From contig NZ_NPKJ01000068.1 of the NCBI RefSeq assembly GCF_002284575.1, positions 434,001-498,000 of the forward strand: a DNA stretch of 64,000 nt, written 5' to 3'. The DNA comes from Mesorhizobium temperatum. Lineage in GTDB: Bacteria; Pseudomonadota; Alphaproteobacteria; Rhizobiales; Rhizobiaceae. Each line of letters begins with the position of its first letter. The first letter of the stretch is position 1. Below the pieces are notes generated by a model that saw only the letters and a list, made by a program, of their open reading frames with translations, did no database searches and was not told the origin of the DNA. Made by a program: the position numbers and the translations under genes. This document shows positions 1 through 64,000 of the stretch, piece after piece.

Positions 1-1101
<1,101 letters not shown>

Positions 1102-1115
1102 AGAGAGGGGAGTAC

Positions 1116-1196
1116 GGGAGTAGGGCAGTAAGGCAGTAGGGGAAAATCGCCTCCACTGCCTCGTCCTATTCCCTACTGCCCTACTGCCCTACTCCC
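1116..1196. repeat. 26-bp inverted repeat between convergent genes, probable bidirectional terminator
   Basis: Positions 1116-1141 and 1171-1196 are reverse complements with one mismatch in 26, separated by 29 bases. The arms are built from the unit AGTAGGGC. The right arm contains the stop codon of the ceramidase-like gene (1181-1183). The element lies directly after the acnA stop, so a shared terminator is likely, but there is no clear T-run. Confidence 0.6.
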
Positions 1197-1867
1197 CGCT
1201 GCCCTAACTTCGGCGCCCCGAAGCGCGCCGCCGCCGCCAGCAGCACACCGAGCATCAGTCCGTTGAGGATGTGCCACAGGAAATGCGTGCCGAGCGGGAA
1301 GCTGCCGCAGACCAGCGGATCGATCATCCTGAAGATGACCGACACGACGAAGATCGCCGAGCCCGCCAGATTGTACCAGCCGGCGCGGTTGCCGCTCGCC
1401 GCCACTATGACGCCGAAGAAGGCGAGCGCCAGGAAGGGCGGCAGATAGCCGGTCGTGCCGTTCGATGCCTGGCGCAGCCAGTCCGGCACGGCCCAGGTCA
1501 ACAACCCGGTGACGGCATAGAAGGCGACGAAGATGGCGACCGCCTTGCCCCATTTCATGCCGAGGAAACGGCGCAGGTTGAACAGCGTGTAGGCCAGCGT
1601 GAACCCGGCGATCGGCAGCACGTCGGCCCAGACCGTGCCATGATTGGCAAAGGTGTGGAACAGCGCCGAGCCGATGCCGATCGCCACCACCCACCAGGCC
1701 AGCACTTCGGCGAAGATGCCGGTGCCACGCCGGCGCACCTCCCGGACACCCCACAGCCCGGCGACAAGAAAAGCCAGATTGGTCAGTGCGTTGACCGGCT
1801 CGGCCCAGAGCTCCGGCCCGACCCGCTCGCAGTACAGGTCGACCGGCGTCAGGAGAGTTTGCCACAT
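1181..1867 (-). CDS. ceramidase-family (CREST-type) integral membrane protein
   Basis: This 228-residue protein is mostly hydrophobic, with about seven predicted membrane segments. It carries the pattern of the alkaline ceramidase family and the wider CREST superfamily of membrane hydrolases: an N-terminal DLYCER (residues 11-16), a SALFHT block near residue 68 and a late HFLWHILNG block near residue 195. In that superfamily the Asp, Ser and the histidines form a metal-dependent active site. The bacterial substrate is unknown and may be an amide-linked lipid. It starts with ATG at 1867, and its last codons lie inside the palindrome that follows acnA. Family assignment is fairly secure; function is not. 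Confidence 0.75.
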   Translation of the reverse strand: MWQTLLTPVDLYCERVGPELWAEPVNALTNLAFLVAGLWGVREVRRRGTGIFAEVLAWWVVAIGIGSALFHTFANHGTVWADVLPIAGFTLAYTLFNLRRFLGMKWGKAVAIFVAFYAVTGLLTWAVPDWLRQASNGTTGYLPPFLALAFFGVIVAASGNRAGWYNLAGSAIFVVSVIFRMIDPLVCGSFPLGTHFLWHILNGLMLGVLLAAAARFGAPKLGQRGVGQ

Positions 1868-2045
1868 GCTGATTGTCGCCCGAATCGGTATCTACCCTGA
1901 AGTGTAGCCCGTCCTATTGCGCCCTTGCAGTTGGTTACAGCGGTAAAATTTCACCGCAACGTGACTTCCCGTTGACTGCCGCTTCTGCCACATATTTCGC
2001 CAATCAGAATAAAGCCGGCCATCAACGGCGGGAGTCGAAACGGCT

Positions 2046-2864
2046 ATGACACCTCGAAGACCATTGCGGCTTGCGGCATTGGCGCTGGCCCTCTCGGTGT
2101 TTGCCGGCGCTGGACTTGCCGGCAATGCGCTTGCCGGCGAGGCCGACAAGCCCCAGGCTGACAAAGCCTCGACTGATCAGCCCTTGGGCGTGGTCGAGCT
2201 ATTCACCAGCCAGGGTTGCAGTTCCTGCCTGCCGGCCGATGAATTCTTCGCCGAGCTTGCCACCAAGGAGAACATCGTCGCGCTCGCCTATCATGTCGAC
2301 TACTGGGATTATCTCGGTTGGAAGGACACGCTGAGTCGCAAGGAGAACACCGAGCGGCAGTATGAGTATATGCGTGCCTTCGGCAGCCGCTCGGTCTATA
2401 CGCCGCAGGCCGTCATCAATGGCCGCAGCCATGTCAACGGCGCCCGCCGCAAGGAAGTCGACGGCGCGCTCGCCCGCATGGAAAGATCCGGCGAAGGCAT
2501 GCGGGTCAGCATCAAGGTTAGCCGGACCAGCGACCGCGTCATCATCGACGCCGGCGATGCCGGGACCGGCCCCAGCGATGCCCATGTCGTCATCGTCTAT
2601 TTCGACCCGCCGCAGACGATCAAGATCGGCAAGGGCGAAAACACCGGCCGCAGCATGACTTACTGGAACGCCGTCTCCGGCATCCAGACCGCCGGCATGT
2701 GGCACGGCAAGGCGCAGCGCTACGAATTGCCGATGAGCGTGATTTCCAAGAAAGGCGGCTGCGCCGTGCTGCTGCAATCGGTGGGCAAGGACGGCCTGCC
2801 GGGTCCCATTCTGGGCGCCGCCTTAATCCACAAGCCTTTACCGGCTGCGCATTCTCGGCCGTAG
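2046..2864 (+). CDS. DUF1223 secreted thioredoxin-like protein
   Basis: The 272-residue product has a typical signal peptide, with a hydrophobic stretch near residues 8-30 rich in Ala and Leu. It is followed by VVELFTSQGCSSCLPAD, with cysteines at 58 and 61 in a CxxC arrangement. This is the hallmark of the DUF1223 family, which has a thioredoxin-like fold and is found in Proteobacteria. It probably acts in the periplasm, and a redox role is inferred from CxxC only. The ATG at 2046 fits the signal peptide. The gene is followed by a long hairpin at 2935-2973 that could end its transcript. Confidence 0.85.
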   Translation: MTPRRPLRLAALALALSVFAGAGLAGNALAGEADKPQADKASTDQPLGVVELFTSQGCSSCLPADEFFAELATKENIVALAYHVDYWDYLGWKDTLSRKENTERQYEYMRAFGSRSVYTPQAVINGRSHVNGARRKEVDGALARMERSGEGMRVSIKVSRTSDRVIIDAGDAGTGPSDAHVVIVYFDPPQTIKIGKGENTGRSMTYWNAVSGIQTAGMWHGKAQRYELPMSVISKKGGCAVLLQSVGKDGLPGPILGAALIHKPLPAAHSRP

Positions 2865-3373
2865 CATTTTGCAGCCAAACTCTTCGTTGGCGTCCGACAA
2901 AATGCGTTAAATAACAAATGCGTTAAATAATAAGAGAGCGCAGTTTTGGCGCCACCAAAACGCAAAGCGCTCTAGCCGTCCATTCCACCCAGGCATTAAA
3001 AAACCGACGTCAGCTTGCTTCTGACGCCGGTCATTTAGGTTTTGGGATCGTCGCACCCGATTTTTCCCAAGGAAAAACCGAGGTTGGTTCGATCCGACGC
3101 AGACCCGTGGGCGGGGGGCTTGGGGTTTACGAGCCAGTGCCGGACCGAACCGTCTCAGGCAACACCCGTAAATTCGTCGGACATTGGGGCATTAGCGCGG
3201 ATAAAAGAAGGCAGAATTGTGGCGAAGCATCACCAATTCCAACGGGCGTTTTTATAAACGTGACTGGACACCGGGGAAACGGTGCGGCGCCGCCTTTGTT
3301 CGGCTGGGCTTGCAATTCCACGGCGAAAGCGCCAACTTTGGTTGGCGTAAGATTCATTCGAAGGGATCGAGGC
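2865..3373 (+). other. 509-bp non-coding stretch with several strong hairpins; possible structured RNA or long leader
   Basis: No credible gene is seen here. Structures readable by eye are these. A direct repeat AAATGCGTTAAATA occurs twice at 2900-2930. A nested hairpin lies at 2935-2973. ACCGACGTCAG (3003-3013) pairs with CTGACGCCGGT (3021-3031). GGTTCGATCCG (3086-3096) pairs with CGGACCGAACC (3141-3151) with one mismatch, enclosing GGCT/AGCC. A perfect CGCCAAC-TTTG-GTTGGCG hairpin (3330-3347) sits 26 bases upstream of the DUF2794 start. The 3060-3190 part could be a small RNA; I could not assign an RNA family. Confidence 0.35.
2935..2973. terminator. nested hairpin downstream of DUF1223 gene
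   Basis: The outer arms are AGAGCGC (2935-2941) and GCGCTCT (2967-2973). The inner arms are GTTTTGG (2943-2949) and CCAAAAC (2955-2961). There is no T-run, so termination is a guess; it may instead be a dispersed palindromic repeat. Confidence 0.4.
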
Positions 3374-3760
3374 ATGACTGATCACGGCAGCGGGACGGAG
3401 GATGGGGACGCATCCGCAATACTGATCCCGCTGCATGAGGCAAGACGCGAACGCCTCGACCAGCCGGTGCGGTTCGACCGGCGTGAATTGGACCAGATCC
3501 TGAGGCTTTACGGGCGCATGGTCGCCGCCAATGAATGGCGCGACTACGCCATCGACCATCTTGCCGACCGCGCCGTCTTTTCCGTCTTCCGTCGCACCAG
3601 CGAGGTGCCGCTGTTCCAGATCGTCAAGGATCCGAAGCTGGCGCGCCGGCAAGGCGCATTCGCCGTCATTGCCGCCGGCGGCCGTATTCTCAAGCGCGGC
3701 CAGGAACTTGGCCGCGTGCTCGGCGTCTTCGACCGCACGCTGAAACTGGTCGAGGCCTAA
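3374..3760 (+). CDS. DUF2794 domain-containing protein
   Basis: A soluble 128-residue protein matching the alphaproteobacterial DUF2794 family. The body contains LIPLHEARRERLDQPVRFDR followed by ELDQILRLYGRMVAANEWRD and the late VFRRTSEVPLFQIVKDP. There is no signal peptide, no membrane segment and no recognisable catalytic motif, and the function is unknown. The reading frame is open upstream to 3107, but the ATG at 3374 gives the family's usual N-terminus and has a GAGG just upstream. It converges on an acetyltransferase gene with only four bases between stops. Confidence in the gene is high; nothing can be said about its role. Confidence 0.85.
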   Translation: MTDHGSGTEDGDASAILIPLHEARRERLDQPVRFDRRELDQILRLYGRMVAANEWRDYAIDHLADRAVFSVFRRTSEVPLFQIVKDPKLARRQGAFAVIAAGGRILKRGQELGRVLGVFDRTLKLVEA

Positions 3761-3764
3761 CCAC

Positions 3765-4334
3765 TTATTGCTGCTGGCGGAATCTCCGTTCCGGCAACGA
3801 GTTGGGATCGGGCGGAACCAGAGCTCCGTCATTGATCGGCAGTTGCATGAACACCGTGTCGAGCCAGCGTCCGTGCTTGTAGCCAGAGCCTTCCAGGCGG
3901 CCCGAATGACGAAAGCCGAGCTTTTCATGCAGCCGCACCGAGGCACTGTCCGGCCGACCGTCGCCGATTACCGCGATGATCTGGCGGAAGCCCGCCGCCT
4001 TGGCCGCCTCGATCAGCCCTTGCATCAGCTTGAGCCCGATGCCATGGCCCTTGGCCTCGGGCGCGACATAAACAGAGTCCTCGACGACAAAGCGGTACGC
4101 AGGCCGCGCTCGGAAGGGACCGGCATAGGCATAGCCGAGCACGATGCCGTCTTTTTCCGCCACCAGATAGGGAAAGCCGCCCGCTATCAAACTGTCGAAG
4201 CGTTGGCCCATCTCGGCGCGATCAGGTGGTTCCAGCTCGTAGCTCGCCGTGCCATGGGTCACCGCGTCGGCATAGATATCCGTGATCCGATCGAGATCGG
4301 CCGAAGTCGCGGCGCGTATTGTGATGCTGCTCAT
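3765..4334 (-). CDS. GNAT N-acetyltransferase, phosphinothricin acetyltransferase-like
   Basis: This 189-residue protein resembles the Pat/Bar/YncA branch of the GNAT superfamily, which transfers acetyl from acetyl-CoA to small amines or amino-acid analogues. It begins ITIRAATSADLDRITDIYADAV and continues with HGTASYELEPPDRAEM. It has YAYAGPFRARPAYRFVVEDSVYV and the CoA-binding loop APEAKGHGIGLKLM near residue 95, and then FRHSGRLEGSGYKHGRWLDT. These blocks are diagnostic of methionine-sulfoximine/phosphinothricin-type acetyltransferases. The natural substrate cannot be told from sequence. It converges on DUF2794. The upstream region carries a strong hairpin (4390-4415) that separates it from the Bax-inhibitor gene. 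Confidence 0.85.
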   Translation of the reverse strand: MSSITIRAATSADLDRITDIYADAVTHGTASYELEPPDRAEMGQRFDSLIAGGFPYLVAEKDGIVLGYAYAGPFRARPAYRFVVEDSVYVAPEAKGHGIGLKLMQGLIEAAKAAGFRQIIAVIGDGRPDSASVRLHEKLGFRHSGRLEGSGYKHGRWLDTVFMQLPINDGALVPPDPNSLPERRFRQQQ

Positions 4335-4389
4335 AATTTATGCACGTCAATCATCTGCCGGCCATTTCATCAAAGACCGGGGCAGAAGA

Positions 4390-4415
4390 AAAGGGCGGCC
4401 GTTGGGCCGCCCTTT
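4390..4415. terminator. strong GC-rich terminator-like hairpin
   Basis: AAAGGGCGGCC (4390-4400) and GGCCGCCCTTT (4405-4415) form a perfect 11-bp stem with a GTTG loop. The stem ends in A/T pairs on both sides, so it could act in either direction. On the minus strand it lies downstream of the Bax-inhibitor gene. Confidence 0.6.
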
Positions 4416-4446
4416 CCAAACTCGCTGGTCCAGGGACTTGCCTTAA

Positions 4447-4493
4447 ACCATGATCCCGAAAACTGGGAACCGGTTTTCGGAAAAGATCATGGT
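4447..4493. repeat. dispersed palindrome, family C (ATGATC type)
   Basis: The ends ACCATGATC and GATCATGGT are perfect complements. The core contains CCGAAAA and TTTTCGG around a CCGGTT centre. Related copies lie at 17872-17911, 30071-30118, 33437-33483 and 38108-38156. Confidence 0.75.
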
Positions 4494-4513
4494 CAAACAA
4501 AAAGATAGAGCTC

Positions 4514-4534
4514 CATCCCGACTTTATCGGGATG
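4514..4534 (-). terminator. terminator after Bax-inhibitor-1 gene
   Basis: CATCCCG and CGGGATG form a perfect 7-bp stem with a 7-base loop. On the minus strand it starts 10 bases after the stop codon and is followed by GAGCTCTATCTTTTTG, which gives a short T-run. Confidence 0.55.
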
Positions 4535-4543
4535 AATCAGGCT

Positions 4544-5323
4544 CTAGCGGCGGTCGCCCATGAACTGCAGCAGGAACATGAACAGGTTGATGAAGTCGAG
4601 ATAGAGCCTCAGAGCGCCCATGATCGCCTTGCGGCCGGCGACATCAGTCTCGTCGCCCTCGAAATACATCTCCTTGATGTTCTGCGTATCGTAGGCGGTG
4701 AGACCCGCGAAGATCAGCACGCCGATCGCCGAAACGGCGAAGGAAAGCGCCGACGACTGCAGGAAGATGTTGATCACCATCGCGATGATCAGACCAACCA
4801 GGCCCATGACCAGGAACGAACCGAACGCGGAAAGGTCGCGCTTGGTCGTGTAGCCGTAGAGCGACAGTCCGCCAAAGGCGGCGGCGGTGGCGAAGAAGGT
4901 CTGCGAGATACTGGCGGTGGTGTAGACCAGGAAGATCGACGACAGAGACAGGCCGACGAGGCCGGCATAGACCCAGAACGTCGTCTGCGCGGCCGAAACG
5001 CTCATCGACTGGACACGGAACGACAGGAACATCACCGCTGCCAGCGGGGCAAAGATCACCAGCCATTTCAGCGGCGAACCAAAGATCGCGTAGCCGAAGG
5101 AGGTCAGCATGTCGCCATTCGGCAGCGTGGCGACCGCCGAAGCCGGGTCGGTGGTGGTGGCCAGCATGATCGTGCCGACCGCGGCGAGGCCGGTGATGAG
5201 GAGGCCAAGCCCCATCAGATTGTAGACCTTGATCATATAGGCGCGCAGGCCCTGGTCGATAGCAGCATCGACGCCGGCGCCGGGCACGGCACGCGTCTGA
5301 TAATTGCGAACGGGTTCAGCCAT
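4544..5323 (-). CDS. Bax inhibitor-1 / YccA family membrane protein
   Basis: The 259-residue product has seven hydrophobic segments from about residue 30 to the C-terminus. It matches the Bax inhibitor-1 (TMBIM/YccA) family: an N-terminal IDQGLRAYMIKVYNLMGLGL, a central FWVYAGLVGLSLSSIFLVYT and a late ALRLYLDFINLFMFLLQFMG. Family members are calcium-leak channels or modulators of the membrane protease FtsH; the role here is inferred. A slightly longer start exists at 5335, but ATG 5323 has GAGGA five bases upstream and gives the usual N-terminus MAEPVRNYQ. The gene is monocistronic, with two hairpins after it. Confidence 0.92.
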   Translation of the reverse strand: MAEPVRNYQTRAVPGAGVDAAIDQGLRAYMIKVYNLMGLGLLITGLAAVGTIMLATTTDPASAVATLPNGDMLTSFGYAIFGSPLKWLVIFAPLAAVMFLSFRVQSMSVSAAQTTFWVYAGLVGLSLSSIFLVYTTASISQTFFATAAAFGGLSLYGYTTKRDLSAFGSFLVMGLVGLIIAMVINIFLQSSALSFAVSAIGVLIFAGLTAYDTQNIKEMYFEGDETDVAGRKAIMGALRLYLDFINLFMFLLQFMGDRR

Positions 5324-5564
5324 GGAAATCCTCATATTGCTTCTGCCCCGTCCGGTGGCAGGTCCATTCGGACCGAGGCGCCGCTGGCGGGGCTCCAGCA
5401 TGCCTGCGGCGAAATATGATGGTTATTGGCGTCAAGAACAAGACCGTAACCGAGCGTAATGCTTCGTGAAGGCACGAAAATCCGGATTTATCGGCCTTCC
5501 GAAGCCCAACATTAACAAGATTTAACCGAATCCTGGTCGCGTTGAGCCTGCAGATGCCTGCAGA

Positions 5565-8282
5565 TCAGAGATTGCGCAGCACCGGCGCCGCCTTGTGGCC
5601 CAGCACCCGCCAGGTGCCGGCGAGGCCAATGCCGACCGTGACCACCAGCGCAAAGGCGATGGTTGCCACTGCCACATCAGGCATGAAATGCGATGGCAGC
5701 GTCATGACGCGGGCGACAACGAACCACGCGGCAACCCCGCCTGCCGCCAGCGCGAAGATCGCGGTGGCGAGGCCGATCAGCATGTATTCCAGCGAAAAGG
5801 CCGCGATCAGCGTCTTCCTGGTGGCGCCCAGCGTCTTCAGCACCACTGCATCGTGGATGCGGGCGCGGTTGCCGGCGGCCAGCGCGCCGGCCAGCACCAG
5901 CACCGAGGCAATCAGCGCCACGCCGGCCGCAGCCCTGATCGCGGTGCCGAGTTGCGCCACCAGCCGGTTGACGATGTCGAGCGCGTCCTTGACCCTGACC
6001 GTCGTCACCGCCGGAAAGGCACGGGTGACGGCGTTGAGAAGACGGGCATCGTCGGCCGGCGACGCGCCCTTGTCGTTCAGTGTCGCCAGCCAGCTATGCG
6101 GCGCGCCGGCAAACGTGCTGGGCGAGAACACCATGACGAAATTGATGCCCATCGTCTCCCATTCGACCTGGCGGAAATTGGCGATCTTCGCCGTCACGTT
6201 GCGGCCAAGCACGTTGACGGTGATGGTGTCGCCAAGCTTCAGCCCGATCTCTGCGCCTTCCTCGGCCGAAAACGACACCAGCGGCTCGCCGGCATAGTTG
6301 TCCGGCCACCAGGTGCCTTCGGTCAGCGTCGCATTCGCGGGAATACTGGCCTCGTAGGTCAGCCCGCGATCGCCGCGCAGCACCCAGGCCCCTTCCGGCG
6401 CAACCCTAGCCTTGTCGACGTCGACGCCGTTCAGCGCCATCACCCGGCCGCGCAGCATCGGCACCTTGACCAGCGTGCCCTTCGGCGCTTGCCTGCCGAC
6501 CAGCGCTGAGAACGCGTCGACGTCGCTGCTCTGGATATCGACGAAGAAGAAGTTCGGCGCCTGTTCCGGCAGGCTGCCGGAAATCTGCCGCCTGAGATTG
6601 CCGTCGATCAGCGCCAGCGTCACCAGAAGCGTCAATCCCAGCCCCAGCGACAGCACCACCGACGGCGTCAAGGCACCTGGCCGATGGATGTTGCCGATGG
6701 CGAGCCTGAGCACCGTCGAGCCAACGCGCGGGCTCTTTTTGGCGGCCCACTGCACCAGCGCGCCAACGATGCGCAGCACCAGGAAAGCAAAAATGGTGGC
6801 GCCGACGAAGATCGAGGCGATATAGCGGTCGCCGGAAAACAGAATGGCCAGCGCCGCCAGGAGCAACGCGATGCCGAGCGCCGCCGCCGTGTAGAGCGGG
6901 CGCGGAAAACCGCGGCCCTCAAAACCCATTTCGCGAAACAGCGCCGTCGCCGGCACGTCGCGCGCACGGCCGAGCGGCAGCAAGGCGAAAGCCAGCGTCA
7001 CCAGCAGCCCGAACAGCGCCGCCATGCCGAGTGCGCCGGGATAGAACCCACCTTCCGCCGGCACCGGAATGACCGACTGGAGTACCGCGCTCGCCGCAAA
7101 CGGCATCAGCGCGCCAAGCCCAAGGCCGACCGTGATGCCGAGCGCGGCGATCATCAGTATCTGCACCAGATAGACGGTAAAGACGAAACCGCCCGAAGCG
7201 CCTAGGCTCTTGAAGGTGGCGATGACGCCGCGCTTGCCGTCGAGATAGGCGCGCACCGCATTGGCGACGCCGACGCCGCCGACCACCAGCGCCGTCAGCC
7301 CAACCAGCGTCAGGAACTGCGAAAACCGTTCGATGTTGGAGGACAACGCCGGTGCTGCGTTGCTGCGCGTGCGGATCGACCAGCCGGACTCGGGAAAATC
7401 CTCCGCCGCCTGATCCTGAATGGCTTTTATGCGCGCCTCGCCGGTGCCGCCGGGCAGGCGGACCTTGTAGGCGTTCTCGACCAGGCTGCCGGGCTGGATC
7501 AAACCGGAAGCGGCAAGCCCGTCCGTCGAGATCATCAGCCGCGGCGCAAAGCCGAAGCCGTCGGATACCGCGTCCGGCTCGTTGACGAGCCTGGCGCGCA
7601 GTTCGAAGGTGGCGCTGCCCAGCTTCAGCCGGTCACCGATCCCAAGGTTCAGCCGCTCGAACAAGAGGTCGGGTGCGGCGGCGCCAAAAACACCGGATTT
7701 TTCGCCGAACAGTTCCTGCTTCGACAGCACCGGCTCGGTCTCCAGCGCACCATAGAGCGGATAGGCTCCATCGACCGCCTTGGCCTCGACCAGCGCCTGA
7801 TCGGAACCGTCCTCGAGCCGCGCCATCGAACGCATGTTGGCGCTGTGCGAGACCGTGCCCAGCCCGTCAAGAAAGACGCGCTCGGCTTGTGTCGCGGCGC
7901 GCTGATTGAGCTGGAAACGAAGATCGCCGCCGAGCAGCGACTGGCCTTCGTTGGCGACACCGGCGGTAATCGCCCGGGCCACCGAATTGACGCCACCGAT
8001 CGCCGCGACGCCAAGCGCGATGCAGGCAAGGAAGATCAGGAAGCCGGACAGCCCGCCGCGCATCTCGCGCAGCGAAAAGCGGAAGGCGAGTGAAAAGGTG
8101 CGCGCCCAAGTGGCCGCTTCATCCGGCCGCGGAGCCTGTCCTCTGGCTTGCCGAAGGCAAGACCCGTGGGCGTCCACCTTCTTCCCGAGCTGAGAAGAGG
8201 TCGCCAACGCCGGCGCCAGCCTCTTCTCCCCGCCGGGGAGAAGGTGGCCCGAAGGGCCGGATGAGGGGATCTTGTCAGCCAT
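5565..8282 (-). CDS. ybbP: FtsX-family ABC transporter permease (YbbP-like) with repeat-derived N-terminal segment
   Basis: This is a 905-residue permease of the FtsX/MacB type. It has an N-terminal membrane segment, a large extracytoplasmic domain, a cluster of membrane helices around residues 300-500, a second extracytoplasmic domain and a C-terminal FtsX domain. It pairs with the ATPase immediately upstream, ending four bases before this ATG, and is divergent from the tesA-like esterase. The same grouping occurs in E. coli (tesA/ybbA/ybbP). The conserved N-terminus begins near residue 60 with RTFSLAFRFSLREMRGGL. Residues 5-56 are encoded by a dispersed palindromic repeat read in frame, which is unusual. 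No later ATG gives a complete first helix, so translation through the repeat is likely. Its substrate is unknown; an envelope lipid or lipoprotein role is inferred from the family. Confidence 0.9.
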   Translation of the reverse strand: MADKIPSSGPSGHLLPGGEKRLAPALATSSQLGKKVDAHGSCLRQARGQAPRPDEAATWARTFSLAFRFSLREMRGGLSGFLIFLACIALGVAAIGGVNSVARAITAGVANEGQSLLGGDLRFQLNQRAATQAERVFLDGLGTVSHSANMRSMARLEDGSDQALVEAKAVDGAYPLYGALETEPVLSKQELFGEKSGVFGAAAPDLLFERLNLGIGDRLKLGSATFELRARLVNEPDAVSDGFGFAPRLMISTDGLAASGLIQPGSLVENAYKVRLPGGTGEARIKAIQDQAAEDFPESGWSIRTRSNAAPALSSNIERFSQFLTLVGLTALVVGGVGVANAVRAYLDGKRGVIATFKSLGASGGFVFTVYLVQILMIAALGITVGLGLGALMPFAASAVLQSVIPVPAEGGFYPGALGMAALFGLLVTLAFALLPLGRARDVPATALFREMGFEGRGFPRPLYTAAALGIALLLAALAILFSGDRYIASIFVGATIFAFLVLRIVGALVQWAAKKSPRVGSTVLRLAIGNIHRPGALTPSVVLSLGLGLTLLVTLALIDGNLRRQISGSLPEQAPNFFFVDIQSSDVDAFSALVGRQAPKGTLVKVPMLRGRVMALNGVDVDKARVAPEGAWVLRGDRGLTYEASIPANATLTEGTWWPDNYAGEPLVSFSAEEGAEIGLKLGDTITVNVLGRNVTAKIANFRQVEWETMGINFVMVFSPSTFAGAPHSWLATLNDKGASPADDARLLNAVTRAFPAVTTVRVKDALDIVNRLVAQLGTAIRAAAGVALIASVLVLAGALAAGNRARIHDAVVLKTLGATRKTLIAAFSLEYMLIGLATAIFALAAGGVAAWFVVARVMTLPSHFMPDVAVATIAFALVVTVGIGLAGTWRVLGHKAAPVLRNL
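8117..8269. repeat. palindromic repeat, family A, inside the ybbP coding region
   Basis: It contains CTTCTCCCCGCCGGGGAGAAG and ends that pair as CATCCGGCC/GGCCGGATG. It shares the module GGTCTTGCCT(T/C)CGGCAAGCC plus GACAGGCTCCG with the copies at 12522 and 50562. It is translated in frame as residues 5-56 of the permease. Confidence 0.8.
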
Positions 8283-8286
8283 TGCG

Positions 8287-8982
8287 CTACGCCGTCACTT
8301 TAAGCAATGGGGCGTCCTCGATCCGGCCCGACCGCATCGATACCTGCCGGGAGCAGCGTGCGGCAAGCGCCGGATCGTGGGTGACCAGCACCAGCGTCAT
8401 GCCGCGCTCGGCCGCCTTGGCGAACAGAAGATCGGCGACCTGCCGTCCCGTGGTCTGGTCGAGATTGCCGGTCGGCTCGTCGGCGATCAGGATGCGCGGC
8501 GACGGCGCCAGCGCCCGGGCGATCGCCACACGCTGCTGTTCGCCGCCGGACAATTCGCCGGGATAGTGGGTGATGCGGTCACTCAAGCCCACCGCCTCCA
8601 GCTCCCGCGCCGCCACCCCGAACGGATCGGTATGGCCGGCAAGTTCCAGCGGCACTGCGACATTTTCGAGCGCCGTCATATTGGGAATGAGGTGGAAGGA
8701 CTGGAAGACGATGCCAATGTTTCGTCCCCGAAACGATGCAATCCGATCTTCGCTCTTGCCGTTCAGCAATTCGCCGGCAATTCGTACCGTACCCGAATCG
8801 ACCCTTTCCAAGCCGGCCAACACCATGAGCAGCGTCGACTTTCCCGAGCCCGACGGCCCGACGATGCCGGTCGCCTCGCCATCAGCCACATCGAGGCTGA
8901 CACTTTTCAGCACATGAACGGAAGACGCTCCTTCGCCGAGCGTCAGCGATACGTCTTTCAGCGCGATGACGGCTTCTGTCAA
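8287..8982 (-). CDS. ybbA: ABC transporter ATP-binding protein (YbbA/LolD-like)
   Basis: A 231-residue ATPase with all ABC motifs: Walker A GPSGSGKST near residue 42, signature LSGGEQQRVAIARAL near 145, Walker B ILIADEPTGNLD near 165 and a final LVTHD histidine. Sequence style and partner place it with the YbbA/LolD/MacB exporter ATPases that drive FtsX-type permeases. The start appears to be TTG at 8982, giving MTEAVIALKDVSLTLG, with AGGA upstream; no ATG fits better. The permease gene follows four bases after its stop, so translational coupling is expected. The promoter region is shared with the divergent esterase gene. Confidence 0.93.
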   Translation of the reverse strand: MTEAVIALKDVSLTLGEGASSVHVLKSVSLDVADGEATGIVGPSGSGKSTLLMVLAGLERVDSGTVRIAGELLNGKSEDRIASFRGRNIGIVFQSFHLIPNMTALENVAVPLELAGHTDPFGVAARELEAVGLSDRITHYPGELSGGEQQRVAIARALAPSPRILIADEPTGNLDQTTGRQVADLLFAKAAERGMTLVLVTHDPALAARCSRQVSMRSGRIEDAPLLKVTA

Positions 8983-9067
8983 AATAAAATCGTCCTATAT
9001 GGGAGAGGGGAGGCTGGAATTCTGCCTGCCGCCAACAAAATGTCATTCGTCATATGGGGCCTGCCGC

Positions 9068-9709
9068 ATGGCTTTCAAACACACACTTGCCGCAGCCTTC
9101 ATCCTTTTCCTCGGATTTTGCGGCGCCATTTCGTCGGCGCGCGCCGAGCCCTTCAAGATCGTCGGTTTTGGCGACAGCCTGATGGCGGGCTTTGGCCTCG
9201 GACCAGATGAGGGCTTCACCCAAAAACTTGAGGCAGCACTTCGCGCCAAGGGCCACGATGTGACCGTCGCCAATGCCGGTGTCTCCGGTGATACGTCGAG
9301 TGGCGGCCTGTCGCGGCTCGACTGGTCGGTGCCGGACGGCACTCAGCTCGTCATCCTCGAGCTCGGCGCCAACGACATGCTGCGCGGCGTTTCTCCCGCC
9401 ATCACGCAAAAGAATCTGGACGCCATGCTGGCGAAGCTGAAGCAGCGCAAGATCGCCGTGCTGCTGGCCGGCATGCGCGCCGCACCCAATCTCGGCGCCG
9501 ACTATCAGAACGGCTTTGACGCGATCTTTCCGAAACTGGCGGAAAAATACGGTGTTCCGCTCTATCCGTTCTTTCTCGACGGCGTCGCCGGCGAGCCCGC
9601 CTTGCAGCTCGACGGTCTGCACCCGAATGCGCAAGGCGTCGAGCTTATGGTCGAGCGCATTCTGCCGGATGTCGAAAAGGCCATTGCCGTGGTTAAGGGC
9701 AACTCTTGA
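9068..9709 (+). CDS. tesA: arylesterase / thioesterase I-like SGNH hydrolase
   Basis: A 213-residue secreted SGNH hydrolase resembling TesA (thioesterase I / lysophospholipase L1). A signal peptide spans residues 1-26 and ends ARA. Block I is GFGDSLMAGFGL with nucleophile Ser37, block II has the glycine of NAGVSGDTSSGG, block III is ELGANDML, and block V is LDGLHPN with the Asp and His of the triad. It probably cleaves acyl esters or thioesters in the periplasm. The frame is open upstream to 8966, but ATG 9068 gives a clean signal peptide. It is divergent from ybbA/ybbP, an arrangement also known from enterobacteria, which suggests a shared envelope-lipid task. Confidence 0.93.
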   Translation: MAFKHTLAAAFILFLGFCGAISSARAEPFKIVGFGDSLMAGFGLGPDEGFTQKLEAALRAKGHDVTVANAGVSGDTSSGGLSRLDWSVPDGTQLVILELGANDMLRGVSPAITQKNLDAMLAKLKQRKIAVLLAGMRAAPNLGADYQNGFDAIFPKLAEKYGVPLYPFFLDGVAGEPALQLDGLHPNAQGVELMVERILPDVEKAIAVVKGNS

Positions 9710-9844
9710 AGGACTGGATGAGGCTAAGCGTTGCGCAGGGCGGTTTGAATTTAGGCGGGCCTGCGACCAACAAACCACTTGCCCCGCTCGATTATCGATG
9801 ATTCGCTAGCGACAAGAGTTCGATTCGAGGACAGGAGGCTTGCC

Positions 9845-10441
9845 ATGCCGCGTCTTTTCACCGCCCTCGAAATACCGCGTGACGCCGCCCTTTCGCTGTC
9901 CCTGCTCCGGGGCGGCCTGCCCGGGGCCCGCTGGATCGACGTCGAGAACTACCATTTGACGCTGCGCTTCATCGGCGATGTCGAGGGCCATGTCGCCGAC
10001 GAGATCGCCAACGCGCTCGACCGTGTCCACCGCCCATCCTTCCCGCTGACGCTGTCCGGCGTCGGCGCCTTCGGCCAGAAGAAACCGCATGCGGTGTGGG
10101 CCGGCGTCTCCGCCTCGCCCGACCTTTCGTCACTGCAAGCCGAGATCGAGCGCATCTGCCAGCGGCTCGGCATCCCCGCTGATCCGCGCAAGTTCATGCC
10201 GCATGTGACCCTGGCCCGCTTACGCAATTCGAGCCCGCTCGATGTCGCCCAGTATCTTTCGGCACGCGGCAATTTTTCGACGCTGCCCTTCCGCGTCAGC
10301 CGCTTCGTCCTGATGTCGTCGCGCGATTCGGTCGGCGGCGGACCCTACATCGTCGAGGAGGCCTGGCCGCTGTCGGGCGCCGACAGCCGTGCCTCGAGCC
10401 GCGTCGCCAGCGCCTCCGACGCTTCGCGGATCATGCGGTAG
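9845..10441 (+). CDS. thpR: RNA 2',3'-cyclic phosphodiesterase (2'-5' RNA ligase family)
   Basis: A 198-residue 2H phosphoesterase of the ThpR/LigT family. Both catalytic HxT motifs are present: HLT at residues 37-39 and HVT at 120-122. The N-terminus PRLFTALEIP is characteristic. The enzyme hydrolyses 2',3'-cyclic phosphates on RNA ends. ATG 9845 is preferred to the upstream in-frame start at 9779. The last 97 bases overlap the 3' end of the convergent phosphatase gene. The C-terminal tail after residue 175 is serine- and alanine-rich and is probably a read-through extension into the opposing gene. Confidence 0.93.
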   Translation: MPRLFTALEIPRDAALSLSLLRGGLPGARWIDVENYHLTLRFIGDVEGHVADEIANALDRVHRPSFPLTLSGVGAFGQKKPHAVWAGVSASPDLSSLQAEIERICQRLGIPADPRKFMPHVTLARLRNSSPLDVAQYLSARGNFSTLPFRVSRFVLMSSRDSVGGGPYIVEEAWPLSGADSRASSRVASASDASRIMR

Positions 10442-10863
10442 ACCGAGACAAACGCCTCCGGCCCCTCGTGATAGGGGTCCGGCACGTCGCTCATCCTTCC
10501 CTCCGCGAACTCCAGGAACAGATGGACACGGTCGCGCATGGCGGCAGGCACCAGCGCTTTCAGATCCCGGAGATTCGATCGGTCCATGGCGAGAATGAGT
10601 TCGAAACGCGAAAAATCGTCCGGCGTCAGCTTGCGCGCCCGCTGTCTGGAAATATCGATGCCGTGCCGCTCTGCGATCGACATCGAGCGCGGGTCGGGCG
10701 CCGAACCGGCTTCCCAGTCGCTGGTTCCGGCCGAATCAAGCAGGATATCCCGATCGAGACCGCGCTCCGCCAGGACGGCGCGCAACACGCCCTCCGCCAA
10801 TGGCGACCGGCAGATATTGCCGAGACAGACGAAAAGAATGGATTTTATCGGCTTTGCGCTCAT
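10345..10863 (-). CDS. low-molecular-weight protein-tyrosine phosphatase
   Basis: A 172-residue enzyme with the P-loop CLGNICRS at residues 13-20 (CX5R, nucleophile Cys13, Arg19) and the general-acid loop DVPDPYHEG near residue 135. This family removes phosphate from tyrosine residues; in bacteria it often acts on exopolysaccharide kinases or on arginine phosphate. ATG 10863 gives MSAKPIKSILFVCLGN and is preferred to an open frame reaching 11052, which crosses the divergent phhB start. Its 3' end overlaps thpR by 97 bp on the opposite strand. The tail after residue 160 is not conserved in the family. Confidence 0.93.
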   Translation of the reverse strand: MSAKPIKSILFVCLGNICRSPLAEGVLRAVLAERGLDRDILLDSAGTSDWEAGSAPDPRSMSIAERHGIDISRQRARKLTPDDFSRFELILAMDRSNLRDLKALVPAAMRDRVHLFLEFAEGRMSDVPDPYHEGPEAFVSVYRMIREASEALATRLEARLSAPDSGQASSTM

Positions 10864-10915
10864 CGATCCGGCACTATGCTGAAGACTGCGAATCCAGATA
10901 GCACGGGAAACGGCT

Positions 10916-11212
10916 ATGACGAGAGAGAAACTGAGCAAGGAGGCGGTCGCCGAGGCGCTGGCCGGGCTCGACGGCTGGTCGCTGGCCAGGGACGGCGGCT
11001 CGATCGCTCGCACCTTCACCTTCAGGAATTTTTCCGAAGCCTTCGCCTTCATGACCCGTGTCGCCCTGGCGGCGGAGAAGATGGACCATCACCCTGACTG
11101 GTCGAATGTCTACAAGACCGTGAACGTGACGCTGAACACCCATGATGCCGGCGGCCTGACGGCGCTCGATTTCGAACTGGCCAAGAGGATGGACCGCTAT
11201 TTCGGCGGTTGA
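10916..11212 (+). CDS. phhB: 4a-hydroxytetrahydrobiopterin dehydratase
   Basis: The 98-residue protein matches pterin-4a-carbinolamine dehydratase, which regenerates the pterin cofactor of phenylalanine hydroxylase. The core [14 protein letters not shown] with adjacent catalytic histidines near residue 60, followed by [15 protein letters not shown], is diagnostic. Its length is typical. ATG 10916 is followed by [14 protein letters not shown]. No phenylalanine hydroxylase gene lies nearby, so its partner is elsewhere or the enzyme serves another pterin. It is divergent from the phosphatase gene, with 52 bases between starts. Confidence 0.93.
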
Positions 11213-11371
11213 ACTCGCTGGTTTCCTTCGACGTTCGCTGCCGGTCCTTTCCAAGCTGTCAGAATCGCTGCGTCGAGACAGCGGCATCTTGTAGTGGGGC
11301 ACTGCTTTCACCACATTTTCCGCTGGCAGGCGCGCGTGGAACGACATGCGTAGCCTCGTTAGGAGAGACTG

Positions 11372-11734
11372 ATGGCGCAAAAATCAGGTTTTGATTTCTT
11401 CGGCTTGAGCGGCAAGCCGGGCGAGGAGAGCGAAGTGCGCGAGAAATTCTGGCGCACGGCCAAGAGGGCTGCCCGGCAGATCCCGTTCATGGAAGAGCTG
11501 GTCGCCGCCTACTACTGCGCCATGGACAAGAACACACCACTGCGCGCCAAGGGCATCCTGGTGGCGGCGCTCGGCTATTTCGTGCTGCCGACGGACGTCA
11601 TCCCCGACTTCGTCTTCGGACTGGGCTTTACCGACGACATCGCGGTGCTGACCGCCGCGATCACCACCGTCAAAGCCCACATCACATCAGCGCATCGGCT
11701 CGCCGCCAAGCAGGCGATTGCCGACAACAGCTGA
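11372..11734 (+). CDS. DUF1232 (YkvA-type) membrane-associated protein
   Basis: A 120-residue protein with the DUF1232 signature KGILVAALGYFVLPTDVIPDFVFGLGFTDD near residues 68-98, where a short hydrophobic hairpin is followed by PxDxIPD. Family members are small and membrane-associated and have no known biochemical role. ATG 11372 has AGGAGAG at a good distance upstream. It stands alone; the 11213-11371 gap holds no recognisable element. Confidence in the family is high; the function is unknown. Confidence 0.9.
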   Translation: MAQKSGFDFFGLSGKPGEESEVREKFWRTAKRAARQIPFMEELVAAYYCAMDKNTPLRAKGILVAALGYFVLPTDVIPDFVFGLGFTDDIAVLTAAITTVKAHITSAHRLAAKQAIADNS

Positions 11735-11969
11735 GCCGGCGATAAGGCAGAAAAGTCAAACTCTTGCCGCTTTCGTGGCCTCCAAGTCGCGAAAGGGACG
11801 TTGCAACTGCCGCTTTTAGAGCGACGGACGCAAGGATGGCGGCGGTTTCCTGGGGTGGATGTCCTTTTCCCAAGGGAAATTCACCGTTTGGTAACCCAGA
11901 TTAAATCAAAATGAAGCGACGGGCAGGACGCCGAGCCGGCCTGCCTCCGCACCATATATGGGAAAAGCG

Positions 11970-12473
11970 ATGCGCGGATTGATTGCTACAATTTCGAGCC
12001 TGGCACTGGTGGCCATGACAGCGCCGGCTCTGGCGCAGTCGGCGACCAAGATCGGCCAGCACAATGCCTGGGGCACCTACAGCTACCAGGCGTCGGGCGG
12101 CAAGGTTTGCTATGTGTTGACCGTGCCGACCGACAAGCAGCCGCCGACGCTTGACCATGGCGATATGTTCTTCTTCGTCAGCCAGCGGCCGGGACAGCAG
12201 GTCTCCTACGAGCCGCAATTCATCGCCGGCTACAATTTCCAGGAAAACTCCAAGGCCACCGTCACCATCGACGGCAAGAGCTTTTCGATGTTCACCCGCG
12301 GCAAGTCGGCCTGGGTCGAGAACGCCGCCGAGGAGCCGGTTCTGATCGCCGCGATGAAAACCGGCAGCGACATGAAGGTGCAGGCGAAGTCCGGCCGCGG
12401 CAACACCACCACCTATGTCTTTTCGCTGAAAGGCATTTCGGCGGCGCTGTCGTCCATCGCCAAGTGCAAATAG
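11970..12473 (+). CDS. invasion-associated locus B (IalB) family protein
   Basis: A 167-residue secreted protein with a signal peptide (MRGLIATISSLALVAMTAPALAQ) and the IalB fold pattern: GTYSYQASGGKVCYVLTVP near residue 30, FFFVSQRPGQQVSYEPQFIAGYNF, and a C-terminal YVFSLKGISAALSSIAKCK with a terminal cysteine that can pair with the Cys in KVCYV. Named from Bartonella invasion studies, the family is widespread in rhizobia and its molecular role is unsettled. ATG 11958 is also in frame, but 11970 has GGGAAAA upstream and a standard signal peptide. Confidence 0.88.
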   Translation: MRGLIATISSLALVAMTAPALAQSATKIGQHNAWGTYSYQASGGKVCYVLTVPTDKQPPTLDHGDMFFFVSQRPGQQVSYEPQFIAGYNFQENSKATVTIDGKSFSMFTRGKSAWVENAAEEPVLIAAMKTGSDMKVQAKSGRGNTTTYVFSLKGISAALSSIAKCK

Positions 12474-12521
12474 GCGAAGCGGAGTTTGAGTAAGGGCCGG
12501 GCCGTGCCTGGCGCGGCTCTC

Positions 12522-12678
12522 CCTTCTCCCCTTGTGGGAGAAGGTGGCCTCGCCCACGGGTCTTGCCTCCGGCAAGCCCGAGGACAGGCTCCGCGAGGCC
12601 AACGCCTCATTTCTTCCAACACCGCTCTTCCGTCTCGGCGCTGCGCGCCGATCCACCTTCTCCCACAAGGGGAGAAGG
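12522..12678. repeat. palindromic repeat, family A (TTGTGGGAGAAGG type)
   Basis: This fills most of the 12474-12784 gap. It opens with CCTTCTCCCCTTGTGGGAG and closes with CTCCCACAAGGGGAGAAGG, an almost perfect inverted pair, around an interior that includes GGTCTTGCCTCCGGCAAGCC. Close copies lie at 50562-50743 and 56744-56885. Confidence 0.85.
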
Positions 12679-12784
12679 TAAAGATCGCCCCTGCATGACT
12701 CCGCCGTCAACCTGTGCTATGCGCCGCGCTTCATTTCCAGCACGATGCTGTAATCGGCCGCAAATCGCTTATATTGGCGCAACA

Positions 12785-14020
12785 ATGACCCTTTCATTCG
12801 ACCTCACCGCCGAAGGCGCCCGTGACGCGTTGCGCGCCCGCGCCACGCCGGCCGAAAAACCGTCGCTGATCGGCCTGACCCGGGCCGAGCTTGGCGCTGC
12901 CCTGGTTGCATCAGGCATCGTGCCGGAGCGCCAGGCCAAGATGCGCGCCCAGCAGCTCTGGCACTGGATGTATGTGCGCGGCGTCTCCGACTTTGCCGGC
13001 ATGTTCAACATCTCCAAGGATCTGCGCGCCGAGCTCGACAAGCATTTCACCGTCGCCAGGCCCGAGATCGTCGAGGAGCAGATTTCCTCCGACGGCACGC
13101 GCAAATGGCTGTTTCGTTTTCCGCCGCGCGGCGCCGGCCGGCCGGTCGAGATCGAGACCGTCTACATTCCCGAAGAGGGCCGCGGCACGCTCTGCATCTC
13201 GTCGCAGGTCGGCTGCACGCTGACCTGCTCCTTCTGCCACACCGGCACGCAGAAGCTGGTGCGCAATCTCACCGCCGAGGAAATTCTCGCCCAGCTTTTG
13301 ACCGCCCGCGACCGGCTCGGCGATTTCCCCGACCGCGACACACCCGATGGCGCCATCGTGCCGGCCGAGGGCCGGAAAGTGTCCAACGTCGTCATGATGG
13401 GCATGGGCGAACCGCTCTACAACTTCGAGGCGGTGAAGAAGGCGCTGCTGATCGCGTCGGACGGCGATGGACTTTCCCTGTCGAAAAGACGCATCACGCT
13501 GTCGACTTCCGGCGTCGTGCCGGAAATCTTCCGCACCGGCGAGGAGATCGGCGTCATGCTGGCTATCTCGCTGCACGCCACCAATGACGATTTGCGCGAC
13601 CTTTTAGTGCCGATCAACAAGAAATATCCGTTGAAAGAGCTGATCGCCGCCTGCCGCGCCTATCCCGGCCTGTCGAATGCCCGGCGTATCACCTTCGAAT
13701 ATGTGATGCTGAAGGACGTCAACGATTCGATCGAGGACGCCAAGGGGCTTATCAAGCTGCTCAAGGGCATTCCAGCCAAGATCAATCTGATCCCGTTCAA
13801 TCCGTGGCCGGGCACCAACTACCAGTGCTCGGACTGGGAGACGATCGAGAAATTCGCCGACTACATCAACAATGCCGGCTATGCCTCGCCGATCCGCACG
13901 CCGCGCGGCCGCGACATCCTCGCGGCCTGCGGCCAGCTCAAGTCGGACTCCGAGCGCATGCGCAAGGTCGACCGGCTGGCGCTGGAAGCAATGATGATCG
14001 CGGGGCACGGCGAGGCGTGA
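12785..14020 (+). CDS. rlmN: dual-specificity 23S rRNA A2503 / tRNA A37 C2-methyltransferase
   Basis: A 411-residue radical-SAM enzyme that methylates C2 of A2503 in 23S rRNA and of A37 in some tRNAs. The 4Fe-4S cluster motif is CTLTCSFC, with cysteines at 144, 148 and 151. The two catalytic cysteines of the ping-pong mechanism are also visible: Cys137 in LCISSQVGC and Cys382 in ILAACGQL. The [10 protein letters not shown] block and HATND follow the family pattern. The frame opens much earlier through a repeat, but ATG 12785 gives the expected N-terminus [16 protein letters not shown]. Its stop overlaps the next gene (GTGA). Confidence 0.97.
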
Positions 14021-14502
14021 CCCGCCTTGTCGCCTATCTCATTCGCTTCGCCGTCATCCTGATCGGCTATGGCATTGCCTCGCTGGCGGCCAGCGCCTTC
14101 CTCAATATCATGTTTCTGGCGTCGTTGGGCTACACGCCGGAGCACGCGCACCCTACGGCGACTGCTTCGCTGTATTTTTCTATCCCTTTCGTTGCGCTGT
14201 TCGTCGCCTATTTTGCCTTCATGCCGGCAGCCATCGCCATCCTCGTCTCGGAAATCCTCGGACGGCGCGACTGGCTGTTCTATGCGCTGGCGGGCGCTGT
14301 GGTCGCGGCGGTCTTCCTCGGCTTCGTCTACCAGACCGCCGATGCCAATTTCGAGATCACCGATCCGCGCGTCGTCGCTGCCGTGATCGGCTGCGGCATG
14401 GTCGGCGGCATTTTCTACTGGCTGGGCGCCGGGCGCTCGGCCGGAAGCTGGCGCCAAGCCGGAAGGTCCGCGCCTACTTCGCCTGGGCGGTCAGGATCTT
14501 GA
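14017..14502 (+). CDS. hypothetical membrane protein coupled to rlmN
   Basis: A 161-residue protein with four hydrophobic stretches: about residues 6-30, 49-72, 84-105 and 120-140. The start is the GTG at 14017 that overlaps the rlmN stop, so translation is probably coupled. I recognise no named domain. The central sequence [31 protein letters not shown] resembles small inner-membrane proteins often found next to rlmN in rhizobia; that comparison is from memory. The 3' end overlaps the convergent LysE gene by 29 bp. The gene is well supported by coding character; the function is unknown. Confidence 0.8.
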
Positions 14503-15115
14503 GCGCGAAGGCCGAAAACACCCCGGCGAACAGATAGTCGACGACGCGCGTCACACGCGGGCTGGTCTTCATCGCCGCCGAGAATTTTTCTGCTGCAAAA
14601 ACCATCGGCGCTGTTACCGGGATCGACAAAACGACGAACATCGCGCCGAGGAAGAACAGCTTTCCGGGCGCGTTCGGATCATGCGCGGAGACGAACTGCG
14701 GCAGGAAGGTCATGAAGAACAGGATGATCTTCGGGTTGAGCAGATTGACACCGAGCCCCGCCGCCCAGGCGCGGAACAGCGAAATCTCAGGCCCGGTCTT
14801 CTTCTCCGGTGAAAACGCCGACCCCCTGGTGATCGCCTGCCAGGCCAGGAAAACGAGATAGCCGGCGCCGAAAATCTTCAAGGCCAGGAAGGACATCGGC
14901 GAGGCGACGATCAGCGCCGAGATGCCGACCACGACCAGCGTGGTGTGGACCAGCGTGCCGCACAGTGCGCCCGCCATCGAGGCAAAGCCGGTGGCGCGGC
15001 CATGGCTCAGCGTGCGCGACACGAACAGCGTCATATCAGGCCCGGGTGTGATCGCCAGGATCACGGTGGCGATGGCGAACTGGATCAGCGTTGTGGTATC
15101 GGGAATGAAGGACAT
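14474..15115 (-). CDS. LysE/RhtB family amino-acid exporter
   Basis: A 213-residue inner-membrane protein with about six helices. The N-terminal LIQFAIATVILAITPGPDMTLFVSRTL contains the family motif TPGPD. The mid-protein FRAWAAGLGVNLLNPKIILFFMTFLPQF is the second diagnostic block (NPK). LysE/RhtB proteins export amino acids or homoserine lactone-like compounds by proton exchange; the substrate here is unknown. ATG 15115 has no competing start. It converges on and slightly overlaps the rlmN-linked membrane gene. Confidence 0.93.
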   Translation of the reverse strand: MSFIPDTTTLIQFAIATVILAITPGPDMTLFVSRTLSHGRATGFASMAGALCGTLVHTTLVVVGISALIVASPMSFLALKIFGAGYLVFLAWQAITRGSAFSPEKKTGPEISLFRAWAAGLGVNLLNPKIILFFMTFLPQFVSAHDPNAPGKLFFLGAMFVVLSIPVTAPMVFAAEKFSAAMKTSPRVTRVVDYLFAGVFSAFALKILTAQAK

Positions 15116-15257
15116 GGGCGGGCCCTGGATAAACAGGTGGAGCCTATAGCGCAGGCGCCAAGCCGGCGCCAGCTTCTCGCTAGCAAAGCGTCTGATCCAG
15201 CCGGGTCGAAAGTTCGATGTCGGCGCCGTTGGTAGTTGGCGAAGGCCGCAGCGACAT

Positions 15258-15284
15258 CCGATCTCCCGCTTGCGGGGAGATCGG
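15258..15284. repeat. short palindrome upstream of argG
   Basis: CCGATCTCCCGC and GCGGGGAGATCGG pair over 12 bases with one bulge and a TT loop. It lies in the 279-bp argG upstream region, where I see no other feature, and resembles the hairpins of the dispersed repeats. Confidence 0.6.
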
Positions 15285-15394
15285 CAGCTTCACCGACGGC
15301 CTGAACTCCGTTCGCCTCTTGCGCAGCCCGGAAAGCCCGTGATACCTCGCCCGGCGAGAACCCTTGTCGCGGAACCGCCAATATGTCCCCCAGC

Positions 15395-16616
<1,222 letters not shown>

Positions 16617-16618
<2 letters not shown>

Positions 16619-16647
16619 CCAGTTTCTCTGTACAGAGGGATTTGGCT
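16617..16647 (+). terminator. possible argG terminator hairpin
   Basis: AGCCA (16617-16621) and TGGCT (16643-16647) enclose the perfect palindrome CTCTGTACAGAG. CTTTG follows. It overlaps the argG stop codon. The T-run is weak. Confidence 0.4.
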
Positions 16648-17316
16648 CTTTGACTGAGTCAGAAAGGACTAAGGCGGTCGTTGGCGGCCGCCTACCCCCA
16701 GCCGCCAATCTCCAGCGTCTGCGATTAGCCACAGGCCACCACGCCTTCGTCATCCTAGGGCGGAGCGACGCGAAGCGGAGCGCAGACCCTGGGATCCATT
16801 CCGTGACATCAGCGAAGAATGCAGCGGCTCAGAACGGTGCCTGTATCCGCAACGGCGCCAATGGAACATCGAACTGATCGAGAAGACCAATCCAGAATGG
16901 GTCGAGCTTTTTTCGCGGAACGGGGTGGTAGCGTTCGGTCCGCAGGAGCACTGCCGCCAGGCAATCCCAGGGTCTGCGCCGCGTCGCTGCGCTCCTTGCT
17001 CCGCCCTGGGATGACGAAGGATGTTTCGGCCAATCTCGAAGGTCCTTGCGACCTGCCACTGAATTCGCCGCCGAAAACTATCGAGTTGGCTGCCGGTCGG
17101 CTTTCCGGGACGGAGACCACTGCGTTGGCCGATGCCTGTTCCGCTGGCCTTTCGGGTGGGCCTTGCGGAGGAGTTCGAGCCTCGCTCGACGTCGCTGCGC
17201 AGATCGAATGCAGGGCCGGCCTATAACGGTTTTGCACTGTCGATCCACCCCGCCTGGCCCATGGCGGGAAGGCACTTCTTCAGCTCAATATCGCCTTAGG
17301 AATATGCGAGGGAACC
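16619..17316. other. 698-bp gene-free stretch holding a repeat pair
   Basis: The longest open frame here (16819-17226) has low-complexity, shadow-like composition, so I reject it. The stretch is dominated by the inverted repeat pair at 16744 and 17020. Positions 17021-17316 show nothing beyond a probable upstream region of the Rid gene. Confidence 0.6.
16744..17020. repeat. large inverted repeat, family E (GGGCGGAGC / GACCCTGGGAT type)
   Basis: 16744-16795 (CCTTCGTCATCC...GACCCTGGGAT) is inverted at 16964-17020 (ATCCCAGGGTC...GGATGACGAAGG). The arms are about 52-57 bases, near-identical apart from a small internal difference (GACGCGAAGCGG against AAGGAGCGCAGCGACGCGG), with 168 bases between. 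Confidence 0.75.
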
Positions 17317-17700
17317 ATGCGAAAACTGATCTCCACCGGCTCGCCCTTCGAGAAGACCGCCGGTTATTCGCGTGCCGTGGTACAGGGCGACTGGTGTTTC
17401 GTATCCGGAACGACCGGCTACGACTATGCGACCATGTCGATGCCGGAGACGGTCGAGGCGCAGGCGCGCAATTGCCTGGCGACGATCGCCAAGGCGCTGC
17501 AGGATGGCGGCTTTGAGATGGCCGATGTGGTGCGGGCGCATTACTACATCACCGACGCGGCTTTCGTCGACATCGTCTTTCCGATCCTCGGCGAGGCCTT
17601 TGGTGACATCAAGCCGGCGGCGACGATGATCGTCTGTCAGCTCAACAAGCCGGAAATGAAGATCGAGATCGAAGTGACGGCACTCAAGCGCACGTCCTGA
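17317..17700 (+). CDS. Rid family protein lacking the catalytic arginine
   Basis: A 127-residue protein of the YjgF/YER057c/UK114 (Rid) superfamily. The fold pattern is clear: GYSRAVVQGDWCFVSGTTGY, then ARNCLATIAKALQDGGFEMADVVRAHYYITD, then MKIEIEVTALK. In true RidA the segment after KP reads PARS or PART, and the arginine binds the carboxylate of the enamine/imine substrate. Here it reads KPAATMIV, so that residue is alanine. The protein probably belongs to a Rid subgroup without imine deaminase activity. It has no operon partner. ATG 17317 follows GAGGGAACC. Confidence 0.88.
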   Translation: MRKLISTGSPFEKTAGYSRAVVQGDWCFVSGTTGYDYATMSMPETVEAQARNCLATIAKALQDGGFEMADVVRAHYYITDAAFVDIVFPILGEAFGDIKPAATMIVCQLNKPEMKIEIEVTALKRTS

Positions 17701-17871
17701 GTTCGACGGCGGTGCAGAAGCTTGCGCGCCTTGTCGAGGCGCGAGGATCGACAAAGATGCTCTGAACCAAAAGCTTGCGCGTGAGCCACTTGGCGTTTAG
17801 CAAGGCCGCGGCTCTCGACAGCGCCGCGCGTCCTTTTGGACGCGCAAAGGACGCCGTCGAATTATAGTTCT

Positions 17872-17911
17872 GCGCATGATCCTTTCCGAAATCGATTCCG
17901 ATTTCATGCGC
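17872..17911. repeat. dispersed palindrome, family C, just upstream of leuB
   Basis: The ends GCGCATGA and TCATGCGC pair perfectly. The core has CCGAAATCGATTCCGATTT. It ends 21 bases before the chosen leuB start, so the open frame to 17876 is repeat-derived. Confidence 0.65.
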
Positions 17912-17932
17912 CACAGTTTAGGACGGTTCCGG

Positions 17933-19036
17933 ATGGCTTCGAAAAATCTTCTCCTGCTCGCCGGCGACGGCATCGGCCCCGAGGCGATGGCCGAGGTGAA
18001 GAAGCTGATCGCCGCCATGAACGTCAAGCTCGACAGCGGTTTTATCACCGATGAGGGGCTGGTCGGCGGCTGCGCCTATGACGCGCATGGCGCGGCGATT
18101 TCCGATGCCGACATGGCCAAGGCGATGGCCGCTGACGCGGTGCTGTTCGGCGCCGTCGGCGGGCCGAAATGGGATGCGGTGCCGTATGAGGTGCGCCCGG
18201 AGGCCGGACTGCTGCGGCTGCGCAAGGACATGGAGCTGTTCGCCAATCTCAGGCCCGCCATTTGCTATCCGGCGCTGGCGGCGTCGTCCTCGCTCAAGCA
18301 GGAGGTGGTCGAAGGGCTCGACATTCTGATCGTGCGCGAACTCACCGGCGGCGTTTATTTCGGCGAGCCCAAGCAGATCATCGATCTCGGCAATGGCCAG
18401 AAGCGCGGGATCGACACGCAGGTCTACGACACGTTCGAGATCGAGCGCATCTCGGGCGTCGCCTTCGAATTGGCGCGGACACGCAAGAACCACGTCACCT
18501 CGATGGAAAAACGCAATGTGATGAAGTCGGGCGTGCTGTGGAACGAAGTCGTCACGCAGACGCACAAAGCCAGATATGCCGACGTCAAGCTCGATCACAT
18601 GCTGGCCGATGCCGGCGGCATGCAGCTGGTGCGCTGGCCGAAACAATTCGACGTCATCGTCACCGACAATCTGTTCGGCGACATGCTGTCCGACATCGCC
18701 GCCATGCTGACCGGCTCGATCGGCATGCTGCCGTCGGCGTCGCTCGGCGCGCCGGATGCCAGGACGAAAAAGCGCAAGGCGCTCTATGAGCCGGTGCACG
18801 GTTCGGCGCCGGATATCGCCGGCAAGGGCATCGCCAACCCGATCGCCATGATCGCCTCCTTCGCCATGTGCATGCGCTATTCCTTCGGCATGGTGGCCGA
18901 GGCCGACCGCCTGGAAAGCGCCATCGCCGCCGTGCTCGACCTGGGCTTGCGCACCAGGGATATTCTTTCCCCTGGGATGACCGAGGTCGGCACCGCTGAG
19001 ATGGGCGACGCGATCATCGCCAGGTTCCTGGGCTGA
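17933..19036 (+). CDS. leuB: 3-isopropylmalate dehydrogenase
   Basis: A 367-residue NAD-dependent oxidative decarboxylase of leucine synthesis. The N-terminal [17 protein letters not shown], the [12 protein letters not shown] loop and the metal-binding [16 protein letters not shown] block near residues 244-258 are all present, together with [19 protein letters not shown]. The frame opens at 17876 through a dispersed palindrome; ATG 17933 ([11 protein letters not shown]) has AGGA upstream and gives the standard length. Leucine pathway partner leuD lies 17 kb away at 35.5 kb, and leuC is not in the window. Confidence 0.97.
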
Positions 19037-19095
19037 GCCTGTGGCGGTCGACGTCCGCCCGCCTTCCAGCCCCACAAGATCACTGTGTCGAGCAG

Positions 19096-19785
19096 CTAGG
19101 CCCTGACGCCCGCCGGCACCGGACCCCACTGGTTTTCACGGGCCTGCGTTGGGATCAGCGCGAAGACCAGGATGATCAGCCAGCCGATGGTTGGGATGAG
19201 CACCGCCAGAAAAAGCCAGCCGGTCAGGCCGATGTCGTGCAAGCGACGCACGTTCAGTCCGATCCATGACGGGATCGTCGCCAGCACAAACGTACCGCAA
19301 AGACCGACCGTCACTGCCGGCAATTCGTCAATATTGCCCATGGCGTCGTCGATGAAGAGGCCAATGCCTAAGACCACAATCAGCGCGATCGTCCAGAACA
19401 GGCAAAAGCCCCAATATTCCTTGCGGCGGGCACGACCGGCGAAGTTGAAGTAATTTTCAGTCAGGCCCCGCCAGAAATAATCCCACAATCCGGTAGCCGC
19501 GGCGGGACGACTTTCAGCGGACCGGCCGAAATGTTGCGGCGCCCCGGGCGCATTGCCGGCCTGAGTCGGGGCGGCGGTTGCGGCAGGCGGACTGGCAGCC
19601 TGGGCACGGATCGAAAAAACGTCGCGTGCCCGTCCGCCGGCCGGCTGGAACTCGATAACCGTGCCCCTGGCCATCGACGCCTCTCGGCGCAGATCCTCGC
19701 GCGCGAACGTGTAGCGGTTGCCGTCGGCTCCGGTGATGAAACCGAAGCCGTGGTCCTCGTCATAGTGAAGCACTTCGCCGCGCAT
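19096..19785 (-). CDS. cold-shock-like domain fused to DUF805 membrane protein
   Basis: A 229-residue protein in two parts. Residues 1-65 (MRGEVLHYDEDHGFGFITGADGNRYTF...) look like a cold-shock/OB domain, with the FGFI motif standing for RNP1. A Pro/Ala-rich linker covers about 66-100. Residues 101-215 are a DUF805 module with FNFAGRARRKEYWGF, four hydrophobic segments and NVRRLHDIGLTGW. DUF805 proteins are inner-membrane proteins of unknown role; the fusion suggests tethering of a nucleic-acid-binding domain at the membrane, which is inference. ATG 19785 is chosen; the frame extends to 19932 only through a repeat. Confidence 0.83.
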   Translation of the reverse strand: MRGEVLHYDEDHGFGFITGADGNRYTFAREDLRREASMARGTVIEFQPAGGRARDVFSIRAQAASPPAATAAPTQAGNAPGAPQHFGRSAESRPAAATGLWDYFWRGLTENYFNFAGRARRKEYWGFCLFWTIALIVVLGIGLFIDDAMGNIDELPAVTVGLCGTFVLATIPSWIGLNVRRLHDIGLTGWLFLAVLIPTIGWLIILVFALIPTQARENQWGPVPAGVRA

Positions 19786-19921
19786 GTCCTGCCCCTCGCC
19801 CCGCTGGCCAGACTGTTCAAAGTTGCGGCAGACCGCAAGGGGTGCGTGCGCGGAAATGGGGGAGCATCGCTTCAGACAAAAGATAGCGCCCCACTCGTGT
19901 TGGAGACGACCAATCGTCGAA

Positions 19922-20106
19922 GTCTGCGCCACCCCTCATCGCCCTGCCGGGCACTTCTCCCCGTATAGTGACGGGGAGAAGTGCGCTGTCATCGCCGGTC
20001 TCGCCAATCGCGGGCGTCGCGGAAAGAACGCCGAGGCTGCGGCCAGCGGGCTTCTCCCCGTTTACGGGGAGAAGGTGCCGGCAGGCGGATGAGGGGCGGC
20101 GCAGAC
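19922..20106. repeat. palindromic repeat, family A (TATAGTGACGGGGAGAAG type)
   Basis: The arms GTCTGCGCCACCCCTCATC (19922-19940) and GATGAGGGGCGGCGCAGAC (20088-20106) pair with one mismatch. Inside each arm is a CTTCTCCCCGT...ACGGGGAGAAG hairpin. It occupies most of the 390-bp gap between the DUF805 and helicase genes, where nothing else is visible. Confidence 0.85.
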
Positions 20107-20175
20107 CTGAATCGATTGCCTTGCCGAAAGACAGCCCCTTGCAGACCATGACAAGCCAACGATGCCGGCAAATCG

Positions 20176-22032
20176 CTAAGCCGGCCGCTTCTTCGGCTTC
20201 TTGTTCTTGGCGGGGCCGGTCTTGTCGAATTTCGGCTTGCTTGCCTTCCCGGCCCAGGGCTTTGCCTCGAACGCGGCGGGGCGCTGATCGGCTGACGGTG
20301 CGCGCTTCTCGAATTTGGGCGCGTTCTGGTCGAACGTCCGCTTGCCACGGTGTGGCTTCTTGTCCGGCCGTGGCTCCTGATAGCCGGCCCGCGACAGGTC
20401 GGGCGTGCCGTCCAGCCGCTTCACCGCGATGTTGTTCTGCAGCTTGCGGTCGGGGCCGATCGCCTGGAGAAACCGGTCGGCCCAATCCGCCGCGATCTGC
20501 ACGAAGGTTTCCTCCGGCTGCATCTTGATGGCGCCGATCTCGCGCTTGGAGATGCCGCCTGTCCGGCACAGCATCGGGATCAGCCAGCGCGGCTCGGCAT
20601 TCTGCCGGCGCCCCACCGACAGCGAGAACCAGACGCTGTCGCCGAAATCGTCGCGGCGGCTTGGCGCCTCGTCGCGACGGGCGGATCGATCGCCAGAGGG
20701 CCTGTCGCCTGACGGCGTGAACGATGCGACGTCAAGGAGATCCTCGGGCGCCGAGCGGCTGGAGCGGCACATCCGCACAAAGGCGGCCGCCACCAGTTCG
20801 GCGCCACGCTGGTCGAGAAGCGCGTTGACGAAACCGCGCTCATCGTCCGTCACAGGTTCGGCGAAGGCCGGGTCAGCGAGGATGCGCTCGTCGTCGCGGC
20901 GCAGAACGTCGTCGGCCGAAGGCGGGCTTGCCCATGTCGCCGCAAGGCCGGCACTTTGCAGCAGCCGTTCGGTGCGCCTGCGAGCATTGTTGGGCACGAT
21001 CAGCGCGCTGACGCCTTTGCGTCCCGCCCGTCCGGTCCGCCCGCTACGGTGCAGAAGCGTCTCCGGATTGGTCGGCAGGTCGGCGTGGATCACCAGTTCA
21101 AGATTGGGCAGGTCGATGCCGCGCGCCGCCACGTCGGTGGCGATGCAGACTTTTGCGCGGCCGTCGCGCATCGCCTGCAGCGCGTGGCTGCGCTCGTTCT
21201 GGCTCAGCTCGCCCGAAAGCGCGACGACGGAAAAGTTGCGGTTGTTGAAGCGCGCGGTCAGGTGATTGACGGCAGCGCGGGTGTTGCAGAACACCAGTGC
21301 GTTCTTCGCCTCGTAGTAGCGCAGCACGTTGATGATGGCGTTCTCCCGGTCGGCTTGGGCCACGCTCAGCGCCCGGTATTCGATGTCGAGGTGCTGCTTT
21401 TCCTCGCCGGAGGCCGAGATGCGTACCGCATCGCGCTGGTAGCCCTTGGCCAGCGTGGCGATGGAGCGCGGCACGGTGGCCGAAAACATCAGCGTGCGGC
21501 GCTCGGCGGGCGCGGCGTCGAGGATGAATTCCAGATCCTCGCGAAAGCCGAGATCGAGCATCTCGTCGGCCTCGTCGAGCACGACGGCCTTGAGCGCCGA
21601 CATGTCGAGCGAGTTGCGGGTGATGTGGTCGCGCAGCCGGCCGGGCGTGCCGACGACGATATGGGCGCCGCGTTCCAGCGCGCGCCGCTCGGTGCGCATG
21701 TCCATGCCGCCGACGCAGGACGCTATCGCTGCGCCGGTCAGTTCGTAGAGCCATTCGAGCTCGCGCGTCACCTGCAGGGCCAATTCCCGCGTCGGCGCCA
21801 CGGCCAGCGCCAGCGGTGCTGCGGCGTGGGAAAAGCGCTCGGCGCCATCGAGAAGGGTCGGCGCCAGGGCGAGCCCGAAGGCGACGGTCTTGCCGGAGCC
21901 GGTCTGCGCCGAAACCAGCGCATCGGCCTGCCCGAGCTCGAGAACCGCCTTCTGTACCGGTGTCAGCTCGACATAGCCGCGTTTTTCCAGCGCCTTTGCC
22001 AGCGCGGGGACAAGTGCTTCGAAGTTGGACAT
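20176..22032 (-). CDS. DEAD-box ATP-dependent RNA helicase (DbpA/CsdA-like)
   Basis: A 618-residue helicase with the full motif set: AQTGSGKT (42-49), PTRELA, TPGRLRD, DEADEMLDLGF, SAT and HRSGRTGRAG. After the two RecA domains comes a C-terminal RNA-binding domain of the DbpA type near residues 470-545. A Lys/Pro/Arg-rich disordered tail ends in NKKPKKRPA. Such enzymes remodel rRNA or mRNA during ribosome assembly and cold adaptation. The open frame continues far upstream across the divergent asd gene; ATG 22032 (MSNFEALVPALAKALEKRGY) is the natural start. The 435-bp upstream gap suggests a long leader. Confidence 0.94.
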   Translation of the reverse strand: MSNFEALVPALAKALEKRGYVELTPVQKAVLELGQADALVSAQTGSGKTVAFGLALAPTLLDGAERFSHAAAPLALAVAPTRELALQVTRELEWLYELTGAAIASCVGGMDMRTERRALERGAHIVVGTPGRLRDHITRNSLDMSALKAVVLDEADEMLDLGFREDLEFILDAAPAERRTLMFSATVPRSIATLAKGYQRDAVRISASGEEKQHLDIEYRALSVAQADRENAIINVLRYYEAKNALVFCNTRAAVNHLTARFNNRNFSVVALSGELSQNERSHALQAMRDGRAKVCIATDVAARGIDLPNLELVIHADLPTNPETLLHRSGRTGRAGRKGVSALIVPNNARRRTERLLQSAGLAATWASPPSADDVLRRDDERILADPAFAEPVTDDERGFVNALLDQRGAELVAAAFVRMCRSSRSAPEDLLDVASFTPSGDRPSGDRSARRDEAPSRRDDFGDSVWFSLSVGRRQNAEPRWLIPMLCRTGGISKREIGAIKMQPEETFVQIAADWADRFLQAIGPDRKLQNNIAVKRLDGTPDLSRAGYQEPRPDKKPHRGKRTFDQNAPKFEKRAPSADQRPAAFEAKPWAGKASKPKFDKTGPAKNKKPKKRPA

Positions 22033-22467
22033 ATGCTTCTTTCGGAATTCGGATTCTTTTTTGCCCGGCAATGGGTCATCCGTCGGCGAGCGCCAGGAGC
22101 GCCACGAGCCTAACGATCCAATTGTTCGTACTTCGCGCCGCCGCCATTGTACAGGGCAAGCCGCCTCGCCTCGTCGCGATTGACTCTTTACGCAAACCGC
22201 GTAAAAGCCGGCACCGAACGGGATAGTTTCGATGCGCGGCCTTTTGATGGCGCTTCTTGCATTCGACTTTCCCGGCCGCAATGCGAACCATTGGGCCGGG
22301 CGTGTCGGCGCGTCTCCTCGTTCCAGCAAAACTACGGCTAAAACGACCACTAAAACGGTCTGATTCCCTTGGCCTAACCACCCTCTCCCGGGTCCGGCCC
22401 GGGGGTTGAAACCCGCATCGGCCGGCGGGTTTTCTCCAAAACCGAGCGGAGAGGACAGGAGATTTCG
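22033..22467. other. 435-bp divergent promoter/leader region between helicase and asd
   Basis: No gene is visible. A perfect inverted repeat TTTACGC-AAACC-GCGTAAA lies at 22187-22205, preceded by TTGACT. A CCCGGG-TCCGG-CCCGGG palindrome lies near 22387-22403, and a terminator-like hairpin lies just before asd. Promoters for both genes must lie here. Confidence 0.5.
22409..22432 (+). promoter_or_regulatory. terminator-like hairpin in the asd leader
   Basis: AAACCCGC (22409-22416) and GCGGGTTT (22425-22432) form a perfect 8-bp stem closed by 8 bases and followed by TTCTCC. It ends 35 bases before the asd ATG, so it may be an attenuator or simply the end of an unseen upstream transcript. Confidence 0.35.
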
Positions 22468-23502
22468 ATGAGTTTCAAGGTTGCAATCGTCGGCGCCACG
22501 GGCAATGTGGGCCGGGAAATGCTCAACATACTGGAAGAGCGCGGCTTTCCGGTGAGCGAAGTGGTGGCGCTGGCCTCGCGGCGCAGCCAAGGCACGGAAG
22601 TGTCGTTCGGCGACCGCACGCTGAAGGTCAGAGCGCTCGACCAATATGATTTTTCCGACACCGACATCTGCATCATGTCGGCCGGCGGCAACGTCTCGAA
22701 AGAATGGTCGCCGAAGATCGGCAAGCAGGGCTGCGTCGTCATCGATAACTCGTCGGCCTTCCGCTACGATCAGGACGTGCCGCTGATCGTGCCGGAAGTG
22801 AACCCGGACGCGATTTCGCTGTTCACGCGCAAGAACATCATCGCCAACCCGAACTGCTCGACGGCGCAGCTGGTCGTGGCGCTGAAGCCGCTGCATGACT
22901 TCGCCACCATCAAGCGCGTCGTCGTCGCCACGTATCAATCGGTCTCCGGCGCCGGCAAGGAAGGCATGGACGAGTTGTTCACGCAGACCCGCGCCGTATT
23001 CGTCGCCGACCAGGTCGACGTCAAGAAGTTCACCAAGCGCATCGCCTTCAACGTCATCCCGCATATCGACGTCTTCCTCGACGACGGCTTCACCAAGGAA
23101 GAGTGGAAGATGGTCGCCGAGACCAAGAAGATGCTCGACCCCAAGATCAAGCTGACGGCGACCTGCGTGCGCGTGCCGGTGTTCATCGGCCATTCGGAAG
23201 CGGTCAACATAGAGTTCGAAAAGCCGATCACCGCCGAGGAAGCACGTGAGATCCTGCGCGAAGCGCCGGGCTGCCAGGTTCTCGACAAGCGCGAGGACGG
23301 CGGCTACATCACGCCGCTGGACTCGGCAGGCGAGGACGCCACCTTCATCTCTCGCATCCGCGAGGATTCGACCATCGACAACGGCCTGTCGATGTGGATC
23401 GTCTCCGACAATCTGCGCAAAGGCGCGGCACTCAACGCCGTGCAGATCGCCGAATTGCTGATCGAGCGCGGGCTGATCCAGCCGAAGAAGAAGGCGGCTT
23501 GA
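22468..23502 (+). CDS. asd: aspartate-semialdehyde dehydrogenase
   Basis: A 344-residue NADP-dependent enzyme that reduces aspartyl phosphate to aspartate semialdehyde, the branch point to lysine, threonine, methionine and diaminopimelate. The N-terminal VAIVGATGNVGREML binds NADP. Active-site Cys130 sits in NPNCSTAQ, and the SVSGAGKEGMDEL loop follows. ATG 22468 is preceded by AGAGGACAGGAG, a strong ribosome-binding site. It is divergent from the helicase gene, with a long leader carrying hairpins. A repeat begins at its stop codon. Confidence 0.97.
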   Translation: MSFKVAIVGATGNVGREMLNILEERGFPVSEVVALASRRSQGTEVSFGDRTLKVRALDQYDFSDTDICIMSAGGNVSKEWSPKIGKQGCVVIDNSSAFRYDQDVPLIVPEVNPDAISLFTRKNIIANPNCSTAQLVVALKPLHDFATIKRVVVATYQSVSGAGKEGMDELFTQTRAVFVADQVDVKKFTKRIAFNVIPHIDVFLDDGFTKEEWKMVAETKKMLDPKIKLTATCVRVPVFIGHSEAVNIEFEKPITAEEAREILREAPGCQVLDKREDGGYITPLDSAGEDATFISRIREDSTIDNGLSMWIVSDNLRKGAALNAVQIAELLIERGLIQPKKKAA

Positions 23503-23686
23503 TTCTCGCTCACGGCTCGGCCTTCGGCCGATTTAAATTCTCGCTCACGGGCCGCATCGCCGCTGCCGCGGCAGGCCCTCCGCGGGGCGCCGGTCAACCG
23601 GCGGCCCGCAGTCGCGGGCTCGGCCTTCGGCCGGTTAGCCCCTTCTCCCCGTTTTACGGGGAGAAGGTCCCCGCAGGGGGATGAGG
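23501..23686. repeat. repeat cluster after asd
   Basis: ATTCTCGCTCACGG occurs twice (23502 and 23537), and GCTCGGCCTTCGGCCG occurs at 23515 and 23618. A family A hairpin CCTTCTCCCCGT-TTT-ACGGGGAGAAGG lies at 23641-23667, followed by GGGGGATGAGGG. Confidence 0.7.
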
Positions 23687-23721
23687 GCAGCGCCCACATT
23701 TCCAGACACAAGGCGCCCGCC

Positions 23722-24129
23722 TCACCCACGATTCTCTTCCGCCAGCTTCGTCAATATCGCGACCGCCTCCTCCGCCCGGTCGGCCGGGACGAACAGATGG
23801 TCGTGGTAGAAGGCCGAGACCGGATTGACGCCCATGCCGGCGGCGGCAAGACGCGTGGTGATGGCGGCGAGGAAGCCTACCGCCTCCAGCGACGAATGGA
23901 TGTTCAGCGTCACCATGCGGCAGCGAAACACGATCTCCAGGTCAGCGGCCTCGGCTTCCTCCTCTAGCGCGATCACCGTCGTCCCCTCGCGCTCGCGAAA
24001 CAGCATCACCGGCTCGAGGCTGACCGATACGGGCGCATCGCGCGGCAGTGTGGCGAAGACGTGGATGCCGGGACGCAATTCCGGCGTCATCGTTGCCAGC
24101 AGTTTCTTCAGATCGGTCTCGCCGGCCAT
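23722..24129 (-). CDS. ACT domain-containing protein (tandem ACT)
   Basis: A 135-residue soluble protein. The first half ends with PGIHVFATLPRDAPVSVSLEPVMLFREREGTTVIALEEEA, and the second half MVTLNIHSSLEAVGFLAAITTRLAAAGMGVNPVSAFYHDHLFVPADRAEEAVAIL is a clear ACT ligand-binding fold. Stand-alone ACT proteins of this type are small regulators that bind amino acids; the ligand here is unknown. ATG 24129 is preferred because the longer frame to 24852 crosses the divergent bestrophin gene. It lies next to asd, which may hint at amino-acid sensing, but this is speculative. Confidence 0.83.
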   Translation of the reverse strand: MAGETDLKKLLATMTPELRPGIHVFATLPRDAPVSVSLEPVMLFREREGTTVIALEEEAEAADLEIVFRCRMVTLNIHSSLEAVGFLAAITTRLAAAGMGVNPVSAFYHDHLFVPADRAEEAVAILTKLAEENRG

Positions 24130-24285
24130 CGATTGCTCCCGAATGTCTTGCGGACTTTCGATAACGTGCTCGGCCCCAGGCCGGCAAGACGACATCGCCA
24201 TGTCGCTGGCGGTTGGGCTTGTGCGTGTATTGCGTCGCACAATGGAACCGATCAGGATCATTGCCGGTCCGTGAAAGGGGTTTCG

Positions 24286-25191
24286 ATGATCGTTCGCCCG
24301 CGCCCGGGATTCTTGCATCTGTTCTTCATCATGCGCGGCTCGGTGGTGCCGCGCATCCTGCCGCAGATCTTCGGCTTCGGCGTCTATGGCGCGCTGGTGG
24401 TGCTGGCGGTCAGGGCACTGAAGCTCGACTTCGGCAATGCCGGCCCCGCGCCGTTCGCCTTGCTCGGTGTGGCGCTGTCGATCTATCTCGGCTTCCGCAA
24501 CAATGCCGCCTATGACCGCTGGTGGGAGGCGCGCAAGCTGTGGGGCCAGCTTGTCTTCGACATTCGCAATCTGGCGCGCGCCAGCACCGGGCTGATCGAA
24601 AACCGGGCGGAACTGCGCGGCCTGCTGATGGAGGCGATCGCCTTCTGCCACTTTTTGCGCGGCCTGCTTCGGCGGGTCGACGCCACCACCGAGGCACGCG
24701 CGTTCATCGGCGAAGAGGCCGAAAGTGCCGCCAAGGCGGCCAACGCGCCCGATGCCATGGTGCGGCGGATGGGCGAGCGAGCCGGCGCGCTGTACAGGGC
24801 CGGCGCGATCGATGTTATGGGCTACCGCATCCTCGACGAGCGCCTGTCGCAAATCGCGGCAGCGCAGGCCGGCTGCGAGCGCATCATGGGAACACCGCTT
24901 CCGTTTGCCTATACGCTGCTCCTGCAGCGCACCGCCTATATCTTCTGCCTGCTGCTGCCGTTTGGGCTCGCATCGACTGCCGGCTGGGCGACGCCGCTGT
25001 TCACGGCGCTGATCGCCTACACCTTCTTCGGCCTCGACGCGCTTTCGGAGGAACTCGAGGACCCATTCGGCACCGAGGCCAACGATCTCGCCCTCGACGG
25101 CCTGTGCCGCGTCTGTGAAATCTCGGTGTTCGAGGCGCTCGACGAGTCGCCGCCGAAAATGATCCCTGCCGAAAAATATTATTTTTCCTAG
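24286..25191 (+). CDS. bestrophin family (UPF0187) membrane channel
   Basis: A 301-residue bestrophin homologue. The N-terminal MIVRPRPGFLHLFFIMRGSVVPRILPQI, the block SIYLGFRNNAAYDRWWEARKLWGQLV near residues 63-90 and the C-terminal FFGLDALSEELEDPFGTEANDLALD are diagnostic. Four membrane segments are visible. Bacterial bestrophins form pentameric ion channels, several of them sodium- or cation-selective. ATG 24286 follows AAAGGGG. It is divergent from the ACT gene and carries no obvious partner. Confidence 0.93.
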   Translation: MIVRPRPGFLHLFFIMRGSVVPRILPQIFGFGVYGALVVLAVRALKLDFGNAGPAPFALLGVALSIYLGFRNNAAYDRWWEARKLWGQLVFDIRNLARASTGLIENRAELRGLLMEAIAFCHFLRGLLRRVDATTEARAFIGEEAESAAKAANAPDAMVRRMGERAGALYRAGAIDVMGYRILDERLSQIAAAQAGCERIMGTPLPFAYTLLLQRTAYIFCLLLPFGLASTAGWATPLFTALIAYTFFGLDALSEELEDPFGTEANDLALDGLCRVCEISVFEALDESPPKMIPAEKYYFS

Positions 25192-25315
25192 GGTTTGTTC
25201 CCGCGTTCATCGCAGCACCGTGCGCTCAAAAGATCGTAGGCGTGTCGGATCGCCGCCTCACGCCGCGTCCTTGGTTCGACCCTGGCGAAGAGGGCTCGAA
25301 ACAACCGGAGGACCA

Positions 25316-25726
25316 ATGACCATGTCTCAAACTGCATCCGTCACGCCGGGCGCGCTGTGGACCGGCCGAGGGCTCAGCGCCCTCATCGTGCTGTTCATGA
25401 TCTTCGACGGCGTCATCAAGCTGCCGCCGCTCGATGTCGTCACCCAGACTATGGTGCAACTCGGCTGGCCGGCCGATCCCAATGTCTCGCGCATGCTCGG
25501 CATCATCGGACTGGTCTCGACCGCGCTCTATGCGGTGCCGCGCACCTCGGTGCTTGGCGCCATCCTGCTCACCGCCTACCTCGGTGGCGCCATCGCGACG
25601 CATTTACGTATCGGCAGCCCGCTGTTTTCGCACACACTGTTCGGCGTCTATCTCGGCTTCATCTTGTGGGGCGGCCTTTTCCTGCGCAACCCCAGGATGC
25701 GAGCGCTGATCCAGTTCAACCGATAG
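25316..25726 (+). CDS. DoxX-like family membrane protein
   Basis: A 136-residue protein with four hydrophobic segments and the DoxX-like features LFMIFDGVIKL at residues 24-34, VSRMLGIIGLVSTALYAVPRTSVLGAILLTAYLGGAIATHLR and FGVYLGFILWGGLFLRNPRMR. Family members are small quinol-oxidase-like or redox-related membrane proteins of poorly known role. ATG 25316 has a strong GGAGG six bases upstream. It lies 124 bases after the bestrophin gene and could share its transcript. Confidence 0.87.
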   Translation: MTMSQTASVTPGALWTGRGLSALIVLFMIFDGVIKLPPLDVVTQTMVQLGWPADPNVSRMLGIIGLVSTALYAVPRTSVLGAILLTAYLGGAIATHLRIGSPLFSHTLFGVYLGFILWGGLFLRNPRMRALIQFNR

Positions 25727-25879
25727 CGGCGACTTCAAAAGCCGTTCGATGGCGGTCACGCCGCCAGAGAAGGCGCCGTCTGCCGCCGCCCTTCTTCTTT
25801 GTCTTTGGATCAAATCGCCCGGTTGCGAGTTAGAAGATGTGGCGGCGAGGACGGAAAACCCCGGTTGAGAGGAACGACG

Positions 25880-26143
25880 ATGAAGAAACTGGTAGTCCTG
25901 ATGGTACTGGCAACCTCGCTCGCAGCCTGTTCCCGGACAGAACAGGGCGCTGCGGTCGGTGGCCTGGGCGGCGCGGCGGTCGGTGCTGCAGTGGCCGATG
26001 ACGCAGTTGAAGGTGCGGTGGTCGGTGGTGCTGTCGGCGCCCTCGCCGGCGCACTGATCGGTCGTGCTACCGAACCCGGCCGGTGCCGCTATCGCGGTCG
26101 CGATGGGCGTGTCTACATCGCCCGCTGCCCTGAAGGCTATTGA
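25880..26143 (+). CDS. glycine-zipper lipoprotein
   Basis: An 87-residue predicted lipoprotein. MKKLVVLMVLATSLAACS has a classic lipobox (LAAC, Cys17) for lipidation and anchoring. Residues 24-64 are rich in Gly/Ala/Val in a GxxxG rhythm (GGLGGAAVGAAV, GAVGALAGALIG), typical of glycine-zipper proteins that insert in or span the outer membrane. The C-terminus has two cysteines (CRYRGRDGRVYIARC) that may pair. ATG 25880 is preceded by GAGAGGAACGACG. Function unknown. Confidence 0.85.
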   Translation: MKKLVVLMVLATSLAACSRTEQGAAVGGLGGAAVGAAVADDAVEGAVVGGAVGALAGALIGRATEPGRCRYRGRDGRVYIARCPEGY

Positions 26144-26174
26144 TCGGGCCGCGTCATAAGTCGGACGAAACAGC

Positions 26175-26203
26175 AAAACGGCGGACAAAGGCGCCCGCCG
26201 TTT
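26175..26203. terminator. bidirectional terminator between lipoprotein gene and rpsP
   Basis: AAACGGCGG (26176-26184) pairs with CCGCCGTTT (26195-26203). On the minus strand the stem is followed by TGCTGTTT after a T-run, suiting rpsP. It lies 21 bases beyond the rpsP stop. Confidence 0.6.
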
Positions 26204-26223
26204 CGTAGGGGATAAAAAGCAGA

Positions 26224-26625
26224 TTATTCGGCGGTCGCGGCTTCCGCCTCGGCCGGCGCGGCTGCCGCGGCGGCAACAGCGGCGGCTGCATCGTCCTGCG
26301 CCTTCTTCAGAAGTGCGGCGCGTTCCTGCGCCTTCTTGCCGGGCTCGGCCTTCTTCGGGTTGGAGCGGGCCTCACGCTTGGCAATGCCGGCCTCGTCGAG
26401 GAAGCGCAGCACGCGGTCGGTCGGCTGGGCGCCGTGCGAGAGCCAATGCTTGACGCGGTCGGCGTCGACCTTGACCCGCTCGCCGTCCTTGGGCAGCAGC
26501 GGGTTCCACGAGCCGAGCGACTCGATGAAACGGCCGTCGCGCGGCGAACGGGCGTCGGCGACGACGACGTGGTAATAGGGACGCTTCTTCGAGCCCGCAC
26601 GGGCCAGTCGGATTTTCAGTGGCAT
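26224..26625 (-). CDS. rpsP: 30S ribosomal protein S16
   Basis: A 133-residue S16 protein. The conserved core is the N-terminal 80 residues: [35 protein letters not shown] and [12 protein letters not shown]. The remaining 50 residues are a Lys/Ala/Glu-rich tail, common in alphaproteobacteria. ATG 26625 is preceded by AGGAGAAAG. It is the last gene of ffh - chorismate mutase - rpsP. The usual downstream genes rimM, trmD and rplS are absent; a convergent lipoprotein gene follows instead. Confidence 0.97.
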
Positions 26626-26684
26626 TTTCTTTCTCCTAAAATTCTGATTTTCGTTGATCGGGGTTATGACTGTTGTCTTTATGC

Positions 26685-26726
26685 ATGTCGTTGTCCCAAA
26701 ACCGCTGCGCACTTTTGGGCGACACG
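26685..26726. repeat. dispersed palindrome, family D (TTGTCCCAAAACCG type)
   Basis: TGTCG and CGACA ends enclose CCCAAAA and TTTTGGG around an 11-base GC-rich centre. It sits between chorismate mutase and rpsP. A related, interrupted copy lies at 59762-59825. Confidence 0.6.
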
Positions 26727-26735
26727 CACTGGTCC

Positions 26736-27062
26736 TCAGCCGGTTTTCGTTACGCCGTTGGATGCGGCGATATGCTCGTGATGCCGGATCACTTCACGGA
26801 CGACGAAGTTCAGAAATTTCTCCGCGAAATCCGGGTCGAGATGGGCGTCCTTCGCCAGTTGGCGAAGGCGGGCGATCTGCTGCTGCTCGCGTGCCGGATC
26901 GGCCGGCGGCAGGCCATGCGATGCCTTCAGCTCGCCGACCGCCTTGGTGCAGCGGAAGCGCTCGGCCAGCATGTGGATGAGCGCTGCATCGATGTTGTCG
27001 ATCGAGGCGCGGTAGTCGACCAGCGCCGCACGAGCGTCGGCCATGTCCTTCTCTTCGTTCAT
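26736..27062 (-). CDS. chorismate mutase (AroQ type)
   Basis: A 108-residue all-helical protein of the AroQ family, which converts chorismate to prephenate. The pattern is [50 protein letters not shown]. It supplies the arginines (Arg18, Arg36), a Lys and the Arg-Glu pair expected to bind chorismate across the dimer. ATG 27062 has GAGGG upstream; an internal ATG at 27044 is a possible alternative. It begins 7 bases after the ffh stop, so it is co-transcribed and probably coupled with ffh. This pairing is common in rhizobia. Confidence 0.9.
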
Positions 27063-27069
27063 GGCGCCC

Positions 27070-28707
27070 TCACTTCTTCTTGCCGGGGCCGTTCTTGCCG
27101 AGCATTGGCAGGCCGCCGCCAGGTCCCGGCAGACCAGGAAGCTTCATGCCGCCGGGCAGCCCAGGCAGGCCGCCACCCCCAGGAAGACTACCGGGCAGGC
27201 CCTTCATGCCGCCGAGACCGGCTGCCTGCGCCTGCTTCTGCAAGGCTTCGAGCTGTTTGGGGTCCATCTTGGACAGGTCCGGCATGCCGCCGCCCATCAT
27301 GCCGCCCGGGCCACCCATGCCTCCCATACCCCCAGGCATCATGCCGCCGAGGCCCATCTTCTGGGCCAGGCCGCCCATCATGCCGCGCATCAGGCCACCG
27401 CCTTTGCCCTTGCCGCCCATCGCCTTCATCATGTCGGCCATGCCGCGATGCATCTTCAGGAGCTTGTTGATCTCGGCCGCATCGGTGCCGGAGCCGGCGG
27501 CGATGCGCTTCTTGCGCGAGTGCTTCAGAATATCGGGGTTGGCGCGCTCGGCCTTGGTCATTGACGAGATGATGGCGAGCTGGCGGCCGAACATCTTGTC
27601 GTCGAGACCGGCGGCAGCCATCTGGTCCTTCATCTTGCCCATGCCCGGCATCATGCCCATGATGCCGCCCATACCGCCCATCTTCGACATCTGCTGAAGC
27701 TGGCCGGCAAGGTCGTTCAGGTCGAACTTGCCCGACTGCATCTTCTTGGCCATCGCCGCCGCCTGCTCGGCGTCGATGTTTTCGGCAGCCTTTTCGACCA
27801 GGCTGATGATGTCGCCCATGCCGAGGATGCGGTCGGCGATGCGCTTGGGATGGAATTCCTCCAGCCCGTCCATTTTCTCGCCGGTGCCGATCAGCTTGAT
27901 CGGCTTGCCGGTGACGGCGCGCATGGAAAGTGCGGCACCACCACGCCCATCACCATCCATGCGGGTCAGCACCAGCCCGGTGATGCCGACGCGCTCATCG
28001 AAGCTTTTCGCCAGATTGACGGCGTCCTGGCCGGTCAGCGAATCGGCGACCAAAAGGATTTCGTGCGGCGACGACACCTTCTTGATGTCGGCCATCTCGA
28101 CCATCAGCGGCTCGTCGATATGGGTGCGGCCGGCGGTGTCGAGGATGACGACGTCATGGCCGCCGAGCTTTGCCGCCTGCACGGCGCGGCGGGCAATGTC
28201 GACCGGCGTCTGGCCCTCGACGATCGGCAGCGTGGCGACCTTGACCTGCTCGCCGAGCTGACGGAGCTGCTCCTGCGCGGCGGGACGCCGCGTGTCGAGC
28301 GAGGCCATCAGGATCTTCTTGTTCTGACGCTCGGTGAGGCGCTTGGCGATCTTGGCCGATGTCGTGGTCTTGCCGGAACCTTGCAGGCCGACCATCATGA
28401 TGACGACCGGAGCCGGTGCATTGAGGTCGATGGCGACGCCCTCGGCGCCCAGCATCTCGACTAGCTCGTCATGGACGATCTTGACGACCATCTGGCCGGG
28501 CTTGATCGACTTCAGCACGGCGGCGCCGACGGCTTTCTCGCGCACCTTGTCGGTGAAGGAACGCACCACTTCCAGCGCCACGTCGGCCTCGAGCAGCGCA
28601 CGGCGCACCTCGCGCAGCGCCGCCGAGACATCGGCTTCGGACAGGGCACCGCGGCCGGTAAGGCCGTTCAGGATGGAGCCAAGGCGCTCCTGAAGGGATT
28701 CAAACAT
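27070..28707 (-). CDS. ffh: signal recognition particle protein Ffh
   Basis: A 545-residue SRP GTPase that targets nascent membrane proteins to FtsY and the translocon. The N domain is residues 1-90. The G domain has the P-loop GLQGSGKTTTSAKIA near 105, DTAGRTHID and TRMDGDGRGG. The methionine-rich M domain begins near 325. The last 95 or so residues are an unusually long Gly/Met/Pro tail (GGMGGPGGMMGGGM, LPGSLPGGGGLPGLPGG), much longer than in E. coli, where Ffh has about 453 residues. It heads the operon with chorismate mutase and rpsP. Confidence 0.97.
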   Translation of the reverse strand: MFESLQERLGSILNGLTGRGALSEADVSAALREVRRALLEADVALEVVRSFTDKVREKAVGAAVLKSIKPGQMVVKIVHDELVEMLGAEGVAIDLNAPAPVVIMMVGLQGSGKTTTSAKIAKRLTERQNKKILMASLDTRRPAAQEQLRQLGEQVKVATLPIVEGQTPVDIARRAVQAAKLGGHDVVILDTAGRTHIDEPLMVEMADIKKVSSPHEILLVADSLTGQDAVNLAKSFDERVGITGLVLTRMDGDGRGGAALSMRAVTGKPIKLIGTGEKMDGLEEFHPKRIADRILGMGDIISLVEKAAENIDAEQAAAMAKKMQSGKFDLNDLAGQLQQMSKMGGMGGIMGMMPGMGKMKDQMAAAGLDDKMFGRQLAIISSMTKAERANPDILKHSRKKRIAAGSGTDAAEINKLLKMHRGMADMMKAMGGKGKGGGLMRGMMGGLAQKMGLGGMMPGGMGGMGGPGGMMGGGMPDLSKMDPKQLEALQKQAQAAGLGGMKGLPGSLPGGGGLPGLPGGMKLPGLPGPGGGLPMLGKNGPGKKK

Positions 28708-29066
28708 CCGTCTTCCTTCAATCTCGGTTCGGGTTCGATCCGAGAGGTAATGCGTTCGCGCCCAGTATCCAACTCAAAGCCAGCCCAAACAAAGCCAGCC
28801 CGGGCAAAAGCCCAAAGCCAAAAAGCACCCGGGGGCGCACAGCGCTGCCGGATGTTGGCCTCCAGGATCGATTTACAGCACGTCACCTCAAACAGGCTTC
28901 GGCGTCCCGGTCGGCTTGCTCGGAGGGATACTCGTCGCGGAATTCGCGGCGTGTAGACAGGAAATCGGCCGCGGAGTCAAGGTGCGGACAAAAAGCGATG
29001 GCCAATCGCTTCAGGTTTGCGCTGCCCCTCATCGCCCTGCCGGGCACATCTCCCCGTATAGTGACA
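28708..29066. other. 359-bp gap upstream of ffh
   Basis: There is no gene. A hairpin TCTCGG/CCGAGA (28722-28745) lies in the ffh leader. AAAGCCAGCCC occurs twice (28776, 28791). A half copy of the family A repeat (29019-29066, GCGCTGCCCCTCAT to CTCCCCGTATAGTGAC) stops exactly at the stop codon of the protease gene. Confidence 0.55.
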
Positions 29067-30032
29067 TCAGGCGTTTTCTTCCGACTCCGCCTTATCCGGC
29101 CCGACCTTCAGCGGCGAGCGCGGATGCAGCAGCAGCAGAACAGTCAACAGGCTGCAGACGATGCCGATCGCCGCGATGAGGACGGCATCAAGCGTCGTCC
29201 AGCCGGGGCCTTCGAGCGGCTTGGCGTTGAACAGGGCGAAGGAATTGTAGCTTTGCTGGTGCGAAATCAGCAGGAAACCAGTCAGATTGTTGCCGAGATG
29301 GGCGCCGAAGGCCGCGCCGAGATTGCCCGTGGCATAGACTACAAGCGTCAGGAGCAGCGCAAAAGCGGCGATCGAGGCCAGCACGCAAGCGTTGATGGCG
29401 GCCGTCGAGCTTGGGCTCCAATGCATCGAAGTGAACAGAAGCGCTGGCAGCAATGCCCAGATGAAGGGATTTTGAAACCGGTTGGCCAGGCCCCTGAGGA
29501 GATAGCCGCGAAACAGCACCTCTTCGGACGAGGTCTGCAGCAGGGCCAGCGCAGCGATCGGGATCAGGAACAGCAGCCAGGACGACAGGCCGATCGCACC
29601 GCGTGCAATGTCGGGCTGCAAGAGATAGAGCAGGATTTCGGAGAGCAGCGATGTGATCAGCACCGCGGCCAATCCCCTAAGAAATCCCGAGCGCGAAACG
29701 CGGCGGCTGGTACCGATCAGCGCCATCAGCGGCTCGCGATGGACCCAGCGCATGGCAGCCCACAGGCCGAGCCAGATTCCGGCAAAGGAGGCGAGCGCGG
29801 CGAGGATTCCGGCGGGCGAGGCCATGAAATTCTGTACCGCCCCTCCTTCTATCGGGGTGCCAGACGATGCCTGCCAGATAACAAATAGATAGGCGCCGCC
29901 GAACAGCACGGCCATGGTTGTCGCGACCCAGAACAGGACGACGATCGCCGTTCCGAGCAGGAGCCGCGGCAGGGTCGTCTTGGCGTTGGGAGAGCGCCGA
30001 TAATGCTCGAAGGCGGCAGGATCGATCGTCAC
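29067..30032 (-). CDS. CPBP family intramembrane metalloprotease
   Basis: A 321-residue multi-spanning protein with the CPBP (CAAX protease and bacteriocin-processing, Abi) motifs: EEVLFRG with Glu170, Glu171 and Arg175; the second motif SMHW with His204; and AHLGNN with His245 and Asn249. These residues form the active site in this family. The substrate is unknown. The start is GTG 30032 with AAGGAA upstream. The truncated repeat abutting its stop suggests that the 3' end has been reshaped by a recombination event, although the reading frame looks intact. Confidence 0.9.
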   Translation of the reverse strand: MTIDPAAFEHYRRSPNAKTTLPRLLLGTAIVVLFWVATTMAVLFGGAYLFVIWQASSGTPIEGGAVQNFMASPAGILAALASFAGIWLGLWAAMRWVHREPLMALIGTSRRVSRSGFLRGLAAVLITSLLSEILLYLLQPDIARGAIGLSSWLLFLIPIAALALLQTSSEEVLFRGYLLRGLANRFQNPFIWALLPALLFTSMHWSPSSTAAINACVLASIAAFALLLTLVVYATGNLGAAFGAHLGNNLTGFLLISHQQSYNSFALFNAKPLEGPGWTTLDAVLIAAIGIVCSLLTVLLLLHPRSPLKVGPDKAESEENA

Positions 30033-30070
30033 GCGGGTTCCTTGCCTGATGCATCGGGTCGCATGATCTA

Positions 30071-30118
30071 GAGCATCGGACCCAAAAGTGGAACCGGTTT
30101 TGGGAAAATCAGATGCTC
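30071..30118. repeat. dispersed palindrome, family C
   Basis: The ends GAGCATC and GATGCTC pair perfectly. The core is CCCAAAA...TTTTGGG around GGAACCGG. It lies upstream of the CPBP gene. Confidence 0.7.
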
Positions 30119-30128
30119 GAACAAAAGG

Positions 30129-30154
30129 CTGGAGCGGCGGGCACGCCGCTCCAG
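30129..30154 (-). terminator. terminator downstream of SH3/DUF1236 gene
   Basis: CTGGAGCGGCG and CGCCGCTCCAG form a perfect 11-bp stem with a 4-base loop. On the minus strand it is followed by CCTTTTGTTC. Confidence 0.5.
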
Positions 30155-30235
30155 CACGAAGCTCAGGTTAACGATATCGGACAGAGGCGGCCGCCGTTGG
30201 CTCTTGCCGGGCGGCCACCTGATTGCTTGCTGATG

Positions 30236-30835
30236 TCAGCGCTCGACGTACATGATGCGTCGGGTGCCGGGATCGACCAGTGCCGGCTGACCGTTCACAT
30301 AGACATAGCGGTAGTCATAGTCCGGAATCTCGCGCAACTCGACGGTGTCGGGTAAGGTCGCGCCGGTAACCACCTCGCCCTCGAGATAGACCGGGTCGAC
30401 CCGGTTGGTCTCGATATAGGTGCGGACTTCGGCCGGCGGCCGCCTGATCGGCTCGATCGGCTCGCCAGCGACGATCGCTCCGGTATAGATGTCGGGATCG
30501 TCGACGTCGGCGGGCGCTTCGACGATGGTAATGTCTGCGTCGGCCGGGCGCCGGGTCAGGACGACCTCGTTGCCGCCAAAATCGGCCGTCACATAGTCGG
30601 AATAGATCCAGCCCTGGCCATTGGCCTCGGCTATGGTGCACCATTTGCTGTTTTGGATGCAGCCATCAAGCGTTGCCGACTGGCCGGCGGCGAGCACGCC
30701 AATGACCGGATATTGCGGGCCGGGGCCGGCGCGAATGTTGAGATCGGCGACAGCCGAGACGGCGGTATCGGCCAAGGCTGTGCCGGATATCGCGACAAGC
30801 GCTCCGGCGACAGCAGGAAACAGTATGCGCTTCAT
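30236..30835 (-). CDS. SH3-domain / DUF1236 secreted protein
   Basis: A 199-residue exported protein. A signal peptide covers residues 1-22 (ending ALA). A bacterial SH3 (SH3b) domain follows at about 23-85: VSAVADLNIRAGPGPQYPVIGVLAAGQSATLDGC and QGWIYSDYV. The C-terminal part includes DYDYRYVYVNGQPALVDPGTRRIMYV, the DUF1236 pattern common in rhizobia. SH3b domains often bind peptidoglycan or cell-surface ligands. ATG 30835 gives the correct signal peptide; the upstream in-frame start at 30889 does not. Confidence 0.87.
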   Translation of the reverse strand: MKRILFPAVAGALVAISGTALADTAVSAVADLNIRAGPGPQYPVIGVLAAGQSATLDGCIQNSKWCTIAEANGQGWIYSDYVTADFGGNEVVLTRRPADADITIVEAPADVDDPDIYTGAIVAGEPIEPIRRPPAEVRTYIETNRVDPVYLEGEVVTGATLPDTVELREIPDYDYRYVYVNGQPALVDPGTRRIMYVER

Positions 30836-30898
30836 GGTTTCGCTCCGTTTTGATGGTCCCTCGCGAACGAAAACGAAACAACGCCTCATGCGTTCCGG

Positions 30899-31993
30899 CT
30901 AAAACGCCTCGGCCGGCTCACGTTTTGTTCCGGTTTCTTTCACGACACCGGTCAGGAGGTCGTGGACGAAGGCCAGCTTCTGGGCCGTCACCTCCGAGAT
31001 GACGAAGGGATAGAGGTCCGGCAGGCCCATGCAGCGGTTGATCGAGTTCGACGCTTCCGACAGCACCAGCCAGCGGGCCAGGATCTTTTCGAACGGTTCG
31101 GGAACGGCGGCAGGTTCCGACGGCGCCGGTTGCAGCTCGCCGCCAGTGTCGCCCCGCGACAGGTCGTTGGCCTCCACGGTTTCCAGCCGGCCGAGCGGGA
31201 AATTCAGCGCATGCACCATCTCCAGCGTATCGGTGATGTGCAGATGGTGTGCCCATGTCTCGGCCCAGTCCTCCCAGGGATGGGACGTGGCATAGGCGGA
31301 AATGTGGTCCTGCTGCCAGTCGGGCGGCGCGCCATTGGCATGGTAGGCCTTCAGCGCGTGCTCGTAATCGGTGCGCTCGTCGCCGAACAATGCACGGAAG
31401 GCGGCAAGCCGTTGCGGGTCGTCGCGGATCAGGCGGTCCCAGTAATAGTGGCCGAGTTCGTGGCGGAAATGGCCGAGCAAAGTGCGGTAGTTCTCGCCCA
31501 TCTCGACGCGCCGTCTTTCGCGCTCGGCGGAGTCCGCCTCGGCGACATTGAGTGTGATCAGGCCGTTGTCATGGCCGGTCAGGATACGCTCGCCACCCGG
31601 ACCGCCTATCGGATCGGCGAGGAAGTCGAAGGCGAGGCCGGCCTCGTCGCCGGCGTTCTGCTTGGGCGCGACCGGCAGTCCGGCGGCGAGCAGCGAATAG
31701 ATTGCCCGCTTCTTTGCCGCTTCGACGCGAATCCAGCGACGGCGGTTGCCCTCGACTGAAAGGTCCGGGATCAACTGGTTCAGCACGCAGGCGCGGCAGA
31801 AGGCACGGCCAGGTTCAGCCATCCAGTTGCAGGCGCACTCGTCGGCATTGGTGCACTGGAAAACGCCGCCGGCGCCGGACAGCACGAAGCGCGCATGCCC
31901 GGGATCGTAGAGCACGGAGCTGGCGCAGTTCAGGCACTGGGCGTTCTCGAAATAGAGGCGGTGGCCGCAATGCGGGCAATCGAAGAGCTTCAT
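30899..31993 (-). CDS. putative zinc-binding metallopeptidase with N-terminal zinc ribbons
   Basis: A 364-residue soluble protein. The N-terminal zinc ribbon has CPHC and CLNC (Cys6, 9, 20, 23). A second cysteine cluster (C47, 53, 55, 66, 69) follows. The main domain is the putative zinc-binding metallopeptidase family, with HELGH at residues 178-182 in HFRHELGHYYWDRLI and a downstream WEDWAETWAHHLHI that supplies a further Glu/His ligand. It is cytoplasmic, since no signal peptide is seen. The substrate is unknown. ATG 31993 (MKLFDCPHCGHRL) is unambiguous. Confidence 0.87.
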   Translation of the reverse strand: MKLFDCPHCGHRLYFENAQCLNCASSVLYDPGHARFVLSGAGGVFQCTNADECACNWMAEPGRAFCRACVLNQLIPDLSVEGNRRRWIRVEAAKKRAIYSLLAAGLPVAPKQNAGDEAGLAFDFLADPIGGPGGERILTGHDNGLITLNVAEADSAERERRRVEMGENYRTLLGHFRHELGHYYWDRLIRDDPQRLAAFRALFGDERTDYEHALKAYHANGAPPDWQQDHISAYATSHPWEDWAETWAHHLHITDTLEMVHALNFPLGRLETVEANDLSRGDTGGELQPAPSEPAAVPEPFEKILARWLVLSEASNSINRCMGLPDLYPFVISEVTAQKLAFVHDLLTGVVKETGTKREPAEAF

Positions 31994-32092
31994 ACCAATC
32001 TCAAATCACCAGGTCTCAAATCATCAGCCCGGATATAGTGCGGAGCGGCATATCGCCCAAACGCCTGTCGGCGGCTGGCGTTCCTGCCGTTG

Positions 32093-33340
32093 CTATTTTT
32101 CCGCAAGCTGGGCGGCGACCGTTCTCGCCACCGCCTCGCCCGATAGCCTGGCGCCGCCGCAGGTTTGCATCAGCGGACCGGCCAGATGCTCGCCGGCGAA
32201 GAAGATTTTTTCCGCCACCGGTTGCATCAGCGTGGCGCGCGCCTGCGAACGGCCGGGTCGGGCCGCCGCATAGGCGCCGCGCACGAACCGCTCGCCGCCC
32301 CAATTGGTCATCATGGCGCGCCCGATATGTTTTCGCACATCGCCGCCGAAGATGGCGCACAGCCGGTCGACGACGAAGTCGACGCCTGCCGCCTCGCCCG
32401 CCGCCGACATCTCCCAGGCAAAATCACCGCCGACGAAGCCGACCATCAGGTCGAGGTCGAAGGGAAAGCAGAGGAAGTAGATGTCGTGCCTGGCCAGCCG
32501 CTCGATCAGCAGGTCGTCGAAGGGCGCCAGCCCGAGCCTTGTGCCCCTGATCTCAACCGGCAGCTTGGTCAGCATGCCCATCGGCAGGTCGAAGAAGGCA
32601 GCGAAATGCGTGTCGGGCAGCGCCGGCGCGAATTCGATCTCCTCGAAGGCGAGCACCGCCGGCGAGGCGGTGACGATGGCCGCCTTGGCGCGGATGGTGC
32701 CGCGATCGGTGACGCAGGCGACGCCGGGCACGTCCCAGACGATTTTCCGCACCGGCGTCGACAGCTCGACCGGCACGTCGGCGCCGAAACGGGCGACCAG
32801 CGCGCCGAACCCCTCCTTGGTGAAGTAGTTCGGATCGAGATCGGCGGCGGCCTGAAAGTCGCGGATCGATATCTCGTCCTCGTCGGCGCCAAAGTCCATC
32901 GGCCCGGCAAAGGTGGCGGCGGCGCGCGGCGCATGGCCCTTGGCGAGCAACGCCGAAAGACGGTCGTCGTCACCAACCTTGACCTCATGCGCCGCCAGCA
33001 GCTCGAACAGCCTGATATCGGCCGCCTTCACTGCGGCCTCTTCGTCCTCGCTCGCCTTTCGGTTGCGATAATAGAGGTGGTCGATATTCATGTCGTGATG
33101 ATGAAGCGTCCAGCGGGCAGCTTGCGCCTCGGGGAAGTAGGGATTTCGGTCGGCCGCGTGCAGCCAGGCGCAGCCGATGTCGAAAGGAACGCCGAAATGC
33201 TGATCGCTGGTCCAGGCGCGGCCGCCGATACGGTTCATCGCTTCGAACAGCTTGAAGGAAAGGCCGGCCGCACGCAGGGTCTTGGCGGCGGAAAGTCCCG
33301 CCGAGCCGGCGCCGATGATCACGACGTCAACGTCTTCCAT
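32093..33340 (-). CDS. FAD-dependent amine oxidase
   Basis: A 415-residue flavoenzyme of the amine-oxidase superfamily. The N-terminal dinucleotide-binding motif is VVIIGAGSAGLSAAKTL (residues 6-22). It is followed by FEAMNRIGGRAWT, and the C-terminal FAD-contacting segment is FFAGEHLAGPLMQTCGGARLSGEAVA. The GG doublet and the C-terminal GEH are typical of monoamine and polyamine oxidases. The actual substrate is not predictable. ATG 33340 (MEDVDVVIIGAG) is preferred to the longer frame at 33364. It is transcribed in the same direction as the peptidase gene with 99 bases between them. Confidence 0.9.
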   Translation of the reverse strand: MEDVDVVIIGAGSAGLSAAKTLRAAGLSFKLFEAMNRIGGRAWTSDQHFGVPFDIGCAWLHAADRNPYFPEAQAARWTLHHHDMNIDHLYYRNRKASEDEEAAVKAADIRLFELLAAHEVKVGDDDRLSALLAKGHAPRAAATFAGPMDFGADEDEISIRDFQAAADLDPNYFTKEGFGALVARFGADVPVELSTPVRKIVWDVPGVACVTDRGTIRAKAAIVTASPAVLAFEEIEFAPALPDTHFAAFFDLPMGMLTKLPVEIRGTRLGLAPFDDLLIERLARHDIYFLCFPFDLDLMVGFVGGDFAWEMSAAGEAAGVDFVVDRLCAIFGGDVRKHIGRAMMTNWGGERFVRGAYAAARPGRSQARATLMQPVAEKIFFAGEHLAGPLMQTCGGARLSGEAVARTVAAQLAEK

Positions 33341-33436
33341 GAATATTCTAGCCCCCCGCCACAATAATTACTTGATCGTAAGCAAGTTGTCCGGCATTCG
33401 CCAGCGCTGCGGCGGCGATGCGTAAACGAGTTCTTA

Positions 33437-33483
33437 GCGCATCGGCTCGAAAATCGGTGCCGATTTTCGGAAGCACGATGCGC
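33437..33483. repeat. dispersed palindrome, family C variant
   Basis: GCGCATCG and CGATGCGC enclose GAAAATCGG and CCGATTTTC. It lies in the 265-bp gap between the amine oxidase and the divergent transglycosylase, about 120 bases before the latter. Confidence 0.65.
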
Positions 33484-33605
33484 AGATTGTAAAGTGTTGG
33501 AACGTACTGCGTCCAAGTGGGCGCACGTCGCTCCAACGGTGACAAGCGGGCGTTTCGCTGGCAAATTCATATTTGGGACAAGATCCAGGCAACCAGGAGA
33601 AAAAC

Positions 33606-34400
33606 ATGGCATTTTTTGCCAAGGGGAAGATTTTCGCGGCGGCAGCATTGATGATGCTTGCGGCGGCAACAGCGGCACAGGCCGCCCAGTGCGGCAATAA
33701 TGGCGCGGGCTTCGAAGCGTGGAAGGCTGAGTTCGCCGCGGAGGCCAAGGCCAACGGTGTAGGCTCGAAGGGTCTGGCCGCTCTGGCTAACGCGACCTAC
33801 GCAAAAAGGACGATCGCCGCCGACCGCGCTATCCACAAGGCTTTCGGTGGCTCGGTGGAAGCTTTCATGAAGCGCCGTGGCGCGTCCACGATCATTTCCA
33901 AGGGCCGTTCGCTGAAGAAGTCGAACGCGGCGCTGTTCGACAAGATCGAACGGACCTACGGCGTGACGCCGGGTGTGTTGCTCGCCATCTGGGGTATGGA
34001 GACTGGCTTCGGTTCCTTCTTGGGCAAGCAGAATACGGTCTCTGCCATTGTAACGCTTGCCTATGATTGCCGCCGCCCGGAGTTCTTTTACCCGCATGCT
34101 GTTGCAGCCCTGAAGCTGGTTGATCGCGGAGCGTTGAGCGCCTCGTCGGTCGGCGCTATGCATGGCGAGATTGGCCATACGCAGTTCCTGCCCGGAAATG
34201 TTTTGAAATACGGGGTCGGCAGCGGAAATCTGCGCGACAAGGCCACTGCGTTGGCTTCCACCGCCAACTTCCTCAAGGCTCATGGTTGGCAGGCGGGTGC
34301 CAGCGCGCAGGCGAATCTCGGTGCAATTGCCGGCTGGAATGACGCGAGCAACTATCAACAGGCCATCGCCCGCATCGCCACGGCGATCGATGGCGATTGA
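33606..34400 (+). CDS. lytic murein transglycosylase (MltB-like)
   Basis: A 264-residue secreted enzyme that cleaves peptidoglycan between MurNAc and GlcNAc with formation of 1,6-anhydro ends. A signal peptide ends at AQA near residue 26. The catalytic glutamate is Glu132 in LLAIWGMETGFGSFLG. The GEIGHTQFLPGNVLKYGVG block matches the MltB/SLT-type fold. Its N-terminal part is short, without extra binding domains. ATG 33606 follows CCAGGAGAAAAAC. It is divergent from the amine oxidase gene. Confidence 0.92.
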   Translation: MAFFAKGKIFAAAALMMLAAATAAQAAQCGNNGAGFEAWKAEFAAEAKANGVGSKGLAALANATYAKRTIAADRAIHKAFGGSVEAFMKRRGASTIISKGRSLKKSNAALFDKIERTYGVTPGVLLAIWGMETGFGSFLGKQNTVSAIVTLAYDCRRPEFFYPHAVAALKLVDRGALSASSVGAMHGEIGHTQFLPGNVLKYGVGSGNLRDKATALASTANFLKAHGWQAGASAQANLGAIAGWNDASNYQQAIARIATAIDGD

Positions 34401-34516
34401 TAGAAATTCCTAGTCGACGGAAAGCCTGGCCATGCGCCGGGTTTTTTGTCGATGCTCTAAGATCACGACTGCCCCGCTCGGCCCCGCCTCGGGAACGAAG
34501 GCGCGAAGCAGAGAAG

Positions 34517-35447
34517 CTAATTCGGCGAGCCGAGCGCCTTGTCCATCGCTTCCCTGACCTCGGCGGGCCACGTGTTCACAGCTGGCCACACGTCCGGCTC
34601 GGGCTTGTCGCCCCGGCGGGCGAAATAGAAGCTTGTGGTTGGCCGGATCGACCGCCATGAAGCCGTCATTGCCGCCGCAATCGTGCGGCACGCAGCCGCT
34701 GGCATAAAAGGCGCCCGAGGCGGTTTTCTCGGTGCCGCCGCCGACCAGCAGGCTGGTCGCCATCTCGGGCATCTCCTTGCCGAGCAGCGTCTCGGCCAGC
34801 CTGTAGACGGCCTCGTTGTGGAAGGCGTCGACGATGTTATCGTATTTCGACGGATCGACGTCTTTCCAGTCAGTGCCGGGCTCCGGCATATAGGTGAGAT
34901 TGCCGGAAGTCGTCAGCCCGTCCGTCGGCGACCATTGCAGCGCCGGCTTGGAAACGCCCGGCAGCAGATAGGGCACGAAATAGATGGCGCTGTCGGAGAT
35001 CGCAGCCGGCGGTGCGCCGCATTCATCCTGCTCGACCGTGGTGCTCTGGATGGTGCCGCCTTCTGGCTTCCAGACGATCACCGTGGCCGGGCCGCACTGG
35101 TTGCCGCCATCGCCGACATCGACCAGCGCGACGTTGACCCCGCCGACCTTGACGATCCTGTCGAAGGACACCTCGTAATTGCTGGCCAGCTGCTTGCCGT
35201 CATAGGCCAGCACCTTCTCGCCATACTCTTCCTGCTGGGTGATGGTCAGCTGCCCACTCTCGAACGGGACCGGTGCTTGGCTGTCATCGTCGGCTAGGGC
35301 CGCATTGCTCGACGCGCCCAGGTCGGCGGCCCCGCCGGAGGCATCGTCAGCCGGCACGAGCACCATGTCGGTCTGTGCATGCGCGCCAGCCACCGGCATC
35401 AGAATCGACGCCAGCGCGCAGGCGCCGGCAAGAAGCGAACGTGTCAT
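34517..35447 (-). pseudogene. secreted hypothetical protein with a frameshift near its 3' end
   Basis: The frame starts at ATG 35447 (SD GGAGG) with a signal peptide ending AHA. It reads well through a region with several cysteines to AVDPANHKL. It then shifts into a poor sequence that runs on to 34410. In the second frame the natural continuation YFARRGDKPEPDVWPAVN...MDKALGSPN ends at 34517. Removing one base in the run at 34629-34630 (minus strand CTTCTA to CTCTA) restores a single 309-residue protein. It may be a real mutation or a sequencing or assembly error. I do not recognise a family; it is probably periplasmic. Confidence 0.7.
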
Positions 35448-35508
35448 GACTGTCCCTCCGTTCAGCCGCCACGAACCCGGCCTGTCGCGGCCGGGATCAT
35501 CGTACCGT

Positions 35509-36114
35509 TCAGGCCCAGGGACGCAGCTGGGCGTTCCGCTCCTCGAACGAGGCGATGGCGCCGGCCTTCTCCATGGTCAGGCCGATGTCGTCGAGCCCGT
35601 TGAGCAGGCAGTGCCGCTTGAAATCGTCGAGGTCGAACTTGACCATCCCGCCGTCCGGTCCGCGGATTTCCTTGGCTTCGAGGTCGACCGACACCGTTGC
35701 GTTGGAGCCGCGCGAGGCGTCGTCCATCAGCTTCTCCAGATCCTCGGGGCTGACGGTGATCGGCAGGATGCCGTTCTTGAAGCAGTTGTTGTAGAAAATG
35801 TCGGCGAACGAGGTCGAGATGACGCAGCGGATGCCGAAATCGAGCAGCGCCCACGGCGCGTGCTCCCGGCTCGAACCGCAGCCGAAATTGTCGCCGGCGA
35901 CCAGAATCTGCGCCTTGCGATAGGCGGGCTTGTTGAGCACGAAATCCGGATTTTCCGAACCGTCGTCCTTGTAGCGCATTTCGGCGAACAGCCCGCTGCC
36001 GAGCCCAGTGCGCTTGATCGTCTTGAGATAATCCTTGGGGATGATCATGTCGGTATCGACATTGACGATCGGCATCGGCGCGGCAACGCCGGTGAGCTTG
36101 GTGAATTTTTCCAT
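35509..36114 (-). CDS. leuD: 3-isopropylmalate dehydratase small subunit
   Basis: A 201-residue swivel-domain subunit that joins LeuC to isomerise 2- to 3-isopropylmalate in leucine synthesis. The conserved [16 protein letters not shown] near residue 20 and the [17 protein letters not shown] block near residue 75 bind substrate and position the LeuC Fe-S cluster. ATG 36114 is clear. leuC is not in the window, and leuB is 17 kb away, so the leucine genes are scattered. The region upstream is short, with no visible attenuator. Confidence 0.96.
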
Positions 36115-36266
36115 GGTCTTTGCCCGTCTTCTTTCGCTGCGGGGATGTGTTGGCGCCCGGTTTACACAAAGCTGCGGGCAAATAAAAGGCGGCTGTTTTC
36201 GGCTGGCCCTGGTCCTGGAGCACAGACCGCTTCAAAGTTGCCGCCCTATGGTGCACCTTGGCCGGC

Positions 36267-36692
36267 ATGACAACACGTCCCAAAGTCCTCTACGCCAGCG
36301 AACCGGCCCTCGACGCAGCCGAGTTCCGCCGCGTGCTGGTGGAATCCGGCCTCGGCGTCACTCGACCCATCGATGACGGCGTCCGTCTGAAGGCGATGCT
36401 TGCCAATGCAGATCTGGTGTTGACGGCGCGCCTCGATGCGCCTGGCAAGCCGCTGATTGGCCTCGCCCGAGGCATCACCGACTTCTCATGGGTGTGCTAT
36501 ATTTCCGAGCTCGCCGTTTGCAAATCGGCGCAAGGGCTCGGCATCGGCAAGGGTCTGCTCGACGAAGCGCGGCGGCAGCTCGGACCATCCGTCGCCATCT
36601 CACTGATTTCCGTGCCCGATGCCGTCGGCTTCTACGAGCGGATCGGCATGGCGCGCATGCCCGACGCGTTCTGGTTCGGCCGCGAGCGCTGA
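36267..36692 (+). CDS. GNAT family N-acetyltransferase
   Basis: A 141-residue acetyltransferase with a complete GNAT core. ADLVLTARLDAPGKPLIGLARGITDFSWVCYISELAVCKSAQGLGIGKGLLDEARRQL supplies strand 4 and the CoA-binding loop (Q-G-L-G-I-G-K). The C-terminal VPDAVGFYERIGMARMPDAFWF is the typical strand-helix end. The acetylated substrate is unknown. A TTG start four codons upstream is possible, but ATG 36267 is preferred. It stands alone, next to a dispersed repeat. Confidence 0.87.
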   Translation: MTTRPKVLYASEPALDAAEFRRVLVESGLGVTRPIDDGVRLKAMLANADLVLTARLDAPGKPLIGLARGITDFSWVCYISELAVCKSAQGLGIGKGLLDEARRQLGPSVAISLISVPDAVGFYERIGMARMPDAFWFGRER

Positions 36693-36719
36693 CGGTCGCC
36701 TGTCGCGATCCTTCGCGCA

Positions 36720-36869
36720 CCCCTCTGTCCTGGCGGACATCTCCCCCACACGGGGGGAGATTAGCAGTTTCAGCGCCCCGCTCCCCCCTGCGACGAAGGA
36801 GGTTGGCGAAAGCGGTGGTGACAGCCAATCTCCCCACTCGTGGGGGAGATGTCCGGCAGGACAGAGGGG
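36720..36869. repeat. large inverted repeat, family B (CTCTGTCCTGCCGGACATCTCCCCC type)
   Basis: The arms 36720-36747 and 36842-36869 are reverse complements with one mismatch in 28 bases. The interior adds ACGAAGGAGGTTGGCGAAAGCGG. No gene is visible in the 36693-36919 gap. Confidence 0.8.
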
Positions 36870-36919
36870 GGCGCTGTCCCTCCAGCATCAAAAATCGCGG
36901 AGCGATCGCCGCCTTTCCC

Positions 36920-38086
36920 TCAGATCACATTCAATTCCCTGAAAGCCCGTCCCTCGGCGACGCGCTCATACCCAAACGCCGAGCAGTCCACCGTGCGGTA
37001 GCCGCCATGCACGATCAGCTCGGCCAGCGCCTTGCCGACGGCCGGCGCCTGCTGCAGGCCGTGTCCGGAAAAACCATTGGCGAAGAGAAAATTCTGCACC
37101 TGCGGATGCGGGCCGATCACCGCGTTCTGGTCGAGCGTGTTGTAGTCGTAATGGCCGGCCCAGGCGCGCGTCGGCTTGATCGCTTCGAAGGCGGGAATGC
37201 GGGTCGCCAGCACCGGCCAGATCACCTCTTCGAACAGCGGCCAGTCGGGCTCGAAATCGTCGGGATCGGCAGGGCCGTCGCCCTCTTCCGGTTCGGCCCC
37301 GCCGGTGATGTAGACCGAGCCCTCCGGTCTGACATAGATGCCGGTCGGATCGACCAGCAGCGGCATGTCGTCATATTTCTCGCGCGCCTCGAAGATGAAG
37401 ACGTTGCGCTTGCGCGGTTCCACCGGCAGCGCCGGTCCGGCCATCGCAGAAACCTTGCCGGCATTCGGCCCGGCGGCGTTTACGACGATGCCGGCCTCAA
37501 GCCGCTCGCCATTGTCGAGGCTGACGCTGGTGACGCGGTCGCCCTGCCGCTCGATGCCGGTCACATCAGCGGTGACGAAATCGATCTTTTTCTCGCGCAG
37601 CGCCTTGCGGAACAGCATCAGCATCGCATGCGCGTCGAACCAGCCCTCGCCCGTGCGGCCATAGGCGCCGGCGGTGATGCCCTCCGCCGACAGCCATGGA
37701 AACCGGCGGACGAGCGCCTCCGCATCCTCAAGCACGATGTCGGCGCCCTCGGCCAACTGCGTCTCGTGGTTGGCCTTAAGGATCGGCAATCCGTTCTCGC
37801 CGGCAAGGATGAGATAGCCGCCCTCGCGAAAGCCGATATCGGCGTCGGCCCCGAATTCTTCCGTCAGCCGCCGGAACAGTTTCAGCGTGAACTGCGACAG
37901 GCGGATGTTCTCGGGAATCGAAAACTGCTGGCGGATCGAAGCGCAGGACAGCGTCGTTGCCGAATGGGTGAATTGCGGGTCGCGCTCGACCAGCGCGATC
38001 GAGCCCGAAAAGCCTTCTTCGCGCAGATAATAGGCGATCGAGGAGCCGACGATGGCTCCACCGATGATGACGACGTCGTAGCGCAC
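36920..38086 (-). CDS. FAD-dependent oxidoreductase (DAO / sarcosine oxidase-like)
   Basis: A 388-residue flavoenzyme of the D-amino-acid oxidase superfamily. VRYDVVIIGGAIVGSSIAYYL binds FAD, the HSATTLSCASIRQQFS region covers the isoalloxazine ring, and the C-terminal FLFANGFSGHGLQQAPAVG is the usual glycine-rich closing motif. It probably oxidises an amino acid or N-methyl amine. The start is GTG 38086 with GGAGA upstream; the longer frame to 38164 runs through a dispersed palindrome. It lies downstream of the DUF4173-two-component genes on the same strand, separated by that palindrome. Confidence 0.88.
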   Translation of the reverse strand: MRYDVVIIGGAIVGSSIAYYLREEGFSGSIALVERDPQFTHSATTLSCASIRQQFSIPENIRLSQFTLKLFRRLTEEFGADADIGFREGGYLILAGENGLPILKANHETQLAEGADIVLEDAEALVRRFPWLSAEGITAGAYGRTGEGWFDAHAMLMLFRKALREKKIDFVTADVTGIERQGDRVTSVSLDNGERLEAGIVVNAAGPNAGKVSAMAGPALPVEPRKRNVFIFEAREKYDDMPLLVDPTGIYVRPEGSVYITGGAEPEEGDGPADPDDFEPDWPLFEEVIWPVLATRIPAFEAIKPTRAWAGHYDYNTLDQNAVIGPHPQVQNFLFANGFSGHGLQQAPAVGKALAELIVHGGYRTVDCSAFGYERVAEGRAFRELNVI

Positions 38087-38107
38087 TTTTTCGATTCTCC
38101 AGTTCCA

Positions 38108-38156
38108 GAGTATGATTCCGAAAAGCGGGTACCGGTTTTCGGAAAAGATCACGCTC
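38108..38156. repeat. dispersed palindrome, family C
   Basis: GAG...CTC ends enclose CCGAAAA and TTTTCGG around GGTACC. It separates the histidine kinase gene from the FAD oxidoreductase. Confidence 0.7.
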
Positions 38157-38160
38157 CAAT

Positions 38161-39732
38161 TCATACAGCCGGCAGGATGATCTCGAAGCGCGTGCCGCGC
38201 TCGGAGTCAACCAGCCGGATCGTGCCATCATGCGCTTTCAGGAGGGCCAGTACGATGCCGAGGCCCATGCCGGTGCCGCCTGAATCGCGGCGCGTGGTGA
38301 AGAATGGCTCAAAGATGCGCGCCCGGTTGCTGGGCGAAATGCCGGCGCCGTCGTCGCTCAGTTGGACAATCGCCTTGCCGTCCGTACTCGCCGCCGTAAT
38401 GGAAACGAGCGTCGCGCCATGCCGCGCCGAATTGTCGATGAGATTGGCAAGCACGATCGCCGCGTTCTCGGCCGAGATGCGCAGCCCGATCTCGCCGCCG
38501 GCCTCGACACGAATTGCCAGCCTGTCCTCGGCCGGCAGCAGCGCCAGCGCGGCGCCAATCGATATGCTTTCGCCGCCGGGCGCGAGATTCTCGGCGCGCG
38601 CCAGGTCGAGCAGACGGCGCACCAGAAGGTTGAGCCGTTCGGCATCGGTGACGATATTGTCCGAAAAGCGCCGCCGCTCGGCCTCGTCCATTGCGCTACC
38701 GGAATCGCGCAGCAGTTCGGCCGCACCCTGGATCGCCGTCAGCGGCGATTTAAGCTCGTGCGAGACATGGGTGGCGAAGGTCTGGATGCTGTCCGACCGC
38801 GCATGCAGCTTTTCGGCCATGTCGAGGAAGGCATCGGAAAGTGCTGCCATCTCGCGCGTGCCGTGATGGTCGAGCGGCCTGATGGCTTCGCGGTCGCCAG
38901 CGGCGATGCGCCTTGTCCGTTCCATCAGCGCGTAGATCGGCCGGCTGACGGCGCGCAGGAAGACCAGGGCGATGAGCAGCGTGCCGCCGAGGATGGCGAT
39001 CGCCGCCAGCACCACCTTGCCGCGCTCGCCATAGAGATGCTTGACGATGTTGTTCGGCGTTCGCGACAGATAGACCACGCCGGCGACCTTGCCGCCGACC
39101 GCGACCGGCAGGGCGACGAAGACGCGGACTCTTGTGCCGCGGCTGACCGAATAGAGCGATGGTGGCGGCTCGTCTGAGATCCTCTGCCGGAGCGCGCTGG
39201 CATAGCGGCCGGCCAGCGCCTGGCGAACCTCCTCGACAGCGCCGAGCGACAGGCCGACCTCTTCGCGCCCGGCGATGACGACGCCTTTCGCGTCGAGCAG
39301 CCGAAAGCCGGCAAGCGTGGTTTTCTGCGTCTCGGCAAGAATGCCCGACAGCCGCGCCCCGATCGCCGCGAAGGCGGGATCGACGATGGCGGCCGTCGCC
39401 GCGGGCCGGGTCGCCAGAACCCTGTCGGAGGCGAGATCGAGGCGCGGCTCGATCGGCCGGTAGGGAGAGTTCGGATCGCTGGCACTGTCGGCAGGCACGA
39501 CCGCGCCGAGCCTCTCGGCCGGGATGCCGGCGGCGCGGACCTCTTGCGCATAGATGGCGGCAAGGGCGGCACCTTGCGCGATCAGCTCGGCCTCGGTCTG
39601 GCGGATCAGCTGGTTGTCGTAGAGCCGGAAGAAGAACAGGCCGACCAGCGGCAGCGCCATCACCATGATCAGGATGGCAACAACGACCGTGGCGAGGCGC
39701 GGCCGCCATTTCTGGGCCGTCACGCGCCGCAC
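38161..39732 (-). CDS. sensor histidine kinase, CreC-like architecture
   Basis: A 523-residue membrane sensor kinase. Helix 1 covers residues 13-35. A large periplasmic domain of about 200 residues follows, with ASDPNSPYRPIEPRLDL and LLDAKGVVIAGREEVGL, the latter like a PDC/CACHE sensor. Helix 2 is near residue 245, then a HAMP domain, then the H-box HVSHELKSPLTAI with phospho-acceptor His325. The N, G1 and G2 boxes (IDNSARHG, DDGAGI, GTGMGLG) are present. GTG 39732 overlaps the regulator's stop; GTG 39723 (GTGA) is an equally good start. Its cognate regulator is the gene just upstream. Confidence 0.92.
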   Translation of the reverse strand: MRRVTAQKWRPRLATVVVAILIMVMALPLVGLFFFRLYDNQLIRQTEAELIAQGAALAAIYAQEVRAAGIPAERLGAVVPADSASDPNSPYRPIEPRLDLASDRVLATRPAATAAIVDPAFAAIGARLSGILAETQKTTLAGFRLLDAKGVVIAGREEVGLSLGAVEEVRQALAGRYASALRQRISDEPPPSLYSVSRGTRVRVFVALPVAVGGKVAGVVYLSRTPNNIVKHLYGERGKVVLAAIAILGGTLLIALVFLRAVSRPIYALMERTRRIAAGDREAIRPLDHHGTREMAALSDAFLDMAEKLHARSDSIQTFATHVSHELKSPLTAIQGAAELLRDSGSAMDEAERRRFSDNIVTDAERLNLLVRRLLDLARAENLAPGGESISIGAALALLPAEDRLAIRVEAGGEIGLRISAENAAIVLANLIDNSARHGATLVSITAASTDGKAIVQLSDDGAGISPSNRARIFEPFFTTRRDSGGTGMGLGIVLALLKAHDGTIRLVDSERGTRFEIILPAV

Positions 39733-40415
39733 CTGCCCAGCCGGAAGCCGACGCCATGCACGGTCTCGATCGCATCCGTGCAGCCGGCCGCCGCCAGCTT
39801 GGCGCGGATGTTGCGGATATGGCTGTCGACGGTGCGGTCGGCGACATGGATGTTGCCGGCATAGGCATTGGCCATCACCATGTCGCGCCCAAGCACATGC
39901 GCCGGGCGTGCCAGAAACCCTTTCAGAATGGCGAATTCGATCGAGGTCAGCACCAGCGGCCTGCCGTCGAAGCTGGCGGCGTGGCTGGCCGGCAGCAAAG
40001 CCAGCCTGCCATGCGAGAATTGCCTGTCGTCGGCCTGTTCGGCCTTTGTCGGGCGAGCGCGCCGCAGGATGACGTTGACGCGGGCGACCAGCTCGCGCGG
40101 GCTGAACGGCTTGGTGACATAGTCGTCGCCACCCATTTCGAGCCCGAGGATGCGGTCGATCTCTTCATCGCGCGCGGACAGGAACAGCACCGGCACATCG
40201 GATAGATGCCGCAGCCGCCGGCAGACCTCCAGCCCGTCCATCTCCGGCATGCCGATATCGAGCACGACAAGATCGGGCGCGCGGCGCTCGATCGCCTGCA
40301 ACGCGGCGGCGCCGTCGGCTACTGCAACCGTTTTCATGCCGGCCTTTTCGAGTGCGAAGCAGATGATTTCGCGGATGTGCGGATCGTCTTCGGCGACTAG
40401 GATGTTATGCGGCAT
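39720..40415 (-). CDS. OmpR/PhoB family response regulator, CreB-like
   Basis: A 231-residue transcription factor. The receiver domain has the acidic pair in AEDDP, phospho-acceptor Asp53 in VVLDIGMPEMDG, and Lys in YVTKPFSPRELVAR. The winged-helix domain follows, with NAYAGNIHVADRTVDSHIRNIRAKLAAAG and HGVGFRLG. Its ATG is three bases after the DUF4173 stop, and its own stop overlaps the kinase start by 13 bp, so all three genes are tightly coupled. The target genes and signal are unknown. Confidence 0.93.
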   Translation of the reverse strand: MPHNILVAEDDPHIREIICFALEKAGMKTVAVADGAAALQAIERRAPDLVVLDIGMPEMDGLEVCRRLRHLSDVPVLFLSARDEEIDRILGLEMGGDDYVTKPFSPRELVARVNVILRRARPTKAEQADDRQFSHGRLALLPASHAASFDGRPLVLTSIEFAILKGFLARPAHVLGRDMVMANAYAGNIHVADRTVDSHIRNIRAKLAAAGCTDAIETVHGVGFRLGRCGA

Positions 40416-40418
40416 CAG

Positions 40419-41963
40419 TCAGCGGCCCGGCACGAAGGGTTCGGAGCCCTGAGGAACCACGAACGGGACACGTGTGTCGAGAGTGCGGCTGAGCCGCCAG
40501 TCGCGAAAGCTCCAGGCGCGCCAGTTTTCTTGGCCGGCGCGGTAGCGGGCCTCGTCCTGCCCAAGCAAACGGGCGAGTTCGCGGTAGGAGGGAACGCTGG
40601 CCGCATTCGTGTTGCCCTGATGCTCGAGGAAGCGATCGAGCGCCGGCCAGGCGCTGGGACCGAGCGAACGCAGATACCAGAAATCGAGCTCGGTGCCCTG
40701 GCCGGTCATTTCGAATGAGTGCTCGACATTGTAATTGGCGATCAGTGCGGCAAAGTTGATGAACGAGCAGGCATAAAGCGTCGCCGATAGCGTCAGAAGA
40801 TTGGCGGAAAGCAGCCATTCATTGGATTTTTCGAGCGCAATGCGGGCGATGATCAGGGCGAGACCCGCCGCCACCAATCCCATCCAAACGAACGCGGCGA
40901 CGCGCCAGTAGGTCAGCGCATAGATACCGATATAGAGGTCGAGGCGCAGGATCGAGGAGATGACCAGAACAATGTTCTGCGCCACCCAGACATAGACCAG
41001 CCGGCGGATGAACGGATCGCCGGAGGTCGTGCTGCCCGGCCGCAACGCCGCCAGGACGAAACCTGCGGCCAGCAGCGCGGTGACGATCAAGGGATAGGCG
41101 CCGCGATGCGCATAGGCGGCATAGGTCAGCCCGTCGGGAAGCGCGACGCCGCCCCACAGATAGGTGGCGTCGAGTGCGGTCTGCACCACGAACAGGATGT
41201 TGAAGACGACCAGCGCGCGAAGAATGGCGGCCTTGCCGAAGACGATGTCCTCGATAGCCTTGGCGGGTTTTGTCGTCGTCACCCCGAGGGGGATAGGCAA
41301 CGTAAGATGCGCAATGCGGCGCAAAAAGCGCGGCAGGCGCGGGCGCAGAAAGACCCAGACGCCGGCAAGCATGAACAGCCAGAAGGCCAGCCGCGGCAGC
41401 TGGATGAGGTCGAGCAGTGCGAGGAGATCGATCAGCGACAGCCAGTATTCGATTACCGGATTGGCGGCGCCGAACAGCGCCAGAAACACTGCGCCCAGGG
41501 TCAGCGGCATGATCCAGACCGCGATCGCCGCAACATGGACGCGCCGCCGGCCCAACCGCCGTGCCGCCTTGCGCCAGCGGAAGAAATCGTGGACGAACCG
41601 GAAGGGTGCTGCGAGCAGGAAGAGCGCGACCTGGCCGGCAATGCGGGCAGCGCCGCGCCGCAGCCGCCCGACCAGCGAAAGCGCAAAGACGGCCATCGCC
41701 ACCAGCCCGATCGCGACGGACAGCGCACTGACATTTTCGATAAGCGGCAGCAGCCCGACAAGCAAGGCAGCGGACCCGAGGCCGCGGGCGCTGAGCGCCG
41801 ACGGCTGGATCGCCGCGGCTGCGGCCGCAAGCGTGATGCCGAACAGGAAAAACGTGATGCCGACGGGCTGCCCATAGAAGAAGAAATCCGCCAGCGCGGC
41901 AAGCAGAACGGCAACGCCGAATCGCGCGCAATAGCTCGGCGCGGCCGTAAGGAACGATGTCAT
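40419..41963 (-). CDS. DUF4173 polytopic membrane protein
   Basis: A 514-residue integral membrane protein with about ten to twelve hydrophobic segments up to residue 420. It ends with a soluble tail of about 90 residues that contains WYLRSLGPSAWPALDRFLEHQGN. The pattern NILFVVQTALDATYLWGGVALPDGLTYAAYAHRGAYPLIVTALLAAGFVL is characteristic of DUF4173. No enzymatic motif is evident. It heads the operon with a CreBC-like two-component system, so it could be a sensor accessory (the place held by CreD in enterobacteria) or a transporter. This is inference. ATG 41963 is chosen. Confidence 0.87.
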   Translation of the reverse strand: MTSFLTAAPSYCARFGVAVLLAALADFFFYGQPVGITFFLFGITLAAAAAAIQPSALSARGLGSAALLVGLLPLIENVSALSVAIGLVAMAVFALSLVGRLRRGAARIAGQVALFLLAAPFRFVHDFFRWRKAARRLGRRRVHVAAIAVWIMPLTLGAVFLALFGAANPVIEYWLSLIDLLALLDLIQLPRLAFWLFMLAGVWVFLRPRLPRFLRRIAHLTLPIPLGVTTTKPAKAIEDIVFGKAAILRALVVFNILFVVQTALDATYLWGGVALPDGLTYAAYAHRGAYPLIVTALLAAGFVLAALRPGSTTSGDPFIRRLVYVWVAQNIVLVISSILRLDLYIGIYALTYWRVAAFVWMGLVAAGLALIIARIALEKSNEWLLSANLLTLSATLYACSFINFAALIANYNVEHSFEMTGQGTELDFWYLRSLGPSAWPALDRFLEHQGNTNAASVPSYRELARLLGQDEARYRAGQENWRAWSFRDWRLSRTLDTRVPFVVPQGSEPFVPGR

Positions 41964-42547
41964 GATCGGATTTTCTCGGCGGCTTTGATCCGGCTGGCAT
42001 ACCGGGCCGGAGATTTGCGGATGAAGGGGAAGAGGGTCGCCGAACCATGCGGCCGGGGTGGATCGACGAGCCACCAACCGTCATTGCGGAGCCGATAAGG
42101 CAGGAACCAACGGGGCTTTTCTCGCTCTTGCATACCGCCTGTATCGCCGGCCGAAATGAGGGCAGCGGGGCGCGTCGGAGGAGATTTTCGGGAGTTTTAT
42201 GCAGTTTTCGTGCAGGTCAGGCAATCACTTCAGGTTTGAATCCGCCCCGTCACCCTTTCCGGGCGCTTGCGCTGCCCCTCACCTGCCTGCCGGCATCCTC
42301 TCCCCGTGTAGTGACGGGGAGAGGGGTGCTCTCATCGCCGGTTTCGCCAATCACCAGCGTTGCAAGAATGGCGCCGAGGCTGCGCCAGCCACTTCTCCCC
42401 GTCACTATACGGGGAGAAGTGGCCGGCAGGGCGATGAGGGGCGGCGCCAACTTCGACGATTGGCTCATATCCAATACAAGCTATGACTGTCCGAAGCGAT
42501 TGCCCTGCGTGCTTGCCTCGACCGGCCGCAGGCGGCATAGATCTGAG
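41964..42547. other. 584-bp gap upstream of the CoA-ester lyase gene
   Basis: No gene is visible. The last 280 bases hold a family A repeat (42269-42449). The first 300 bases are the upstream region of the DUF4173 operon and show no clear hairpin or promoter. The open frame from 42047 into the lyase is a repeat read-through. Confidence 0.55.
42269..42449. repeat. palindromic repeat, family A
   Basis: GCGCTGCCCCTCA (left) and TGAGGGGCGGCGC (right) arms each carry a CTCCCCGT...ACGGGGAG hairpin. The interior (ATCGCCGGTTTCGCCAATC) resembles that of the copy at 19922. Confidence 0.85.
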
Positions 42548-43417
42548 ATGACTGAAACCTACCGCCCGCGCCGCTCGGTGCTTTACGTCCCGGCCTCGAA
42601 CGACAAGGCGCTGGCCAAGATCTCGTCGCTGGCCTGCGATGCCGTCATCATCGATCTCGAAGATGCCGTCGCCCCGGCCGAGAAGGTTTCCGCGCGGGAA
42701 AAACTGGCCGGCATCTTCGCCAATCGCCCCGGCCGGCGCTGCGAGATGGCCGTTCGCATCAACCCGCTCTCCAGCGAATGGGGCGCCGACGATTTGCTGG
42801 CTGCGGCACGCTGCGTGCCCGACGCCATCCTGCTGCCCAAGGTCGACACGCCGCGCGATGTTTTGGAATCCGGCGACGTCCTCGACGACAATTTTTCACC
42901 CGACGAGGTGAAACTATGGGCGATGATCGAAACGCCCAAGGCTCTGCTCAACATCGGACCGATTGCCGAGCTTGGCCGCGATCCGGCCTCGCGGCTGGTC
43001 TGTTTCGTTGCCGGAACGAACGATCTGGTCAAGGAGACCGGCATTCTCGACCGGCGCTATCTCACACCGTGGCTGATGCAGATGGTGCTCGCCGCGCGCG
43101 CCGGCGGCCTCGACCTGCTCGATGGTGTCTTCAACGATTTTCGCGATCTGGACGCTTTTGCGCGCGAATGCGGGGAAGCGGCCGCCATGGGGTTCGACGG
43201 CAAGTCGCTGATCCACCCGGCTCAAATCGATGCCGCGAACCGGGCCTTCGCGCCATCTGCCGGAGCAGTGGCCGAGGCGCGCTCGGTGAAGGAGGCCTTC
43301 GCGCTTGCCGAAAATGCCGGCAGGCAAGTGATTGCGCTGAATGGAAAAATGGTCGAGCGGCTGCATCTGGCGCAGGCCGAAAAACTGCTGGCGAAGGCGG
43401 CCGCCATCGGGGCATGA
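42548..43417 (+). CDS. HpcH/HpaI aldolase/citrate lyase family (CoA-ester lyase)
   Basis: A 289-residue beta-barrel enzyme of the CitE/malyl-CoA lyase superfamily. RPRRSVLYVPASNDKAL, DAVIIDLEDAVAP with the metal-binding Asp/Glu, and GFDGKSLIHPAQI near residue 217 are diagnostic. It may cleave or hydrolyse malyl- or citramalyl-CoA type thioesters. The exact substrate is open, since neighbouring genes give no hint. The frame extends upstream through a repeat, but ATG 42548 is the normal start. DUF1737 follows 26 bases after its stop. Confidence 0.9.
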   Translation: MTETYRPRRSVLYVPASNDKALAKISSLACDAVIIDLEDAVAPAEKVSAREKLAGIFANRPGRRCEMAVRINPLSSEWGADDLLAAARCVPDAILLPKVDTPRDVLESGDVLDDNFSPDEVKLWAMIETPKALLNIGPIAELGRDPASRLVCFVAGTNDLVKETGILDRRYLTPWLMQMVLAARAGGLDLLDGVFNDFRDLDAFARECGEAAAMGFDGKSLIHPAQIDAANRAFAPSAGAVAEARSVKEAFALAENAGRQVIALNGKMVERLHLAQAEKLLAKAAAIGA

Positions 43418-43443
43418 TTGGCAACTCACGACAGGAATGAAAA

Positions 43444-43650
43444 ATGAAACTCTACCGCTTTCTGTCCGGTCCGGACGATTCCAGCTTCTGCCACAAGGTG
43501 ACGGCAGCGCTGAACAAGGGCTGGCACCTGTTCGGCTCGCCGACCTATTCCTACGACATGGAGGCCAAGGCCATGCGCTGCGGCCAGGCCGTGGTGAAGG
43601 ATATCGAGGGTCAGGAATACGGGCCCAACACCAAGCTCAGCGATTGGTAG
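43444..43650 (+). CDS. DUF1737 small protein
   Basis: A 68-residue soluble protein. MKLYRFLSGPDDSSFCHKVTAALNKGWHLFGSPTYSYD matches DUF1737, a small family whose fold recalls DUF4177-type proteins (a short compact domain with a conserved GWxLxGxP motif, here GWHLFGSP). The function is unknown. ATG 43444 is preceded by AGGAATG. It is 26 bases downstream of the CoA-ester lyase and probably shares its transcript; the pairing occurs in other rhizobia, as recalled from family knowledge. Confidence 0.9.
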   Translation: MKLYRFLSGPDDSSFCHKVTAALNKGWHLFGSPTYSYDMEAKAMRCGQAVVKDIEGQEYGPNTKLSDW

Positions 43651-43675
43651 ATTTTGCAAAGCTCCGACGCAGGGG

Positions 43676-43839
43676 TGTGTTGAGATTCAGGTCAGGCCGC
43701 GCCGGAGTCGAAGACGGGCGCGAAGCGACCAGACTGGGTGGTTTCCCGAGAACCGGAGCGGAGCGTACTTTGGGTACGTGAGCACCGGAAGCGCAGGGAA
43801 CTGCCGTTCGCAGGCCGGCATCACCTGAATATCAACACA
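43676..43839. repeat. 164-bp MITE-like element with terminal inverted repeats
   Basis: Left end TGTGTTGAGATTCAGG and right end CCTGAATATCAACACA pair with one mismatch in 16, and the pairing continues with a few bulges. A central palindrome CGTACTTTGGGTACG is flanked by ACCGGAGCGGAG and GAGCACCGGAAG. It fills the gap between DUF1737 and the zincin gene and ends two bases from the latter's stop. No transposase is present. Confidence 0.65.
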
Positions 43840-43841
43840 GC

Positions 43842-44264
43842 CTACTCCGCCGCCTCTTCGATCCGCTCCATATCATCGTCCGACAGGCCGAAATGATGGC
43901 CGATCTCGTGGATCAGCACATGGGTGACGATGTCGCCCAGCGTCTCCTCGTTTTCGGCCCAGTAGTCGAGAATGGCGCGGCGGTAGAGCGTGACGCGGTT
44001 CGGCCCCTCGCCGGTCTGCGGATTCCAGCGCTCGGCGATGCCGCGCCCCTCGAACAGGCCGAGCAGATCGAAGGGCGTTTCCAGCGACAGATCGTCCATG
44101 ATCTCGTCGGTCGGGAATTCGGCGATCTGGATGACGATCTCGCCGGTCAGCTTGCGAAACTCCTCCGGCAGATGGGCGTAAGCTTCCAGCGCCAGGAACT
44201 CCATTTCCTCCATCGACGGCGAAAGCTGGTCGTGCCAGGTGCGGGTCTTGTAGATGCGGGCCAT
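43842..44264 (-). CDS. metallopeptidase family protein (zincin, DUF1025 type)
   Basis: A 140-residue cytoplasmic zincin. The motif HVLIHEIGHHFGLSDDDM gives HExxHxxGxxD with zinc ligands His119 and His123, catalytic Glu120 and a third ligand at Asp129. Preceding blocks are LSPSMEEMEFLALEAYAHLPEEFR and LLGLFEGRGIAER. This is the minimal single-domain metalloprotease family, also seen in Acel_2062-like proteins. The biological substrate is unknown. ATG 44264 is chosen (MARIYKTRTWHDQL); an ATG at 44288 in the same frame is less likely. The gene is divergent from imuA. Confidence 0.9.
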   Translation of the reverse strand: MARIYKTRTWHDQLSPSMEEMEFLALEAYAHLPEEFRKLTGEIVIQIAEFPTDEIMDDLSLETPFDLLGLFEGRGIAERWNPQTGEGPNRVTLYRRAILDYWAENEETLGDIVTHVLIHEIGHHFGLSDDDMERIEEAAE

Positions 44265-44399
44265 GCTTTGTCCTTCTGATCCCGGCATATAGGCTTTCGA
44301 GCCGGGCTCGGCAAATGGGCGGGTTGCCGCCTACGCGAGGGCAGGAATAAATTCCCCATGACTCCGCTTGACTCTTCGGCCGCCCTCTGGAATCCTAGA

Positions 44400-44414
44400 G
44401 AACATAACAGGAAC
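44400..44414 (+). promoter_or_regulatory. LexA (SOS) box upstream of imuA
   Basis: GAAC-ATAACAG-GAAC is the complement of the alphaproteobacterial LexA consensus GTTC-N7-GTTC. It lies 24 bases before the imuA ATG. A TTGACT at 44368 with a weak -10 near 44391 would place the box over the transcription start region. Confidence 0.8.
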
Positions 44415-44438
44415 AATTGTGAGTGGAAGCTGACCGTC

Positions 44439-45482
44439 ATGGCGACAAGCGCCGTGGCGCGGGAGACTGTTTTTGCCCTGCGCCGCCAGATCGCGAAGAT
44501 CGAGGGAACGCTGCCCGAGCGCCTGGAGGCGCCGGCCGGCGCAGCCCCCGTTGATGCGGATGTCACCCCCCAGAATCCAACAGCGGACATCCCGCCTCAG
44601 GATCTAACAATCGTCCGCCGCGGCCTCGCCGTGGCGCCGCCCGATGCGTTTCTGCGCACCGGCGCCGAAGGTCTCGATACTGCGCTCAGCGGCGGCCTGC
44701 CGAAGGCGGCGCTGAGCGAGATCCATGGCGCCGCGACCCGCGATGCCGGGGCCGTCGCCGGCTTCGCCCTGTCGCTCGTCAGCCTGATCCTCAAACAGGG
44801 GCCGCGACTGCCGGTCCTGTGGATCGGCACCGCGGAAATCTTCCGGGAGGCCGGCTTTCCCTATGCCAGGGGGCTTCACGCCCTTTTCGGCATCGAGCCG
44901 GAGCAATTGCTGTTTTCCGAGGCGCCAAGGCTCCTCGATGCGCTGTGGACCGCCGAGGAGGCCGCCCGGATGACGGCACTCGCCGCTGTCATCCTCGAAA
45001 TCCGCGGCAGTCCGCAGCGGCTGGACCTCACCGCGACGCGGCGGCTGCACGCCCGGGCACAGAATGCCGGCCGGCCGGTGTTCCTGCTGCGCCAGGCCGG
45101 CGAACCCGAGCCGACGGCGGCACCCGTCCGCCTCGTCCTGTCGGCGGCGCCGTCGGCACCACGCGAGACGATCGCCGGGCCGCTCGCCGGCTCTATCGGC
45201 CGCCCCGCCTTCACCGTCAGCATCGGCAAGAGCCGCACGGCCTTGCCAGGACAATTCACACTGGAGTGGAACCCCGATGAACGCAGTTTCGAGGAAAGAA
45301 GAACCGGGGAAGAACGGGCAGCGAATCCTGTCCCTGTGGTTTCCGCATCTCGCCGCGGAAAGGATCCTGCGGCAGCGTCTGGGGCGGTCCTGGCGTTCCC
45401 GGCCGTCGGATCACCTGCCCCTGGTGATCAGCCATCGCCAGGGGAACGCGCAGCGCATCGCCGCCCTCGACGAACGGGCTGA
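44439..45482 (+). CDS. imuA: ImuA, RecA-like accessory factor of the SOS mutagenesis cassette
   Basis: A 347-residue protein related to ImuA (RecA/SulA-like). The conserved part starts near residue 10 and contains AEGLDTALSGGLPKAALSEIHG near residue 75 and VLWIGTAEIFREAGFPYARGLHALFGIEPEQLLF near residue 127. ImuA assists the error-prone polymerase pair ImuB-DnaE2. ATG 44439 is chosen over the open frame from 44358, which contains the LexA box. Residues 280-347 overlap imuB by 206 bp in another frame and look low-complexity, so the original stop may have been lost. Confidence 0.88.
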   Translation: MATSAVARETVFALRRQIAKIEGTLPERLEAPAGAAPVDADVTPQNPTADIPPQDLTIVRRGLAVAPPDAFLRTGAEGLDTALSGGLPKAALSEIHGAATRDAGAVAGFALSLVSLILKQGPRLPVLWIGTAEIFREAGFPYARGLHALFGIEPEQLLFSEAPRLLDALWTAEEAARMTALAAVILEIRGSPQRLDLTATRRLHARAQNAGRPVFLLRQAGEPEPTAAPVRLVLSAAPSAPRETIAGPLAGSIGRPAFTVSIGKSRTALPGQFTLEWNPDERSFEERRTGEERAANPVPVVSASRRGKDPAAASGAVLAFPAVGSPAPGDQPSPGERAAHRRPRRTG

Positions 45483-46905
45483 GGCGCTTCACCTGAAGCG
45501 CGGCATGGGCATAGCCGACGCGCGCGCCATGCATCCCTCGGTCGACGTGGTGGAAGCCGATCTCGAGGCCGACCGCCGCCTGCTCGAAAGCCTTGCCGAC
45601 TGGTGCGACCGCTACACCCCGCTGGTGGCGCTCGACGCAGCCGATGGCCTGTTCCTCGACGTCACCGGCTGTACCCATCTTTTCGGCGGCGAACGGTCGA
45701 TGCTGGACGACATCCTGTCGCGCTTTTTCCATCAGGGCTTCGATGTCCGCGCCGGCCTTGCCGCCACACCTGGTGCTGCCTGGGCGGCGGCGCGGTTTGC
45801 CAGTGACCGCATCGTCCCCGGTGGCGAGGAGGAAGCGCTTCTCGCACCCTTGCCGCTGGCGGCGCTGCGCATCGAGCCTGATATCCGCGCCAGCCTGGAA
45901 AGCGTCGGCCTGCGCACGGCGGGCGCCGTCATGGCAGCACCGCGCGCGCCGCTCGCCCGCCGCTTCGGTGTCTCCCTGCTTTTGCGCCTCGACCAGGCGC
46001 TCGGCCGCCTCGACGAGGCGGTGTCGCCGCGCCTGCCGGTGGCGCCGCTTTCGGTCGAACGCCATCTCGCAGAACCCATCATGCTGACCGACGAAATAGA
46101 GCGGCTGGTGAAAATGCTGGCGACGACTTTGAAGGCGGACCTCGAGCGCCGCGGCGAGGGCGCAAGAAGGCTGGCGCTGCTGCTTTTCCGCGTCGACGGC
46201 GCCGTCAACCGCATCGCCGTCGGCACCTCGCGGCCGTTGCGCGAGCCGTTGCTGATCCAGAAATTGTTTCACGAAAGGCTTGCTGCGCTCGAACAGGACA
46301 TCGATGCCGGCTATGGCTTCGATCTCGTGCGCCTCTCGGTCCTGTCGGCTGCGGCCTTCGACATGCAGCAGGCGGATCTCGCCGGCGAGACACGCGACGA
46401 CGGCGCCGACATCGCCCTTTTCGCCGACCGCATCCGCGCCCGGCTCGGCGAAAGCGCGGTTTTGAAACCGGTCGCCGTCGAGAGTCATCTGCCGGAGCGC
46501 GCCGTCGCCATGCTTCCCTTCACAGAGGCGCCGCAAAGGGTCTCTCCGCCGAAGAAGCCGGGCAAGATACAAGACACTTCCTCCAAGCCTGTCTTTCGGC
46601 CGGAACGGCCGATCCGGCTGTTCCGTTCGCCCGAACCGATCGAGGTGCCGGCCACCGAAATGCCTGAGGGACCGCCGATGAATTTCCGTTGGCGGCGGGC
46701 TCTCTACCGGGTCGCGCGGGCCGAAGGGCCCGAACGCATCGCCCCGGAATGGTGGCGGGAGGCGGCGGGGCAGGAGGACGCGCCGACCCGGGATTATTTC
46801 CGCATCGAGGATAGCGACGGCCGCCGTTACTGGCTCTACCGCCAGGGTCTCTACGGCGCCTCGCACGCCGCGCCGCGCTGGTTCATGCATGGGGTCTTCG
46901 CATGA
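45277..46905 (+). CDS. imuB: ImuB, inactive Y-family DNA polymerase
   Basis: A 542-residue Y-family-like protein that serves as the hub of the ImuA-ImuB-DnaE2 mutasome. Characteristic blocks are [41 protein letters not shown] and [23 protein letters not shown]; the catalytic acidic residues of true Y polymerases are replaced in this family. The C-terminus ([23 protein letters not shown]) is the ImuB-specific tail. ATG 45277 fits the family N-terminus, which places it inside imuA. The stop overlaps the dnaE2 start (ATGA). Confidence 0.93.
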
Positions 46906-49900
46906 ACGCGCTGACGGCCGTTCCCTATGCCGAATTCGGCATCCAGTCGAATTTCTCGTTCCTGCGCGGCGCCTCGAAACCGGAGGAACTGGTGGTCGCG
47001 GCAAAGTTTCTGGGATTTTTGTCGATCGGGCTTGCCGACCGCAACACGGTGGCCGGCGTCGTGCGCGCCTGGCAGCAGGCCAAGGTGGAAGGTCTTCCCT
47101 ATCATCCCGGCTGCCGCCTGGTTTTTTGCGACGGCACGCCCGACGTTCTCGCCTATCCGCAGGACCGCAAGGGCTGGGGACATCTGTGCCGCATGCTGAC
47201 GCAAGCCAATATGCGCGACGAAAGCGAAAAGGGCGCACCGCTTCTCTATCGCGACGACCTTTTCGAATGGGGCGATCTCATGTCGCTGGCAGTCCTGCCG
47301 GATCTGTCGGCGGGCGCCAATGATGATCTCACTGTTCTTAGCCGGCTCAAAGATCGCTTCGGCAAGGCTTTGCGGCTTGCCGTTTCGCCAGATTATCACG
47401 GCAACGACCGCTTCCGTATCGAGCAGGCAGCTGCCATGGCTGAGGTATCATGCATTCCGCTGATGGCGACCAACGACGTTCTTTACCATACGTCCGAACG
47501 GCGCCGGTTGCAGGACGTGCTGACGGCGATCCGCCTCAACGTACCTGTTGCCGACGCGGGGCTGGAACTGGCGGCCAATGCCGAGCGCCATTTGAAGCCG
47601 CCAATGGAGATGGCGCGGCTTTTCCGCAGGCATCCGCAAGCACTGGCGGAAACGCTGCGCTTTGCCGGCGAATTGAGCTTCTCTCTCAGTGACCTCCAAT
47701 ACAATTATCCCGACGAACCGACGGAATCGGGCCTCGGGCCACAGGCCGAACTGGAACGGCTGGCTCGAGAGGGAGCCGCGATACGATATCCCTCAGGCGT
47801 TCCCGCCGATGTGACGAAGCGCATCCGGGAAGAGCTCGCTTTGATCGAGCGCCTGAATTACGCGCGCTATTTCCTGACTGTCTACGACATCGTCAAATTC
47901 GCCCGCAGCCAAGGCATACTCTGCCAGGGACGCGGCTCCGCGGCCAACTCAGTGGTCTGCTATTGCATCGGCATCACCGAAGTGGGGCCTGAGAGGATCG
48001 ACTCGCTTTTCGAGCGCTTCATTTCCGAGGAAAGAAACGAGCCGCCCGATATCGATGTCGATTTCGAACATGAAAAGCGCGAAGAGGTCATCCAGTATAT
48101 CTATTCCAAATACAGCGCCAAGCGTACCGCGCTTGCCGCGGCCGTCGTCAGCTACCGGGGCCGGTCGGCGACGCGCGAAGTGGCCAAGGCGATGGGCCTG
48201 TCGGACGATGTCAGGAGCGCGCTGTCCAACTCGATCTGGGGCTGGTCGACCTCGGAGCTCGGCGAAAAGGAGACCAGGGCCGGGGGCCTCGATCAGACCG
48301 ATCCATCGACAAGGCAGGTGATCGAATGTGCCAACGAGATCATGGGCTTTCCCCGTCATCTGTCGCAGCATGTCGGCGGCTTCGTCATCACCAGGGACCG
48401 GCTCGACGAGATCGTGCCCATCATCAAGACGGCGATGGACGAACGCAAGATGGTCGAGTGGGACAAGGACGATCTCGACGCGGTGAAAATCCTCAAAGTC
48501 GACGTGTTGGCGCTCGGCATGCTGACCTGCCTGCAGCGCGCCTTCACCCTGCTCCAGGATCATTATCCCGATGCGCGGGATGACTATGGCCAACCCTATG
48601 TGCTGGCCACCCTCCCTGCCGAGGACAAACATGTCTACGAGATGATCTGCCGCGCCGACACGATCGGCGTCTTCCAGATCGAATCCCGCGCCCAGATGTC
48701 GATGCTGCCGCGCCTCAGGCCGAAAACATTCTACGACCTCGTCATCGAAGTGGCGATCGTGCGGCCGGGCCCGATCCAGGGCGACATGGTCCACCCCTAT
48801 CTGCGCCGCCGGCAAGGCAAGGAAAAACCCGAATACCCCAAGCCGGAGCTGGAAGAGATACTCGGCAGGACGCTGGGCGTGCCGCTGTTCCAGGAACAGG
48901 CGATGAAGATCGCCATCGTCGCCGGCGGCTTCAGGCCGGGCGAGGCCGATGAACTGCGCCGTGCCATGGCCACCTTCAAGCGCACCGGCACGATCGGCAA
49001 TTATCGCAAGCGGATGGTCGACGGCATGGTTTTGCGGGGTTACGAAAAGGACTTCGCCGAGCGCTGCTTCAAGCAGATCGAGGGTTTTGGTGAATACGGC
49101 TTTCCCGAAAGCCATGCCGCCTCCTTCGCCCTGCTAGTCTATGCCTCCTGCTGGTTCAAGACCTTCTATCCCGACGTGTTCTGCGCCGCGATCCTGAATT
49201 CCCAGCCGATGGGATTCTATCAGCCGGCTCAGCTTGTCCGCGACGCAAGCGACCATGGCGTCGAAATCCGCGAGGTCGACGTCAATTTTTCCGGTTGGGA
49301 TTGCGCATTGGAGGAAGCGCCCTTTGACCCGGCCCGCGTCCTCGACCGCCATGCCGAAATGCGCGGTGTCATCCGGACCAATCATGCCGTCCGGCTGGGC
49401 TTTCGCCAGGTCAAGGGCCTGTCGAAGGAGCGCATGGAGGTGTTTGTCGCCAGACGCGGCGACGGCTACGCAACCGTTCGCGATGTCTGGCTTCGCTCAG
49501 GCCTCTATGTCGACGAGATCGAGAAGCTGGCGCAAGCCGACGCTTTCCGTTCGCTCGGCCTCGACCGCCGCGACGCCCTGTGGGCGGTCCGCGCGCTCGA
49601 CGGCAGGAGTGCCGCCGAGACCCTGCCGCTGTTCGACCAGCCGGGGATCCGCTTGCGCGATCTCGAGCCCGAGACCAGGCTGCCGACAATGCCGCTCGGC
49701 GAGCACGTCGTCCACGACTACCGTTCGCTCGGCCTGTCGCTGAAGGCGCATCCGTTGGCCTTTCTGCGCCAGCGGCTGGACCGTTCCGGCGTCACGCCCA
49801 ATGCGCGCCTCGGCCAAGTTCGGAACGGCAAGCGCGTTTCGGTCGCCGGCCTTGTTTTGGTGCGGCAGCGACCGGGTAACGCCAAAGCGATTTTCCTGAC

Positions 49901-50267
49901 GCTGGAAGACGAGCAGGCGGTCGCCAACGTCATTTTCTGGGAAAGAACCTTCAACCGCTACCGGCCCATTGTCATTGGCGCGCGGCTGGTCCGTGTCACC
50001 GGCAAATTGCAGTCGGAATCGGACGTCATCCATATCGTTGCCGAGAAGGTCGAGGATCTGACGCCCTGGCTGTCCGTGCTTTTGGAGGAGGCCGGTTCCG
50101 GCCAGCCTGTCAATGAGCGTTCAGCCAGTGGGCGCATGGAGAATGGCAACCGTAAAAAGGGCGCTGCAGATGCGAATGCCCCACAAGCCGCGCCGGTCCA
50201 GCGGGATCTCGCGGCGCTGTCGGGAAAGGCGGAGAAGGTGCTGCCCAAGGGGCGCAATTTTCAATAG
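46902..50267 (+). CDS. dnaE2: error-prone DNA polymerase DnaE2 (ImuC)
   Basis: A 1121-residue C-family polymerase for SOS-induced translesion synthesis. An N-terminal PHP domain ([16 protein letters not shown]), the [14 protein letters not shown] block and the catalytic [12 protein letters not shown] with Asp385 and Asp387 are present, along with a helix-hairpin-helix region and a C-terminal OB fold ([26 protein letters not shown]). DnaE2 is the catalytic partner of ImuB. ATG 46902 overlaps the imuB stop, so the cassette is one operon under the LexA box. The C-terminus is somewhat extended and lysine-rich ([10 protein letters not shown]). Confidence 0.96.
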
Positions 50268-50280
50268 GCCTTACACCCGT

Positions 50281-50517
50281 TCAGGACGGTCCGCCCAGGC
50301 GCGGCGGCAATCCGTCCTCGAAGGGGAGCGAGCGCGCCTCCGAAGGCAGCATGATCGGGATGCCGTCACGCACCGGATAGGCAAGCCGTGCGACCCTCGA
50401 GATGAGCTCATTGCGCTCCGGATCCCAGGTAAGCGGGCCCTTGGTCAGCGGGCAGGCCAGCAATTCCAGCAGTTTCGGGTCGACATTGGCCTTCTTTCCA
50501 TCACGCCCATCCACCAT
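50281..50517 (-). CDS. Trm112-like zinc-knuckle family protein
   Basis: A 78-residue protein of the Trm112/UPF0434 type: [29 protein letters not shown] and [22 protein letters not shown]. Trm112-like proteins are small partners of methyltransferases. Here only one cysteine (CP in LLACP) of the usual zinc cluster remains, so zinc binding is doubtful. ATG 50517 ([11 protein letters not shown]) is the only reasonable start. It converges on dnaE2, with 13 bases between stops. Confidence 0.87.
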
Positions 50518-50561
50518 TCGGTCTGTCCATCTCTCGGGGCAATCACTTCAAGTTCGCCTCG

Positions 50562-50743
50562 CCTTCTCCCCTTGTGGGAGAAGGTGGCCGAGCCCACGGG
50601 TCTTGCCTCCGGCAAGCCCGATGACAGGCTCCGCTCGGTCGGATGAGGGGTGTTCCAGCTTGGCACCGACGGCGCTCCGTCCAGCACCCCTCAACCGTCT
50701 TGGCGCTGCGCGCCAATCCACCCTCTCCCACAGGGGGAGAAGG
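50562..50743. repeat. palindromic repeat, family A (TTGTGGGAGAAGG type)
   Basis: CCTTCTCCCCTTGTGGGAG opens and CTCCCACAGGGGGAGAAGG closes it. The interior carries GTCTTGCCTCCGGCAAGCCCG and GGCTCCG as in the copy at 12522. It fills the 235-bp gap between the Trm112-like and LON-domain genes. Confidence 0.85.
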
Positions 50744-50752
50744 AAGAGCCAC

Positions 50753-51424
50753 CTATTGCAGACTCGACCCAAAATCCTCGTTTTCGCGTGCCAGTGCCAT
50801 TTCGGTGATGGCGATCAGCGTTTCGGCGCGTGTCTTCAAATCCGCCGCTTCGAGCAGCGCCTGTTTCTCGGCCGGCCCGTAGGGAGCCATCATCGACAGC
50901 GCATTGACCAGCATGGCATTTTCGGCGCGGCTGACGCTTTCCCAGTCGGCTTCAAGATCGTTGGCCTGCAAATAGGCGCGAAACGCCTTGAGCAGTGCCG
51001 GCCGGTCGATCCCGGCCTCTGCCTGATCTTCGTCGAGATCGGTGAGAAAGGGCGCAAACCGGCACTGGCGGAAGGGCGTCTTGACCGCGAGTTCCTGCAC
51101 GATGCGGAACCGGCACACACCTTGCAGCGAAATCAGGTAACGGCCGTCGCCGCTCTCGGAAAGCGCGATGATGCGTCCGGCGCAGCCGACATTGCAAAGC
51201 TCCGGCTCGCCGTCGGCACGCCGCGCGCCGTCAAGGCTGGGCTGGATGACGCCGATCAGCCGCGATCCGGCGATCGCCTCATCCACCATCTCAAGATAGC
51301 GCGGCTCAAAAATGTTGAGCGGCATGCGGCCACCCGGCAGCAGCAATGCGCCTTCAAGCGGGAAGATCGGCACCGTCGACGGCAAATCCGTATCGAGCCG
51401 GTAATGCGCGTTTCCCGCCTGCAC
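50753..51424 (-). CDS. LON peptidase substrate-binding domain protein
   Basis: A 223-residue protein with only the N-terminal (substrate-binding, PUA-like) domain of Lon: STVPIFPLEGALLLPGGRMPLNIFEPRYLEMVDEAIAG, NVGCAGRIIALSESGDGRYLISLQGVCRFRI and APYGPAEKQALLEAADLKTRAETLIAI. No ATPase or protease domain is present. Such stand-alone domains are common in alphaproteobacteria; the function is unknown. The start is GTG 51424 with GGAGG seven bases upstream. It lies downstream of the CnoX-type thioredoxin gene on the same strand. Confidence 0.9.
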   Translation of the reverse strand: MQAGNAHYRLDTDLPSTVPIFPLEGALLLPGGRMPLNIFEPRYLEMVDEAIAGSRLIGVIQPSLDGARRADGEPELCNVGCAGRIIALSESGDGRYLISLQGVCRFRIVQELAVKTPFRQCRFAPFLTDLDEDQAEAGIDRPALLKAFRAYLQANDLEADWESVSRAENAMLVNALSMMAPYGPAEKQALLEAADLKTRAETLIAITEMALARENEDFGSSLQ

Positions 51425-51579
51425 TTCGAACCTCCGCTCGCTTCCTCAAGAAGCGCATCAAATCCCGATCCTCCCCGATCGGCACAAGCGAGAGAACCGA
51501 CGGCCTGATCTCTCGCCCTAATCTGGCGCAGCCGCCGCCGACCGCAAGGCCATCAGGCAAAAACAGCTTGATGCCGTGC

Positions 51580-52566
51580 TCAGGAAAACAGCAGCGACGA
51601 CAATTTGCGCCGCGCCGCCAGCGTTGCCTCGTCGGTCATTCCCCATGCCTCGAAGAACTGCAGCAATTGCGTCTTGGCGCCGTCATCGTTCCACGAGCGA
51701 TCGGCTTTGACGATCGCCAGCAAATTGTCGGCCGCGGCCATGCGCTCGCCGTTGGCGTTCTGGATCATGGCAAGATCGAACCGTGCCTGGTGGTCCCCGG
51801 GGTTCTCAGCCAGGCGCCGCTCGAGCTCGGCCGGATTGCCAAGTGCTTGTGCCTGCGCGGCAAGCGCCATCTTGGCGCGCAGCGCGGCGAGCGGCGGCGC
51901 ATCCTTTTTTGCTTCCGGCGCCCGCGCCAGCACGGCTTCGGCGCCGTCGGCATCGCCGGCCTCGAACAGCAGATCGCCCAGCCCGGCAATCGCCTCGATC
52001 GTCTCCGGCGCCTGTTCCAGGATCGCATCGTAGATATCCGCCGCGGTCTGCACATCGCCGGCGTCGCGCGCCTCCGCGGCCGCGGCTAGCGCCTCGGCCA
52101 CCTGCGGCGCACCATTATTCTTGCCGCCGACCTTCTGGATGAACGCGGCTATCTGGCTCTCGGGAATGGCGCCCATGAAGCCGTCGACCGGCTGGCCGTC
52201 CCTGAAGGCGATGACTGCCGGTATCGACTGGATACCGAGCTGTCCGGCGATCGAAGGATGGTCGTCGATGTTCATCTTGACCAGCTTGACCTTGCCGCCG
52301 GCGGCCGTGACCGCCTTTTCCAGCAGCGGCGTCAGTTGCTTGCAGGGTCCGCACCATGGCGCCCAGAAATCGACCAGCACCGGCTGACGGCGCGATTCCT
52401 GGATGACGTCGGCGGCAAATGTGGCGGTCGTCGTATCCTTGATGACGTCGACGGCGACAGGCGGCTCGCCAAGCGCGACTTTCGCGGGGGTGGCGTCAGT
52501 GCCGCCATACTGCACCGACGTGGCATACTGCCCGCCACTGCTGCCAAATGGATTGTTGTCGCTCAT
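51580..52566 (-). CDS. CnoX/YbbN-type thioredoxin with TPR-like tail
   Basis: A 328-residue protein. Residues 40-150 are a thioredoxin fold with the active site WCGPC at 71-75 (VLVDFWAPWCGPC). Residues 170-328 are alpha-helical TPR-like repeats: AAAAEARDAGDVQTAADIYDAILEQAPET, AGLGDLLFEAGDADGAEAVL and ERRLAENPGDHQARFDLAMIQ. This is the CnoX (YbbN) architecture; family members protect chlorine-oxidised proteins as holdases and hand them to GroEL. The active-site pair suggests redox activity too. ATG 52566 is chosen. The LON-domain gene follows after a 155-base gap. Confidence 0.92.
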   Translation of the reverse strand: MSDNNPFGSSGGQYATSVQYGGTDATPAKVALGEPPVAVDVIKDTTTATFAADVIQESRRQPVLVDFWAPWCGPCKQLTPLLEKAVTAAGGKVKLVKMNIDDHPSIAGQLGIQSIPAVIAFRDGQPVDGFMGAIPESQIAAFIQKVGGKNNGAPQVAEALAAAAEARDAGDVQTAADIYDAILEQAPETIEAIAGLGDLLFEAGDADGAEAVLARAPEAKKDAPPLAALRAKMALAAQAQALGNPAELERRLAENPGDHQARFDLAMIQNANGERMAAADNLLAIVKADRSWNDDGAKTQLLQFFEAWGMTDEATLAARRKLSSLLFS

Positions 52567-52659
52567 CTCGTCATCCTTTCGGTCGCGCCGCCGGCCACCG
52601 GCCCGATGCAACGTCCTTATCCCCACTCGAAAGTCGTTTTATCGTCATCCATGTGGCGA

Positions 52660-53157
52660 TCATGCCGTGACTTTCAAGATAACAGCATCATGCCCGGTTG
52701 CCTCGACGAATTTGACGAGGTCGGCGGCGGCGATCGATGTCGTGGCCTCATTGGTCAGCGGATGGGCATTGATGACCGCATGGCCCATCAACTCCTGGTC
52801 GAGAACGACCTTGACCCGCAACTCCGTATCGTTGATCAAGCCGAACACCGTGACCGCCCCCGGAACGACGCCGAGAAGCTCCATCAGCATCTCCGGCTTG
52901 CCGAAGGACACGCGCCCGGCGGCGCCGATGACATTGTGAATCTGCTTGAGATCGACCACCGCCTCCTCGCCGACGCTGACCAGGAAGAAATTGTCTTTCT
53001 TGTCCTTGAGGAAAAGATTCTTGGTGTGCCCGCCGGCAATTTCTCCACGCAGCGCCTGCGAATCGGCGACCGTGAACAGCGGCGGATGACGCAAGGTCGA
53101 GACCTCGATCCCGAGATCGGCGAGAAAGGCGAAAAGCTCGGCTTCGGTTTTCGGCAT
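52660..53157 (-). CDS. prolyl-tRNA editing / YbaK-type deacylase
   Basis: A 165-residue stand-alone INS/YbaK editing domain, of the PrdX or ProXp-ala type: LGIEVSTLRHPPLFTVADSQALRGEIAGGHTKNLFLKDKKDNFFLVSVGEEAVVDLK and GKPEMLMELLGVVPGAVTVFGLIND. The conserved lysine in HTKNLFLKD is present. These enzymes hydrolyse mischarged Ala-tRNA(Pro) or Cys-tRNA(Pro) in trans. ATG 53157 (MPKTEAELFAFLADLG) is clear. It is upstream of and co-directional with the thioredoxin gene. Confidence 0.92.
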   Translation of the reverse strand: MPKTEAELFAFLADLGIEVSTLRHPPLFTVADSQALRGEIAGGHTKNLFLKDKKDNFFLVSVGEEAVVDLKQIHNVIGAAGRVSFGKPEMLMELLGVVPGAVTVFGLINDTELRVKVVLDQELMGHAVINAHPLTNEATTSIAAADLVKFVEATGHDAVILKVTA

Positions 53158-53330
53158 GTTGTTTCTTGTGGGACTTCTTGTTGTCGCGGTTTTGGATCAT
53201 GCCGTTTACGGCCAATGACGCGGCCGAGACAAGACCGTTGCGCGGCGACGCGCTGATTCCGTGCACGATCGACGCTGCGGAAGGCTTGTATACGTCGCAA
53301 GGTGCGGGCAAAAAACCTGCGATTTCCCTG

Positions 53331-53359
53331 TTGCAATCGCCGCGCCCTTCAGCCATATA
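53331..53359 (+). promoter_or_regulatory. probable sigma-70 promoter of tRNA-Gly
   Basis: TTGCAA (53331-53336) and CATATA (53354-53359) are separated by 17 bases. The tRNA begins 30 bases further on. Only the sequence fit supports it. Confidence 0.45.
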
Positions 53360-53389
53360 GGCCCGGCTTGCGGCCCAAAAGCCGCGCGA

Positions 53390-53464
53390 GCGGGTGTAGC
53401 TCAGGGGTAGAGCACAACCTTGCCAAGGTTGGGGTCGAGCGTTCGAATCGCTTCACCCGCTCCA
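53390..53464 (+). tRNA. tRNA-Gly (anticodon GCC)
   Basis: A complete 75-base cloverleaf. The acceptor stem GCGGGTG pairs with CACCCGC. The D arm is GCTCAGGGGTAGAGC. The anticodon stem is CAACCTTGCCAAGGTTG with GCC in the loop. The T arm has TTCGAAT. The discriminator U and CCA are encoded. It is followed by a rho-independent terminator. Confidence 0.97.
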
Positions 53465-53779
53465 ATTTCCCAAGGGGAATCAAGCATCGAAAAGCCGCGG
53501 TTCGCCGCGGCTTTTTCGTTTTTTGGGCTGCACGGCATCACCCAGCAGACGGAGCAAGCTTGTCGCTTGCCGGCTGCGTTGTGGCCTGCAGCCGCTTTGT
53601 TCGCCGCTCGGAATATCCCCAATAGAGTTAGGGCTTTTGCTTTTCAATTTCGGACCAAGGTCCCTTGCGCACAGGTGCATTTGAACCAAACTGGCTAAGT
53701 AGTGGACCATCATATTAGAGAGTCCTCATATTCATAGTCCGGAATCATCCTGGCGGGAGGGCGGCTCGAAGGAGGAATT
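53465..53779. other. 315-bp gap after tRNA-Gly
   Basis: It holds the tRNA terminator (53490-53516). The remainder shows no gene, repeat or clear promoter. Confidence 0.5.
53490..53516 (+). terminator. rho-independent terminator of tRNA-Gly
   Basis: AAAAGCCGCGG-TTCG-CCGCGGCTTTTT is a perfect stem with a stable UUCG loop and a T-run. Confidence 0.9.
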
Positions 53780-54142
53780 ATGAAAACTCGAACCAGTCTG
53801 TTCGCAGCGGTCGCCGCTTTCGCCCTTGTCGCGTCTCCAGTCCTCGCCGGACCCGGCGGCAATGGCGGCGGCAAGGGTAACGGCGCAAGCAACGGCAATG
53901 GCGGCAACTCGGCCGCGGCCGGATCGCAGGGACACGGAGCCGCAACGTCTGCGGCGGCCAAGGATAAGTCCACTCGGGGAATTGCTCATGCAATGGCTGT
54001 CGTTTCGACGACGCCGGCCTCGCCGCAGGCCACCCTGTCCTTGCAAGCGGCCTTGGACAAGTTCCTGGCAAGAACGGCCGCGGATGACCCGGCAGCGACT
54101 TCCGGCGACACCTCCGGCGAAATTCCCGACGCTGCCGAATAG
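53780..54142 (+). CDS. Gly/Ala/Asn-rich secreted small protein
   Basis: A 120-residue protein, unrecognised. The signal peptide MKTRTSLFAAVAAFALVASPVLAG is followed by a Gly/Asn low-complexity stretch (GNGGGKGNGASNGNGGNSAAAG), a Ser/Thr/Ala-rich middle and an acidic C-terminus (GDTSGEIPDAAE). The strong GGAGG before ATG 53780 supports expression. It may be a surface or matrix protein. The UUCG terminator at 54312 may end its transcript. No family or partner could be identified. Confidence 0.7.
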   Translation: MKTRTSLFAAVAAFALVASPVLAGPGGNGGGKGNGASNGNGGNSAAAGSQGHGAATSAAAKDKSTRGIAHAMAVVSTTPASPQATLSLQAALDKFLARTAADDPAATSGDTSGEIPDAAE

Positions 54143-54481
54143 AATTGCATCGTGCGCTGCGCGCGACGGCGCACGTACCATCGAGATTCTTGCCCAGCTG
54201 GCGGGCTCCTTCATCTGTTCGGCCGATGCCCTGGGTCAAGGAAAAGCCGACATTTGAGCCCGATCCTCAGGGATCCCTGGACGGTCCTGCCCCTACAGAC
54301 TGATCCAGAGAGCGCCACCGGCTTCGGCCGGTGGTGCGTTTTTGCGTGGGCGCTCAACTGGCGTTGGTGGCCATATGTATCTCCTGCCAGAAAAGATGGC
54401 TGACCGTAGTGCAAATTACAATACAAGCGACGGTCCTGATCGAGCGCGCGCCGGCATCGATCGCTATGCGCTGTGCATCGA
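54143..54481. other. 339-bp gap between the secreted-protein gene and the AraC gene
   Basis: It contains one clear terminator (54312-54343). Otherwise nothing is recognisable; the open frames here overlap the downstream AraC gene on the other strand. Confidence 0.5.
54312..54343 (+). terminator. rho-independent terminator with UUCG loop
   Basis: GCGCCACCGGC-TTCG-GCCGGTGGTGC pairs with one G-T pair and is followed by GTTTTTG. It ends whatever is transcribed from the 53780 gene side. Confidence 0.8.
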
Positions 54482-55351
54482 CTATCTGACGCCTGCGCCT
54501 CTGCGAAAATCCGACGGCGACATGCCGGCCAGTTTGCGGAACGACTTGTTGAAGGCGCTGAGCGACCCGAAGCCGGAGTCCATGGCGACGCGCAGCACGT
54601 TGGCGTCCTGGTGCATCAGCAGCGCCTGCGCGTAGCTGAGCCGCAACAGGTTGACATATTCGTTGAGCGTCATGCCGGTCGATTTCTTAAAAATGCTCAT
54701 GGCGTATTTGGGATGGATGTCGGCCGCCGCCGCGATGTCCACGCAGTCGATGTCGTAGAGGAAATTCTCCGCGATGAAGTCGCACATCCGCCCGACATTG
54801 CGCAGGGATTGCTGATCGAAGGGGCTGCCTGCTTCCTGCTCGATCGGAGTTTCGGGTACCAGCCGATAAGGTTCGAAGCGCACCCGCTCCAGCCGCAGCA
54901 GCAGTTCGTTGACGGCGTGCTCGGCTTTGCCCGGATCGCCTGACCGGACGTAGCGGTTCCAGCGCTCGAAATTGTCGCTGTCGGACCGGTCGGTGGCGCC
55001 GGTCACCAATGTCGCGCCCGTCATCAGCCGGTTGCGGACGTCCGCGGGCAGGTGCAGCCGGAAGAAGTGCACCAGCGGCAGATGCGCGCCGGCATAGACG
55101 GCGTCGTCCGACGCATCGTCCATCTGGTGCGGCAGGCCGCCCCAGAACAGGCACATGTCGCCGGCCGAAAGCGAGATCTCGTGCTCATCCATTCGGTAGT
55201 GCACGGCGCCGCGAACGATGAAATTCACCTCGACCTGGGCATGCCAATGCGGCTTGAGCATCACCAGAGGCTGGGTGTGAAACATCTGCAACAGCAGCGG
55301 CAAGCCCTCCACGCTGCTGGCGCCAGGCTGATAAAACGGCCTTTCCGGCAT
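54482..55351 (-). CDS. AraC-family transcriptional regulator of the sugar uptake locus
   Basis: A 289-residue regulator. The N-terminal cupin-like sensing domain shows MLKPHWHAQVEVNFIVRG and LSAGDMCLFWGGLPH. The C-terminal two-helix-turn-helix domain shows YDIDCVDIAAAADIHPKYAMSIFKKSTGMTLNEYVNLLRLSYAQALL and VAMDSGFGSLSAFNKSFRKLAGMSPSDFRR. The architecture matches MelR-like sugar regulators. ATG 55351 is preferred to a TTG at 55366. It is divergent from the binding-protein gene across a region with a perfect 17-bp palindrome, a likely control site. Confidence 0.9.
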   Translation of the reverse strand: MPERPFYQPGASSVEGLPLLLQMFHTQPLVMLKPHWHAQVEVNFIVRGAVHYRMDEHEISLSAGDMCLFWGGLPHQMDDASDDAVYAGAHLPLVHFFRLHLPADVRNRLMTGATLVTGATDRSDSDNFERWNRYVRSGDPGKAEHAVNELLLRLERVRFEPYRLVPETPIEQEAGSPFDQQSLRNVGRMCDFIAENFLYDIDCVDIAAAADIHPKYAMSIFKKSTGMTLNEYVNLLRLSYAQALLMHQDANVLRVAMDSGFGSLSAFNKSFRKLAGMSPSDFRRGAGVR

Positions 55352-55402
55352 CTTACTTTCCGCCAATTTTTTATTCCTTTTGTCGCGGACAAGCCTTCCC
55401 CA

Positions 55403-55419
55403 GTGCCTAGTCTAGGCAC
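55403..55419. promoter_or_regulatory. candidate operator palindrome between araC-type regulator and ABC operon
   Basis: GTGCCTAG-T-CTAGGCAC is a perfect 8+1+8 palindrome, 38 bases before the binding-protein ATG and 51 bases before the regulator's start. AraC proteins usually bind direct half-sites, so another factor is possible. Confidence 0.45.
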
Positions 55420-55457
55420 GCTCGCGATGAGAGAGCAAATGAAATGGGAGGATTTCA

Positions 55458-56729
55458 ATGCGCACCATACTGACCTGCGCCGCGCTCGCGCTTGCCCTGG
55501 GCTCTGCCCCGGCCTTTGCGCAATCCGGCGAAATCACGATCTGGAGCTGGAACGTCGCCGCTTCGTCGCTGAAGGCCACCATAGAAGGTTTCAACAAGCA
55601 GTTCCCCGATATCAAGGTCACGGTCCAGGATCTCGGCAACAACCCGACGTACGACAAGTCGATCGCCGGCTGCGCCGCCGGCGGCGAGGGGCTGCCGGAT
55701 ATCGTGACGATCGAGAACGGCGAAGCCGAGAACTACTGGAGCCAGTTCCCGGACTGCTTCGTCGACCTCCATACGCTCGGCTATACGGCCGAAGACCAGG
55801 CGAAATTCCCTGACTTCAAGCGCACCGAGCTCGAAGTGGAAGACAAGGCCTATGCGATGCCGTGGGATTCGGGCCCGGTGGCGATGTACTACCGCCGCGA
55901 CTTCTATGAGAAGGCCGGCGTCGATCCAACCTCGATCAAGACCTGGGACGATTTCATTGCCGCCGGCAAGAAGATCCAGGAGGCCAATCCTGGTGTGAAG
56001 ATGACCAACGCCGATTTCAACGGCGACTCCGAATTCTTCCGCATGATCGCCAACGAGCAGGGCTGCGCCTATTTCGCCGCCGATGGGCAGTCGATCACCG
56101 TCAATCAGCCGGCCTGTGTGGCGTCGATGACCAAGATCAAGGAGATGAATGACGCCGGCATCATCACCTCGGCCGACTGGAGCACCAAGATCACCAACAA
56201 CACCGCCGGCACTGTCGCCACCCAGATGTATGGCGGCTGGTATGAGGGCACCATACGCACCGAGTCGCCCGACGGCAGCGGCAAATGGGGCGTCTACCTG
56301 ATGCCGAGCCTCACTGCCGACGGCCCGCGCGCCGCCAATCTCGGCGGCTCCTCGCTCGCCATCACCTCGGTGTCCAACAACAAGGAGGCCGCCTACGCCT
56401 ACTTGAAATACTCGCTTGCGACCAATGAGGGCCAGATAGCGATGCTGAAGGGTTTTGGCCTCGTGCCGTCGCTGATCTCGGCGCTCGATGACCCCTATGT
56501 CTCCGAAGGCCAGCCCTATTGGGGCGGCCAGGCGGTGTGGAAGGATATACTCGGCACCTTGCCCAAAGTCGTCCCCAGCCGCGGCACGCCGTTCCAGAGC
56601 GACGCGGAAATCATCGTCCGTTCGGTGCAGACCAAATATCTGGGCGGTGGCTACCCCGACGCCAAGGCGGCGCTCGACGATGCCGCAAGCCAGATCGCCT
56701 CGGCGACCGGTCTGCCGGTCGAAGAGTGA
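55458..56729 (+). CDS. extracellular sugar-binding protein (family 1 solute-binding protein)
   Basis: A 423-residue periplasmic binding protein. The signal peptide MRTILTCAALALALGSAPAFAQ leads into SGEITIWSWNVAASSLKATIEGFNKQFPDIKVTV, the start of the classic family 1 fold. KAYAMPWDSGPVAMYYRRDFYEKAGVD is the hinge signature. It captures a carbohydrate or polyol for the CUT1 transporter encoded next to it. GGAGG before ATG 55458 is strong. A dispersed repeat separates it from the permease genes, so the operon must be transcribed through it. Confidence 0.95.
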   Translation: MRTILTCAALALALGSAPAFAQSGEITIWSWNVAASSLKATIEGFNKQFPDIKVTVQDLGNNPTYDKSIAGCAAGGEGLPDIVTIENGEAENYWSQFPDCFVDLHTLGYTAEDQAKFPDFKRTELEVEDKAYAMPWDSGPVAMYYRRDFYEKAGVDPTSIKTWDDFIAAGKKIQEANPGVKMTNADFNGDSEFFRMIANEQGCAYFAADGQSITVNQPACVASMTKIKEMNDAGIITSADWSTKITNNTAGTVATQMYGGWYEGTIRTESPDGSGKWGVYLMPSLTADGPRAANLGGSSLAITSVSNNKEAAYAYLKYSLATNEGQIAMLKGFGLVPSLISALDDPYVSEGQPYWGGQAVWKDILGTLPKVVPSRGTPFQSDAEIIVRSVQTKYLGGGYPDAKAALDDAASQIASATGLPVEE

Positions 56730-56743
56730 TCTACGCGGCTCTC

Positions 56744-56885
56744 CCTTCTCCCCTTGTGGGAGAAGGTGTCGCCGAAGGCGACGGATGAGGGGTGTTCCAG
56801 CTTGGCACCGACGGCGCTCCGTCCAGCACCCCTCAACCGTCTTGGCGCTGCGCGCCAATCCACCTTCTCCCACAAGGGGAGAAGG
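56744..56885. repeat. palindromic repeat, family A, inside the sugar ABC operon
   Basis: CCTTCTCCCCTTGTGGGAG and CTCCCACAAGGGGAGAAGG pair around 100 bases of interior. It lies in the gap between the binding-protein and permease genes, where hairpins of this kind often set transcript-level ratios. Confidence 0.85.
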
Positions 56886-56955
56886 CAAGGCAGGGGCGGC
56901 GCCGACGTCGACAGTAGGCCGGTAAACCTAGAAATCGGAAGCGAAGGAGGCAATG

Positions 56956-57816
56956 ATGCGCTATCAGAACGCCACGGCGTATCGCTTCCTCGCGCCCTAC
57001 CTGCTGATCTTCTCGATCTTCTGGCTGTGGCCGATCATCAGCTCCTTTCTGATCTCCTTCCAGGCGACGCGCACCGTGCCGTGGCGGTTCGCGCCCACCT
57101 TCAACTGGGGCCGGCTGATCGGCGATCCGGCCTTCTTCAACGCGTTGAAGAACACTTTGCTTATCCTCGTCATCCAGGTGCCGGTGATGATCACGTTGGC
57201 GATCGTGATGGCCGTGCTGCTCAATTCGCCGCTGCTCAAGGCCCGAGGCCTGTTCCGCTTCGCCTTCTTCGCCCCGGTCGTGGTCGGCGAAGTCGCCTAT
57301 TCGGCGGTGTTCCGGCTGATGTTCAACCTCGATTACGGCATCATCAACAAGCTGCTGAACAGCGTCGGCCTGCCCCGTATCGACTGGTTTTCCAACGTCA
57401 CGCCGGCGATGGCGGTCATCATGATCGCGGTGACCTGGCGCTGGGCCGGCTACAACGCCATCATCCTGCTCGCCGGCCTGCAGTCCATCCCCCAGGACGT
57501 CTACGAGGCGGCGACGCTCGACCGCGTCAGCAAGCTCAAACAGTTCTTCTACATCACCCTGCCGCTGCTCAAGCCGATCATCGTGTTCTGCGCCGTACTG
57601 TCGATCATCGGCACCATGCAGCTGTTCACCGAACCGTTCCTGATCACCGAGCGCGGCGGACCGGGCGGCGGCACCGAAACGCTCGGGCTGCTGCTTTACC
57701 GCCAGGGTTTTAGGTCGCTCAATTTCGGCTACGCCTCGGCCATCGCCTACACCATGGCCGGGCTGGCGATCGCCATCTCGCTGGTGCAACTGTGGCTGAC
57801 GAGGGACCCGAAATGA
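56956..57816 (+). CDS. sugar ABC transporter permease (MalF type)
   Basis: A 286-residue inner-membrane permease with six helices: RFLAPYLLIFSIFWLWPIISSFLIS, then NTLLILVIQVPVMITLAIVMAVLL and others. The cytoplasmic EAA loop is DVYEAATLDRVSKLKQFFYITLPLLKP. It pairs with the MalG-type permease and UgpC-type ATPase that follow. ATG 56956 is chosen over the adjacent ATG 56953 because it gives better spacing from GGAGG. The stop overlaps the next start (ATGA). Confidence 0.94.
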   Translation: MRYQNATAYRFLAPYLLIFSIFWLWPIISSFLISFQATRTVPWRFAPTFNWGRLIGDPAFFNALKNTLLILVIQVPVMITLAIVMAVLLNSPLLKARGLFRFAFFAPVVVGEVAYSAVFRLMFNLDYGIINKLLNSVGLPRIDWFSNVTPAMAVIMIAVTWRWAGYNAIILLAGLQSIPQDVYEAATLDRVSKLKQFFYITLPLLKPIIVFCAVLSIIGTMQLFTEPFLITERGGPGGGTETLGLLLYRQGFRSLNFGYASAIAYTMAGLAIAISLVQLWLTRDPK

Positions 57817-58664
57817 GCTCGCGTTCCTCTTCCCGCCGTTCCTCCGCCAGACTGGGACGCGGCATCGCGCTGCATCTCTTCCTGACGCCGCTGGCGCTGA
57901 TCTGGCTGTTTCCGCTGTGGATGATGGTGATCTTCTCGACCATGCCCGACAGAGGCATCTTCAGCCCCAGCATCGAGCTTTTGCCGCACGGCAATTTCCT
58001 CGACAATGTCAACAATTTGCAGCGCGACACCAATTTCATCGGCGCCATCGGCATCTCCGTCTCGGTGGCGGTGACCTATACGTTTCTGTCGGTGCTGCTC
58101 ACCTCGATGGCCGGCTGGGCGCTGGCGCGCTATCAGTTCTTCGGCAAGGGCGTGGTCGTCGCCATCATCCTCGGCACCATCACGCTTCCCTATGCTGTCG
58201 TGCTGATCCCGCAATTCATCATGGTGGCGCGCGACTTCAAGCTCGCCAACACCTGGGTGGCGCTGATCGTGCCGCCGCTCTTCAATTCGCTCGGCGTGCT
58301 GTTCATGCGGCAGAGCTTCTCGATGATGCCGGGCGATCTGTTCGACGCCGCTCGTGTCGAGGGGGTCAAGGAGTGGCGGATCTTCCTGTTCGTAGCACTA
58401 CCGCTGGCGCGGCCGATGCTGGCGGCGCTCGCCATCATCCTGTTCCTTGCCTCGTGGAACAACTACCTCTGGCCGCTGCTGATCAATTCCAAGCCCGGCG
58501 CGATGACGGCGCCGGTGGCGCTCGGCACGCTGATCGGCCTCACCAAAGTGTCGTGGGGCGGCATCATGGCGGGCGCCGTGATGCTCACAGTGCCGATGCT
58601 CGTCGTGTTCGTGCTCCTGCAGCGCCATTTCGTCGCCGGCATTGCCGCCGGCGCCATCAAATAG
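57813..58664 (+). CDS. sugar ABC transporter permease (MalG type)
   Basis: A 283-residue permease with six helices and the EAA loop DLFDAARVEGVKEWRIFLFVALPLARP. The Ser/Arg-rich N-terminus (SSRSSSRRSSARLGRG) is cytoplasmic. It forms the heterodimeric channel of the CUT1 importer with the previous gene. ATG 57813 lies in the ATGA overlap, which indicates coupled translation. Confidence 0.94.
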   Translation: MSSRSSSRRSSARLGRGIALHLFLTPLALIWLFPLWMMVIFSTMPDRGIFSPSIELLPHGNFLDNVNNLQRDTNFIGAIGISVSVAVTYTFLSVLLTSMAGWALARYQFFGKGVVVAIILGTITLPYAVVLIPQFIMVARDFKLANTWVALIVPPLFNSLGVLFMRQSFSMMPGDLFDAARVEGVKEWRIFLFVALPLARPMLAALAIILFLASWNNYLWPLLINSKPGAMTAPVALGTLIGLTKVSWGGIMAGAVMLTVPMLVVFVLLQRHFVAGIAAGAIK

Positions 58665-58671
58665 GATCAGC

Positions 58672-59757
58672 ATGGCAGCGGTCACACTCAAGAATGTCGT
58701 CAAGCGCTTCGGCGTCTTCGAGATCGTTCACGGCGCGAACATCGACGTCAATGACGGCGAATTCGTTGTCTTCGTCGGCCCTTCCGGCTGCGGAAAATCC
58801 ACGCTGCTCAGGATGATCGCCGGGCTCGAGGATATCAGCGGTGGCGAGATCGCCATCGGCGGCAAAGTGGTGAACAATATCGAGCCGGCCGACCGCGGCA
58901 TCGCCATGGTGTTCCAGTCCTACGCGCTCTATCCGCATATGAGCGTCGAGCAGAATCTGAGCTTCGGGCTGAGGATGAACGGCAATCCGAAGGCCGACAC
59001 CGAGCGGCGGGTGAAGCGCGCGTCCGAAATCCTCCGCATCGCTGAGCTGATGAAGCGGCGCCCGCGGCAATTGTCGGGCGGCCAGCGCCAGCGCGTTGCC
59101 ATCGGCCGCGCCATCGTGCGTGAGCCGCAAGTGTTCCTGTTTGACGAGCCGCTGAGCAATCTCGACGCCGAGCTCAGAGTGCAGATGCGGGTCGAAATCT
59201 CGCGTCTGCACAAGGAGCTCGGCGTCACCATGATCTATGTGACGCACGACCAAACCGAAGCGATGACGCTGGCCGACAGGATCGTCGTGCTCAACGCCGG
59301 GAACATCGAGCAGATCGGCGCGCCGCTCGACCTCTATGACGACCCCGCCAATCGCTTCGTCGCCGGTTTCGTCGGCTCGCCGAAGATGAATTTCATGGCG
59401 GCGAAAGTGGTCGGGAACGACGAAGGCGCAGCAATCGTCGCACTCGCCAACCATTGTGGCGCCAAACTACGGAAGCCGCTTTCGGGTGCCCCGCCTGCGG
59501 TCGGTGCCGAGATCGTACTAGGCGTCCGGCCGGAGCATTTCTTCGAGGCCGGCGAAGGCGATTGCGACATCGCCGTCAAGGCCGACGTCGCCGAGCACCT
59601 CGGATCGGTGAGCTACGTCTATGCCAATGCCGGACCAGAGGAACTGATCATCGAGCGTGAGGCGTCGCGGCAGCGGGCGAACGGCGACCAGATGGTGGTG
59701 TCGATCAAGGCCGGCCGGTCGCTTCTCTTCGACAAGTCAGGTGCACGCATTCGCTAA
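58672..59757 (+). CDS. sugar ABC transporter ATP-binding protein (UgpC/MsmK type)
   Basis: A 361-residue ATPase. Walker A GPSGCGKST is near residue 37, the signature LSGGQRQRVAIGRAIV near 135 and Walker B VFLFDEPLSNLD near 155. The C-terminal 120 residues form the regulatory OB (TOBE) domain typical of MalK/UgpC proteins. It energises the importer made by the two preceding permeases; the gap to them is seven bases. The substrate class (sugar, polyol or glycerol-phosphate-like) is inferred from family and neighbourhood only. Confidence 0.95.
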   Translation: MAAVTLKNVVKRFGVFEIVHGANIDVNDGEFVVFVGPSGCGKSTLLRMIAGLEDISGGEIAIGGKVVNNIEPADRGIAMVFQSYALYPHMSVEQNLSFGLRMNGNPKADTERRVKRASEILRIAELMKRRPRQLSGGQRQRVAIGRAIVREPQVFLFDEPLSNLDAELRVQMRVEISRLHKELGVTMIYVTHDQTEAMTLADRIVVLNAGNIEQIGAPLDLYDDPANRFVAGFVGSPKMNFMAAKVVGNDEGAAIVALANHCGAKLRKPLSGAPPAVGAEIVLGVRPEHFFEAGEGDCDIAVKADVAEHLGSVSYVYANAGPEELIIEREASRQRANGDQMVVSIKAGRSLLFDKSGARIR

Positions 59758-59761
59758 TGTA

Positions 59762-59825
59762 TGTCGCCCAAAAAGCATGCCCTCGGGCGTGAACCGAGGG
59801 TGCGCAGCGGTTTGGGACAACGACA
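59762..59825. repeat. dispersed palindrome, family D, interrupted copy
   Basis: TGTCGCCCAAA and TTTGGGACAACGACA are the same arms as at 26685, but the centre holds an extra CCCTCGGGCGTGAACCGAGGG hairpin. It lies just upstream of the fused oxidoreductase gene. Confidence 0.55.
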
Positions 59826-59894
59826 TGCACACAAAGACACGCAATTTTTCTTTTACCAACTCGCGACGCCGAGGCGACCCCAAGGAGATTTGAA

Positions 59895-61934
59895 ATGACG
59901 TCCGAACCACGAAAGATCCGCTGGGGCATTCTCGGGCCCGGCACCATCGCCAAGGCCTTTGCCGGCGGCATGGCCCATTCGCGCACCGGCACACTGGTTG
60001 CGCTCGGCGCACGCAATCCCGGCAAATCAGGCCTCGCCGATAACTTCCCGGGTGCTCGCATCCTCGACGGCTACGAGGTTCTGCTCGCGGACCCGAACGT
60101 CGATGCAATCTATATTTCAACGCCGCATCCGAGCCACGCCGAATGGGCGATCAGGGCGGCCGAGGCCGGAAAGCATGTGCTTTGCGAAAAGCCGATGGGA
60201 CTGACCGCCTTCGAGGCCGACGCGATGATCCATGCGGCGCGCAAGGCCGGCACCTTTCTTGGCGAAGCCTTCATGTACCGGCTGCATCCTCAGACGGCAA
60301 AGCTGGTCGAGCTGGTCAGGTCCGGCGCGATCGGCGAGGTGCGCATGGTGAAGTCGAGCTTCGGCTTCGCCATGCCTGACTTCATGCCGGAGCACCGGCT
60401 CTATGCCAACGATCTCGCCGGCGGCGGCATTCTGGATGTCGGCGGCTATCCCGTTTCGATGGCGCGGCTGATTGCCGGGGCAGCATTGGGAAAACCCTTC
60501 GCCGAGCCGGACAAGGTGGCGGGTGCTGCGCATCTCGGCCAATCCGGTGTCGACGAATGGGCTTCGGCGCTGCTGCATTTTCCCAGCGGCATCGTCGCCG
60601 AAGTCTCCTGCGGCATCTCGCTCGCCCAGGACAATGTCCTGCGCATCCTTGGCACCAAGGGCCGCATCGAGGTCGCAGATTTCTGGTATGCGAGCGGTAG
60701 GGAAGGCGGCACCGGCGAAATCCGCATCATCCGTCCGGGCGGTGACGAGGTGGTCGAGGTCAGGGAACACCGCTGGCTCTACGCTTTCGAGGTCGACGCC
60801 GCCGGCGAGGCCATTCTGGCCGGAAAGCAGGAGTTTGCCTGGCCGGGCATGGGCTGGGCCGACAGCCTCGGCAATCTGCGTGTGCTCGACAAATGGCGTG
60901 CCGCCATCGGCCTCGAATACGAGATCGAGAAGCCCGAAAAACGCGTCAACACCATCTCCGGCCGGCGGCTGCGCTCCGGCGGCACGACCATCCCGAAGCG
61001 CGAAATTCCAGGCCTGCCGCGGCCGGCCTCGTGGCTGGCGCTCGGCTTCGAGGATTTTCGCACCTTCTCCTCGGGCATGATCCTGCTCGATGCATATTTC
61101 GAAGCCGGCGGCAACGTCTTCGACACGGCCTACATCTATGGCAGCGGCTACACCGAAACGCTGCTCGGCCAATGGTTGAAGAACCGCGGCGTGCGTGAGC
61201 AAGCGGTGGTCATCGGCAAGGGCGCGCACACCCCGCTCTGCTATCCCGATGTGATCGGCAAGCAGCTCACCCAGTCGCTCGACCGGCTGCAGACCGATCA
61301 TGTCGACGTCTATTTCATGCACCGCGACGATCCGGACGTGCCGGTCGACGAATTCGTCGACGCCATGGACCAAGAGGTCAGGGCTGGCCGCATCCGCGGT
61401 CCGTTCGGCGGCTCGAACTGGACGAAGGAACGCATGGACGAGGCTATTGCCTATGCCGAGCGGACCGGCAAGCAAAGGCCTGGCGCGCTTTCGAACAATT
61501 TTTCTCTGGCCGAAATGCTGGTGCCGATCTGGCCGGGTTGCGTCACATCGTCGAGCGATGAATGGAAGGCCTGGCTGGCCGCCCGGCAGATGCCCAATTT
61601 CGCCTGGTCGAGCCAGGGACGAGGTTTCTTCACCGGCCGCGCCGGGCGCGACCAGCGTGACAATGAAGAGCTGGTCCGGGTCTGGTACTCGGAGAAAAAC
61701 TTCGGCCGCCGCGACCGGGCGATCGAGCTCGCGACCAGGCTGGGCAAAAGCCCGATCCATGTCGCGCTCGCCTACGTCCTGGCCCAGCCGTTCCCGTCCG
61801 TCCCGCTGATCGGGCCGCGCACGCTTGACGAACTGGACGACAGTCTGCAGGCGCTCGACATCGCGCTTTCGCCAGACGACATCGCGTGGCTGGATGGCGG
61901 TTCGGACCAGCATCCCGCCCGTCGCACGGGCTGA
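59895..61934 (+). CDS. fused Gfo/Idh/MocA oxidoreductase and aldo/keto reductase
   Basis: A 679-residue two-enzyme fusion. Residues 1-345 are a Gfo/Idh/MocA dehydrogenase: Rossmann motif GILGPGTIAKAF, the CEKPMGL lysine loop near residue 98 and GGGILDVGGYPVSMARL. Residues 370-679 are an aldo/keto reductase with the full catalytic tetrad Asp410 and Tyr415 (FDTAYIYGSG), Lys442 (VIGKG) and His476 (FMHRDD). Joining the two could give sequential sugar oxidation and reduction, or cofactor recycling. It follows the sugar ABC genes by 137 bases with AAGGAG before ATG 59895. The AKR segment lacks the usual N-terminal beta hairpin. Confidence 0.92.
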   Translation: MTSEPRKIRWGILGPGTIAKAFAGGMAHSRTGTLVALGARNPGKSGLADNFPGARILDGYEVLLADPNVDAIYISTPHPSHAEWAIRAAEAGKHVLCEKPMGLTAFEADAMIHAARKAGTFLGEAFMYRLHPQTAKLVELVRSGAIGEVRMVKSSFGFAMPDFMPEHRLYANDLAGGGILDVGGYPVSMARLIAGAALGKPFAEPDKVAGAAHLGQSGVDEWASALLHFPSGIVAEVSCGISLAQDNVLRILGTKGRIEVADFWYASGREGGTGEIRIIRPGGDEVVEVREHRWLYAFEVDAAGEAILAGKQEFAWPGMGWADSLGNLRVLDKWRAAIGLEYEIEKPEKRVNTISGRRLRSGGTTIPKREIPGLPRPASWLALGFEDFRTFSSGMILLDAYFEAGGNVFDTAYIYGSGYTETLLGQWLKNRGVREQAVVIGKGAHTPLCYPDVIGKQLTQSLDRLQTDHVDVYFMHRDDPDVPVDEFVDAMDQEVRAGRIRGPFGGSNWTKERMDEAIAYAERTGKQRPGALSNNFSLAEMLVPIWPGCVTSSSDEWKAWLAARQMPNFAWSSQGRGFFTGRAGRDQRDNEELVRVWYSEKNFGRRDRAIELATRLGKSPIHVALAYVLAQPFPSVPLIGPRTLDELDDSLQALDIALSPDDIAWLDGGSDQHPARRTG

Positions 61935-61958
61935 GGCTAGGCAAATCGCGGTGGCCTG

Positions 61959-62074
61959 CGCTGCCCCTCACCCTTACCCTCTCCCCGTAAGAACGGGGAG
62001 AGGGGGCGCCAGCGTTGAGGCAAATCCCCTTCTCCCCGTCGCTATACGGGGAGAAGGTGCCGGCAGGCGGATGA
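61959..62074. repeat. palindromic repeat, family A
   Basis: GCGCTGCCCCTCA and ATGAGGGGCAGC arms, with hairpins CTCTCCCCGT-ACGGGGAGAG and CTTCTCCCCGT-ACGGGGAGAAG. It lies between the fused oxidoreductase and the amidase remnant. Confidence 0.85.
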
Positions 62075-62128
62075 GGGGCAGCACAAACCAATGCGATTGC
62101 CCTAAGTCTGCCCCAGGTCGGCCCTACA

Positions 62129-62631
62129 CTACACGCCCACCTTCGGTCGGCGGTGCCTCCACGGGATCTCTCGTTCCAACTGCGTGGAGACGGCGAGCAC
62201 CGTCGCTTCATCGCCATAGCGGCCGACCAGCTGCACGCCGATCGGCACGCCGCCTTCGGACCAACCGAGCGGCAACGAGATCGCCGGTTGCCCGGAGATG
62301 TTGAAGGGGAAAGCGAAGACGGCATCCGTCCACTTCGCATTGTAGCGGTCGATGTCCGGCTCCGACATGTCGTAATAGCCGAAAGGCCTCGGCAGTTGCG
62401 TCAGCGTCGGGGTGATGAACAGATCGTAGCGCGCGAGGTCGCCGACAATGTCGCGGCCGACCTGCCGGATCGTCTCGACATCGGAGATGTGGCGGATGCC
62501 GCTCGTCGCGCGGCCGCGCTCGATGATCGCCCAGGTCACCGGCTCGACATCGCTTGGCGTCACCGGCCTGCCGATGACAGCGCGTCGGACTCGGCGTAGG
62601 TTTCCAGGAAGCTGTCGGTGATTTCGGCCAT
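62129..62631 (-). pseudogene. amidase-family remnant, N-terminally truncated with a frameshift
   Basis: Only the C-terminal third of an amidase-signature enzyme remains: RYDLFITPTLTQLPRPFGYYDMSEPDID and FPFNISGQPAISLPLGWSEGGVPIGVQLVGRYGDE, the last part of the fold. The catalytic Lys-Ser-Ser residues, which lie in the missing N-terminal half, are absent. The upstream portion MAEITDSFLETYAESDALS is in another frame, and one base is missing near 62583 in the join to GRPVTPSDVEPVTW. Both sides are bounded by family A repeats. It cannot make an active amidase. Confidence 0.8.
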
Positions 62632-62702
62632 GTCTCTCTCCCTCGTTCTGCCATGCCGGAACGGCGCCCGGTGCCAATCGCTTCGGACCAATTGCCGATC
62701 GT

Positions 62703-62885
62703 GGCGCCGCCCCTCATCTGCCTGCCGGCATCTTCTCCCCGTATAGTGACGGGGAGAAGGGGGCTGGCCGCAACGCTGGCGCTCTCTCAGCAACGCTGGA
62801 GATTGGCGAAATCCTTAGCGAAGGCGTCCTTCTCCCCGTCACTATACGGGGAGAAGTGCCCGGCAGGGCGATGAGGGGCGGCGCC
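62703..62885. repeat. palindromic repeat, family A, perfect 15-bp ends
   Basis: GGCGCCGCCCCTCAT (62703-62717) and ATGAGGGGCGGCGCC (62871-62885) are exact complements. Two CTTCTCCCCGTATAGTGACGG-type hairpins face each other inside. It occupies most of the 288-bp gap before the last gene. Confidence 0.9.
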
Positions 62886-62919
62886 AGATCGGCCCATGAG
62901 TCGCTCAACACGGATTGCG

Positions 62920-64000
62920 TCACGCCAACTCGACGGTCCGCCCTTCCTCGATGCTCTGCTCCGCGGCAAGCACGATGCGCAGGCTGTTGACCGCGGCATC
63001 CATCTGCTCGGACAGATCGAGATCCTCGCGGATAGCGCGCAGGAAGAATGCCTGCTCGCGATCGCAAAGCTCCTGATGGCCGGGTTCGTCCTCCATGCTG
63101 ACGATCTCGTCCGGCCTGCTGAAATTCTTGTCGCCGTCGACCTGTGCATAGTGGATTTTGAGCGCGTCGGTCTTGGTGTGCCGGTCGATATCGGCTGAGT
63201 TCGACACCTCGGCCAGCTCGGCTGCACTGCTCGCCTGCTGGCCTGCGACGATCGAGACCGCGCCCTTGGGGCCGACCACATCCTTCACGAAATAGGCCGT
63301 CTCGCTCATCATCGGGCCCCAGCCCGCCTCATACCAGCCGACCGAACCATCATCGAAGGTGACGTGCAGATGGCCATAGTTCTGCTTGGCGGCATCCGCC
63401 CACAATTTCGCGCCGATGCCGTGGACGCGGACCGGCTTGGCGCCGGTCAGCTGACACATCACGTCGACATAGTGGACGCCGCAATCGACGATCGGGATCA
63501 GCGAATCGATCAGGTTCTTATGCCAGTGCCAGGCGCTGCCGCTGCTCTGCTGATTGAGGTTGAGCCGCATGACCAGCGGTTTGCCGAGCGTCTTGCCAAC
63601 CTCGATGAATTTGATCCAGGACGGATGGACGCGCAGGATATAGCCGAGCACCAGCTTGCGGTTCTTCGCCCGCGCCGCGGCGACGACCTTCTCGGCGTCT
63701 TCGATATTGGTGGCGAGCGGCTTTTCCATGAACACGTGGCAGCCCGCGTCGAACGCCTTCAGCGCATATTCGGCATGGGTGTTGGGCCAGCTGTTGATGG
63801 AAACGGCATCCGGCCCGGTCTCCTTCAGCGCCAGGTCGAAATCCTCGTAGAGCGGATAGCCGGCTAATTCCGCCGGGATCTTCTTGTTGCTCTTGATCGT
63901 GCGGCTCATGATTCCGACGATCTCGAAACCGTCGAGCCTGTGATAGGCGCTGGCATGCGACGCGCCCATATTGCCCAGGCCAATCACCAGTACCTTTACT
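62920..64000 (-). CDS. Gfo/Idh/MocA family oxidoreductase (5' end outside window)
   Basis: At least 360 residues of a sugar or polyol dehydrogenase. The N-terminal VIGLGNMGASHASAYHRL is a Rossmann nucleotide-binding motif, and the frame stays open to the window edge (S-K-V-L before it), so the real start lies beyond. MEKPLATNIEDAEKVV gives the conserved lysine, and IDSLIPIVDCGVHYVDVMCQLTG gives the catalytic Asp-x3-His pair. Its place beside the sugar uptake genes and the fused enzyme suggests a role in the same catabolic route, although it is on the opposite strand. Confidence 0.93.
   Translation of the reverse strand, partial: VKVLVIGLGNMGASHASAYHRLDGFEIVGIMSRTIKSNKKIPAELAGYPLYEDFDLALKETGPDAVSINSWPNTHAEYALKAFDAGCHVFMEKPLATNIEDAEKVVAAARAKNRKLVLGYILRVHPSWIKFIEVGKTLGKPLVMRLNLNQQSSGSAWHWHKNLIDSLIPIVDCGVHYVDVMCQLTGAKPVRVHGIGAKLWADAAKQNYGHLHVTFDDGSVGWYEAGWGPMMSETAYFVKDVVGPKGAVSIVAGQQASSAAELAEVSNSADIDRHTKTDALKIHYAQVDGDKNFSRPDEIVSMEDEPGHQELCDREQAFFLRAIREDLDLSEQMDAAVNSLRIVLAAEQSIEEGRTVELA

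Follow-up and report, generated by a model that had tools for sequence, protein, structure and literature searches.

An in-frame palindromic repeat, probably a tolerated N-terminal tail, at the ybbA/permease junction of Mesorhizobium

How does a palindromic repeat that is scattered through a rhizobial genome come to lie in frame at the start of a conserved permease gene, and what becomes of it there? Palindromes read in frame are best known from Rickettsia, and the dispersed palindromic mosaic repeats of rhizobia called RIME are named as intergenic elements; the repeat discussed below is likewise a dispersed palindromic repeat of rhizobia. In the window, by which is meant the whole stretch of 64,000 nucleotides analyzed, a repeat of family A follows the start codon of a gene for a YbbP-like permease, next to ybbA. 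The explanation favored here, held with considerable though not complete assurance, is that this repeat inserted where the ybbA stop and the permease start overlap and is now read as a tolerated N-terminal tail of the permease. The features concerned are the following.

5565..8282, minus strand: gene for a YbbP-like ABC permease, 905 aa, ATG start, with the repeat in frame after the start codon
8117..8270, minus strand: in-frame palindromic repeat segment, permease codons 5-56
8173..8269, minus strand: part of the family A palindrome, comprising its left arm, a type 1 centre and the start of the right arm, 92.9% to the glyS copy of genome G044
8128..8172, minus strand: extra dispersed 45-nt piece in the permease insert, present too in genomes G083 and G143
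8280..8282, minus strand: permease ATG start codon, 4 nt past the ybbA stop
8175..8177, minus strand: GTG codon 36, in the repeat, the main alternative start
8287..8982, minus strand: gene for a ybbA-like ABC ATPase, whose last codons, APLLKVTA-TAG, are part of the altered junction
12523..12595, plus strand: dispersed copy of the permease repeat upstream of rlmN, 86% over 73 nt; the RlmN match starts at ORF residue 96
50563..50646, plus strand: dispersed copy of the permease repeat, 83% over 84 nt
36713..36886, no strand assigned: copy of repeat family B, a family seen in frame in glyS and PDH E2

The coordinates bear out the preliminary description in placing an ATG at 8282, four bases past the ybbA stop, as the opening of the permease frame. 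Its identification of codons 5-56 as a dispersed palindromic repeat is likewise confirmed: positions 8128-8172 are complementary to 12551-12595 at 96%, and a search of the same genome (7.17 Mb) with 8115-8272 returned 42 matches at E <= 0.001, the query site included. The repeat is multi-copy and dispersed in its own genome, although the number of matches is not a copy count, because certain matches coincide on the two strands and scores were computed for just 40 of the 138 initial candidates. Positions 8170-8267 (98 nt) are 92.9% identical to a repeat copy inside glyS of G044. Permease family sequence had been said to resume downstream of the repeat, and the NCBIfam YbbP model NF041854 does begin there, aligning to residues 68-891 with 294 bits, under its cut-off of 999; the Pfam match of the permease is FtsX. 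An Rfam scan of 7900-8500 gave just two plant miRNA matches, both far under threshold. The suggestion that the segment forms a flexible cytoplasmic tail gains slight support, in that residues 1-53 have no secondary structure in the AlphaFold prediction (10-residue pLDDT means of 26-40), but the model as a whole is poor (mean pLDDT 45.2, pTM 0.30).

The other copies had been described as intergenic, which likely holds within the window and fails for the genus, where glyS contains a copy in frame and another repeat family lies in frame in glyS and further genes. Four other repeat places in the window are overlapped by 11 ORFs of at least 120 aa. Nine of these have no family match, six having been tried with Pfam alone and three with Pfam and NCBIfam; the remaining two are rlmN, with a match only from residue 96, past the repeat, and an ORF with a LON domain, which lies beyond the repeat match. 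At 29 further loci of the same genome the covering ORFs are too ambiguous, in GC-rich DNA, for a count of genic copies. Loci L062-L070 were dropped as candidate in-frame fusions, their frames resembling the antisense of other genes when the translations were read by eye.

Comparison across the genus establishes that the segment is an insertion absent from most orthologues. The ybbA/permease junction was read in 143 of 146 Mesorhizobium genomes (G024, with the gene in pieces on two contigs, and G079 and G121, with no match at the cut-off, were left out), and the permease was present in 61 of 61 genomes of the first genus sample. Repeat or remnant occurs at 25 junctions, 5 are altered without a repeat (G023, G059, G111, G141 and G063) and 113 have neither; the arm motifs of the repeat were found in none of these 113. 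The alignment of orthologues that the preliminary description had proposed therefore yields permeases without the segment in abundance, and the contrary prospect, that all orthologues carry it, is not what the genus presents. Repeat-free permeases open directly as M-PLS-RTLKLA or M-RTLKLA, and at 100 of the 113 unaltered junctions the permease start overlaps the ybbA stop as T(G/A)ATG. The altered junction (n = 30) has a ybbA end of LLKVTA or similar, then TAG or TAA, 2-4 nt and a start codon. G006, G101 and G078, which branch deeply in a midpoint-rooted tree, also have the T(G/A)ATG overlap, and on that ground the overlap is probably the older form, although spacings differ in other deep taxa. 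Among the 25 repeat-bearing junctions, 22 carry at least 120 nt with a centre, G113 and G112 are partial, and G102 has a short diverged version. Among named loci, the best 80 of a capped list and so a non-random set, repeat DNA was flagged in 8, and 7 were unread for want of the motif; M. mediterraneum USDA 3392 and M. metallidurans STM 2683 are carriers identified in this way.

These junction forms suggest how the insertion might have proceeded. A dispersed rhizobial palindrome of family A would have entered the overlapping ybbA stop and permease start, the altered junction would have gained a new ybbA stop and, 2-4 nt beyond it, a start codon, and the repeat would thereafter be read as N-terminal permease codons. 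The altered flank was considered as a part of the mobile unit and ruled out: the exact altered-junction pattern has 26 matches in 24 of the 146 genus genomes, every one at the ybbA/permease junction, and of 297 genomes across the family just two contain it, each a member of the genus (the reversed control gave 1 match). The pattern being confined to one junction, the flank is no dispersed repeat in its own right. As a separate observation, G019 (L109) and G110 (L189) have a different sequence at the ybbA 3' end, with a changed YbbA C-terminus, and this sequence resembles, by eye, a dispersed repeat family (D9) of the window.

Whether the repeat is translated depends on which start codon is used, and translation of the segment from the start coupled to ybbA is very likely on the evidence of the aligned alleles. 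At all 30 altered junctions the start codon 2-4 nt past ybbA is in frame with the permease core, across 13 different start-to-core lengths. Seven altered alleles offer no start codon (ATG, GTG or TTG) ahead of the core other than codon 1, three with the repeat (G112, G113 and G102) and four without it (G111, G141, G023 and G059); in G106 an additional GTG stands one codon ahead of the ATG. The frame held over 13 lengths, together with the three repeat alleles that have no other start, argues that the segment is translated, and a start downstream of the repeat, which the preliminary description had raised against itself, is unlikely for the same reasons. The open frame is weak evidence of translation, because the inserts are often free of stops in other frames and the DNA is GC-rich: all 22 inserts that reach 120 nt are open in the gene frame, 15 are open in the next forward frame, 1 in the third and 21 in one reverse frame.

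A mis-assigned start would give a different account, in which the repeat is a 5' leader, translation begins at the GTG inside it (codon 36 here) and the hairpin is a spacer that tunes coupling. Such a GTG does occur in frame, in the right arm, in 22 of the 25 repeat-bearing alleles, and a survey of REPs warns that those at N-terminal coding ends may be extragenic and placed in genes by annotation error (PMC3733652). The palindrome also forms a long RNA hairpin, with 21 of the 23 alleles examined folding strongly (z between -4.9 and -12.2), and the substitutions in the insert, described below, have no coding signature. Yet the spacing from the upstream start to the GTG takes five values (codons 32, 34, 35, 36 and 37), all in frame, which would be needless for a leader; G112, G113 and G102 do not have the GTG, and their sole start adjoins ybbA; and the start lies 2-4 nt past ybbA at every altered junction. 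A leader with an internal start is thus improbable, and translation of the whole segment from the coupled start remains the preferred reading.

Once in the gene, the palindrome appears to have changed further. Sorted by eye, the 22 longer inserts comprise 10 with a type 1 centre and 12 with a type 2 centre, the outer arms, where kept, having one orientation in both. Of 120 pairs compared, 114 have the type 2 centre closer to the reverse complement of type 1 than to type 1 read directly (means 0.82 vs 0.74), and within types the direct values are 0.87 and 0.82 and the inverted values 0.76 and 0.73. The two centres are therefore inversions of each other, and both are open in frame. Because an inversion leaves length unchanged, the downstream frame is kept. 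On the tree of carriers centre type needs 3 changes, and the sisters G056 and G031 differ in it. Loss of the repeat in frame is likely in G111 and G063, judging from their placement: G111, without an insert, groups with the carriers G107 and G097, and G063, also without one, with the carrier G008. After entry, then, the centre would have come to stand in either orientation and part or the whole of the palindrome would have been lost in frame, while the lineage of the window would have acquired an extra repeat piece within the insert. Template switching or recombination between arms may be the cause of both inversion and loss.

Tolerance of the resulting peptide is suggested by its substitutions. 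Calculated on the alleles of equal length, seven with a type 1 centre (from 10) and six with a type 2 centre (from 12), pN/pS of the insert is 0.62 for type 1 and 0.89 for type 2, and that of the core 0.17 and 0.11. The insert residues thus look near-neutral, nearly free to change. In the wrong frames pN/pS of the insert is 0.73-0.99 and a third-position excess of substitutions is absent, so that the substitutions do not by themselves favor translation. Synonymous divergence in the insert is 0.11 (type 1) and 0.09 (type 2) against 0.32 and 0.22 in the core, or a third to two fifths of the core value, which implies that the insert either arose later than the species or has been constrained or homogenized. 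The reading frame and the coupled start would accordingly be what is held in this gene, and not the residues, the repeat peptide being a tolerated, near-neutral and probably flexible cytoplasmic tail.

Constraint might still act in another form, if the repeat were kept for a selected function of the peptide or of the hairpin, for example in mRNA stability between ybbA and the permease. The strength of the hairpin in most alleles and the low divergence of the insert are in keeping with this, as is the small number of disrupted stem pairs (17 broken cells of 816). A covariation analysis of 17 alleles, however, found a double change in just 1 of 48 stem pairs and gives no support to such selection; together with the 17 broken cells this makes the stems look young or homogenized rather than selected. 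The window's own copy, moreover, forms a weak fold (z -2.8 over the start-to-core stretch, -1.0 for 8127-8272 alone), G102 being the other exception among the 23 alleles (z +0.4). Near-neutral residues, the partial losses and probably the full losses too point the same way, and a selected function is improbable.

The patchy distribution of the altered junction poses a separate question. A tree was built from the 2.5 kb permease core of 142 taxa, one genome per species, with G133 dropped as too short and G102 scored as unaltered. The 29 altered junctions need 20 state changes among these taxa, at least 15 of them forced by branches with SH-aLRT of 95 or more. Shuffled labels need 26.9 changes on average, and 1 of 500 shuffles was as low as 20; in the first 60 taxa, 10 changes were needed for 11 insert carriers and 10.3 after shuffling. 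Altered and unaltered junctions are in this way scattered over the genus, and short-tract recombination would be the simplest cause of that scatter.

Two histories could lie behind the patchiness. The altered junction may have spread horizontally between species, or it may be an old polymorphism of two states that has persisted. The many changes, most of them forced by well-supported branches, are what horizontal spread would produce, as is a foreign part that looks short: in 17 sister pairs, chosen and not random, the flanking genes follow the species and are as alike near the junction as further off. A possible exception is the core's opening 30 nt, at 0.092 where the three windows that follow have 0.025-0.039, although a later window also has 0.090. 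The foreign part would then be the ybbA tail, as judged by eye, and perhaps those 30 nt. The low synonymous divergence of the insert likewise speaks for a younger or homogenized allele. On the other side, junction and arm distances in 22 carriers track core distances (Mantel r 0.43, 0 of 2000 permutations; means 0.118 vs 0.139), which speaks for an allele inherited within clades, although for the right arm alone the correlation is weak (r 0.11, 103 of 2000); and centre type, as noted, changes just three times among carriers. Spread between species is kept as a genuine but less favored possibility, and the balance inclines toward an old allele that has been reassorted in short tracts.

The permease is not the only gene affected. 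In glyS of G044 (L061, 831-3410), which encodes the beta subunit of glycyl-tRNA synthetase, a family A copy lies in frame; over 123 nt it shares 97.6% identity with the permease insert of G060, and it is read in the same frame. The glyS gene was read in 50 of 146 genomes (L271-L320), a non-random set of 30 best matches and 20 chosen by hand, with segments found by text rules. Repeat-derived segments occupy site 1 in 3 of the 50 and site 2 in at least 16, and site 3 holds family A in 2 and family B or a remnant in 21; at this third site family A is present in L271 (G044) and L272 (G143), and family B in L273 and others. In the genome of the window sites 2 and 3 are occupied, giving 825 codons against 703-706 in three insert-free relatives, and the glyS frames listed mostly have about 705 to 955 codons. 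A different feature of this gene is a hypervariable region in G014, G030, G066, G064, G095 and G139 (between alignment core columns 579 and 593), which can reach some 90 residues, differs strongly among species and, judged by eye, does not look derived from a repeat.

Similarly, family B lies in frame in PDH E2, where it occupies the linker that joins the lipoyl domain to the E3-binding domain; a text rule finds it in 23 of the 30 best matches, a sample biased because the query held the repeat; in 4 of the other 7 (G058, G050, G039 and G012) a degraded family B is visible by eye. The loci are these.

L330:1231-2601, L349:1180-2592 and L435-L464: PDH E2 with family B in the linker

Several unrelated genes are therefore hit, glyS and PDH E2 as judged from orthologues and two more by domain position only: hydantoinase A, with family B between two domains (L334:802-3135, L348:649-3117), and a PcrA/UvrD-like helicase, with family B after the first helicase domain (L347:656-3130), in which the insert peptide fits better on the opposite strand. 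These in-frame copies in other conserved genes, and the centre in two orientations, go beyond what the preliminary description contained. Several families of dispersed palindrome may together act in Mesorhizobium as a general system of protein-coding insertions, supplying linkers and tails to conserved and even essential proteins (three sites of glyS, the PDH E2 linker, hydantoinase A, the PcrA-like helicase and the YbbP-like permease), with different families at one site in different species, centres that flip while the frame stays open, and alleles with and without the repeat that have persisted together across much of the genus. This broader proposal is tentative, the balance standing slightly against it.

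Among the systems most like this are the Rickettsia palindromic elements (RPE), of several families and about 100-150 bp, which lie between genes and in frame in unrelated conserved genes, the peptide being apparently tolerated (PMC2229807, PMC10969869). In-frame palindromic repeats are described from Rickettsia, enterobacteria and others (PMC2229807, PMC10969869, PMC3733652), and a title cited in one of them speaks of a Wolbachia equivalent of RPE (PMC3733652). Like RPE, the Mesorhizobium repeats are palindromic, of several families, and found both between genes and in frame in unrelated conserved genes; unlike RPE, their host is a Mesorhizobium whose genome measures about 7 Mb, the centre within the gene occurs in both orientations, and alleles with and without the insert are scattered at one site. 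The preliminary description's comparison with RPE is thus apt in mechanism: the insert appears to work as RPE do. ERIC/RU and other enterobacterial MITEs are small palindromic elements with open frames fused to genes (PMC2229807), and here too the resemblance is that of a small palindrome with an open frame fused to a gene, in different hosts. The present case gains interest from centres that stand inverted, from its series of intermediate alleles and from the repeated occurrence of such inserts in conserved genes. The genus has large genomes and cultured strains, and its 143 junctions, unaltered, full, centre-inverted, partly deleted and altered but insert-free, offer a direct view of inserts entering, flipping, shrinking in and leaving a gene. 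As a caution, codons derived from repeats can distort family models and start calls in rhizobia.

In the literature searched, outside which most subscription papers lay, no report of in-frame palindromes in rhizobia was found, and the available part of an account of Bradyrhizobium REPs makes no mention of intragenic or in-frame copies (PMC5082802); the terms sought were absent from PMC2573895 as well. GTAG/CGTC REPs, palindromic units of 20-40 bp, are reported inside genes too (PMC3733652), and are like the present repeats in that respect; they differ in the size of their units and in that RAYT was not found in the genus sample. A transposase of RAYT type (PF01797, Y1_Tnp) was sought in 13 genus genomes and found in none, 5 of 14 control genomes being positive, and RAYT was consequently dropped as the mobilizer. 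The arm motif itself (at most 3 mismatches) occurs in 15 of 121 genomes of the order, in 12 of 84 genera with Mesorhizobium among them, and the reversed control gave 0.
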